From the IMG/VR virus record IMGVR_UViG_3300028920_000191, positions 1 through 32,926 of that record: 32,926 nt of DNA. The stretch is one strand, 5' to 3'. Each line of letters opens with the position of its first letter. Position 1 is the stretch's first letter. Source of the stretch: a virus. The notes below the pieces were generated by a model, which was given only the letters and a program-made list of their open reading frames with translations, did not search any database and had not been told where the DNA came from. A program made the translations under genes and the position numbers. Of this stretch, positions 1 through 32,926 are shown one piece after another.

Positions 1-136
1 AACGAGGGTTAGATCCAGGTCCTTAATAACGTCGGCGTTCTTACAACGGGATACGACGAGCCAAGCATCGAGGTTATCGGCCTGAACCGCCGGACCAAAT
101 CATTACCTCTTTATTTGCAAATGGTAGGCCGAGGAT
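1..136. repeat. Left copy of 136-bp terminal overlap (circular genome)
   Basis: These 136 bases recur at 32791-32926 with a single difference: position 10 is T here and A at 32800. A helicase reading frame is continuous across the join. This is the usual signature of a circular or circularly permuted genome assembled as a linear contig, giving a unique length of 32,790 bp. The T creates an in-frame TAG in this copy where the other copy has AAG (Lys), so it is probably a contig-end error. Confidence 0.93.
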
Positions 137-627
137 CCAGGCCTTACCCGGGTAAAAAGGATTTTGTCGTCCTGGATATGGGCGCCAATTTTGAGGAGTT
201 TGGGACCTGGGACGAACCTCGCAGTATGTCAGAGGTGTTTTTTAACCCGGCCAAAGCAAAGGAAAAGCTCGACGCCGCGCCGGCGAAAGCTTGTAAAAAG
301 TGCGGAGCGATTAATTCGATCGCCGCCCGCGTTTGTATTGCTTGCGGAGAGGAGTTTCCAAAACCAAAGCCAACGGTCGAGGAGATCGTCGGCGCTCACT
401 TTGTTGAGGTTAAGCCCGAGGAGATCCTCCGACAAGATCCGAAAAACTGGACCTTTGAGGATATTCTCGTCGTTCAGAAAATCAAAGGATATAAAGACGG
501 TTGGCTTTATTATCAAATGGCCGAGAGGGGCGTCGCCTTCCTCCAGCAATATGCAAAGCTCAAAGGATACCGTCCCGGCTGGGTATATGCCACTTTGAAA
601 AGATTTAATAAATTGCCGGCTAGTTAA
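1..627 (+). CDS. SF2 DEAD/DEAH-type helicase, C-terminal part (continues from 31948-32926)
   Basis: This is the 3' part of the helicase that begins at 31948. When the ends are joined at the 136-bp overlap the protein is 489 aa. The segment holds helicase motif VI (QMVGRGSR, about residues 321-328) and then a four-cysteine zinc-ribbon-like motif, CxxC-x10-CxxC (C379, C382, C393, C396), before an unassigned C-terminal tail rich in aromatic residues. The likely role is ATP-driven DNA remodelling during phage replication or recombination. It lies 2 bp upstream of the RepA-like helicase gene, so the two are probably co-transcribed. The codon at 10-12 reads TAG here but AAG in the right-hand copy, which I treat as a sequence error at the contig end. 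Confidence 0.88.
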
Positions 628-629
628 CT

Positions 630-1796
630 ATGTCTTTACGCAAATCATTGGCCGAGGCTGAGGCTCTCACTCGCGGGAGTTTTGGCGATCAACCGGGAGA
701 GGTTGACCTCGGCGCCCTCAACCTGGTAACCGAAAAGCTCACCCAGGATCTCGCCCAGGATCTCCGATTTAATCCCGGTAAAGAGCCCGAAAAGCCGCGC
801 CCGGTTATCCGGATAAATGAGTCGATAATATCATCGACCGAAAATATAACGGTCATTTCGGGAGCCTCAAAGGTCGGTAAGTCCCGGCTTTTCTCGGCCC
901 TCATTTCAGGAACTTTCAAATATAACGAGCTCCTTAATCCGGATTTTATGGGGTTTAGCATCACCCAAAGCCCAGGGACCGCCGTCGTATATATCGACAC
1001 CGAGCAAAGCCGATATGACTGGTATCGGATATCCCGGTCCTGTTATCGGCGTGTTAACCTGGATAAGCCTCCGGCGTTTTTCGGATCTTATAACTTTCGA
1101 GGCCTCAGCTATGCAAAGCGGATCGCTGTTTTTGAGGAGGTCCTTAAAAAAGAGGCCGACGACTTTGGCGGGATCCACCTTATCGCCCTGGACGGGATCG
1201 CGGACTTTTGCAAGAGCCCAAACGACGAGGAGGAGAGTTTCGAGGTCGTCGATTGGATCGAGTCGATCGCTGTAAAATACCGGACGCCGGTCGTTACCAC
1301 CTTGCACCTAAACCCAGGCGAGCAAAGCGAGAAAATGAGGGGACACCTGGGGAGCCAAATAGAGCGGAAAGCGGAGTCCGTTTTCATATTGAAAAGAGAC
1401 GATAAGGCTCAGGGAGTAGAAATAAAGCCGAAAGTCCTCCGAAATTCAGGCGGAGAAGTTCCGGCGATACTTATAAAATGGGATCGGGATAAGCACGATT
1501 TCGTTTTTAGCGGAGAGATTAAGACCCAGGAGGCGCGCGACTATACGACCTTTAAGCCGGAGGAGCTGAGGGATCGGATTGACCAGGTTTTTTTAAAGGA
1601 CGAGGAGCTTAAGGGCGACGAGCTGAGGCTCGGGATAAAGATCGCTTTTGGTTACTCGAATAACTCGAAAATCGCCGAGGTTAAGGCTTGGCTTAAGCGG
1701 ATTAACTGGATCGCGACCAACGGCGAGCCGGCGACCTCTCCGAAATTACGATATATTAAAGGACCTCAATACTTAGACAATGGACCAGGATTTTAA
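630..1796 (+). CDS. RepA-like hexameric replicative helicase (RecA-fold/AAA_25 ATPase)
   Basis: The 388-aa product has a Walker A motif (GASKVGKS, residues 78-85), a conserved acidic strand (YIDTEQ, about 121-126), a Walker B motif (LIALDGIAD, 184-192) and the sensor segment TTLHLNPG followed by RGHLGSQIERKAES (about 223-250). That arrangement is typical of RepA/AAA_25 plasmid and phage helicases of the RecA fold. It probably unwinds DNA as a hexamer at the phage origin. The gene follows the SF2 helicase by 2 bp and overlaps the HNH gene by 17 bp, and a repeat-rich candidate origin lies 360 bp downstream. No primase domain is visible. Confidence 0.85.
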   Translation: MSLRKSLAEAEALTRGSFGDQPGEVDLGALNLVTEKLTQDLAQDLRFNPGKEPEKPRPVIRINESIISSTENITVISGASKVGKSRLFSALISGTFKYNELLNPDFMGFSITQSPGTAVVYIDTEQSRYDWYRISRSCYRRVNLDKPPAFFGSYNFRGLSYAKRIAVFEEVLKKEADDFGGIHLIALDGIADFCKSPNDEEESFEVVDWIESIAVKYRTPVVTTLHLNPGEQSEKMRGHLGSQIERKAESVFILKRDDKAQGVEIKPKVLRNSGGEVPAILIKWDRDKHDFVFSGEIKTQEARDYTTFKPEELRDRIDQVFLKDEELKGDELRLGIKIAFGYSNNSKIAEVKAWLKRINWIATNGEPATSPKLRYIKGPQYLDNGPGF

Positions 1797-2160
1797 AGGC
1801 GAAAAATGGCGACCGATTCCGGGCTTTTGCGCGGCTTACCAGGTCAGTAATTACGGCCGGATATACTCGGTAAGAAGGGGTAAAATGCTAAGCCCGGAGA
1901 TCCTAAAAAACAGGATGAAATTAATCTCCGGATATACCAGGGTAACCCTCTCAATCGACAATAATAGGACCCGGATTTTAGTCCACCGGGCGACGGCGAG
2001 GGCATGGGTCCCGGGTCGGACGGAGGACAAACACGTCGATCATATCGACAATAATCCGACTAATAACAGGGCCGAAAATCTGAGGTATTTAACGCCCGAG
2101 GAGAACCTCCGGCGGAGGCATTACCCACCAAAATCGGAGGACGACGACCTCCCTTTTTGA
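1780..2160 (+). CDS. NUMOD4-HNH endonuclease with SSB-like C-terminal tip
   Basis: The 126-aa protein starts with a NUMOD4 signature (EKWRPIPGF at about 8-16, YQVSNYGRIYS at 20-30). An HNH nuclease core follows: VHR at 68-70, HVDHIDNNPTNNRAENL at about 85-101 (H88 and N100 as core residues) and LRYLT. The last residues are SEDDDLPF, closely matching the acidic C-terminal tip of bacterial SSB (DFDDDIPF in E. coli), which docks replication and repair proteins. The gene sits directly between the replicative helicase and the candidate origin. It could be a homing-type endonuclease or a nicking enzyme recruited to replication; the tip makes the latter more interesting. It overlaps the upstream gene by 17 bp. 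Confidence 0.85.
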   Translation: MDQDFKGEKWRPIPGFCAAYQVSNYGRIYSVRRGKMLSPEILKNRMKLISGYTRVTLSIDNNRTRILVHRATARAWVPGRTEDKHVDHIDNNPTNNRAENLRYLTPEENLRRRHYPPKSEDDDLPF

Positions 2161-2396
2161 ACTTATCCCAACCGGTTTGGGATAAGTTGGGATAAGTGGG
2201 ATAAGTTACCTTTTTTCACCCTCTTTGGCTCGCCTGGAGACCCTCTTAAAATCTTATCCCTATCCCCCCCCCTATATAGGGGGGGGAAGGGATAAGTTAA
2301 GAGAGGTCGATCCGGCTCGGGAAGGGCTGATAAGGAAAATGGCTTTCCTGGATTGGGATAAGCTGGGATAAGTAGAATTTTTTTTAATATTGTAAA
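2160..2396. other. Candidate replication origin: GGGATAAG iterons and long hairpins
   Basis: This 237-bp non-coding stretch holds eight copies of GGGATAAG: forward at 2179, 2189, 2198, 2289, 2355 and 2365, and inverted at 2162-2169 and 2253-2260. Positions 2160-2188 form a perfect 12-bp inverted repeat with a 5-bp loop. Positions 2253-2296 form a second, longer imperfect hairpin with nine C, TATATA and eight G at its core, flanked by an inverted iteron pair. Iterons, cruciform potential and an AT core next to a RepA-like helicase and an HNH nuclease fit an origin of replication. A protein-binding control region for the gene at 2397 is the alternative. The iterons resemble but do not match DnaA boxes. 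Confidence 0.6.
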
Positions 2397-2879
2397 ATGA
2401 GTAAAACAGAAACACAAAAACCCGCAAGGCCTAAGAGCCTGGACGAGCTCGCGATTATGGAGGTCGTCGAAAAAGCTAACAACGATTTTAAAACCGCCTA
2501 CCTCTCCGGTATTGCCGAGCTCAAAGAAAGAGCCGAGGCGATGGAGATCTCGGGATCTTACCAGGACCGTAAGGCAGCGAAACAGATCCGCCGCTCGATG
2601 CAAATCGTCCAGGATATTTTCAAGGTCGCGAAGGAGGCTATTCTCAACCTGGAGGATTACGCCAACGCGCGACGCGTGGAGAGCGCAACCTTACGAGCCC
2701 GCCAGCTCGTCGCCGACAAATATCTCCTCGATACGTTCGGAGTCCTCCGGGAGCTAAACGAGGAGCTCGCCGAAATGAACGGTAAGAAATACGCGGACCC
2801 AAAGGAACCGGAGGCGTTTAAAACCAACTTAGACACTTTGACGGATAACGCCGATAACGATGGCGATCCCTGGGACTGA
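2397..2879 (+). CDS. Unknown helical protein next to candidate origin
   Basis: I do not recognise this 160-aa protein. It is strongly charged and predicted mainly helical (about residues 15-130, many Glu, Lys, Arg and Leu), with an acidic tail ending in DNDGDPWD. No membrane segment or catalytic motif is visible. It is the first gene downstream of the iteron region. A T-run and a TAATATTG sequence (2385-2392, close to the Bacteroidota -7 consensus TAnnTTTG) sit directly upstream, so its expression may be linked to the origin region. The start ATG follows an A-rich leader, as in several neighbouring genes. Confidence 0.7.
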   Translation: MSKTETQKPARPKSLDELAIMEVVEKANNDFKTAYLSGIAELKERAEAMEISGSYQDRKAAKQIRRSMQIVQDIFKVAKEAILNLEDYANARRVESATLRARQLVADKYLLDTFGVLRELNEELAEMNGKKYADPKEPEAFKTNLDTLTDNADNDGDPWD

Positions 2880-2895
2880 TTTCCCGGCGCCTGAG

Positions 2896-2947
2896 CGACG
2901 ATCTACCTCTCTCCGGTATGTTTGGACGTCCGGGCTTGCGATCGTCG
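2896..2947. other. Inverted repeat in 106-bp gap
   Basis: The gap at 2880-2985 contains a perfect 8-bp inverted repeat (CGACGATC at 2896-2903 and GATCGTCG at 2940-2947) around a 36-bp loop that also holds two CCGG tetramers. It could fold at the RNA level as a weak terminator or leader structure. No T-run follows, so function is uncertain. Confidence 0.3.
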
Positions 2948-2985
2948 TTTAAAACGCTTAATTTTAAATATACAATTTGGCCGAT

Positions 2986-3336
2986 ATGAACAAAAAACAG
3001 AATTTAAACGGATCAGCTCCTCGCCCTTTAACCAGGACCGAGCGCCGCGAGCTTGTTAAAAAGCTCGGAAAAGAGACCGAGCGCCTCGAGAGACTGATCG
3101 TCTCCCAGGTCCTCCGGGAGTATTTAGGGTGCCAGCCGTTTACCGAGGATTACAAGGATCTCCAGGTTATCGCAAATAGCCAGGACGCCAGCGTCGCAAA
3201 AATCTATTTTCGAGGGCAATACCTGGGCGATCGTAAAACCTTTTACGGATCAGTCGAGGAGCTCCGCCCTCCGACTGTAAAATTTAAGCCCTCCGACCGC
3301 TTTAAGCCTCGAGACAATGGACCCGCGAGCGATTAG
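2986..3336 (+). CDS. Small basic protein of unknown function
   Basis: I do not recognise this 116-aa product. The chosen ATG (2986) follows an AT-rich leader; an in-frame TTG 9 bp upstream (2977) is less likely. The N-terminal half is a charged helix (RTERRELVKKLGKETERLERL), the C-terminal part is rich in Lys, Arg and Pro, and no catalytic motif or membrane segment is visible. It overlaps the next gene by 20 bp, so translation of the pair is probably coupled. It belongs to a run of small genes between the candidate origin and the VRR-NUC nuclease, and accessory replication proteins are plausible. Confidence 0.65.
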   Translation: MNKKQNLNGSAPRPLTRTERRELVKKLGKETERLERLIVSQVLREYLGCQPFTEDYKDLQVIANSQDASVAKIYFRGQYLGDRKTFYGSVEELRPPTVKFKPSDRFKPRDNGPASD

Positions 3337-3703
3337 GAGGATACCGGAGGAGTTCGCTCCATTTCCGGCCGGCAATATCCCGCCGGTATATAACGAGCTT
3401 AACCTTTTGCTCGGGCCAAAGTTTTTGGGCGAGTTTGGAATCCCTGGAGAGCAAACAAAGGGCCGCGATATCGACGAGGATTATCTCGGTAAAGTGGACC
3501 ACTTTATCGCCAGGGTCCGCGAGCGGATCGCTAAGGAGCAGCCGCCTTACAAGCGTATTTTTTTAGTCTCGGAGCTCGATCCTGAAAACCCAGGGAGGGC
3601 GATCGCTCACTTTAAGGAATGGATCGACCGGACCAGGAGGACGGACCTCGTAGAGTTTAACCAGTATTACACATTTATAAAAATTCAAAATGCAAAATCT
3701 TGA
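3317..3703 (+). CDS. Unknown protein, early gene cluster
   Basis: The 128-aa product has no motif I recognise. It looks soluble and globular, with mixed charged and aromatic residues throughout and no hydrophobic segment. It overlaps the preceding gene by 20 bp and the following small membrane protein gene by 14 bp. These tight overlaps and matching base composition argue for a real gene in an early operon rather than a shadow frame. Confidence 0.65.
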   Translation: MDPRAIRRIPEEFAPFPAGNIPPVYNELNLLLGPKFLGEFGIPGEQTKGRDIDEDYLGKVDHFIARVRERIAKEQPPYKRIFLVSELDPENPGRAIAHFKEWIDRTRRTDLVEFNQYYTFIKIQNAKS

Positions 3704-3884
3704 TCCGGCCCGGCTTGTTATTTGGGCCCTTTCTTTGGGTATTTCCGCGATCCTGTTGTCGATCGCCGTCCTGGTAATTGTATCCCTGGTTAAGGGGTTT
3801 TTCAAAGGCTTAAAAAAGGGCCTACGGTCTCAAAAGCAGAAAAGAGAGATCGACGAGCTCATTAAGGATATTAAAATTAACTGA
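3690..3884 (+). CDS. Small single-pass membrane protein
   Basis: The 64-aa product has one clear hydrophobic segment (about residues 8-34, rich in Ile, Leu and Val), followed by a strongly basic stretch (KGFFKGLKKGLRSQKQKR) and a short charged tail. By the positive-inside rule the C-terminus should be cytoplasmic. It overlaps the upstream gene by 14 bp and ends 1 bp before the VRR-NUC gene. The family is unknown. Small membrane proteins in early phage clusters may anchor replication or alter the host envelope, but nothing here identifies a specific role. Confidence 0.65.
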   Translation: MQNLDPARLVIWALSLGISAILLSIAVLVIVSLVKGFFKGLKKGLRSQKQKREIDELIKDIKIN

Positions 3885-3885
3885 T

Positions 3886-4272
3886 ATGCAAACAGTAAAG
3901 CAAACGGCGGATATGATTATCGAAATGACCGAGGCGCGCCTCCAGGCGGAGGCCGTCGCCTGGTTTCGTCGGAGATATAACCGGCTCGGACCGCTTATGT
4001 TTATGATTAAAAACGACGGCCGCAAAAGTGCGAGAGCGGGCGCCCTGGATACGGCCCTCGGGCTCACGCCTGGGACTCCCGACGTAATGCTAGCCGTCCC
4101 CTCTAAAGGAAAGTCGGGGCTTTTCCTGGAGTTCAAAACCAAAACCGGCAAGCTCAGCGCGGCCCAGGTCCTCCAGCTTGATAGGTTAAACGCCCAGGGT
4201 TACGAGGTCGCCGTCGTCCGGAGCCTGGAGATTTTTAAGGATATTATTAAGAATTACCTCGAAATTTGTTAA
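3886..4272 (+). CDS. VRR-NUC domain nuclease
   Basis: The 128-aa protein matches the compact phage VRR-NUC fold, a PD-(D/E)xK nuclease. It has an N-terminal helix with E/Q residues (about 16-30), the segment GLTPGTPDV with D66, then LFLEFKTKTG with E82 and K84, and SAAQVLQLDRL with Q94. Stand-alone phage VRR-NUC proteins are thought to cut branched or structured DNA, which suits a junction-processing role beside the helicases and the Bet recombinase. It is the last gene before a terminator-like hairpin at 4329-4357, marking the probable end of the early operon. Confidence 0.83.
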   Translation: MQTVKQTADMIIEMTEARLQAEAVAWFRRRYNRLGPLMFMIKNDGRKSARAGALDTALGLTPGTPDVMLAVPSKGKSGLFLEFKTKTGKLSAAQVLQLDRLNAQGYEVAVVRSLEIFKDIIKNYLEIC

Positions 4273-4282
4273 TTTTAAGCTG

Positions 4283-4313
4283 TTGATTCTAGTCATGATT
4301 TGCATAATTTTTG
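4283..4313 (+). promoter_or_regulatory. Putative Bacteroidota-type promoter
   Basis: A TTG at 4283-4285 lies 19 bp upstream of a TAATTTTTG sequence at 4305-4313. This is close to the Bacteroidota -33 TTG / -7 TAnnTTTG consensus, with one extra T in the -7 box. The 88-bp gap is the only non-coding stretch between the early genes and the head module, so this could drive the late genes. Transcription would begin just upstream of the 4329-4357 hairpin. Confidence 0.4.
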
Positions 4314-4328
4314 TTTTTAGTTAACACG

Positions 4329-4357
4329 AAAGTCCCGGGCAAAGTCCGGGCTTTTTT
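4329..4357 (+). terminator. Rho-independent terminator just before a start codon
   Basis: AAAG-T-CCCGG pairs with CCGGG-CTTT around a 7-nt loop, and six T residues follow (4352-4357). It would end the early transcript after the VRR-NUC gene. The next gene starts only 3 bp after the T-run, downstream of the putative promoter at 4283, so the hairpin could also act as a leader terminator that is read through or regulated. Confidence 0.75.
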
Positions 4358-4360
4358 GCT

Positions 4361-4972
4361 ATGGCTCATTTTCAATATATCGCCCTTAAAAACCGCCTTA
4401 CGCCGCGAGACGTTAACCTTAAGCGCGTCCCGAAAGGCTTTCCTTGTTATGCAATATGTTTGATCGGTCGGGATTTCGAGGGTAGGCCGGATCCAGGCGC
4501 CGAGGTGTTTCTTACGGACTGCAATTTTAAAACCTTATCGATCCAGTTTACCAACCGCCCGAGGCTGGAGGCCCTGGTCCTGGGATCCTGGTCCAATACC
4601 TGGGAAACATACGAGAAATTAAAGCGGGATTTCGACAAGTCGAGATATCCCTTTTTGCATTGGCTGAAAGTCGCCCGGATCCTGGACCTGGAGACTTACA
4701 AGGATTTCAAAGACCTGGAGGCCTGGAAAATGGACCCTGTTAGCCAAACGCTTAAGGAGTGGCGGCCGATTTTGAACCTTACCGCCCTGGAGAGAGAGAT
4801 CGACCTCCCGGAGGGCACGCTTAGGCACTTTGAAAAGGAAGGCGTCCCGGCAAAATGGAGGGATAAGGTCGTCCGGTATTTACAGTATTTCGGCGCTGAC
4901 CTTAAGCGCCTGGAGACCCGTAAAAAAAATTACCTTACTGAAAAGACGGAATTAAAGAGTTCGAGATCTTAG
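4361..4972 (+). CDS. Unknown protein with possible C-terminal HTH, first gene of head module
   Basis: I do not recognise the 203-aa product. The N-terminal about 120 residues look globular. Around residues 143-180 (LNLTALEREIDLPEGTLRHF, then PAKWRDKVVRYLQYFG) the sequence resembles a helix-turn-helix of the XRE type: alanine before the turn, then a recognition-helix-like segment. The tail is basic. Being first in the head module, it might be a late regulator or a DNA-packaging accessory; both are guesses. The start codon lies 3 bp after a terminator T-run, and the lack of any other leader makes its expression unusual. Confidence 0.65.
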   Translation: MAHFQYIALKNRLTPRDVNLKRVPKGFPCYAICLIGRDFEGRPDPGAEVFLTDCNFKTLSIQFTNRPRLEALVLGSWSNTWETYEKLKRDFDKSRYPFLHWLKVARILDLETYKDFKDLEAWKMDPVSQTLKEWRPILNLTALEREIDLPEGTLRHFEKEGVPAKWRDKVVRYLQYFGADLKRLETRKKNYLTEKTELKSSRS

Positions 4973-5007
4973 AGCTTAATCGCCCAGGTCTTTAATTTGG
5001 GCTTATT

Positions 5008-5424
5008 ATGAGTACATACCTCGCAAAAGCCGACTTTTTACCTGTTATAAGAGCGGAGGACCTTAACGAGCTGATCGACGCAACCGACGCAACGCTCGAC
5101 ACTTTGGAGGCCGAGGCCTTAAGCATGGTAAAAAATTATATCGGCAAGCGGTACGATATCGACGCCGAGACCGAGAAAACAGGGGCCGACCGCAATAGCT
5201 TTTTTATTGCTCAGATCCGAAAGATCGTAATTTATAACCTTTTTAGGCGCGCTGGAGTCTCCGCGATACCGGAACCGGTCAACCAGGATTACGCCGACGC
5301 TATGGATTGGCTCGAAAAGGTCGCGAGGGCAAAGCTCGACGTCGATCTCGATGTTTTACAGGACTCCGAGGGCGAGGATATTACGCGCTTTCGCTGGGGG
5401 TCTCAAAGTGCGCGGACTCATTAA
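5008..5424 (+). CDS. Mu gp36-like head-tail connector (DUF1320 type)
   Basis: The 138-aa protein has the usual layout of the Mu gp36/DUF1320 family: N-terminal YLAKADFLPVI, a DATLDTLEAEALSMVKNYIGKRYDI helical core (about 26-50), an IVIYNLFRRAG helix and a short tail with WGSQS near the C-terminus. Proteins of this type form the ring between portal and tail. It lies 9 bp upstream of the portal gene, whereas in Mu the gp36 gene follows the capsid gene, so head genes are rearranged here. Confidence 0.75.
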   Translation: MSTYLAKADFLPVIRAEDLNELIDATDATLDTLEAEALSMVKNYIGKRYDIDAETEKTGADRNSFFIAQIRKIVIYNLFRRAGVSAIPEPVNQDYADAMDWLEKVARAKLDVDLDVLQDSEGEDITRFRWGSQSARTH

Positions 5425-5433
5425 CCAAAAGCA

Positions 5434-6666
5434 ATGGATAAAAAATTTAACCTTTTGAGGCCCTCAACATGGTTTGATAACCAGGCTCTCGCAGCGCCTA
5501 CCGGCGAGGATGTAACCAAAAAACGGCAAAAAGGAGGGACGGCCGGCAAGCTTAAACAGGTTACCGAATACGAGAGCAAACTCGAGATTCAAAATTTTGT
5601 GGATAACGTTCGCCTCGCTGAGGATCTCACCGCGCCGGATCGCCGACCGCTCAATTACCACTATAAAGAATTTATGAAGGACGCGCACCTCGCGAGCCTG
5701 GTAAATACCCGGATCAATAAGGTCCTAGCGGAGCCGTTCGGGCTTTACGACGATAACGGGAAGCTTAACGAGGAGGCTACCAGCCTCTTAAAAAGGCCCT
5801 GGTTTGATAGGTTTGTAAAATACGCCCTCGAGGCTCGTTTTTACGGCTTTTCGATTATTGAATTACCGCAAATTGCACCGGGGAGAGAGGTCGAAAACGT
5901 CTTTCTTATCCCGCGCGACAATGTGGACCAGGTCGCCGGAACTATACACATTCATTCGACTAATTGGGAGGATAACGGCATCCCTTTCCGGGAGGGTCCG
6001 CTTGTTAAGGATCTGATCGAGATCTCCGGAGGGCCGAGAGACCTCGGGCTCTTAATGATTTGTGGTAAATGGGTAATTTATAAGGGTTATTCTGTAAGCG
6101 ATTGGAGCCGGCACTCGGAAAAATTCGGTATGCCCTCGATCGCGATTAAAACAGATACCAGCGATACAAAAAATATCGATGCAAAAGAGGCCTTTTTACG
6201 GGACTTTGGAGCAAACGCTTACGCGATACTTGACCTCACCGACGAGATCCAGCTTATCGAGGCTGCCAAAAATGACCCTTATAAGATTTACGACTCCTTA
6301 ATCGAGCGCGCCGACGCTCAGCTCTCCAAAATTGTGCTCGGGCAAACAGGGACCACCGACGAAAAGGCTTTTGTCGGATCTGCCGAGGTGCACGAGAGGA
6401 CGCTCGACGACTACATCCTCGCGGATCTCCGGAGCCTGGTATATGACATTAATTACAAGGTTATCCCTCGGCTATTACTGAGAGGTTACCCGATTAAAGG
6501 CCTATCTTTCGATTATAAGGTTAACCGGGAGGAGGAGAGAGATCCCGGAGCAATGAAAAAAAGCGCCGGCCTGGAGGACGAGGGCGAAAAAAAGCTTTAT
6601 CTCTCGCCTGGGATCCGGCAAATACTGAATATTTCATCTCTTTATCAGGATCCGCACCACCACTAA
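5434..6666 (+). CDS. Portal protein, Mu gp29-like (DUF935)
   Basis: The 410-aa product fits the DUF935 / Mu gp29 portal family: FMKDAHLASLVNTRINKVL in the N-terminal third, WFDRFVKYALEARFYGFSIIEL, GKWVIYKG, and the DFGANAYAILD-EIQLIEA segment, followed by LGQTGTTDEKAFVGSAEVHERTLDDYI. Portals form the dodecameric DNA channel at one capsid vertex. The last 23 residues after the slippery heptamer at 6588-6594 (ending in QDPHHH) look unlike a conserved domain. A -1 shift at that point would instead give a 935-aa portal-MuF fusion, so two products are possible. It lies 9 bp after the connector gene. Confidence 0.87.
   Translation: MDKKFNLLRPSTWFDNQALAAPTGEDVTKKRQKGGTAGKLKQVTEYESKLEIQNFVDNVRLAEDLTAPDRRPLNYHYKEFMKDAHLASLVNTRINKVLAEPFGLYDDNGKLNEEATSLLKRPWFDRFVKYALEARFYGFSIIELPQIAPGREVENVFLIPRDNVDQVAGTIHIHSTNWEDNGIPFREGPLVKDLIEISGGPRDLGLLMICGKWVIYKGYSVSDWSRHSEKFGMPSIAIKTDTSDTKNIDAKEAFLRDFGANAYAILDLTDEIQLIEAAKNDPYKIYDSLIERADAQLSKIVLGQTGTTDEKAFVGSAEVHERTLDDYILADLRSLVYDINYKVIPRLLLRGYPIKGLSFDYKVNREEERDPGAMKKSAGLEDEGEKKLYLSPGIRQILNISSLYQDPHHH
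6588..6594 (+). promoter_or_regulatory. Candidate -1 ribosomal frameshift site (A AAA AAG), portal to MuF
   Basis: In the portal frame the codons read GAA AAA AAG, giving the A_AAA_AAG heptamer in exactly the phase used by dnaX and by many tail-chaperone genes. The -1 frame is open from here to 8240, while the portal frame stops at 6664-6666. The MuF frame has no ATG, GTG or TTG between 6594 and TTG 6780. The same heptamer, in the same phase, marks the chaperone shift at 17227-17233. A missing A in the A7 run is the alternative. Confidence 0.6.
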
Positions 6667-8240
6667 ACGAGACCAGCCGGGAGCTTACCGCTTACGTCGA
6701 TGGCGCCCTTAACGACCTTTACGGCGGGGCCGATACCTCGGAGCTGGAGCGTTTTATATCGATCAGGACGGGCCTCTTATTGTGGTCCGGAGCTCAAAGA
6801 TCTTTTAAAGCCGTAAGCTATGGATCCGACGATTACGCCGTCGCCGAGGCTTTCCGTCGTAATTTATGGCTTACCTCGGTGTTTAAAGCCCACTCTTTCG
6901 GCCAAAATATCAATGCGGTTTTATTCGATAAGGAGGGCGAGCTTGTCAGTTTTGACCAGTTCAGGACCAGGGCCTTAGCTCTCAATCGAGAATATAACGT
7001 TAATTGGCTCGCTACTGAATACAGAACCGCCGTAAAATCAGCCCAGGACGGGATTAAATGGACGAAATTAGTCGATGAGAAAAGCCTTTTTCCTTACCTG
7101 GAATATCGCAGCACGCGAGACGGCCGCGTCCGAGACGAGCACGCGGTTTTTGACGGTATTATAAAGCCGGTGGACTCGCCTTTTTGGGACACTTATTACC
7201 CGCCAAACGGTTTTAATTGCCGATGTCGGATAATACAGCGCGAAAGCGGACCCGCGACCAGGACGCCGAGCAACTTACCGCCTCCGGACTCGCCTCTTTT
7301 CGAGCAAAATGTCGGCAAAACCGGGGAGCCTTTTCCTACCAAAGGCAAAAACAAACATCCGTATTTTAAAGGCGTCCCAGCCGATAAAAAGGCCCAGCTA
7401 TCGAGCAAGTCGGTTAAATACGACGGCGACGAGTTTATCCCGAATAACCTCAAAAAGCGCCTCCCGGAGGTAACCGCTCCGCCGGCGGGCTTGTTTTGGT
7501 CGAAATTTAAGGAGCTGGTCCCTTTACAGATCACGCCAAAAAAGAGCTATTACGCTCCTTACGATAAAAAGGTCCGTATCGGTCGCGGTCATTTACAGGA
7601 CAACGTTAAAACCAGGCAAAGGGTCGCCTTTCATAAATACGGGCACGCTCTCGACGATCAAATCGGATGGACCAGGTCCGGAGCCTATGAGTTACCTATG
7701 GCAAAAATCGAAAACCTGGTAAGGAAACGCGCGCGAGTCGAGTCCGATTTTGCCGATTTCCTGGGAGAGGCTGGAGCTGGTAAAGCGGGCGGCGCCTCAA
7801 AGGGTTTATATAATAATCTCCAGCACGCCATTTTATGGGCCGAATATACGGACCCAAATATTAAGCTCGCCGATTGGCTTAAGGGCGTAAAGGCCGGAAA
7901 TTTAGAGCGATACGAGCGGGGCGATCAGATCCGCAAGCTCCTTAAAAAACCGCCTACCTGGTTAAGTAAGGCGCTGAAATACGCTGAGGGCAAGGATTGG
8001 ACGGTTACCGATTTTAAAAGTAATTGGACCGGCTTTGCCGATATCGCCGCGCAAGCAACTAAGGGAGAGATCGGTCGCGGTCATGGTAAAGGCTATTGGG
8101 CCAGCGAGGCGGGGCCCTGGGAGTATTTCGCTCACGTTTCGGAGGCCCGATTTGTGCCTGAGACGCGCGAATTTTGGGAGATATTGAGCCCGGAGATTAC
8201 AAAAATTGTTGTTAAGTCAGGAGAGGAGTTTTATAAATGA
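6594..8240 (+). CDS. MuF minor head protein (Mu gp30-like) with C-terminal metallopeptidase-like domain
   Basis: Without frameshifting the first usable start is TTG 6780 (486 aa); via the -1 shift, 548 aa are added to the portal. The MuF core includes YNVNWLATEYRTAVKSAQDG, YLEYRSTRDGRVRDEHAVFDG and FWDTYYPPNGFNCRCRI, typical of Mu gp30/SPP1 gp7 proteins that enter the capsid with the DNA. From about residue 245 (TTG numbering) a second domain appears: RQRVAFHKYGHALD (about 280-293), ATKGEIGRGHGKGYW, and WEYFAH. This resembles the zinc metallopeptidase domains attached to some minor head proteins. HExxH is HKYGH (H285, K286, H289), lacking the catalytic Glu. An acidic 61-aa gene overlaps its stop codon. 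Confidence 0.82.
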   Translation, partial: ALSLAWDPANTEYFISLSGSAPPLNETSRELTAYVDGALNDLYGGADTSELERFISIRTGLLLWSGAQRSFKAVSYGSDDYAVAEAFRRNLWLTSVFKAHSFGQNINAVLFDKEGELVSFDQFRTRALALNREYNVNWLATEYRTAVKSAQDGIKWTKLVDEKSLFPYLEYRSTRDGRVRDEHAVFDGIIKPVDSPFWDTYYPPNGFNCRCRIIQRESGPATRTPSNLPPPDSPLFEQNVGKTGEPFPTKGKNKHPYFKGVPADKKAQLSSKSVKYDGDEFIPNNLKKRLPEVTAPPAGLFWSKFKELVPLQITPKKSYYAPYDKKVRIGRGHLQDNVKTRQRVAFHKYGHALDDQIGWTRSGAYELPMAKIENLVRKRARVESDFADFLGEAGAGKAGGASKGLYNNLQHAILWAEYTDPNIKLADWLKGVKAGNLERYERGDQIRKLLKKPPTWLSKALKYAEGKDWTVTDFKSNWTGFADIAAQATKGEIGRGHGKGYWASEAGPWEYFAHVSEARFVPETREFWEILSPEITKIVVKSGEEFYK

Positions 8241-8422
8241 CCTATTTAAAGAAATATTTTGAGAAAAACGGCGAAAACGTCGAGCTCCTGGAGATGCTTA
8301 TCCAGGCGGAAAGCAAGGAGCGCCTCGAGGAGCTCGCCGAAAAGGCGCTCCAGGAAAATAAGACGATCGTCGCCGTCGAGTCCCTGGAGGATTTCGATCG
8401 GATAGATGTTAAATTGATTTGA
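8237..8422 (+). CDS. Small acidic protein coupled to MuF gene (possible immunity/partner)
   Basis: The 61-aa product starts at an ATGA overlap with the MuF stop codon, so translation is probably coupled. It is acidic (15 Asp/Glu against 9 Lys/Arg by my count), predicted mainly helical (about 10-40) with a short C-terminal strand region, and has no membrane segment. I do not recognise the family. Small genes directly downstream of MuF proteins bearing toxin-like domains sometimes encode immunity or chaperone partners. That is inferred from position only; it could equally be an unrelated morphogenesis gene. Confidence 0.65.
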   Translation: MTYLKKYFEKNGENVELLEMLIQAESKERLEELAEKALQENKTIVAVESLEDFDRIDVKLI

Positions 8423-8423
8423 T

Positions 8424-8858
8424 ATGCCACTTAACAGGCCGATAAAAAGGACCGACCGCAAGGTTTTAAACGTTTTTAAACGCTTTCCGCGAGACGTCGC
8501 CCGGGAGAGCGTCGAGTTTTTTAAGGACGCGATCGAGGCGGAGGCCTGGGAGGGTAAGGCTTGGCCAAACAGAAAGCGAGAGCCCAGGAGCGGACCCAGG
8601 GCCCAGCGCGGACAAAGGGGTTTATTAATTGTATCCGGTAGGCTTAGGGACTCGATACGAGCGACCAGGATAACGGGCCGCGAGGTTATCGTCGAGGCTG
8701 GCTATACGGTAGGCAAGCGCAATAAATGGAACCTCGCGCAGATCCATAACGAGGGTCTTAAGCCGGTGCCGAAACGGCAATTTATAGGAGATTCAAAACG
8801 CCTACGAAAGATGATAAAAACGAATTTGAACCGACGTATTAAAAACGCTTTACAATGA
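8424..8858 (+). CDS. Virion morphogenesis protein (Mu gpG-like / phage_tail_S type)
   Basis: The 144-aa protein has the features of the phage virion morphogenesis family: an N-terminal helix (FPRDVARESVEFFKDAI), a central LLIVSGRLRDSI motif, strand-rich VIVEAGYTV, then NLAQIHNEG and PKRQFIGDS. In Mu and P2 relatives this protein acts in head completion or head-tail joining. It starts 1 bp after the small acidic gene and overlaps the next gene by 4 bp, within the head module. Confidence 0.78.
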   Translation: MPLNRPIKRTDRKVLNVFKRFPRDVARESVEFFKDAIEAEAWEGKAWPNRKREPRSGPRAQRGQRGLLIVSGRLRDSIRATRITGREVIVEAGYTVGKRNKWNLAQIHNEGLKPVPKRQFIGDSKRLRKMIKTNLNRRIKNALQ

Positions 8859-9394
8859 TATTTTACAACTTATTCGAGGCTCTTAAGGCCAAAATCGAGG
8901 CGATCAGTATCTCCGGAGAGAGCCAAAAGGTTTATTTATACGACGACGAGAAACTCGACGAGCTAAAAAGGCTCTCGGTTTTAATCGATTTCGAGATCCC
9001 GGAAGGGGAGGACCAGGTTACCACGCTGGGAGGATCTGTCCAGGAGATCCAGGTTATCGCCCGGATATATTACACTTTACCCAAAACCCAGGACCGGAGA
9101 GAGCTCCAAAAGATCGATACGATCCGGGAGGCTGTTTATAAGATCTTGGGAGCCCAGGAGGCCGGTTTTATGCTTTCGGACGTCCCAGGTAACCAGGCGC
9201 TCGCCGGGACGCCAAACGACCAGGGCCTTACGGGTAATATCGACCGGATCGGCGTCGAGTGGTTTCGCAATTTTACGACCGCAAGGATCGCCGTCGCCGA
9301 GGCTTACGCTATTCTATACAGGGACAACGCCGCCGCTAAGGTTTACATCGATAAGGAGCCGGTTACCGGCGTCGTCCTGGATCCCAGGGATTAA
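8855..9394 (+). CDS. Tail-terminator/Mu gp37-like neck protein (tentative)
   Basis: The 179-aa product begins with FYNLFEALKAKIEAI, has a strand-rich middle (VLIDFEIPEGE, VQEIQVIARIYYTL) and a later IGVEWFRNFTTARIAVAEAYAI. This pattern of N-terminal helix followed by a beta sandwich fits Mu gp37/tail-terminator-like neck proteins, and its place after the G-like gene supports that, but no diagnostic motif is present. Its stop codon (9392-9394) interlocks with that of the convergent terminase gene (9391-9393) in a TTAA, leaving no space for a terminator between them. Confidence 0.6.
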   Translation: MIFYNLFEALKAKIEAISISGESQKVYLYDDEKLDELKRLSVLIDFEIPEGEDQVTTLGGSVQEIQVIARIYYTLPKTQDRRELQKIDTIREAVYKILGAQEAGFMLSDVPGNQALAGTPNDQGLTGNIDRIGVEWFRNFTTARIAVAEAYAILYRDNAAAKVYIDKEPVTGVVLDPRD

Positions 9395-10881
9395 CGTCCT
9401 CGCCTGGATCGAGCTCCTCGCTCGACTCGAGAGCTTTCGGCGATTTGGTAGGGTCCCGAGCGGATCCCTAGATCTTTAAGCCCTCGGGTAAAGCGATTAA
9501 AATCCTCTTTGAAAGCCTTACAAAGAAAATAGTCCAGGGCATCGGTCAAATGACCGTAAGGCTCGTAAGATATCCCGCTCTTTGGATCCCGGACCTTTTT
9601 CTTATGCTTTGTACCGTCCGGAGCCTCCTTAACCTTTACCAGGTCGGTAATAATGTTATTAAGCCCGGGCTTAATCCGGATCCGGATCCTCCGGCCCTCC
9701 GGGTCCCTGAATATCTCATTTATCCAGGTCCCCCGGGCGACCACGCTCGGCGCCGACGAATCGACGCGCCTCTCCGGGTTGAGATCCTGGAGCTCTCGGG
9801 CGATAAGGGTAAAGTCGTTAACACCTGGGCCGCTCCTGGTATCCCTCGCCAGGCCCGCCGGGTCGCCGTAATAAAAGACGCCGCTTTCGTGCGCGCGGTA
9901 TCGCGTTAAAAACTCTTTTGCCAGCTCCGGGGTCGAGTTCCTTTTTGTCTCGCTCTCCAGGACGATCTCGTCGATAACGTTAACCTGGTAAAAAGGCTCG
10001 TCCTCTCCTGGTCTCTCGACCTCCTCAATCTGAAATACAAGGCCATTAATCGAGGGGTTAACGTTAAAGTCGGCGCTAAAATGGAGCGCGAGATCCGGAT
10101 TATAATCGACGCCCTGGTCGGCGACGTCGTCCAGCTCGAAATATTTGTAAAACTCTCCGCCCTCCTTAATCGGCGTCTCCCAGTTTCCCAAAACGAAAAC
10201 CTGGTATATCCTGGGCGGGAGCTTTTTCAGGTTTTCCATAAATCGCGTATTGTTTCGATAATATGGGTTATCAGTTATTTTGGCGGGGATATAAAGGACG
10301 TCGTCCGGGAGCTCCCCGGCTTTCCAGGGGTCGTAAAACCGGCGCTTTACCCAGTTTTGCGCGGGGTTACAAGTACAAATAATAAGAGGCGGAGGCTGAT
10401 CGGCGGCCAATACTCCAGGGATTAACCAGGTCCCGGCCCGCTCCTGGGCCTTGTCGAAAGTCTCCTCCGCGAGCTCGTTAAACTCCTCCAGGACAAAAAG
10501 GTTAACGTCGAGCCCTTTCCACCGGTTAAGCTCAGGATCTCGGTCGATGTTTTCGCCTAAAAAATCGATGTGCGAGGCGTTTCTAAACTCGACGCGGCTC
10601 CTATTGTCAAAGCTGATCAGTTTCGGGATCTTAACCTTATCCCAGGCGGGGAGGGTGTTAATCTCCAGTATCCGGGAGGTTTTACGGACGACGGCGGCGC
10701 GAGCTCCTGGGTAAGCTTTTAAATAGAGCTGCATCGTCATAAGGGCGCCGGCTGTTTTTCCGCCCTTAATCGCTCCGCCGTAAACGATAATACGGTATTT
10801 TCCGCTCAGGGCCTCGGTTATAAATCTCTCCTGGACCGGAAAGTCGTCGGTCGAGAAAAATATTTTTTTTGAGTCGCTCAA
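9391..10881 (-). CDS. terL: Terminase large subunit
   Basis: The 496-aa protein has a packaging-ATPase Walker A (GGAIKGGKT, residues 35-43), Walker B with catalytic Glu (LFVLEE, 128-133) and a coupling motif near IICTCNP. The C-terminal RNase H-like nuclease includes ADFNVNPSINGLVF, FYYGDPAG and a late LTDALDYF. It should translocate DNA into proheads through the portal and cut concatemers. It lies on the opposite strand to all other head genes and overlaps the small-subunit gene by 4 bp (ATGA), forming a packaging cassette read leftward from the 11.56-11.72 kb gap. Confidence 0.92.
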   Translation of the reverse strand: MSDSKKIFFSTDDFPVQERFITEALSGKYRIIVYGGAIKGGKTAGALMTMQLYLKAYPGARAAVVRKTSRILEINTLPAWDKVKIPKLISFDNRSRVEFRNASHIDFLGENIDRDPELNRWKGLDVNLFVLEEFNELAEETFDKAQERAGTWLIPGVLAADQPPPLIICTCNPAQNWVKRRFYDPWKAGELPDDVLYIPAKITDNPYYRNNTRFMENLKKLPPRIYQVFVLGNWETPIKEGGEFYKYFELDDVADQGVDYNPDLALHFSADFNVNPSINGLVFQIEEVERPGEDEPFYQVNVIDEIVLESETKRNSTPELAKEFLTRYRAHESGVFYYGDPAGLARDTRSGPGVNDFTLIARELQDLNPERRVDSSAPSVVARGTWINEIFRDPEGRRIRIRIKPGLNNIITDLVKVKEAPDGTKHKKKVRDPKSGISYEPYGHLTDALDYFLCKAFKEDFNRFTRGLKDLGIRSGPYQIAESSRVERGARSRRGR

Positions 10882-11396
10882 ATTTCGATAGTAACGCCGC
10901 CAATTTTAAGGATCTGAGTCTGGGCCTCCTCGCCCTCGGCCTCTCCTGGGTCGTTAACCTTAAACTTATGGACAAAAGCGAGCCATAGCTCGGCGGCCTT
11001 CATATCGCCAGCGACGGCTTTCTGAAAGATCGATTTTAACACCTTACCAGTGAGCGGGTAAAGAGCGAGGCGATATTTGTCGTTAAAGTCAGGGTTAAGC
11101 TCCTCGAGGTGTTTCCGGACCACGTTAAGGGAGTAGCCGGTAACCTCTTTTACGTCCTTAATCGACGGGATGATCCCGGTCTCCTCGATGATTTTAAAAA
11201 TGGTCTCCCGGATAACGGCCTTAGTGGTGAGGCCTTTTGTGCTCCGGTAAATGGTTTTACCCTCCTCGTTTAAAAATGCGATTTCGCCGATTTGGCGAGA
11301 GGGCGGGATTATCTCCTTGCCGTCTTTACGCTTGGAGCCCTGGGAGCTTGTCGATCCCTCGGCCTGGGTTAATCTCTTGGTCTCCTTTGCTTTCAT
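10878..11396 (-). CDS. terS: Probable terminase small subunit
   Basis: The 172-aa protein has a charged N-terminal region, a helical middle (ETIFKIIEETGIIPSIKDVK, then VTGYSLNVVRKHLEEL, about 95-115) that reads as a DNA-binding helix-turn-helix, and a C-terminal oligomerisation-like helix (GDMKAAELWLAFVHKF). It ends with a short strand (ILKIGGVTIEI). This layout and the 4-bp overlap with the large subunit gene support a TerS role: recognising the packaging site and loading TerL. The three 31-bp-spaced repeats 190-270 bp upstream are candidate binding sites. Confidence 0.72.
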   Translation of the reverse strand: MKAKETKRLTQAEGSTSSQGSKRKDGKEIIPPSRQIGEIAFLNEEGKTIYRSTKGLTTKAVIRETIFKIIEETGIIPSIKDVKEVTGYSLNVVRKHLEELNPDFNDKYRLALYPLTGKVLKSIFQKAVAGDMKAAELWLAFVHKFKVNDPGEAEGEEAQTQILKIGGVTIEI

Positions 11397-11559
11397 TGTA
11401 AACCTTTAAATCGCTATAAACGGTGCGAGTGGTAATATATAACTGATTGGACAACTCTCGGGCGGCCTGGTTAAGGGACGCGCCCGCGCGGGCTCTCGCA
11501 TTAACATAATTGCGAACATACTCGCGGCGGCGGTTGAGTAATTCGTTTGATCGATGCAA
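11326..11559 (-). CDS. Small HTH protein upstream of terminase genes
   Basis: The 77-aa reading frame has a basic helical N-terminus (NRRREYVRNYVNARARAG) followed by ASLNQAARELSNQLYITTRTVYSDLK (about 27-53), which reads as a helix-turn-helix with recognition segment TTRTVYSDL. The only good start is TTG at 11559. It overlaps the TerS gene by 71 bp, unusual for this genome, so it might instead belong with TerS through a frameshift, or the TerS start could lie further in. A regulator or packaging accessory binding the adjacent repeats is plausible. Confidence 0.55.
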   Translation of the reverse strand: MHRSNELLNRRREYVRNYVNARARAGASLNQAARELSNQLYITTRTVYSDLKVYNESKGDQEINPGRGIDKLPGLQA

Positions 11560-11589
11560 AATATTGAACTTTGTTTATCCTAAAATTAA

Positions 11590-11669
11590 TGAAACTACTG
11601 CATAAAACGACCTCGATCGCTGAAACTACTGCATAAAATGAAAAAAGCTTTTGAAACTACGGTATTAAT
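11590..11669. repeat. Three direct repeats at exact 31-bp spacing
   Basis: TGAAACTACTGCATAAAA occurs at 11590-11607 and 11621-11638; a third copy starting TGAAACTAC (11652-11669) is diverged in its second half. The start-to-start spacing is 31 bp both times, about three helical turns, so bound proteins would lie on one face of the DNA. The array fills the divergent gap between the terminase cassette and the protease gene. It may be a terminase recognition (pac/cos-like) site or an operator. Confidence 0.75.
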
Positions 11670-11717
11670 GAGCCTCAGATTTACGATATCTTAAGGCTGT
11701 TTTCGTTTTTTCGGGCA

Positions 11718-12797
11718 ATGGTAAAGCGTTTAATCCTTTCAAACGATCAGGTAAATAGATACGGCTTTCGCGTATTAACCCAGGGGATCAACCTCCAGGC
11801 ATACGAGCGAAATCCTGTTTTATTGTATATGCACGATCGCGAGAAAACCCTCCCGGTCGGCGTAATGTCGGATATGAGGGTCGAGCCGGATCCGGATAAT
11901 CCGGGCGACTTTCAGCTTACGGGCCTCCCTGTTTTCGATACGGGTATCGGCGACGATTTCGCCGAGATGGTCGCTAAGAAATACGAAAAAGGCAGTTTAA
12001 ACGCGGCGAGCGTTCATTTAACGCCGCTCGAGTTCTCGGAGGATCCCGACCTTTTAAAGCCGGGCCAAAGAGGGGAGACGATCAGCAAATCGCTATTAAA
12101 CGAGATATCGATCGTCGTCGTTCCTGGTAACCAGGGAGCGACAAAGCTGAGCGCACCGGCGCCCAGGCTATCAACCGAGGACCAGGTTATCGCGCTTGGA
12201 GCCTCTCAGGAGGACGTTAATAAAGTCGTCCCCTTACTTAAATTGCAAAATTCAAACTCTAATAAAAACGATATGAAAAAGATCGCTTTAGCCCTGGGCT
12301 TATCCGGGGACGCAACCGAGGAGCAGATCCTCGAGCAAATCGAAAAGAGCCAGGACAAAGGGACCGAAAAGGCTCTTTCAATGGAGAAAGAAAAGTCCGC
12401 AAATCTCGTCGAGACTCTTACGGCTATCGCTCTAAAGGCGAAAGATATCGAGGAGGACGATAAGGCGGATTTTATCGCGCTCGCTGAGGCGTCGCCGAAA
12501 TTGGCGGCTAAAATGCTGGATAAAGCCCTTACTTTCGAGGCTCCAAAGGCTGAGAAAAAAGAGGAGACTCCAGGCAAAACAGAACAGACCCAGGATAAGA
12601 CCCTCGCGGCCCTCCTGGAAAGCGCTGCAAAGTCAATCCCTGGAGCGACTGAGAAAGTGCTAAAATATGAGGAGCTCACCGAGGCCCAGGCTAAGGAGCT
12701 CAAAGAAAAGGAACCGGAGAAATTCGAGGTTTTGCTTAACGCCTACCTGGACGGAATCGATCCGGCGGGCGCTGGTAAAGCTGTTAAACTGAATTAA
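11718..12797 (+). CDS. Prohead protease fused to scaffold (Mu gpI-like, peptidase U35 type)
   Basis: Residues 1-150 of this 359-aa protein match Mu I/U35-type prohead proteases: VNRYGFRVL, NPVLLYMHDR with candidate catalytic H39, LPVGVM, KGSLNAASVHL with candidate catalytic Ser (S93 or S98), and LLNEISIVVVPGN. From about residue 185 the sequence becomes charged and helical to the end (Glu, Lys and Ala rich), as expected for an internal scaffold domain. The protease should mature the capsid after assembly. A methionine at 186 behind an A-rich stretch could start a separate scaffold product. The capsid gene follows 63 bp downstream. Confidence 0.83.
   Translation: MVKRLILSNDQVNRYGFRVLTQGINLQAYERNPVLLYMHDREKTLPVGVMSDMRVEPDPDNPGDFQLTGLPVFDTGIGDDFAEMVAKKYEKGSLNAASVHLTPLEFSEDPDLLKPGQRGETISKSLLNEISIVVVPGNQGATKLSAPAPRLSTEDQVIALGASQEDVNKVVPLLKLQNSNSNKNDMKKIALALGLSGDATEEQILEQIEKSQDKGTEKALSMEKEKSANLVETLTAIALKAKDIEEDDKADFIALAEASPKLAAKMLDKALTFEAPKAEKKEETPGKTEQTQDKTLAALLESAAKSIPGATEKVLKYEELTEAQAKELKEKEPEKFEVLLNAYLDGIDPAGAGKAVKLN
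12273..12797 (+). CDS. Possible nested in-frame scaffold protein
   Basis: An in-frame ATG at codon 186 of the protease gene is preceded by an A/T-rich stretch unlike its surroundings and similar to real start regions in this genome. The resulting 174-aa product (MKKIALALG onward) would be the helical scaffold alone. Nested protease/scaffold genes are well known, as in lambda C/Nu3 and Mu I/Z. This is inferred from position and leader composition only. Confidence 0.5.
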   Translation: MKKIALALGLSGDATEEQILEQIEKSQDKGTEKALSMEKEKSANLVETLTAIALKAKDIEEDDKADFIALAEASPKLAAKMLDKALTFEAPKAEKKEETPGKTEQTQDKTLAALLESAAKSIPGATEKVLKYEELTEAQAKELKEKEPEKFEVLLNAYLDGIDPAGAGKAVKLN

Positions 12798-12860
12798 TCC
12801 AGGGAGGATAAAAGGATTTAATCACCAAAAATAAAAGACACTCACTAAAATAATTCAGTA

Positions 12861-13784
12861 ATGGCACAGGCATTAGTTACCTTATTTTCGCGGGAAGTTC
12901 AAAGTCAACTTTTCGCGGAGTACAGTTTTTACAAAAACTCGAAAATGGACGGGACGCCGGAGGCGACGCAAACGACCGTAACGGTTGGACAGGCGGGCAG
13001 CGTATCGGTAACCCGTAACCGAGATCTTACGAACGAGATCGCCAGCGTATTGAGAACAGACGACAAACTCGACTATTCTCTTGTACACCTTTCAACGGAT
13101 CCGATAAGAATCCCGAACAAGGACGAGGCGGTCCTTGCGTATAGCAAGCGCGCCGATACCGTTCAGGCGTTCAGTCGAGCGCTAAACGAGCAGACGGGCC
13201 TCGAGGCTTTGATCGGCTGGGCGCCGGCGGCCGCAAATTCCGCGCAATTTCTGAGAACCACCGGAACCGCCTCGGCGGCTAATTTGGCTCACGGTTCGGC
13301 GACCGGAACCAGGAAAGCGGTAACAAAGGCCGATATTATTCAGGCAATGACCCGAATGACAAGGGACAAAATCCCTATGGCCGGCCGTTTTATGGTCGTT
13401 CCGGCGGTCCTTTACGACAATATCCTGAACATCGACGGTTTCGTCGAAGCGGATAAGATCGGAAGCGCCAACCTGGTAACGGGTGCGATCGGTATGTTAC
13501 TCGGCTTTTCTGTTTTTGTTGTACCGGATAACCTCCTTTACACAAACGCGGCAACGCCTGTTAAGCAAGCGGTCGGCGCGTCTTTGGCGGCTACTGATAA
13601 CGCCGCAATCCTGTTTTTTCACAGAGACTATGTAAGGAGAGCCGAGGGTCGCGTCAATATGTATTACGACGCGGGTAACCCGAAAGCTTACGGCGATATT
13701 ATGAGTGCGGACCTCCGGGTCGGTTTCTCAGCCGGTAGAAACGACGCAAAGGGCACGATCGCCCTTATCCAGGCGGCTGGATAA
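12861..13784 (+). CDS. Major capsid protein
   Basis: The 307-aa product lies directly after the protease/scaffold gene and before a strong terminator, the usual place and setting for the most abundant virion protein. Its composition is typical (Ala, Val, Thr, Asn and Asp rich, no Cys). Features include an N-terminal arm, the TVTVGQAGSVSVTRNRDLT strand region, MTRDKIPMAGRFMVVPAVLYDNIL, GAIGMLLGFSVFVVPDN and AILFFHRDYVRRAEGRVN, consistent with an HK97-like fold of the Mu T / coat-protein type. The assignment rests on fold-like motifs plus context. Confidence 0.85.
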   Translation: MAQALVTLFSREVQSQLFAEYSFYKNSKMDGTPEATQTTVTVGQAGSVSVTRNRDLTNEIASVLRTDDKLDYSLVHLSTDPIRIPNKDEAVLAYSKRADTVQAFSRALNEQTGLEALIGWAPAAANSAQFLRTTGTASAANLAHGSATGTRKAVTKADIIQAMTRMTRDKIPMAGRFMVVPAVLYDNILNIDGFVEADKIGSANLVTGAIGMLLGFSVFVVPDNLLYTNAATPVKQAVGASLAATDNAAILFFHRDYVRRAEGRVNMYYDAGNPKAYGDIMSADLRVGFSAGRNDAKGTIALIQAAG

Positions 13785-13794
13785 TCAGTCATAA

Positions 13795-13859
13795 AACCCT
13801 GAAAAGGGGAGTATCCAGCGAAAGCCAGGGCTCCCCGCGTAGGGTTAAAATTTTGTTTT
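13795..13859 (+). terminator. Complex structured terminator after capsid gene
   Basis: Nested complementary arms AACCCT/AGGGTT (13795-13800 and 13841-13846) and GGGGAG/CTCCCC (13806-13811 and 13831-13836) enclose a CC-A-GC stem (13815-13819) capped by GAAA (13820-13823), a GNRA-type tetraloop. A TTTTGTTTT run follows. It probably ends or attenuates the capsid transcript, and the elaborate fold may also stabilise the mRNA end. Confidence 0.72.
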
Positions 13860-13870
13860 ACTCATATTAG

Positions 13871-13896
13871 GGAGTGCCCGGACCGTCCGGGGCTCC
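13871..13896. other. Second strong hairpin upstream of endolysin gene
   Basis: CCCGGAC (13877-13883) pairs with GTCCGGG (13885-13891), and flanking GGAG (13871-13874) pairs with CTCC (13893-13896), giving an 11-bp stem with a small internal loop and a one-base gap at the tip. No T-run follows directly. It lies 24 bp before the endolysin start and may slow readthrough or protect the downstream mRNA 5' end. Confidence 0.6.
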
Positions 13897-13919
13897 TTAA
13901 GTGAGTTAACGGTTAAAAA

Positions 13920-14471
13920 ATGAGTAAAAAAGAGACTACAAGGCTCCCAGGAAATACCAGGCTTTCGCCAAACTTTAAGCTCTCCGAGTTTTTAAAGTCG
14001 CAAACGGCGGTAAGGCGGGGTATTGACAATTACCCGGACGACGACGAGCATATCGTTAATATGCGCGCGCTTTGTGTTAACGTCCTAGAGAGGGTCCGCG
14101 CGGAGTTCTTTATGAGATACCCGGGTAAAGGGTTATTTCTCTCCTCGGGTTACCGTAACGAGGAGCTTAATACTGCGATAAAAGGGAGCGATCGCTCTCA
14201 GCATTGCAAGGGCCAGGCGGCTGATATCGACGGCGATTATAACGGAATCCCAAACGAGGAGATTTTTAACTTTATCCGCGATAATTGCGACGATCCGGTT
14301 ACCGGTTTCGACCAATTAATTTGGGAGTTCGGCGACGACGAGGCTCCGGCTTGGGTCCACGTTTCGCAACGTAACGACGGTAAGAATCGCGGACGGGTAA
14401 CGATCGCCTCGGGTAAAAAGACCGGCAAAGGCGCTGATTATAAGCATATAAAAGAGGGGCGTAAATTTTGA
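13920..14471 (+). CDS. Peptidase M15 family endolysin
   Basis: The 183-aa protein has the M15A zinc-peptidase signature: NFKLSEFLKS near the N-terminus, LSSGYRNEELN (about 74-84), SQHCKGQAADID (93-104, ligands H95 and D102) and AWVHVSQ (about 144-150, ligand H147). It should cleave peptidoglycan cross-links (D-Ala-D-Ala or endopeptidase activity) at lysis. No signal peptide is visible, so it probably needs the holin encoded next, whose TTG start overlaps its stop codon. The ATG follows a run of A residues. Confidence 0.87.
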   Translation: MSKKETTRLPGNTRLSPNFKLSEFLKSQTAVRRGIDNYPDDDEHIVNMRALCVNVLERVRAEFFMRYPGKGLFLSSGYRNEELNTAIKGSDRSQHCKGQAADIDGDYNGIPNEEIFNFIRDNCDDPVTGFDQLIWEFGDDEAPAWVHVSQRNDGKNRGRVTIASGKKTGKGADYKHIKEGRKF

Positions 14472-14941
14472 GCTTTTTAAATAAGATAGGGTCTATTTTT
14501 TCAGGCGGCGCGGGCGACTTGATTGAGTCGGTCGGATCGGTAGCGGATAAATTCATTACCACCGGCCAGGAGAAAGCCGAATTTAAGGCGGCGGTCGCTA
14601 AGGCGATCCGAGACCACGAGCTCGCCCTCCAGGACCAGGCTCTTAAGGCTTACGAGGCTGAGGTTAAGGACCGAGATAGCGCGCGCCAAAGAGAGGCCGC
14701 GATCGCTAAGTCCGGGAAAATGGATTTTATGATGATATTGACCGGGCTCGTCGGCTTGGCGGCGTTCGGTTTTATGCTTTATGTTTTGGCTTACCTGGAG
14801 ATTCCAGAGCAAAACCGGGATTTATTTATCCACGCGGTCGGTATCGTCGAGGGTGTGGTTATATCCATTTTTGCCTACTATTTCGGGACCAGTAAGTCCA
14901 GCAACGACAAAACCAAAATCTTAAGCAATGGCAAAGGATAA
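14468..14941 (+). CDS. Holin, 3TM-type (Holin_3TMs-like)
   Basis: The 157-aa protein starts at TTG within TTGA overlapping the endolysin stop. An amphipathic N-terminal segment (FLNKIGSIFSGGAGDLIESV) is followed by a charged helix (about 35-80) and two clear membrane segments (about 85-107, MMILTGLVGLAAFGFMLYVLA, and about 120-142, AVGIVEGVVISIFAYYFG), then a basic tail. This is the layout of Holin_3TMs proteins found beside phage endolysins. It would permeabilise the inner membrane for the M15 enzyme. Confidence 0.78.
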   Translation: MSFLNKIGSIFSGGAGDLIESVGSVADKFITTGQEKAEFKAAVAKAIRDHELALQDQALKAYEAEVKDRDSARQREAAIAKSGKMDFMMILTGLVGLAAFGFMLYVLAYLEIPEQNRDLFIHAVGIVEGVVISIFAYYFGTSKSSNDKTKILSNGKG

Positions 14942-15095
14942 GCAATATAAGACCGAGGACGGGACGGTTTTCGACTCCCTGGACGGCGCCGTTAATTACG
15001 CGCTTAAAAGAGGTTTCGCGCCTCCGGTTGAGGTTAAGGACACAAAATTAAAATCTAAAAATTCAAGCAATGGCAAGGCCAAAAATAACGTTTAA
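14928..15095 (+). CDS. Small 55-aa protein between holin and sheath genes
   Basis: ATG at 14928 begins a 55-codon frame ending at TAA 15093-15095, overlapping the holin gene by 14 bp and the sheath gene by 26 bp. The product starts MAKDKQYKTEDGTVFDSLDG, is polar and charged, and has no membrane segment. It fills the 128-bp gap between two well-supported genes in a genome with almost no other gaps, and its start AGCAATGGCAA is nearly the same as that of the sheath gene. The function is unknown. Confidence 0.55.
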   Translation: MAKDKQYKTEDGTVFDSLDGAVNYALKRGFAPPVEVKDTKLKSKNSSNGKAKNNV

Positions 15096-16254
15096 CAGAG
15101 GAGCCGGAGGGCTCGGGAGACCTCTCCCCGGTTTCGATCACGTTAGCGGGATCGTGTTTTATAACGACAATTATCCGAGCGGTTTCGACTCGGATAACCA
15201 GGTTAAGGCTGTTTTTTCTTTGGAGGAGGCCGAGGCCCTCGGGATAACCGAGGATGGCGCAAATCATAAAGAGGAGTGGTATCAAATCCGCGAGTATTTC
15301 AGGTTGCAACCAAAGGGCGAGCTTTGGGTCGGTATCTTTCCGGTCCCGGCTGGAGCTTACGATTTCGCCGAGGTTGACACAGTCCAGGCAAAAGCGGAGG
15401 GCAAAGTCCGGCAAATAGCGGTAGTTACAGCGATCGAGGGAGTAGTTACCGGAGATGTAACGACTTTGCAAGGCAAATTGGCCGGGCAATTTAATTTGTA
15501 TCGCCCGCTTATCGGATTGATATCTTTTGATATATCCGGGGTTTCTGATCTTTCGACGCTTAGCGACTTAAGGACCTTATCGGCTCCCCTTGTTTCCGTC
15601 GTTATCGGCCAGGACGGCAACGGAAAAGGCGCGGCCCTTGCGGGGTCCGGATCTTTGGATCGCTCGGTTACCTGTATTGGCGCCGCCCTGGGAGCCTTGT
15701 CGGCCGCTAAGGTTAACGAGTCGATCGGTTGGCCTAAGAAGTTTATCGCCAACGGATCCGGCGAACTGGAGGTCCCAGCGTTCGGAAATGGAGACCTCGT
15801 AAAGGATACCGCTCTCGCGGCTCAGGACTCAATTAACGATAAGGGTTATCTCTTTTTGGTAAAGCATGAAGGGTTAACCGGCACGTATTTTAACCAGGCT
15901 CCGACCGCCGTCGTCGCCTCCTCGGATTATGCTTTCCAGGAGTCAAACAGGACGATCGACAAGGCCGTCCGCCTCGCGCACGCGGCCCTGAATAACGAAT
16001 TAAACGGACCCGTCGAGGTCGATCCGGATAACGGAACACTCTCCGAGGGGTATATTAAGCATTTGGAGAGCGTCGTCGAGAGCTCGCTTTCTCAAATGGG
16101 ACGGGACGGAGAGGTCTCGGGTTTCCAGGCTATTATTAACCCGGAGCAAGACGTTAACAGCACGAGCACGATCGAGGTATCGATCGAGATCGTCCCGATT
16201 GGCGTCGCCCGTAATTTGACCGTAAATATTGGCTTTAAACTAAAACTTTCTTAA
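15070..16254 (+). CDS. Contractile tail sheath protein (DUF2586-like)
   Basis: The 394-aa protein starts with an N-terminal arm (RPKITFNRGAGGLGRPLPG), has a Rossmann-like middle with LYRPLIGLISFDISGV and an acidic/Gly-rich IGQDGNGKGAAL segment, and ends with the conserved sheath C-terminus (VSIEIVPIGVARNLTVNIGF). That ending forms the handshake strands of contractile sheaths, and the protein resembles DUF2586-type short sheath proteins. Its presence with the tube gene 1 bp downstream shows a contractile tail. The start follows an A-rich leader that lies inside the preceding small gene. Confidence 0.82.
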   Translation: MARPKITFNRGAGGLGRPLPGFDHVSGIVFYNDNYPSGFDSDNQVKAVFSLEEAEALGITEDGANHKEEWYQIREYFRLQPKGELWVGIFPVPAGAYDFAEVDTVQAKAEGKVRQIAVVTAIEGVVTGDVTTLQGKLAGQFNLYRPLIGLISFDISGVSDLSTLSDLRTLSAPLVSVVIGQDGNGKGAALAGSGSLDRSVTCIGAALGALSAAKVNESIGWPKKFIANGSGELEVPAFGNGDLVKDTALAAQDSINDKGYLFLVKHEGLTGTYFNQAPTAVVASSDYAFQESNRTIDKAVRLAHAALNNELNGPVEVDPDNGTLSEGYIKHLESVVESSLSQMGRDGEVSGFQAIINPEQDVNSTSTIEVSIEIVPIGVARNLTVNIGFKLKLS

Positions 16255-16255
16255 A

Positions 16256-16675
16256 ATGGCAAAACCGGCACTTATAAACGGTAAGGCATACGATTGGAGT
16301 AGCGTTAACGTATTAATCGGAGGGATTCCCGTAATTGGGCTCTCCGCAATCAATTATAAAGAGTCCCAGGATATCGAGGACAATCTCGGAGCGGGTAATT
16401 TGCCCGTATCTCGAGGTCATGGAGCGATTACCTCCGAGGGCTCAATCGGCTTGCACATGGAGGAGCTCGAGGCTCTCCAGGGAGCAAGTCCGACGGGACG
16501 AGTCCAGGATCTCGATTATTTCGACATAGTGGTTACCTACCTGAACGGGGCCAAAACGGTAACACATACGCTACAGGCTTGCACGATCACCGAAAACGCT
16601 CGGGAGATCCAGGCGGGAGATAAAAACGTAACATTCGAGGCGCCGATTAGAATCGGCCAAATTAAATGGCGCTAA
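16256..16675 (+). CDS. Tail tube protein
   Basis: The 139-aa protein has the beta-rich tube fold pattern: NGKAYDWSSVNVLIGG, a GLSAINYKESQDIEDNLGAGNLPVSRGHG loop, GSIGLHMEELEAL, DYFDIVVTYL and the terminal TFEAPIRIGQIKWR. It resembles the compact tail tube proteins that follow DUF2586 sheaths in Bacteroidota phages. It would form hexameric rings inside the sheath. It starts 1 bp after the sheath stop codon. Confidence 0.8.
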   Translation: MAKPALINGKAYDWSSVNVLIGGIPVIGLSAINYKESQDIEDNLGAGNLPVSRGHGAITSEGSIGLHMEELEALQGASPTGRVQDLDYFDIVVTYLNGAKTVTHTLQACTITENAREIQAGDKNVTFEAPIRIGQIKWR

Positions 16676-16694
16676 TTAATTAGCCCTTTTTACG

Positions 16695-16863
16695 ATGCCA
16701 GCAAATAGCCCGGTCGAGTTTGGTTATAAAATACCGCTTTCGATCGGGCTTGTCGTTTTATTGGAAAACGGCGCCAAATACTGAAAAGACGGAAAACAAC
16801 GCCGCCGCTATACGCAAGCTGGAGGACCGCGTCCTTATATTGGAGCTGCAAAACAAAAAATAA
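16695..16863 (+). pseudogene. Small membrane/coiled-coil gene, apparently frameshifted
   Basis: ATG 16695 opens MPANSPVEFGYKIPLSIGLVV but stops at TGA 16782-16784. A different frame from about 16750 continues with YWKTAPNTEKTENNAAAIRK and a short coiled coil ending LILELQNKK at TAA 16861-16863. Joined by removing one base near 16753-16762, the two parts give a plausible small membrane-anchored coiled-coil protein of a kind often seen between tube and chaperone genes. The break could be a real mutation with partial loss of the membrane segment, a sequence error at TTTT, or two small proteins (TTG at 16750). Confidence 0.5.
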
Positions 16864-16867
16864 CACT

Positions 16868-17239
16868 ATGGCCGATTTAAAGAAAGTAACGGAGGGAATC
16901 GTTAACCGAGCTCTCAAAAGCGAAAAAAGCCCGGAGGAGATTATTAAGGAGCTCCAAAACTACAACGCCGGAGAGCTTACCGGAAAGGTATTTTTAATTG
17001 ACGTCCAGGGAGCCCAGGGGCGAGCCTTTGGATTTTTGTTTCGTCCGGACCGGACGACTCTCGGAGCTGCGATATCGCAACTCGACCGGGATCCCCTGAA
17101 AGCAAATGAAATATTACTCCGTAACTCCTGGGTCGGAGGGGACGAGAGGATCCTCGAGGAGGACGAGTATTTTTTTGGTGCAATTTCAAGCCTGGGCCAA
17201 TTATTAGAGTTCGGAACCTCCGAGCTAAAAAAGATTTAG
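16868..17239 (+). CDS. Tail assembly chaperone, upstream product (lambda G analogue)
   Basis: The 123-aa product lies between tube and tape measure genes, the fixed place of tail assembly chaperones. It starts with a charged helical region (ADLKKVTEGIVNRALKSEKS) and has a mixed core (GRAFGFLFRPDRTTLGAAISQL). It ends GTSELKKI, where the last codons CTA AAA AAG ATT TAG contain an A_AAA_AAG slippery heptamer (17227-17233) two codons before the stop. This allows a -1 shift into the frame ending at 17454, as in lambda G/GT. Confidence 0.8.
   Translation: MADLKKVTEGIVNRALKSEKSPEEIIKELQNYNAGELTGKVFLIDVQGAQGRAFGFLFRPDRTTLGAAISQLDRDPLKANEILLRNSWVGGDERILEEDEYFFGAISSLGQLLEFGTSELKKI
17227..17233 (+). 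promoter_or_regulatory. Programmed -1 frameshift site in tail chaperone gene
   Basis: CTA AAA AAG in the zero frame supplies A_AAA_AAG in the correct phase, followed by ATT TAG. The -1 frame from 17233 is open for 73 codons to 17454 and matches the size and place of the T part of GT-type chaperones. The position and design match the conserved tail-gene frameshift of tailed phages. Confidence 0.85.
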
Positions 17240-17454
17240 ACCGGGCCCGAATTAATGAGACGGCGGGCTTTGATGAAATAAGGAAAATCGACGCTTTGCT
17301 CGCTTTCACGTTTAAGGTTAACCCTCGCGATTTATCGGACGAGGATTATCGCGAGTATTGGGCTCGGTTTGTATGGTTACAACGAAACCCGAGGACCTTA
17401 ATCGAGTACAAACTTACGGAAATACTCGGGAGGGTTATCGGTTTAATAAAATAG
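17233..17454 (+). CDS. Tail assembly chaperone, frameshift extension (GT-type T part)
   Basis: Read in the -1 frame from the slippery site, this adds 73 aa, beginning DLDRARINETAGFDEIRKID and ending LTEILGRVIGLIK, to the first 122 residues of the upstream chaperone for a 195-aa fusion. The segment is helical with aromatic residues near EDYREYWARFVWLQ. No good independent start codon is present. In lambda the GT fusion binds the tape measure protein, whose gene begins 6 bp downstream here. Confidence 0.78.
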   Translation, partial: DLDRARINETAGFDEIRKIDALLAFTFKVNPRDLSDEDYREYWARFVWLQRNPRTLIEYKLTEILGRVIGLIK

Positions 17455-17460
17455 TCGCTT

Positions 17461-19185
17461 ATGTCGATCGAGAGAGTTAAGTATATCGCCGAGATCCGGG
17501 ACCTGGTAAGCAAGCCCTTAAGAGGAATCCAGGACCAGGCGACCAAAACCTTTAATAAGGCGGACAGGGAGCTCGACCAGTTTCAACGGAATTTGGACGA
17601 GACTCCCGCGCACGCGGGCAAGGCGAAAAGATCCCTCTCCTCCCTGGGCTCAGGGGGGCGCGGATCTTTTGCCGGGCTCGGTGGTATCGTAAAGGGAGCG
17701 ATCGGACCGCTTGCGGCTTTCGCCGGCGCCGCCGGGCTTGGCCTGGTAGGCTCTAGGATCGTAAGCCTGGGTGCTCAAATGGAGCAAACGCGGATAAGTT
17801 TTACAACGTTTTTGAGGGGTAACAAACAGGCCGCCGACGGGCTGATTAATCAGCTTAACCAGTTCGCCAACGTAACGCCGTTTACCAACGCCAAAGTAAT
17901 ACAAGCCTCGAGAACCCTCCTCGCCTTTGGTATGGATGCAAACGAGATCCTTCCGACGCTTAAGTTTTTGGGAGACGTCTCCGCCGGAACAGGGAAAGAC
18001 CTCTCCGAGCTGGGCGTTATTTTCGGGCAAATTAAAGGCGCCGGCCGGTTAATGGGTCAGGACCTTTTGCAGCTCATAAACGCCGGATTTAATCCTCTCC
18101 AGGTTATCAGCGAAAAGACCGGGCGATCTATGGCCGACCTTAAGGACGATATGAGTAAGGGGCTGATCTCTTTTGATATGGTCAAACAGGCATTTAAAGA
18201 CGCGACCAGCGAGGGCGGGCTGTTTTTCAATCTTATGCAAAAGCAATCTCAGAGCCTATCAGGGCGCTGGAGTACACTCGTCGGCAAATTGGAAATGATC
18301 GGTATTACGCTCGGAGAGAGCGCAGCCGGTCCCCTGGGTAATTTGGTTAACCTCGGGATCCAGGTCGTCGAATGGTTTAGTAATAACCTGGGCAACCTGG
18401 GCGACGTATTCCGTCCCCTGGGCGAGGCTATGGCTCCGCTTTGGGCTGGGATCCGGGAGATTGGCGAGGCGCTGGGCTTTGCATCCGGGACCGGGACCTT
18501 TTTATCGACGGTATTTAACGCCCTCGGTAATATGATAAGGCGGATCTCCCCGGTATTACAAGCAATGGCATCTGTTTTGGGGTATGTCGCGGGCCTTATC
18601 GCTAAAATAATAAGCTTTACCTCGAAATGGCTGGAGCGTAACGAGTGGCTTGTTAAGGGCTTAAAAGGTATCCAGGGGGCAATTATGGGTGTATTGAAAA
18701 ATACGTTTAACGCAATGAAAACGACTTTGGGGGGTCTCGCGGACGTCCTGGTCGGTATGCTTACCCTGGATAAGGATAAAATCAGCTCAGGAGCTCAGGC
18801 TCTTAAAAAGGCCGTAATTGACGGCTCGATAATTGGGACCACCAGGAGCGCGGTCTCCGGTTTCCGGGAGGGATACAACGATAAGAGCCGTAATTTTTTC
18901 GGAGCACAAAAGAAAGAGACCGCCAGCGCGGACCTACCGGGAAGATCTACCTCCGGTATCCCAGGCCTGGGCGGATCCGGCAAAACGGACCTCCTTAACG
19001 GGCTGAGCGAGGTCAAAGGAGACGGGAGAGCGGCAAAAAATATCACGATCAACCTCTCGAGCTTGGTCGATAATATTAACGTTTACGCGGAGGATCCGAG
19101 GGATTTCCAGGATCAAATTAGAGACCGGGTAACTGAGGCGCTGAGCCTTGTTTTGAATGATGCAAACATAATCGCGGGGCAATAA
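17461..19185 (+). CDS. Tape measure protein
   Basis: The 574-aa protein follows the chaperone pair. It has an N-terminal coiled-coil region (about 1-60), a Gly/Ala-rich hydrophobic segment (about 73-105) and a conserved tape-measure N-terminal domain (QMEQTRISFTTFLRG, FTNAKVIQASRTLLAFGM, GRLMGQDLLQLINAGFNPLQVI, SLSGRWSTLVGKLE). Further hydrophobic helices lie near 350-400, with a Gly/Ser-rich linker near 485-505. Using about 1.5 angstroms per residue, which is general knowledge for tape measures, the tail would be roughly 85 nm. The stop codon overlaps the next start (TAATG). Confidence 0.88.
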   Translation: MSIERVKYIAEIRDLVSKPLRGIQDQATKTFNKADRELDQFQRNLDETPAHAGKAKRSLSSLGSGGRGSFAGLGGIVKGAIGPLAAFAGAAGLGLVGSRIVSLGAQMEQTRISFTTFLRGNKQAADGLINQLNQFANVTPFTNAKVIQASRTLLAFGMDANEILPTLKFLGDVSAGTGKDLSELGVIFGQIKGAGRLMGQDLLQLINAGFNPLQVISEKTGRSMADLKDDMSKGLISFDMVKQAFKDATSEGGLFFNLMQKQSQSLSGRWSTLVGKLEMIGITLGESAAGPLGNLVNLGIQVVEWFSNNLGNLGDVFRPLGEAMAPLWAGIREIGEALGFASGTGTFLSTVFNALGNMIRRISPVLQAMASVLGYVAGLIAKIISFTSKWLERNEWLVKGLKGIQGAIMGVLKNTFNAMKTTLGGLADVLVGMLTLDKDKISSGAQALKKAVIDGSIIGTTRSAVSGFREGYNDKSRNFFGAQKKETASADLPGRSTSGIPGLGGSGKTDLLNGLSEVKGDGRAAKNITINLSSLVDNINVYAEDPRDFQDQIRDRVTEALSLVLNDANIIAGQ

Positions 19186-19817
19186 TGGTAAGTAGAGTAA
19201 AATTAAAGAACATCCCAAAGGACGCGATCGCGGGCGTATATGCGAATAACGCAAAGGTCCCAGGGCGCCAAATAGTCGCGAGAGCTCTCCAGGAGGGCAA
19301 GAGTCGCGTTTATAACCTAAACGGGCAAGAGTCGCCCGAGCCGGTAGGTTTTAGCCCTTTGAAAACGCCCGTTTTTGATAACATTATTTTCCCGGCTGGA
19401 TCTTATCAGGACGTTAACGGTCAAACGGTCGAATATGACGAGCTGAGGATCGACGCGGTCCTTATAAATGTGGACCAGGATAAGAATATTATCCGGACGG
19501 CTCCCCTCGGTCGTAATGGTACGGTAAAGAGGTATGTCTCGGACGGCGATTTCTCGATTAATATCCGGGGTAAGATCGTTAACTCGGACCAGTTTCTCCA
19601 GTATCCGGAGGACGACGTTATTAATTTTATCAAGATTTTGAAGTCCTCGGAGCCGCTCCAGGTCGTAAGCTCATATTTACAACGCCTGGAGATATTCGAT
19701 ATAACCGTCCAGGGCTACCAGTTACCGCAACGCTCGACGCAAAACGTCCAGGAGTTCCAAATTAGGGCTTATTCGGACGAGCCTTTCGACTTTATAATCC
19801 AAGGAGATAATGGTTAA
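19185..19817 (+). CDS. Baseplate/tail protein (DUF6046-like)
   Basis: The 210-aa protein resembles DUF6046-type proteins of Bacteroidota phages: an RIDAVLINVDQDKNIIRTAPLGRNGTVKRYVSDGDFSI core (about 85-125), IRGKIVNSDQFLQYPEDDVINF, and a C-terminal DITVQGYQLPQ segment. From its place after the tape measure and before the hub gene, it is probably the tail/baseplate protein that binds the distal tube, comparable to LysM-type adaptor proteins. It overlaps the next gene by 8 bp. Confidence 0.68.
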   Translation: MVSRVKLKNIPKDAIAGVYANNAKVPGRQIVARALQEGKSRVYNLNGQESPEPVGFSPLKTPVFDNIIFPAGSYQDVNGQTVEYDELRIDAVLINVDQDKNIIRTAPLGRNGTVKRYVSDGDFSINIRGKIVNSDQFLQYPEDDVINFIKILKSSEPLQVVSSYLQRLEIFDITVQGYQLPQRSTQNVQEFQIRAYSDEPFDFIIQGDNG

Positions 19818-20775
19818 GTTATCGGTTAAGGTCGATATCGGAGCGGAGAGCTTTCAGTTTCCGGCGGACGTCGATATCTCGAGTTCCTGGGATATGCTTA
19901 CCGATACCGCAAGGATCGTATTACCTCGAGGGGTCCGGTTTATTACCTCCGATTATATCGCCGGCCTGGATAACCTGTTTAAGCGCGGCGACGCTGTTAA
20001 GATCTATATTGGATACGACGGGGACCTTGTCGAGCGTTTCGACGGGTATCTCTCCGGTATCCGCCCAGGTAACCGGCTCGAGTTCCTTTGTGAGGACGCC
20101 GTTTATTTAATGAAGCAAAAAAGCATTGAGAGTTTTAGCTCTCCAAAGATCACGCTGGAGGATCTCCTCGGAGAGCTCTCGATCGATACGATCCCTTTTA
20201 ACGTCGCCGACGGCGGGATTAATCTCGGTAAGTTCAGGATCCGCAATGCAAACGCGGCCGAGGTCCTGGAGGAGCTCCGCAAGACTTACGGACTTTACTC
20301 CTGGGCCCGGGAGGGTATCCTATATTGCGGCTTTGCTTACGATCCTTACGATGATCCTCCGACTCATATTTTTGAGGTCGGTAAAAACGTTATCGCCTTC
20401 GATGATCTGAGATATTACCGGGACGACGACGTTAAGATTAAGGTCAAAGGGGTAAGCCTCCAGCCGAATAACAAAAAGATCGAGGTCGAGGTCGGAGACG
20501 CCTCAGGAGATCTCCGGACGGTGTTTAAGTACAACGTCGGCGCCGCCGAGCTTAAGAAGTTCGCCGAGGCCCAGCTCGAGGAGTTGAAATTTGAGGGATA
20601 TCGCGGGCATTTCGACGCCTTTACGACGCCCAGGGTAAGGCATGGGGATAAAATCAGCTTCAAAAACCCGTTTATCCCTGAACAGGACGGGACTTATTAC
20701 GTCCGTAAAGTGGTTACTCGCGTCGGTGTTAAAGACGATATGCAACGGATTTATTTAGACCGCAAAATTTTATAA
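19810..20775 (+). CDS. Baseplate hub protein (gpD/gp27-like)
   Basis: The 321-aa product begins with a beta domain (KLSVKVDIGAESFQFP, SWDMLTDTARIVLPRG) and then has VKIYIGYDGDLVERFDGYLSGI and EFLCEDAVYLMK, which match the first domains of late-control D/gp27-type hub proteins. A middle segment (AAEVLEELRKTYGLYSWAREGILYCG) and a C-terminal RVRHGDKISFKNPF-EQDGTYYVRKV complete the family pattern. The hub connects the tube to the spike encoded next. An AAGGAG 3 bp before the ATG could be a weak Shine-Dalgarno. Confidence 0.82.
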   Translation: MVKLSVKVDIGAESFQFPADVDISSSWDMLTDTARIVLPRGVRFITSDYIAGLDNLFKRGDAVKIYIGYDGDLVERFDGYLSGIRPGNRLEFLCEDAVYLMKQKSIESFSSPKITLEDLLGELSIDTIPFNVADGGINLGKFRIRNANAAEVLEELRKTYGLYSWAREGILYCGFAYDPYDDPPTHIFEVGKNVIAFDDLRYYRDDDVKIKVKGVSLQPNNKKIEVEVGDASGDLRTVFKYNVGAAELKKFAEAQLEELKFEGYRGHFDAFTTPRVRHGDKISFKNPFIPEQDGTYYVRKVVTRVGVKDDMQRIYLDRKIL

Positions 20776-21287
20776 TGGGACTGATCGACGATATCAAAAG
20801 GAAAGTTTTCCAGGGCGAGGAGATATATAGCTCTCCCGGGACGGTTAAAGAGGTTAACGACTCGACCAGGACCGCGACGATCGAGGCCCTGGAGGGACCG
20901 GAGATATACGAGGTAAGGCTCCAGGCGACAAGCGGCAACGAAAAAGGGCTTTATATTAAGCCGGCGGTCGGGAGCTTTGTCCTGGTAACCTGGTTAAGCC
21001 CGGAGGACGCTTTTATTTCAATGATCGACGAAATCGACGAGATTAAGATCGAGACAAACGACGCGGTCGAGCTATCTCCCGGCGGGGACGCGACGATCTC
21101 GGCCGGCGGTAAGGTAACGGTCGAAAACGGAGACGCCTCGCTCAAAGAGCTTGTAAGCGATCTCCTGGACCTCCTGGAGAGTAAGTATATTTTAACCACG
21201 CCGAGCGGGCCAACGGGGGCGCCTATTGGGACGGCCTTAAGCGAGATCCAGGCGATCAAAAGCAAGGCGAACAAATTATTTAAATAA
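20775..21287 (+). CDS. Baseplate spike/assembly protein V-like (OB fold)
   Basis: The 170-aa protein has a short N-terminal helix (GLIDDIKRKVF), then an OB-fold-like stretch (SSPGTVKEVNDSTRTATIEAL, about 19-40) with KPAVGSFVLVTWLSPEDAFI (about 62-81). A repetitive beta segment follows (VELSPGGDATISAGGKVTVENG) of the kind that forms the trimeric spike stem. This matches gpV/Mu gp45-type spikes. It follows the hub gene with a one-base overlap, and its stop overlaps the next ATG. Confidence 0.78.
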   Translation: MGLIDDIKRKVFQGEEIYSSPGTVKEVNDSTRTATIEALEGPEIYEVRLQATSGNEKGLYIKPAVGSFVLVTWLSPEDAFISMIDEIDEIKIETNDAVELSPGGDATISAGGKVTVENGDASLKELVSDLLDLLESKYILTTPSGPTGAPIGTALSEIQAIKSKANKLFK

Positions 21288-21517
21288 TGGCACTGAGCAA
21301 AACCTTACTTAAGAGCGAGATTAAACTCGTATATGAGGCCGCAAAGGAGATCGAGGACCAGGACCAGGCGCTCGAATTTGTCGCCGAGGGTATCGCCTCG
21401 GCAATCGATAAGTATATCCGGGCGGCGGTGGTAACGATTAGCCCAGGGATCCCGGTCTCAACCTCAGCGCCGGCGACGGGATCGACGACGGGCCCAGGGG
21501 TCGGATCTTTATCTTAA
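21287..21517 (+). CDS. Small tail protein with helical N-terminus and Thr/Gly/Pro-rich tail
   Basis: The 76-aa product has a charged helix (LSKTLLKSEIKLVYEAAKEI, about 3-45) followed by TISPGIPVSTSAPATGSTTG and a Gly/Ser end. Short proteins of this kind follow spike genes in many Bacteroidota phages. The function is unknown; spike tip, spike chaperone or baseplate plug are possibilities by position only. It overlaps the spike gene by one base and precedes a terminator-like hairpin. Confidence 0.65.
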   Translation: MALSKTLLKSEIKLVYEAAKEIEDQDQALEFVAEGIASAIDKYIRAAVVTISPGIPVSTSAPATGSTTGPGVGSLS

Positions 21518-21540
21518 AATCCGTCTTTTCACTATACAAT

Positions 21541-21572
21541 CGCGGAGCTTTCCGCGTTTCTCTTTTTCTTTA
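21541..21572 (+). terminator. Hairpin with T-rich tail between baseplate genes
   Basis: CGCGGA (21541-21546) pairs with TCCGCG (21551-21556) around GCTT, and a T-rich tract (TTTCTCTTTTTCTTT) follows. It probably reduces transcription between the spike genes and the gp25-like gene, whose ATG is at 21577. Confidence 0.65.
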
Positions 21573-21576
21573 CGGT

Positions 21577-22119
21577 ATGCCAAACGACTTTTTAAGTTAT
21601 GATATTGACACTCCGACCGAGAAGATGGTCGATTCGGGAAGGACGACCAGCGCCGGGACCGAGGCGTTAATCGATAGCGGACAAAATTTTACCAGTACGG
21701 TAAAGGTAGGCGATAAGGTTATTAATACGACAACGAGCGCCGAGGGGACGGTTACGGGGGTAACCTCAGATACGGAGCTCGCCGTTTTACCGGCCGACTT
21801 AATGGATATTGGTGAGTATTACCAAATTTTCACTCCGATAACCTTTGAGGCTCGGGATCTTATTATCCGGGGCGGTAACTTTAAGATCGGAGAGTCCGAG
21901 GTCCCTGAGCAAAACCGAATAATTGAGGCCTTCCCTGGAGAGTACAAGCGGACGCCTCTCGTCGGTGTTGGTATTGAGCAATACCTTAACGCCGCAATGA
22001 ATAAAAACGAGCTCAAAAGACTGATTAAAAAGGAGCTGGTTAAAGACGGTTTTAAGGTTGACCGGATCGATATCTCGGACGATTTTAGCGAGATCGATAT
22101 CGAGGCAAGCAAAAATTAA
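21577..22119 (+). CDS. Baseplate wedge protein (gp25/W- or Mu gp46-like)
   Basis: The 180-aa protein has an N-terminal beta-rich insert (about 15-85, LIDSGQNFTSTVKVGDKVINT) and then the segment FEARDLIIRGGNFKIG-EVPEQNRIIEAFPGEYKRTPLVGVGIEQYLN, which is the phage gp46/W-type baseplate pattern. The C-terminal KRLIKKELVKDGFKVDRI also fits. It would form the inner baseplate wedge with the J-like protein encoded next. The N-terminal insert is not usual for the short family members and may be an added decoration domain. Confidence 0.72.
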   Translation: MPNDFLSYDIDTPTEKMVDSGRTTSAGTEALIDSGQNFTSTVKVGDKVINTTTSAEGTVTGVTSDTELAVLPADLMDIGEYYQIFTPITFEARDLIIRGGNFKIGESEVPEQNRIIEAFPGEYKRTPLVGVGIEQYLNAAMNKNELKRLIKKELVKDGFKVDRIDISDDFSEIDIEASKN

Positions 22120-22123
22120 CACT

Positions 22124-22966
22124 ATGGCGAGGACTATTGAAGCAATTTACGACGCTATTATCCAGGAAAAGGAAACGCTCCCGAGCCTGGAGGGCCTTAC
22201 TCCAAATAATGACAATTACGAGGATCTCCTCGCCGCTATTGACGCCGATAGTGCGGTCTCCGAGTGGCGTCTTTGGGCTTATATCCAGGCGGTACAGATC
22301 CACGTTTTAGAGGTTTTTTTCGACCTGTTTAAGGAGGAGATCGACGCAAAAGCGGCCGAGGCAATCGTTGGGACGCTCCCCTGGTATGTCAAAATATCCA
22401 AAGAATACGAGCCAGGGGTCTCCCTGGAGCTTATCGGTAGTAAATGGCAATACGCGACGCCGGTCCCAGCAAATCGATTAATCCCGGTCGCGAGCGCAAT
22501 CGCAAACGCTGGGACGATCTTTTTAAAGGTCGCAAAATCGGACGGCCTGGGCGGCTTTGAGGCCTTAACGGCTCCGGAGTTAACCGCTTTTACCGGTTAT
22601 ATCAAAGATCGCGGTTTTGCCGGCGACTCGTTCAATATCCAAAGCCTTAACGGCGATACGCTCGAGGTCGATATTGACGTTTATTATGACGCTTTCCTTA
22701 GCTCCGCAACGGTCGAGGCGGACGTCGAGGCGGCGATTTCAGCCTATTTGGCGGACCTGGATTTCGACGGGGTCGTTAAGGCGATTAAGATAATCGACGC
22801 GATTCAGGCGGTCGAGGGCGTCCGCGACGTCGTCGTTAACGGGTTAACCGGTGTTAACGGCGTAATAAATACGCCTTTTTCGAGAGAATACGAGACTAAA
22901 GCCGGATATATTACTTTTGACTCCGGGAGCTCGACCTTAACAATGATCGCAGACACAAACCAATAG
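22124..22966 (+). CDS. Baseplate J-like protein (Mu gp47-like)
   Basis: The 280-aa product starting at ATG 22124 (MARTIEAIYDAIIQEKE) is preferred over a 22-codon upstream extension that overlaps the previous gene. It has the J-like pattern: WRLWAYIQAVQIHVLEVFFDLFKEEI (about 47-72), LPWYVKISKEYEPG, GDTLEVDIDVYYD and the late IKIIDAIQAVEGVRDVVVNGL segment. J-like proteins form the baseplate periphery with the gp25-like wedge. It is followed after 2 bp by a TTG-started gene. Confidence 0.83.
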   Translation: MARTIEAIYDAIIQEKETLPSLEGLTPNNDNYEDLLAAIDADSAVSEWRLWAYIQAVQIHVLEVFFDLFKEEIDAKAAEAIVGTLPWYVKISKEYEPGVSLELIGSKWQYATPVPANRLIPVASAIANAGTIFLKVAKSDGLGGFEALTAPELTAFTGYIKDRGFAGDSFNIQSLNGDTLEVDIDVYYDAFLSSATVEADVEAAISAYLADLDFDGVVKAIKIIDAIQAVEGVRDVVVNGLTGVNGVINTPFSREYETKAGYITFDSGSSTLTMIADTNQ

Positions 22967-22968
22967 AA

Positions 22969-23472
22969 TTGAATTACTCTTTCGATCATATCAAATTCAT
23001 TGAGCAACTCCTCCCGGGAGATCTCCGGACAACGACGCGTAAGGAGTGGCTCGCGGCTCTCCTGGATCCAGGCAATACCTTACACTCAGAATTTTTAAGC
23101 AAGGTAAGCGAGATCCGGGACGAGATCGCACTGAACGGGCAAAAGCTTACGATTGAATGGTATTTAAACAACCTTTTCGACGCCGTCGATAGGCGGATTT
23201 ATATCGACGATCCGAGCACTACTTTTGTGCTGGTCGCTTTGTATCTTATCAGCGAGGGACAGGACGGCCAGGCCTTGTATCTGATCAGCGAAAGCCCGGA
23301 CGGGGACGGCGAGCTCGAGCTTTTCCTTATCAGCGAGGAGGAGTCCAACGATAACGATTTTACCGTCTTTTATCCGGACACTATTAGCCCGGACCTGGAC
23401 GCAATGAACCGAGCGATTAAGAAAATTAAAAAAGCCGCAAAACGGCACAATATAGACACTTTTACGCCTTAA
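22969..23472 (+). CDS. Baseplate/tail protein with three LISE repeats
   Basis: The 167-aa reading frame starts at TTG 2 bp after the J-like stop codon. It has an N-terminal helical domain (HIKFIEQLLPGDLRT, LSKVSEIRDEI), then three close repeats of a hydrophobic motif (VALYLISE, QALYLISE, LELFLISE, about residues 85-125) separated by acidic Gly/Asp linkers, and a basic C-terminus. From its place (J-like gene upstream, fibre gene downstream), it is probably the adaptor (Mu gp48/gpI-like) between baseplate and fibre. The repeats are not a family feature I recognise. Confidence 0.65.
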   Translation: MNYSFDHIKFIEQLLPGDLRTTTRKEWLAALLDPGNTLHSEFLSKVSEIRDEIALNGQKLTIEWYLNNLFDAVDRRIYIDDPSTTFVLVALYLISEGQDGQALYLISESPDGDGELELFLISEEESNDNDFTVFYPDTISPDLDAMNRAIKKIKKAAKRHNIDTFTP

Positions 23473-23476
23473 AATT

Positions 23477-24430
23477 ATGAGGGAATTAATCGATTTTACG
23501 GGAGGCCGGAACCTAAAACAGGACGATTTGATCATCTTACAAGAGCAATTAACCCAGCTAAAGGCAAATTTTAAAGGCCTGGGCGGCGCGTTTGTCGTTT
23601 GGGGTTTTGAGGTTACCGGCTCAGTCGGTAACTATACCGTCGCCGAGGGAGTCGCTTTTCTAAACGGCAAGCTTATTTATTATCCGGGAGGCTCCGGGCT
23701 TGCGATAACAAGCTCGACGGCAATCCGGGAGGCCGCCGCGACGACTGAGCTCTCCAGGGCTTACACACTCGACGCAAACAGCCGGGACGGGGTGCGAAAG
23801 TCTAATATTACAATCGACACGACGGCGGGAGCCGACGAGGAGGAGTATATCGGAATAAGCCCGAGCGGCCCGGATCGCAATATTAACGACGCGCTGAGGG
23901 ATCAAGTTTACCGCGCTGGTATGGTCCAGGCATGGAGCGGAGATATCGGAGCCTTTGACGGCAACGGGGTAGGCCTGGGATCTTTGAGAGGTTGGCAGCT
24001 TTGCAACGGCCAAAACTCAAGCCCGGATATGAGGGGTAAGTTTTTAATCGGCCGAGATCCGTCGGACGTCCTTTTCGATGCAATCGGCGACGTCGGAGGA
24101 TCTAAAGAGCACGATCATAAAATCGGGCAAGTTAACCCAGGGAGCGGGGTCGTTATCGGAGACGACGGTCCGCAAGACTCTTTTATTACCCTGGATGATA
24201 CTCCGGATTATCAAGACTCGAGCCCGACCGCCGGGATAATAGGGTATATTGTGCGAGACAGAGACGGAAACGACCCGGATACATGGAGCTCTCATGGTAT
24301 CAAATCGCACGATACGACCGCCTTACCTCCTTACTATACGGTGGCTTGGATGGTATGGCAAGGCAACGCCTCGGGCTGGGGTGTTTTTGACGATGGTGCT
24401 CAGCAACAAGGGCAAGAATCTGAAAGCTAA
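23477..24430 (+). CDS. Tail fibre with collar domain
   Basis: The 317-aa protein has an N-terminal helical and beta attachment region and a C-terminal phage tail collar domain: GAFDGNGV, RGWQLCNGQNSSPDMRGKFLIG (about 174-195), VGGSKEHDH with histidines, and TTALPPYYTVAWMVWQ near the end. Collar domains form trimers with metal-binding histidines and serve in adhesion. The C-terminus ends in a Gln/Ser-rich tail. A second distal tail gene follows 3 bp downstream, so the phage may carry two kinds of adhesin. Confidence 0.82.
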   Translation: MRELIDFTGGRNLKQDDLIILQEQLTQLKANFKGLGGAFVVWGFEVTGSVGNYTVAEGVAFLNGKLIYYPGGSGLAITSSTAIREAAATTELSRAYTLDANSRDGVRKSNITIDTTAGADEEEYIGISPSGPDRNINDALRDQVYRAGMVQAWSGDIGAFDGNGVGLGSLRGWQLCNGQNSSPDMRGKFLIGRDPSDVLFDAIGDVGGSKEHDHKIGQVNPGSGVVIGDDGPQDSFITLDDTPDYQDSSPTAGIIGYIVRDRDGNDPDTWSSHGIKSHDTTALPPYYTVAWMVWQGNASGWGVFDDGAQQQGQESES

Positions 24431-24433
24431 GAA

Positions 24434-25948
24434 ATGAAGCTTAAAACCTGGGAAAGCGCGACAATATGGGACCTTGCGGTTATCGCAAACGGTAACCTGG
24501 GCGTCGCCTTGTCTCTCGCTCAGGATAACGGGATCGAGCTCGACGACGATATCGCGCCGGAGACTGAGATCCAGGTATCCCAGGCGGTGCGAGATTATAA
24601 GCCGCCGACAATTGAGCCGGTACTTAAGGTCGCACAAAGCCAGGAGACGACGGTTTTACCAAATCAATCAATTTTTGATATAACACTCCAAAGATTTGGA
24701 TCCCTTAACGGGATCGCTCAGATCCTTGCGGGTAACGATATCGATCCGGACGTTAAGCTCGGTAATTTTTCAAAGATTAAAGCGCCTTTAAATAGCAAGT
24801 CCGCCGTAGTTGGTTATTACAAGAATCGAAATATTATCCCTGAGACCTGGAGATTTGAGGAAGCCATTACACCGTTAATGGATAAATTCGCCGATTTTTT
24901 CGAGAATGGGCTCGGGTTTTCTACTGTTAGACTGACAGATACATATTCCGGATACTGTTTAAGGGTATGTCATCCAGTTTCATTGTTGGAAATCGATATC
25001 GGATTTAAGGAGTACAATGGTCGTATGTGGGTCGATGCCCAGGCCGCACAGGCTTTTTTTGAAAGCCAACCGGAAACGGCGGAGCCGCTAAAAATCACAC
25101 GCGCCTATCTACAGGGGTTACACGAATCTGGCGCCAATTTCATGGAGCCGCCCACCTATTCCAATGCGCTGGAATTTTATCCCAATGCCGAAAACCCGGA
25201 TGAAAGCTACATCCGCAAAGGTGACACCCAATTCATGCAATTTGAAAATTTCCGGCGGCAAAATTACAGGGATGCCAACTCTCCATATTTAAACACCGCC
25301 CAGCATTTACACGCGGCCTTTACGCTGGTTGTATGGGAAGGCAGCGAAATGACAGATGCGAATGTAAATGTGGGCCATTATTTCGGCCACATGGGGCCGA
25401 ATAATGGACAAACGACCAGTTTCCAAATCCGCGACCGATACAATGATAACCCGACACTTCGACTTAATCGATACACTTCAAAGTTTCGACTTGGTGGAAA
25501 TATTGGCACGTTTGACACCCGAAATTCTAATTGGTGGGATGTGAGTGTACAGCCTTTGCCGCAATTAGGGCAATACACAGACGATCAATTTTCAGAATAC
25601 GGAATTCATGCCGGATATCACGAATACCGAGATCAAACCGATGTAGATAATGAACTGATTTTCATCGAAAATCTAATAAAACAGTACATAAAAAAATATG
25701 AAGCCGAAACCGGAATTGTGCAAATCGCATGGACACAGCCAAACCAATTTGGAGCATATAAACGACCGGGGGATCCGGCCGCCGCTGGCTTTGACTGTTT
25801 TTATAGCACCAAACTTTTTTTACGCGCATTAAATGACAAAATTGAATTCAAAGGAATGAGCCCGGATAAGACAGAATTAATTTATCGGGAAGTGGAAAAA
25901 ATATTCAAATTACCAGAACAAGGGATTCACATAGCAGATACCACATGA
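24434..25948 (+). CDS. Large distal tail protein with native N-terminus and imported C-terminus
   Basis: The N-terminal about 130 residues of this 504-aa protein include a LysM-like segment (NQSIFDITLQRFGSLNGIAQILAGNDI, about 77-103), which often anchors baseplate-linked proteins. From about residue 140 the codon use changes sharply: after position 25150 all 17 Glu codons I counted are GAA, while neighbouring genes mostly use GAG, and CCWGG sites become rare. The C-terminal part (Tyr, Asn, Phe and Trp rich, with NVNVGHYFGHMGP and YGIHAGYHEYRDQ) has no fold I recognise; a receptor-binding or carbohydrate-interacting role is the best guess. It overlaps the next gene by 4 bp (ATGA). Confidence 0.7.
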   Translation: MKLKTWESATIWDLAVIANGNLGVALSLAQDNGIELDDDIAPETEIQVSQAVRDYKPPTIEPVLKVAQSQETTVLPNQSIFDITLQRFGSLNGIAQILAGNDIDPDVKLGNFSKIKAPLNSKSAVVGYYKNRNIIPETWRFEEAITPLMDKFADFFENGLGFSTVRLTDTYSGYCLRVCHPVSLLEIDIGFKEYNGRMWVDAQAAQAFFESQPETAEPLKITRAYLQGLHESGANFMEPPTYSNALEFYPNAENPDESYIRKGDTQFMQFENFRRQNYRDANSPYLNTAQHLHAAFTLVVWEGSEMTDANVNVGHYFGHMGPNNGQTTSFQIRDRYNDNPTLRLNRYTSKFRLGGNIGTFDTRNSNWWDVSVQPLPQLGQYTDDQFSEYGIHAGYHEYRDQTDVDNELIFIENLIKQYIKKYEAETGIVQIAWTQPNQFGAYKRPGDPAAAGFDCFYSTKLFLRALNDKIEFKGMSPDKTELIYREVEKIFKLPEQGIHIADTT

Positions 25949-26457
25949 AATATTTACCCGGATTTTTCACAGAACAAGCGGCGCGAGATTACTCGAGAGA
26001 AGCGCGAGAACAGTCTCAAAACCCGACGACGACGTTTGAATTTATGTTTTCATGGACTAAGCACTCCGCGCGGTCTGAATGGGCTCTAATAATACCGCCA
26101 GGATGTGAGTCTTTTTTAAGAGAGGGAGACGAGTCTCGTCTTATTGATAAGTTAGATCCGACTTGGTGGTCCCAGCCGGAGGCCGTCGATCCGATCGATA
26201 AATATCGCGTATATTGGGCGGAGTTCGCTCGCGAAATTATCGCCGAATTTAACGCCCGAAACCAAAACCTTACGGGCGCCGCCGCTATGCAAGCAATCGT
26301 AATGCTTAAGCCTGTTATCGACGCGCTAAACGGTTTTGCCCTGGGCGCCGCGAGGGATATCCTTAGCCAAATTCCGGCGGATCCTCAAATTTTCCCGCAA
26401 ACAGAAAAAGACTATTTTCTAACAAAAATTAATAATTACTTAAGTAATTGGACCTAA
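25945..26457 (+). CDS. Unknown tail-associated protein
   Basis: I do not recognise this 170-aa product. It is soluble, with SWTKHSARSEWALIIPPG and DPTWWSQPE segments in the N-terminal half and an Ala-rich helical C-terminal half (LTGAAAMQAIVMLKPVIDAL). Its first about 40 codons share the GAA-rich style of the imported region upstream, then the sequence returns to the genome's usual style. A 4-bp overlap with the large tail protein suggests coupled translation, and a fibre chaperone for that protein is possible by position. Confidence 0.62.
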   Translation: MKYLPGFFTEQAARDYSREAREQSQNPTTTFEFMFSWTKHSARSEWALIIPPGCESFLREGDESRLIDKLDPTWWSQPEAVDPIDKYRVYWAEFAREIIAEFNARNQNLTGAAAMQAIVMLKPVIDALNGFALGAARDILSQIPADPQIFPQTEKDYFLTKINNYLSNWT

Positions 26458-26466
26458 CTTTATAGC

Positions 26467-26997
26467 ATGAAAAAATATACGTTTCACGATCTCGCTCTTA
26501 AGACCGGGGACCTGGTCCTTTTCAGGACGCCGCTCTCCTGGTCGCCTATGTCATGGCTCGCTCAGTTGATCCGGATTTTTACCGGGTCCGCTTATAATCA
26601 CGCGGGTATTATCGTCGAGATTTGGGGCCGCCCTTTTTTACTGGAGGCCAACGAGCGCGGGCTCGTCGCAGCTCCGGCGGAGTATAGGCTCCATGGTCGC
26701 GAGATACTGGTCCGCAAGCCCTTATTTTCCTTCATAAGCTCCGAGATAGCCCGGAGGGCCGTCTCTCGCCTGGGCGTCTCGAAATACGATTTTAAGAGCC
26801 TTTTTGTTTACCAGGTTTTATATCAAATTTTTGGGACCTGGAAGGGTAAAAAAAACGACGACGCCGTCGATCGGCTTTATTGCTCCGAGTTTTACGCTTG
26901 GTGTTTCCGGGAGGAGTTCGTCGCCTGGTATCTTACGGATCCGGAGGTCCTGGTTAATACTCCGCTTTTAGCTGATAAATACCGCTTAAAATTATGA
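26467..26997 (+). CDS. Permuted NlpC/P60-like hydrolase (YiiX/YebB type)
   Basis: The 176-aa protein has the order typical of circularly permuted NlpC/P60 (YiiX-like) enzymes: KTGDLVLFR (about 12-20), YNHAGIIVE with candidate catalytic H45, FLLEANERG, and YCSEFYAW with candidate catalytic C139. Such papain-like enzymes act on peptidoglycan peptides or lipids. No signal peptide is seen. It follows the tail genes and precedes two membrane protein genes, so it may form a second envelope-acting group beside the M15 endolysin, or be a virion-associated entry enzyme. Confidence 0.75.
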   Translation: MKKYTFHDLALKTGDLVLFRTPLSWSPMSWLAQLIRIFTGSAYNHAGIIVEIWGRPFLLEANERGLVAAPAEYRLHGREILVRKPLFSFISSEIARRAVSRLGVSKYDFKSLFVYQVLYQIFGTWKGKKNDDAVDRLYCSEFYAWCFREEFVAWYLTDPEVLVNTPLLADKYRLKL

Positions 26998-27443
26998 TAC
27001 TTATCATCTTTTCTCTCTTAATCGTCGTCCTGGTTGAGGCTTTTTTCGATGTTCAAAAGATCCGCGCCGGGATCTCGCCGCCGGTTTCCTGGGCTTTCCG
27101 CCTTTGCGTCGGCGCCGCTTACCTGGTTTGGTATTATTTTAAATACGACGTTTATCCTCTTTGGATCCTGGAGGAGCTGGGCCTTTGGTCGCTTTTCTTG
27201 GTCTCTTTTTATTGGACGTTTTTCGATATGACCGTTAACGTAATGAGGGGTAAAAATGCGCTTGTATGGGGTCAAACTAAAGTAATTGACCGCTTTTTCG
27301 GGGGGAGATATTTAACAGGTTGGTATGCAGCCGCTATGCCTGGGGTCGGGCATTTAATTAAATGGTCTCTTTTGCTTACCGGGTTTTTCTCGGTATGCTT
27401 GCCCAGGATCCAGGGGGAGACGCCCGTCTTTTACCCTTTTTAA
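26994..27443 (+). CDS. Multi-pass membrane protein
   Basis: The 149-aa product has hydrophobic segments at about 1-18 (ILIIFSLLIVVLVEAFF), 33-50 (AFRLCVGAAYLVWYYF), 60-82 (LWSLFLVSFYWTFFDMTV) and 118-136, making four probable membrane passes. It overlaps the upstream hydrolase gene by 4 bp and the next start by one base (TAATG). No family is recognised. Between a cell-wall hydrolase and another membrane protein, it could be a second holin or a superinfection-exclusion factor. Confidence 0.65.
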   Translation: MILIIFSLLIVVLVEAFFDVQKIRAGISPPVSWAFRLCVGAAYLVWYYFKYDVYPLWILEELGLWSLFLVSFYWTFFDMTVNVMRGKNALVWGQTKVIDRFFGGRYLTGWYAAAMPGVGHLIKWSLLLTGFFSVCLPRIQGETPVFYPF

Positions 27444-28117
27444 TGGAGATCATAACGCCAATTTTAACAGCCATCATATCAGCAATCGCCGTAATATTGC
27501 CGGCGTATTGGTTACACTCGCAAAGAGAAAAGTCCCGGGCGATTCAAATTAAAGCCCTGGAGGATAAGGTTATCGCCCTGGAGCATTTCAGCTCCGACGC
27601 GATCCGGATCCGACTTGCAACGATTAACGCCTTGCAAATGCTGGTAAGCGATTTATTTAAGGGGTCCGGAGCGGACCGCTTTCTTATCCTGGTAGCTTAT
27701 AATGGATCCCAGGCGGTAAAATGGGCCTCGGTAATATACGAGCAACACCAAAACACAATTAAAGTAAATTATTCACTCGGAGCGGCCCGCAAATATCATA
27801 ATTTGCCGCTCGACGACGTTTATAGGGATATGCTACATAAGGCCGAGCAAAAAGGTTATTCTTACGAGAAAACCGACGAGATGCACGATAGCCTTTTGAA
27901 GGATATTTATATCGAGGAGAAGGTTAGCGAGAGCCGGGTCGATTGGGTCCGTCGAAAAGAGATAAAAAACGGCAAGGATCTTATTATTTATACATCCACC
28001 GCAACGCACCAACCCGACGGCTTTACTCCGATTGATAAAAGGCGGGTCCGGATCAGTATCGCCGCGATTAAGGACTTAATATATAAGGAGTTTGACGACG
28101 TCCTCGAGATTAAATAA
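27443..28117 (+). CDS. Membrane-anchored protein with GAF-like soluble domain
   Basis: The preferred start (ATG 27443) overlaps the preceding stop; the same frame opens 27 codons upstream but would overlap the previous gene. The 224-aa product has one N-terminal membrane segment (ITPILTAIISAIAVILPAYWL, about 4-24), a short coiled coil (about 30-55), and a soluble domain with GADRFLILVAYNGSQAVKWASVIYEQ (about 75-100) that resembles GAF-like sensor domains. The C-terminal part is charged. This suggests a membrane-anchored sensor or lysis-control protein. No effector domain is visible. Confidence 0.62.
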   Translation: MEIITPILTAIISAIAVILPAYWLHSQREKSRAIQIKALEDKVIALEHFSSDAIRIRLATINALQMLVSDLFKGSGADRFLILVAYNGSQAVKWASVIYEQHQNTIKVNYSLGAARKYHNLPLDDVYRDMLHKAEQKGYSYEKTDEMHDSLLKDIYIEEKVSESRVDWVRRKEIKNGKDLIIYTSTATHQPDGFTPIDKRRVRISIAAIKDLIYKEFDDVLEIK

Positions 28118-28444
28118 CTTTCTTAAAATCCATCGCTTTTTTAAAAAACTTCGATTTTTCACTTAAAAAACAGGCTTTTAAAGCGTTTAAAAGCACTTTT
28201 CAAATTCGGTATTCAGAAAGTTACTTTTCGAGCTGATCACTTTTTTGAAAAGTTCAAAATTGAGAAAGTTACTTTTTGAGCTGGACACTTTTAACCCTCA
28301 TTTAAACGCTTTAAAGGCCACTTTTTAGCCTTTATTTTCCGGCAATTTCAAAAAACCGCCTTTTTTCTCAAAACTTTTCGACGCCGTCGAATTTGTCAAT
28401 GTCGCAAAATGTCGTATTATTGTTGTGTTAACAAAAACCAAAAA
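28118..28444. promoter_or_regulatory. 327-bp AT-rich regulatory gap before early genes
   Basis: No gene is visible in this gap. It holds a perfect 9-bp-arm palindrome (28174-28194, centre GCG); two 30-bp direct repeats with 3 mismatches at 28215-28244 and 28263-28292 (period 48 bp); a TTTAAACGCTTTAAA element (28301-28315), the reverse complement of the core of the first palindrome; and the 15-bp palindrome TTCGACGCCGTCGAA (28377-28391). A promoter-like element follows. It probably separates the late and early transcripts and hosts regulators. Confidence 0.7.
28393..28422 (+). promoter_or_regulatory. Putative early promoter overlapping duplicated element
   Basis: TTG at 28393-28395 is followed after 19 bp by TATTATTG (28415-28422), one mismatch from the Bacteroidota -7 consensus TAnnTTTG. 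A 15-bp palindrome abuts it upstream. The 23-bp stretch at 28399-28421 is repeated exactly at 29137-29159 and contains two ATGTCG hexamers 10 bp apart. The ATG at 28445 lies 23 bp downstream. Confidence 0.6.
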
Positions 28445-28678
28445 ATGAGTAAAACAACCAAAAACGGCCTTGTCTCCTGGGTAAAGGAGGCGGGGCAACC
28501 GATTCAAATTAATTGCGCTCCTGGAGAGCTCACCGACCAGGATAACCTTGTCGCCCTGGGTGAGATCCTCGCGACGCTTAAGCCTTTGCAGCTTGCTCAG
28601 GTTTTAATCGTAATGAATAGCCGGACCGGAGCCTCGCGCTCCTCGGTGGTTATTAGACCGAGAGGAGGCCGGCAATGA
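28445..28678 (+). CDS. Small early protein of unknown function
   Basis: The 77-aa product starts at an ATG in a run of A residues (AAAAAATGAG), as for other well-expressed genes here. It has SWVKEAGQPIQINCAPGELT near the N-terminus, a helical LVALGEILATLKPLQLAQVLIVM segment and a basic Arg-rich tail. I recognise no family. As the first gene after the 28.1-28.4 kb regulatory gap, it is probably expressed at once after infection, when host-takeover proteins are typical. It overlaps the next gene by 4 bp. Confidence 0.65.
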   Translation: MSKTTKNGLVSWVKEAGQPIQINCAPGELTDQDNLVALGEILATLKPLQLAQVLIVMNSRTGASRSSVVIRPRGGRQ

Positions 28679-29091
28679 GAGCCGCCTTACTGAACCTTAA
28701 AGAGATCCAAAAGCGCAAGCTTTACCAGCAAAGGCGCTTTGTCCTCCTGGATCCAAAAAACCCGCTTTTTGAAAAGCTGGATTTTATCGAGATCGACCAG
28801 GTTAAGACCCGGCGCCAGGCGGTTAACCTTTGGGGTCGTATCTTACCGGATCCCTCAAAAATGGAGGACGCCGGTCTCTCCGCTCGTATTATGGTTTATT
28901 CCGAAATACCGAGCGACTTTTATAGTAACCCGGACGCCCTTGTTAATGATGGCGCCGGGATATGGATCGACCTTACCGCCGCTTCGGTAGTGGTTAAGGA
29001 GTCCATATTTAAAAAGCTCCTTGCGCTTTCTCAGATAAGCGAGATCGAGATCTTACGCGAATACCCGGAGGAGGCCGGCCAAAATGGATAA
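28675..29091 (+). CDS. Unknown early protein
   Basis: The 138-aa product is coupled to the previous gene by an ATGA overlap. It is soluble with mixed charge (LLNLKEIQKRKLYQQRRF; IWIDLTAASVVVKESIFK) and shows no motif I recognise. A terminator-like hairpin lies 18 bp after its stop codon, so this and the preceding gene form a short two-gene early unit separate from the Bet operon. Confidence 0.62.
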   Translation: MRAALLNLKEIQKRKLYQQRRFVLLDPKNPLFEKLDFIEIDQVKTRRQAVNLWGRILPDPSKMEDAGLSARIMVYSEIPSDFYSNPDALVNDGAGIWIDLTAASVVVKESIFKKLLALSQISEIEILREYPEEAGQNG

Positions 29092-29109
29092 GACGGTAAT
29101 AAAAAAAAG

Positions 29110-29130
29110 AGGGCTTTCGGGCCCTTTTTT
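29110..29130 (+). terminator. Rho-independent terminator
   Basis: AGGGC (29110-29114) pairs with GCCCT (29121-29125) around TTTCGG, with a T-run to 29130 and an A-run upstream that would allow bidirectional action. It separates the two-gene early unit from the Bet operon, whose control element begins 7 bp later. Confidence 0.8.
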
Positions 29131-29136
29131 CGCACT

Positions 29137-29159
29137 ATGTCGCAAAATGTCGTATTATT
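29137..29159 (+). promoter_or_regulatory. Second copy of the 23-bp early control element
   Basis: These 23 bases are identical to 28399-28421, including the two ATGTCG hexamers at 10-bp spacing, and end 21 bp before the Bet start (23 bp in the other copy). The conserved position relative to a start codon, right after a terminator, marks it as a promoter/operator. The TTG at -33 seen at the other copy is not obvious here. Confidence 0.65.
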
Positions 29160-29180
29160 ACAGTTCAAATAAACACAAAT

Positions 29181-30134
29181 ATGAGTAACACAGAAAAGAC
29201 GACGGCCGTCTCTAAAGCCGCCACAACCACGCCGGGCGCTCCTTTGAGCGACGCAAAGCTTAAGCAATGGCTTAAGGATACCGGCAAAACCGCGAACATG
29301 AACGACGCCGACGTCTCGCTTTTTCTCGAGATCGCCAAAGCCTCCGGGCTTAATCCGTTTAAGCGCGAGATTCACGCCTCGAAATATTCAAAGGACGGTG
29401 AGCTCGCAATTATTACCGGTTACGAGGTTTATATCGACCGGGCGAACGCCTCCGAGCTTTTGAACGGCTGGAAGGTCGAAACCTCCGGCAAGGTCGCCGA
29501 TAATACCCTTAAGGCGACGCTTACTATTTATCGCAAGGATTGGAGCGAGCCCTTTATTTGGGATGCTTATTATGTCGAAAACGTCGGCCGCAAAAGGGAC
29601 GGATCAGTCAGTAAATTTTGGAAAACCCGCCCGGCCTTTATGCTTAAAAAGGTTTGTATCTCACAGGGTTTCCGCTTATGCTTTACCGAGGCCCTCGGGG
29701 GACTTCCTTACACTCGCGAGGAAATGGAGACCGGAGACGACGCTTATCGCGTCGAGACGCAAGACGTCGAGGTCCAGGAGGTTAATCCGGAGCCTAAAGC
29801 CCAGCAAAAACCAAAGGCGGCGCCGAAAACGATCGACGTATCGCCAAAAACCGAGGACAAGCCGCAAGGCCCTCCGGAGGCTGATTTTACCCAGGACCCG
29901 GATTATCAGGCGACCGAGGAGCAAATCCTCCAGCTTAAGGCTTTGATTAAAAGCCCTTATTTTGACGGGGTTAATAACAATGGAGTCGTTATGCGCGACG
30001 CGATCGTCTCGAAAATGAGCGAGGGACTGGATCGAATGACCGCCGAAAAATGGATTAAGTCAATGACTAAAAAGGTCGAGGATTACGAGCTCGCGCTCGC
30101 CTCTCAAAACAGCGCCGAGGGGGACGTTTTTTAA
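29181..30134 (+). CDS. bet: Bet/RecT-family single-strand annealing protein
   Basis: The 317-aa protein matches the phage Bet family: LFLEIAKASGLNPFKREIHASKYSKDG (about 46-73), LAIITGYEVYIDRANAS, and FWKTRPAFMLKKVCISQGFRLCF. The rest is a charged linker rich in Pro and Lys (about 200-245) and a C-terminal helical region, making it longer than lambda Bet. It should anneal complementary single strands during recombination-dependent replication. No partner exonuclease is clear; the VRR-NUC or HNH enzyme may supply the nuclease. The gene is preceded by a duplicated control element and probably leads the operon through to the helicase. Confidence 0.88.
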   Translation: MSNTEKTTAVSKAATTTPGAPLSDAKLKQWLKDTGKTANMNDADVSLFLEIAKASGLNPFKREIHASKYSKDGELAIITGYEVYIDRANASELLNGWKVETSGKVADNTLKATLTIYRKDWSEPFIWDAYYVENVGRKRDGSVSKFWKTRPAFMLKKVCISQGFRLCFTEALGGLPYTREEMETGDDAYRVETQDVEVQEVNPEPKAQQKPKAAPKTIDVSPKTEDKPQGPPEADFTQDPDYQATEEQILQLKALIKSPYFDGVNNNGVVMRDAIVSKMSEGLDRMTAEKWIKSMTKKVEDYELALASQNSAEGDVF

Positions 30135-30135
30135 T

Positions 30136-30642
30136 ATGGAATATCTTAATATATTATTCGATAGCCTGGTCCGTATGGTCCAGGCCACCGGCTCCGCGAA
30201 AAAATTTGAGGCGGCCGGTAAAGGGGCGGCGGAGGCTGATCTCGAGCCACCGGTCGAGGTGGACCCGGTCGCGGCCTGGATATATCTCTCAAAAATGGAG
30301 TCTATAATTAAGGGCTATAAGAACGGTCTCGAGCCTCACGTTACCGAGGCGGTCGATAGGGCCGGCGGATCTATTTCGAGAGCTGGGGCGGTTTTGGAAA
30401 GCGCCGAGGTGGGCGTTAAATGGGATCACTCCGGGGACCCGGTTTATACTCATATCTCCGATAAGGTTAAGGAGTTCAACGACGCCCTTAAGGCGCGCGC
30501 CAAAGAGACCAGGAGCTTAAAGGAAAGCCGGACCGAGCTTAATAAGGAGACCGGCGAAATAATCGAGATACCGCCGCCGGTAAGGACCTCGACAAGTAAA
30601 TTTAAACTCACTTTAAAGGATGTCGAAAATGGGAGCAAGTAA
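30136..30642 (+). CDS. Unknown protein following Bet
   Basis: The 168-aa product starts 1 bp after the Bet stop codon. It is predicted helical with charged segments (WIYLSKMESIIKGYKNGLEP, ISDKVKEFNDALKARAKETR) and ends in a Ser/Thr/Lys region (STSKFKLTLKDV). No family is recognised. Tight spacing after Bet suggests a recombination accessory role, such as an SSB-like or nuclease partner, but no OB-fold or nuclease motif is seen. It overlaps the next gene by 23 bp. Confidence 0.65.
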   Translation: MEYLNILFDSLVRMVQATGSAKKFEAAGKGAAEADLEPPVEVDPVAAWIYLSKMESIIKGYKNGLEPHVTEAVDRAGGSISRAGAVLESAEVGVKWDHSGDPVYTHISDKVKEFNDALKARAKETRSLKESRTELNKETGEIIEIPPPVRTSTSKFKLTLKDVENGSK

Positions 30643-31030
30643 GCGAGATTTTACCCAGGAGCGCGAACGATCCGCGCACCTGGAGGAGGTTAAAGCGAGG
30701 ACCGAGAGGATCCTCGTCGATACGAGAGAGCCGGATCCCGTCCCTCCGGACGGCAAGCCCTGGGATCCTAAGCCCAGGACCTACCGGACGACGCAAAGCG
30801 CGATAAGAAAAGCCTTAAAAGATATCGGCGTCGAGGCTAAGGTTAGATATATGGGAGCCCGACCGGGCTCGGAGTTTGTTTTTCAGGCCTGGATCCTCCG
30901 GGGCAAGGCAACGCGGGATCAAATTATCGCTTACCTGGAATATAAGATTTCATGCGCAAGGGTTAGGCGCTCGTCTTGCGATGTTTTCACAATATGGACC
31001 CGAGAGGAGGCGGTTAAATATGAGTCGTAA
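30620..31030 (+). CDS. Small basic protein of unknown function
   Basis: The 136-aa product overlaps its upstream neighbour by 23 bp (ATG 30620; ATG 30629 is an alternative) and the methyltransferase-like gene by 11 bp. It has a charged N-terminal third, a proline-rich middle (DPVPPDGKPWDPKPRTY) and a C-terminal fold (SEFVFQAWILRGKATRDQIIAYLEYKI) followed by CARVRRSSCDVFTIW. No family is recognised. Confidence 0.6.
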   Translation: MSKMGASKRDFTQERERSAHLEEVKARTERILVDTREPDPVPPDGKPWDPKPRTYRTTQSAIRKALKDIGVEAKVRYMGARPGSEFVFQAWILRGKATRDQIIAYLEYKISCARVRRSSCDVFTIWTREEAVKYES

Positions 31031-31682
31031 AATTAAGGCCTTAATCGCTTGCGAGGAGAGTCAGGCGGTTTGTATAGAGTTGCGAAAAATGGATATTGAA
31101 GCTTATTCGTGCGATATTCTCGATCCGTCCGGAGGTCATGCGGAATGGCATATTAAAGGAGATGTTACTGAGCAACTTAAAAAGGAATGGGATTTAATTA
31201 TCGCCTTTCCTCCTTGTACTTATTTAACCGTAACAGGCAATAGGTGGTTTAATGTTGATAAATACGGAGAAAAAGCTCTTAAGAGGATTGAAGAAAGAAA
31301 AAAGGCAATACAATTTTTTATATCTATCTACAATTCAAAAACGCCTTATATTGCTATCGAGAACCCGGTCGGGGTCATTAGTTCTGTATTTAAAAAACCA
31401 GACCAGATAATTAACCCGTTTGAATTTGGAGACCCTTATGAAAAAAAAACGTGCTTATGGCTGAAAAACTTGCCGCCGCTTATTAGTACGAAAAAGGTAG
31501 ATCCTCCTCCTCGGACAACTTTTAAAAGTGGTAAAAGTATGCCGTCATGGTATGCGGAGTCGTGGAAATTACCCAAAGACGAAATGGCTAAATTACGAAG
31601 CAAAACATTTCCAGGAATAGCAAAAGCAATGGCTCAACAATGGGGGCAATATGTAATAGATCAGAAAGGAGGTAAAAAATGA
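31020..31682 (+). CDS. DNA cytosine methyltransferase-like protein
   Basis: The ATG at 31020 gives 220 aa; an in-frame upstream extension from 30876 lies within the previous gene. The protein matches the short phage 'DNA cytosine methyltransferase' family: ALIACEESQAVC (about 7-18), SCDILDPSGGHAEWHIKGDV, LIIAFPPCTYLT with catalytic-type PPC at 64-66, ENP at 114-116, KKTCLWLKNLPPL and a terminal PGIAKAMAQQWG. It may methylate phage DNA to resist restriction. Its codon use is more AT-rich than its neighbours and it has only one CCWGG site that I see, suggesting recent import. A strong Shine-Dalgarno for the next gene lies inside its last codons. Confidence 0.75.
   Translation: MSRKIKALIACEESQAVCIELRKMDIEAYSCDILDPSGGHAEWHIKGDVTEQLKKEWDLIIAFPPCTYLTVTGNRWFNVDKYGEKALKRIEERKKAIQFFISIYNSKTPYIAIENPVGVISSVFKKPDQIINPFEFGDPYEKKTCLWLKNLPPLISTKKVDPPPRTTFKSGKSMPSWYAESWKLPKDEMAKLRSKTFPGIAKAMAQQWGQYVIDQKGGKK
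31665..31673 (+). promoter_or_regulatory. Unusual consensus Shine-Dalgarno inside methyltransferase 3' end
   Basis: AAAGGAGGT lies 5 bp before the ATG at 31679. Most genes here have A-rich leaders without such a site, as is usual for Bacteroidota. It may have come with the imported upstream gene. Confidence 0.55.
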
Positions 31683-31945
31683 CGATTAATACTAAAATTC
31701 AGGAAAGTATTAAGGCTCTGGACCAGGCTTTCGCGGACGCTTTCGAGAAAGATACGCCGCTTTATAAGCCCTCCGAGCTCGCCGTGCTCTTAGGCGTCGA
31801 TGTGCGGACGATTTACCGCGATATCGACAAGCTGGGCCTTATAACGATTAAGCTCGGACCCAAATCGACCAGGGTCCCAAAGTCTCAGGCCGATAGGCTC
31901 GCCGCCTACCGGGGGACCACCTTACCGCAAAAGTTTAAGTTTTAA
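31679..31945 (+). CDS. Small helix-turn-helix DNA-binding protein
   Basis: The 88-aa product has a helical N-terminus and then YKPSELAVLLGVDVRTIYRDIDKLGLI (about 29-55), a clear helix-turn-helix of the excisionase/HTH_17 type, with a basic C-terminus. It overlaps the methyltransferase stop by 4 bp and ends 2 bp before the helicase start. It could regulate the early operon or assist replication; no integrase is present that would make it an excisionase. It is preceded by a rare consensus Shine-Dalgarno. Confidence 0.72.
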   Translation: MTINTKIQESIKALDQAFADAFEKDTPLYKPSELAVLLGVDVRTIYRDIDKLGLITIKLGPKSTRVPKSQADRLAAYRGTTLPQKFKF

Positions 31946-31947
31946 AT

Positions 31948-32926
31948 ATGCTTAAGCTTAGACCTTACCAGAAGGAGGCTCGGAGTCTCCTCCGGGGACG
32001 GTTTCGGGCGGGCGCTCAGCGCGTTATTTTGTGCGCGCCTACCGGAGCCGGTAAAACCGTTATTTTCTCAGATATCGCAAAGCATACCAACGCCCTCGGC
32101 AATCGGATCCTTATCCTTACCGACCGGATCGAGCTCCTGAAACAGGGCTCCGGAGCGCTTTCAAAGGTAGGCCTCGAGGTCGAGGTTATCCAGGCCGGGC
32201 AAAAGATTGATAAAATCAATTACCAGGCGAGCGCCTTTATCGCAATGGTCGAGACGCTTAACCGGCGCCTCCAAAATCGCGTATTTAGGCGCTTGCTTGG
32301 TAAAATCGACCTCCTCATTATTGACGAGGCCCACAAAGGCAATTTTCGTAAAATATTCGACCACTTTCCGGACGCCTGGGTTATCGGAGCGACGGCGACG
32401 CCGATATCGGCCTCGATAAAGCACCCGCTCCGCGACTTTTACGACGATATTGTCGAAAACACCAGCATCCCGGAGCTCGTTAATAGCGGCTTTCTCGTCC
32501 CTTGTCGGACCTTTGCAGCAAAGGAAAAGCTCGAGGCTAAGGATCTCCGCGTTAAAAAGGGCGAATATACAGAGGAGAGCCAATTTAACTGGTTTGATAA
32601 AAAAGAGCATTATGCGGATATCGTCGATAAATACGAGTATTTCGCTAAGGGTAAAAAGGCCCTTATTTTTAATATCAATATTAAGCACTCTGAAAAGACG
32701 ACGCTCGCCTTTAAGGAGCGCGGGATCCGCTCCGCTCACCTGGACGGGACCACACCCAAAGGGCAAAGGGAGGAGATCCTCCGGGAGTTTAACGAGGGTA
32801 AGATCCAGGTCCTTAATAACGTCGGCGTTCTTACAACGGGATACGACGAGCCAAGCATCGAGGTTATCGGCCTGAACCGCCGGACCAAATCATTACCTCT
32901 TTATTTGCAAATGGTAGGCCGAGGAT
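31948..32926 (+). CDS. SF2 DEAD/DEAH-type helicase, N-terminal part (continues at 1-627)
   Basis: The gene starts at ATG 31948, 2 bp after the HTH gene, and runs off the right end, continuing at position 1 to a total of 489 aa. It has an N-terminal Q-like RPYQKEA motif (5-11), Walker A APTGAGKT (30-37), motif Ia near LTDRIELL, DEAH (126-129), motif III GATATP (147-152) and the second RecA domain (LIFNINIKHSEKT; NNVGVLTTGYDEP). The family includes phage helicases that unwind forked or branched DNA. A zinc-ribbon-like cysteine motif follows in the part at the left end. Confidence 0.9.
   Translation, partial: MLKLRPYQKEARSLLRGRFRAGAQRVILCAPTGAGKTVIFSDIAKHTNALGNRILILTDRIELLKQGSGALSKVGLEVEVIQAGQKIDKINYQASAFIAMVETLNRRLQNRVFRRLLGKIDLLIIDEAHKGNFRKIFDHFPDAWVIGATATPISASIKHPLRDFYDDIVENTSIPELVNSGFLVPCRTFAAKEKLEAKDLRVKKGEYTEESQFNWFDKKEHYADIVDKYEYFAKGKKALIFNINIKHSEKTTLAFKERGIRSAHLDGTTPKGQREEILREFNEGKIQVLNNVGVLTTGYDEPSIEVIGLNRRTKSLPLYLQMVGRG
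32791..32926. repeat. Right copy of 136-bp terminal overlap
   Basis: This is identical to positions 1-136 except for A at 32800 (T at 10). In this copy the helicase codon is AAG (Lys), so the reading frame stays open. The copy marks where the circular map was cut by assembly and should be removed when counting genome length. Confidence 0.93.

Follow-up and report, generated by a model that had tools for sequence, protein, structure and literature searches.

The locus examined here raises the question of why a phage endonuclease of the homing type should carry, directly before its stop codon, a peptide that resembles the C-terminal tip of bacterial SSB, and of what such a tip could do on a nuclease. 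The window, i.e., the whole stretch of DNA that was analyzed, comprises the 32,926 nucleotides of viral record IMGVR_UViG_3300028920_000191, and the gene in question and its parts are arranged as follows:

1780–2160, plus strand: HNH endonuclease gene (ORF list, Pfam and PHROG matches, AlphaFold model, PDB fold match)
1801–1953, plus strand: NUMOD4 motif, residues 8–58 (Pfam PF07463, 1.8e-12; 48.7 bits in the six-frame search)
1954–2118, plus strand: HNH catalytic core (homologue alignments)
2119–2133, plus strand: short linker HYPPK after the HNH core, the point where homologues run on into a C-terminal extension
2134–2157, plus strand: SSB-like tip SEDDDLPF, directly before the stop codon (sequence, low model confidence, rarity)

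The gene codes for a protein of 126 aa and shares its first 17 nt with the end of the ATPase gene that precedes it. The product had been described in the first-pass annotation as a NUMOD4-HNH protein terminating in SEDDDLPF, which both Pfam and the sequence bear out: the protein ends with ...RRRHYPPKSEDDDLPF at the stop codon, and the sequence leading to that codon is ...HYPPKSEDDDLPF. The NUMOD4 match is followed by an HNH_3 match (residues 81–111, 4.8e-10 in Pfam), both exceed the Pfam gathering scores, and they lie in the order NUMOD4 then HNH_3. Across 39 aligned homologues, H69, H88, N100, and L101 of the HNH core are invariant and N96 nearly so. The AlphaFold model has a mean pLDDT of 90 and is confident to the end of the core, while the last six residues have a pLDDT of 66, which suggests that the tip is a free flexible tail. 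The sole significant PDB match of the model is I-HmuI (1u3e; 1.3 Å rmsd over 106 columns), and with that fold the protein has neither an OB-fold ssDNA-binding domain nor a match to a Pfam SSB family. The phage protein thus has in common with I-HmuI and with the NUMOD4-HNH homing endonucleases of phrog_59 and phrog_959 the NUMOD4 and HNH_3 core, the fold and the intact catalytic residues, but it stops right after the core with EDDDLPF and lacks their C-terminal extension; by its core, it is classed as a truncated variant of this family. No group I intron or other Rfam family was found at gathering score. I-HmuI and the T4 Mob enzymes nick a single strand (PMC2988022), and we infer from this kinship that the phage protein is a free-standing NUMOD4-HNH nickase of the I-HmuI type.

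The tip shares with bacterial SSB-Ct (DFDDDIPF or DDDLPF) the acidic run, the hydrophobic residue, the Pro-Phe pair and the free carboxylate at the stop, and presumably also the flexibility of the end that bears it. The carrier is different from bacterial SSB, being a nuclease without an OB fold that presumably acts as one copy. The frequency with which such ends occur was estimated from 83,660 open octapeptides preceding all stop codons, in six frames, of viral loci not picked for a tip, using the patterns [DE]{2}[LIVMF]P[FWY] or [DE]{3}[LIVM]PF. Besides the window's own gene (L001, L239), six of the 83,660 octapeptides fit, every one of them at the end of a long real ORF and none in a spurious frame. 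The six ORFs code for a Pfam SSB (L252), a second SSB-type protein on a contig with a PF00436 match (L240), a DUF669 protein (L279), a DUF3127 protein (L208), an SSB-like protein of the Winoviridae assigned by position and sequence character without a Pfam match (L149), and a small protein without a family (L164). When ORFs were de-duplicated and restricted to non-overlapping ones, the rate was 4/1933. Such ends were also seen on a gp32-like protein, on a DNA polymerase A and on a Rep_OBD initiator, in a scan that is biased by its upstream motif. Judged from these sequences, acidic-[LIVMF]P[FWY] tails mostly mark DNA replication proteins and are almost diagnostic of SSB-type proteins.

The tip of the HNH protein could in principle be a chance C-terminus, as its uniqueness among 89 homologues would allow. 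This explanation is very unlikely because the six other tips all stand in real ORFs of SSB-like or replication type and no spurious frame among 83,660 stops produced one; at about 50 genes per phage, fewer than about 0.002 such cases would be expected. The earlier claim that the tip is SSB-like is therefore upheld, with the scan marking it as non-random. Other carriers came to light along the way. The Rep_OBD replication initiator of L082 (7296–8051) terminates in NNNNDDLPF and is thus an initiator with an SSB-type tip. Phage proteins of ~75 aa and unknown function with a DDIPF end occur in many contigs (L012, L015, L043, and similar loci); the one member tested, that of L043, gave no Pfam match, and these proteins could be small carriers of the SSB-type tip.

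Conservation of the tip up to the stop codon, on which the first-pass annotation had staked its reading, was not found among homologues. None of the 80 nearest viral homologues (from an alignment-based scan; 31–44% identity in the best segment) has a PF end, four of them having an acid-rich end of another kind, and none of nine further homologues, seven of which come from named phages, has the tip. Since it is absent from 89 of 89 homologues, the tip must have been acquired individually by this protein; on this comparison it is peculiar to the single protein and no property of the HNH family. The homologues also differ in what they have instead, as 77 of the 80 have more than 25 further residues after the matched core, an extension that the copy in the window lacks. 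Naturally short forms without the tip exist (3 of the 80, plus a plasmid copy ending in KQEE).

Several apparent counterparts were discarded. The plasmid HNH protein, which aligned up to residue 126, was rejected on its KQEE end; phage HNH matches whose alignments appeared to span the tip all extend beyond its position; and a single-sequence search for close HNH relatives returned weak, short matches only, the one that spanned the tip region being a tip-less HNH. A loose pattern (ENL plus tip) was rejected as a counter of HNH proteins, as it returned SSBs and other tip proteins rather than HNH. HNH-specific DNA patterns combined with the tip were then applied to 2.9 million viral contigs and 84,980 genomes; they span a subset of HNH sequence space (NNRxxNL and, in genomes, only the AAT codon start). 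Within this pattern subset, for which the rarity is valid, the 2.9 million viral contigs held one other true tip-bearing HNH, an HNH_3 protein on L131, and the 84,980 genomes held none, their matches being SSBs. The replication-module neighbours of ATPase homologues likewise included no tip-bearing HNH. The protein of L131 (IMGVR_UViG_3300028840_001718) resembles the phage HNH in its acidic-PF tip (...PESEEEVPF), but has no NUMOD4 Pfam match and a different sequence, and is thus an independent case. Its contig (45 kb) has no PF00436 match, and two contigs with a tip-less HNH do have ssb; this pairing of a tip-bearing HNH with the absence of ssb is suggestive, at two against two contigs that are possibly fragmentary.

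The absence of ssb can be judged on a nearly whole genome. Positions 1–136 and 32791–32926 form a direct repeat of 136 nt with one mismatch (position 10), and because both ends share it, the phage genome (about 32.8 kb) is considered practically complete, even if the class given to the record's ends might be read differently. No PF00436 SSB emerged from a six-frame search of the record, no SSB family from the unassigned early genes scanned (Pfam, PHROGs, NCBIfam), and nothing homologous to the SSB-like proteins that related phages encode was found in this genome. The initial statement that no phage SSB is recognizable thus stands for profile and homology searches: the phage has no detectable SSB, and an SSB of an undescribed family is possible. 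FPSV-S1 and lotta8, both phages of the Winoviridae, have a similar gene order (RadD/ResIII-type helicase, replication genes, VRR-NUC, portal). The portal is closest to those of Flavobacterium and Bacteroides phages, and the relatives of the phage point to Bacteroidota hosts; a search by ATPase and terminase returned no close phage relatives in viral contigs. Two Winoviridae phages code, on their minus strands, for SSB-like proteins that end in KKDDLPF (L149:1870–2532) and KKKLPF (L148:1594–2253); the two are apparently homologous, and the tip thus varies between relatives.

The same host assignment bears on the idea that the LPF end is a degradation signal that limits the nuclease. In some strains of S. 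mutans, ClpXP recognizes the DDDLPF/LPF end of SsbA as a degron, but in E. coli or other streptococci this end goes unrecognized (PMC5143411), and the phage relatives suggest Bacteroidota hosts, so that this explanation is barely credible.

Neighbouring genes in other phages suggest where the tip may have come from. The HNH gene of L252 touches a same-strand ssb gene that ends in SDDLPF, and in L240 HNH, RecT, and ssb lie within one module. The tip may have been taken from an adjacent ssb gene through a deletion, an economical origin as judged from these arrangements, for a deletion into ssb would explain the missing extension, the tip, and the absent ssb together. The same event could have left a functionless tip on a decaying or truncated selfish gene, the HNH gene having simply been joined to the 3′ end of ssb. 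That account draws on the same economy, a single event covering all three features, on the adjacency in L252 and the module in L240, and on the natural occurrence of short HNH forms (3/80 and the plasmid copy). It must contend with an intact frame, intact catalytic residues and a tip that is perfect to its last residue, when unselected sequence should lose the tip; moreover, a search with the site returned no similar DNA from phages, and the related phage L149 has its SSB-like gene elsewhere. We regard a mere relic as unlikely, though as an explanation with appreciable weight.

A functional tip could act in the immediate surroundings of the gene, which was first placed between a replicative helicase and a repeat-rich candidate origin:

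630–1796, plus strand: AAA_25 or DnaB-like ATPase, overlapping the HNH gene (Pfam, PHROG)
2160–2396, no strand assigned: iteron-like array without an obvious gene, with GGGATAAG sites and hairpins (site counts, folding)

This placement held for the array, with its eight GGGATAAG sites 3′ of the gene, but for the helicase it is plausible and unproven. The ATPase match is weak (Pfam AAA_25 at 1.9e-5, below the gathering score; PHROG at 5e-7), and the relatives of this protein are found in Flavobacterium and Olleya phages and in faecal phage contigs; from its sequence, a replicative helicase is plausible. The array is better marked: 8 of the 12 GGGATAAG sites of the window fall in 2162–2372, on both strands, against a whole-window expectation of 1.9, and the hairpins in the 236 bp 3′ of the HNH stop are far stronger than in shuffled sequence (z = -5.9). 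It includes a C8/G8 hairpin at 2265–2286 and a TTATCCC that resembles a DnaA box without matching it, and DNA similar to the region of the tip and array was not found in phages. Positions 2160–2396 are a reasonable candidate for an origin or a regulatory region, which position alone would link to the nuclease.

The HNH protein might accordingly nick the adjacent GGGATAAG array and use its tip to recruit the host replisome and start phage replication. The gene adjoins both a strongly iteron-like, hairpin-rich region and the ATPase gene, and a Rep_OBD initiator with a DDLPF tip is known from L082. Against such a role, the extension that would assist in reading a site is missing from this copy, the tip is unconserved, and support comes from the neighbourhood alone; furthermore, HNH homing nucleases normally cut homing-related sites, and it is usually a Rep or helicase-loader protein that binds an iteron array. 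We hold an origin nickase to be highly improbable.

Elsewhere in the genome, two genes code for proteins of the kinds that engage SSB tails:

29181–30134, plus strand: RecT/Bet-type annealing protein (Pfam RecT, 1.1e-25; TIGR01913 bet_lambda below cut-off)
31948–32925, plus strand: N-terminal part of a RadD-like SF2 helicase (best solved-structure match E. coli RadD, 5e-25)
1–627, plus strand: C-terminal part of the RadD-like helicase, with a CxxC-type zinc finger (continues across the record ends)

RecT proteins recognize the last seven residues of SSB (PMC10711431), and phage Sak4 needs the final six residues of the phage SSB in order to be loaded (PMC5928155); by analogy, the RecT of this phage is a candidate reader of an SSB-type tail. 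Three Arg form the SSB pocket of RadD, which binds the tip with a KD of about 5 µM (PMC10238739). In the alignment with the phage helicase, R21 is kept, R49 falls in an indel, and R145 is replaced by W. Because just one of the three pocket Arg is clearly kept, the pocket is not clearly preserved and the RadD-like helicase is not claimed as a reader of the tail. Helicases similar to it are found in Winoviridae phages.

The reading that we favour, tentatively, is that of an HNH nickase whose C-terminal module has been replaced by an SSB-type tip that recruits SSB-tail-binding proteins to the nick. As its family would lead one to expect, the HNH core would nick DNA; the flexible tail would then display the SSB-Ct signal at this site in the absence of a strand coated by SSB; proteins that have a pocket for SSB-Ct, such as the phage RecT and PriA, RecQ, RecG, RecO, or RadD of the host, would be attracted; and the nick would become a recombination or restart site, which would favour homing or phage recombination. 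Bringing such proteins to a nick is the most likely function of the tip, if it has any, and an origin role is no more likely than the recruitment of recombination functions, the phage RecT among them. Against this reading stand the absence of the tip from the 89 homologues, so that selection on it would have to be presumed, and the lack of a close phage relative among viral contigs. SSB acts as a tetramer with several tails; by comparison, binding through the lone tail of a nuclease that is probably a monomer would be weak, given the KD of RadD for the tip.

More far-reaching is the possibility, which we consider quite improbable, that the nickase mimics SSB in full, nicking the phage genome (possibly at the GGGATAAG array) while its tail replaces the missing SSB and loads RecT or the restart machinery of the host directly onto the nick. 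If this were true, the same device would have been reached twice, by unrelated HNH proteins whose contigs both lack a detectable PF00436 SSB.

Fusions of the Orf family (DUF968) with HNH (PMC4118853) also tie a phage HNH nuclease to recombination of an SSB-related kind; in those proteins HNH is joined to an Orf domain, whereas here the SSB signal stands on the HNH protein itself. How HNH homing endonucleases convert a nick into recombination is an outstanding question (PMC2988022). If the favoured reading is true, that question would be answered directly, in at least one case, by a nickase whose own tail bears the SSB recruitment signal.
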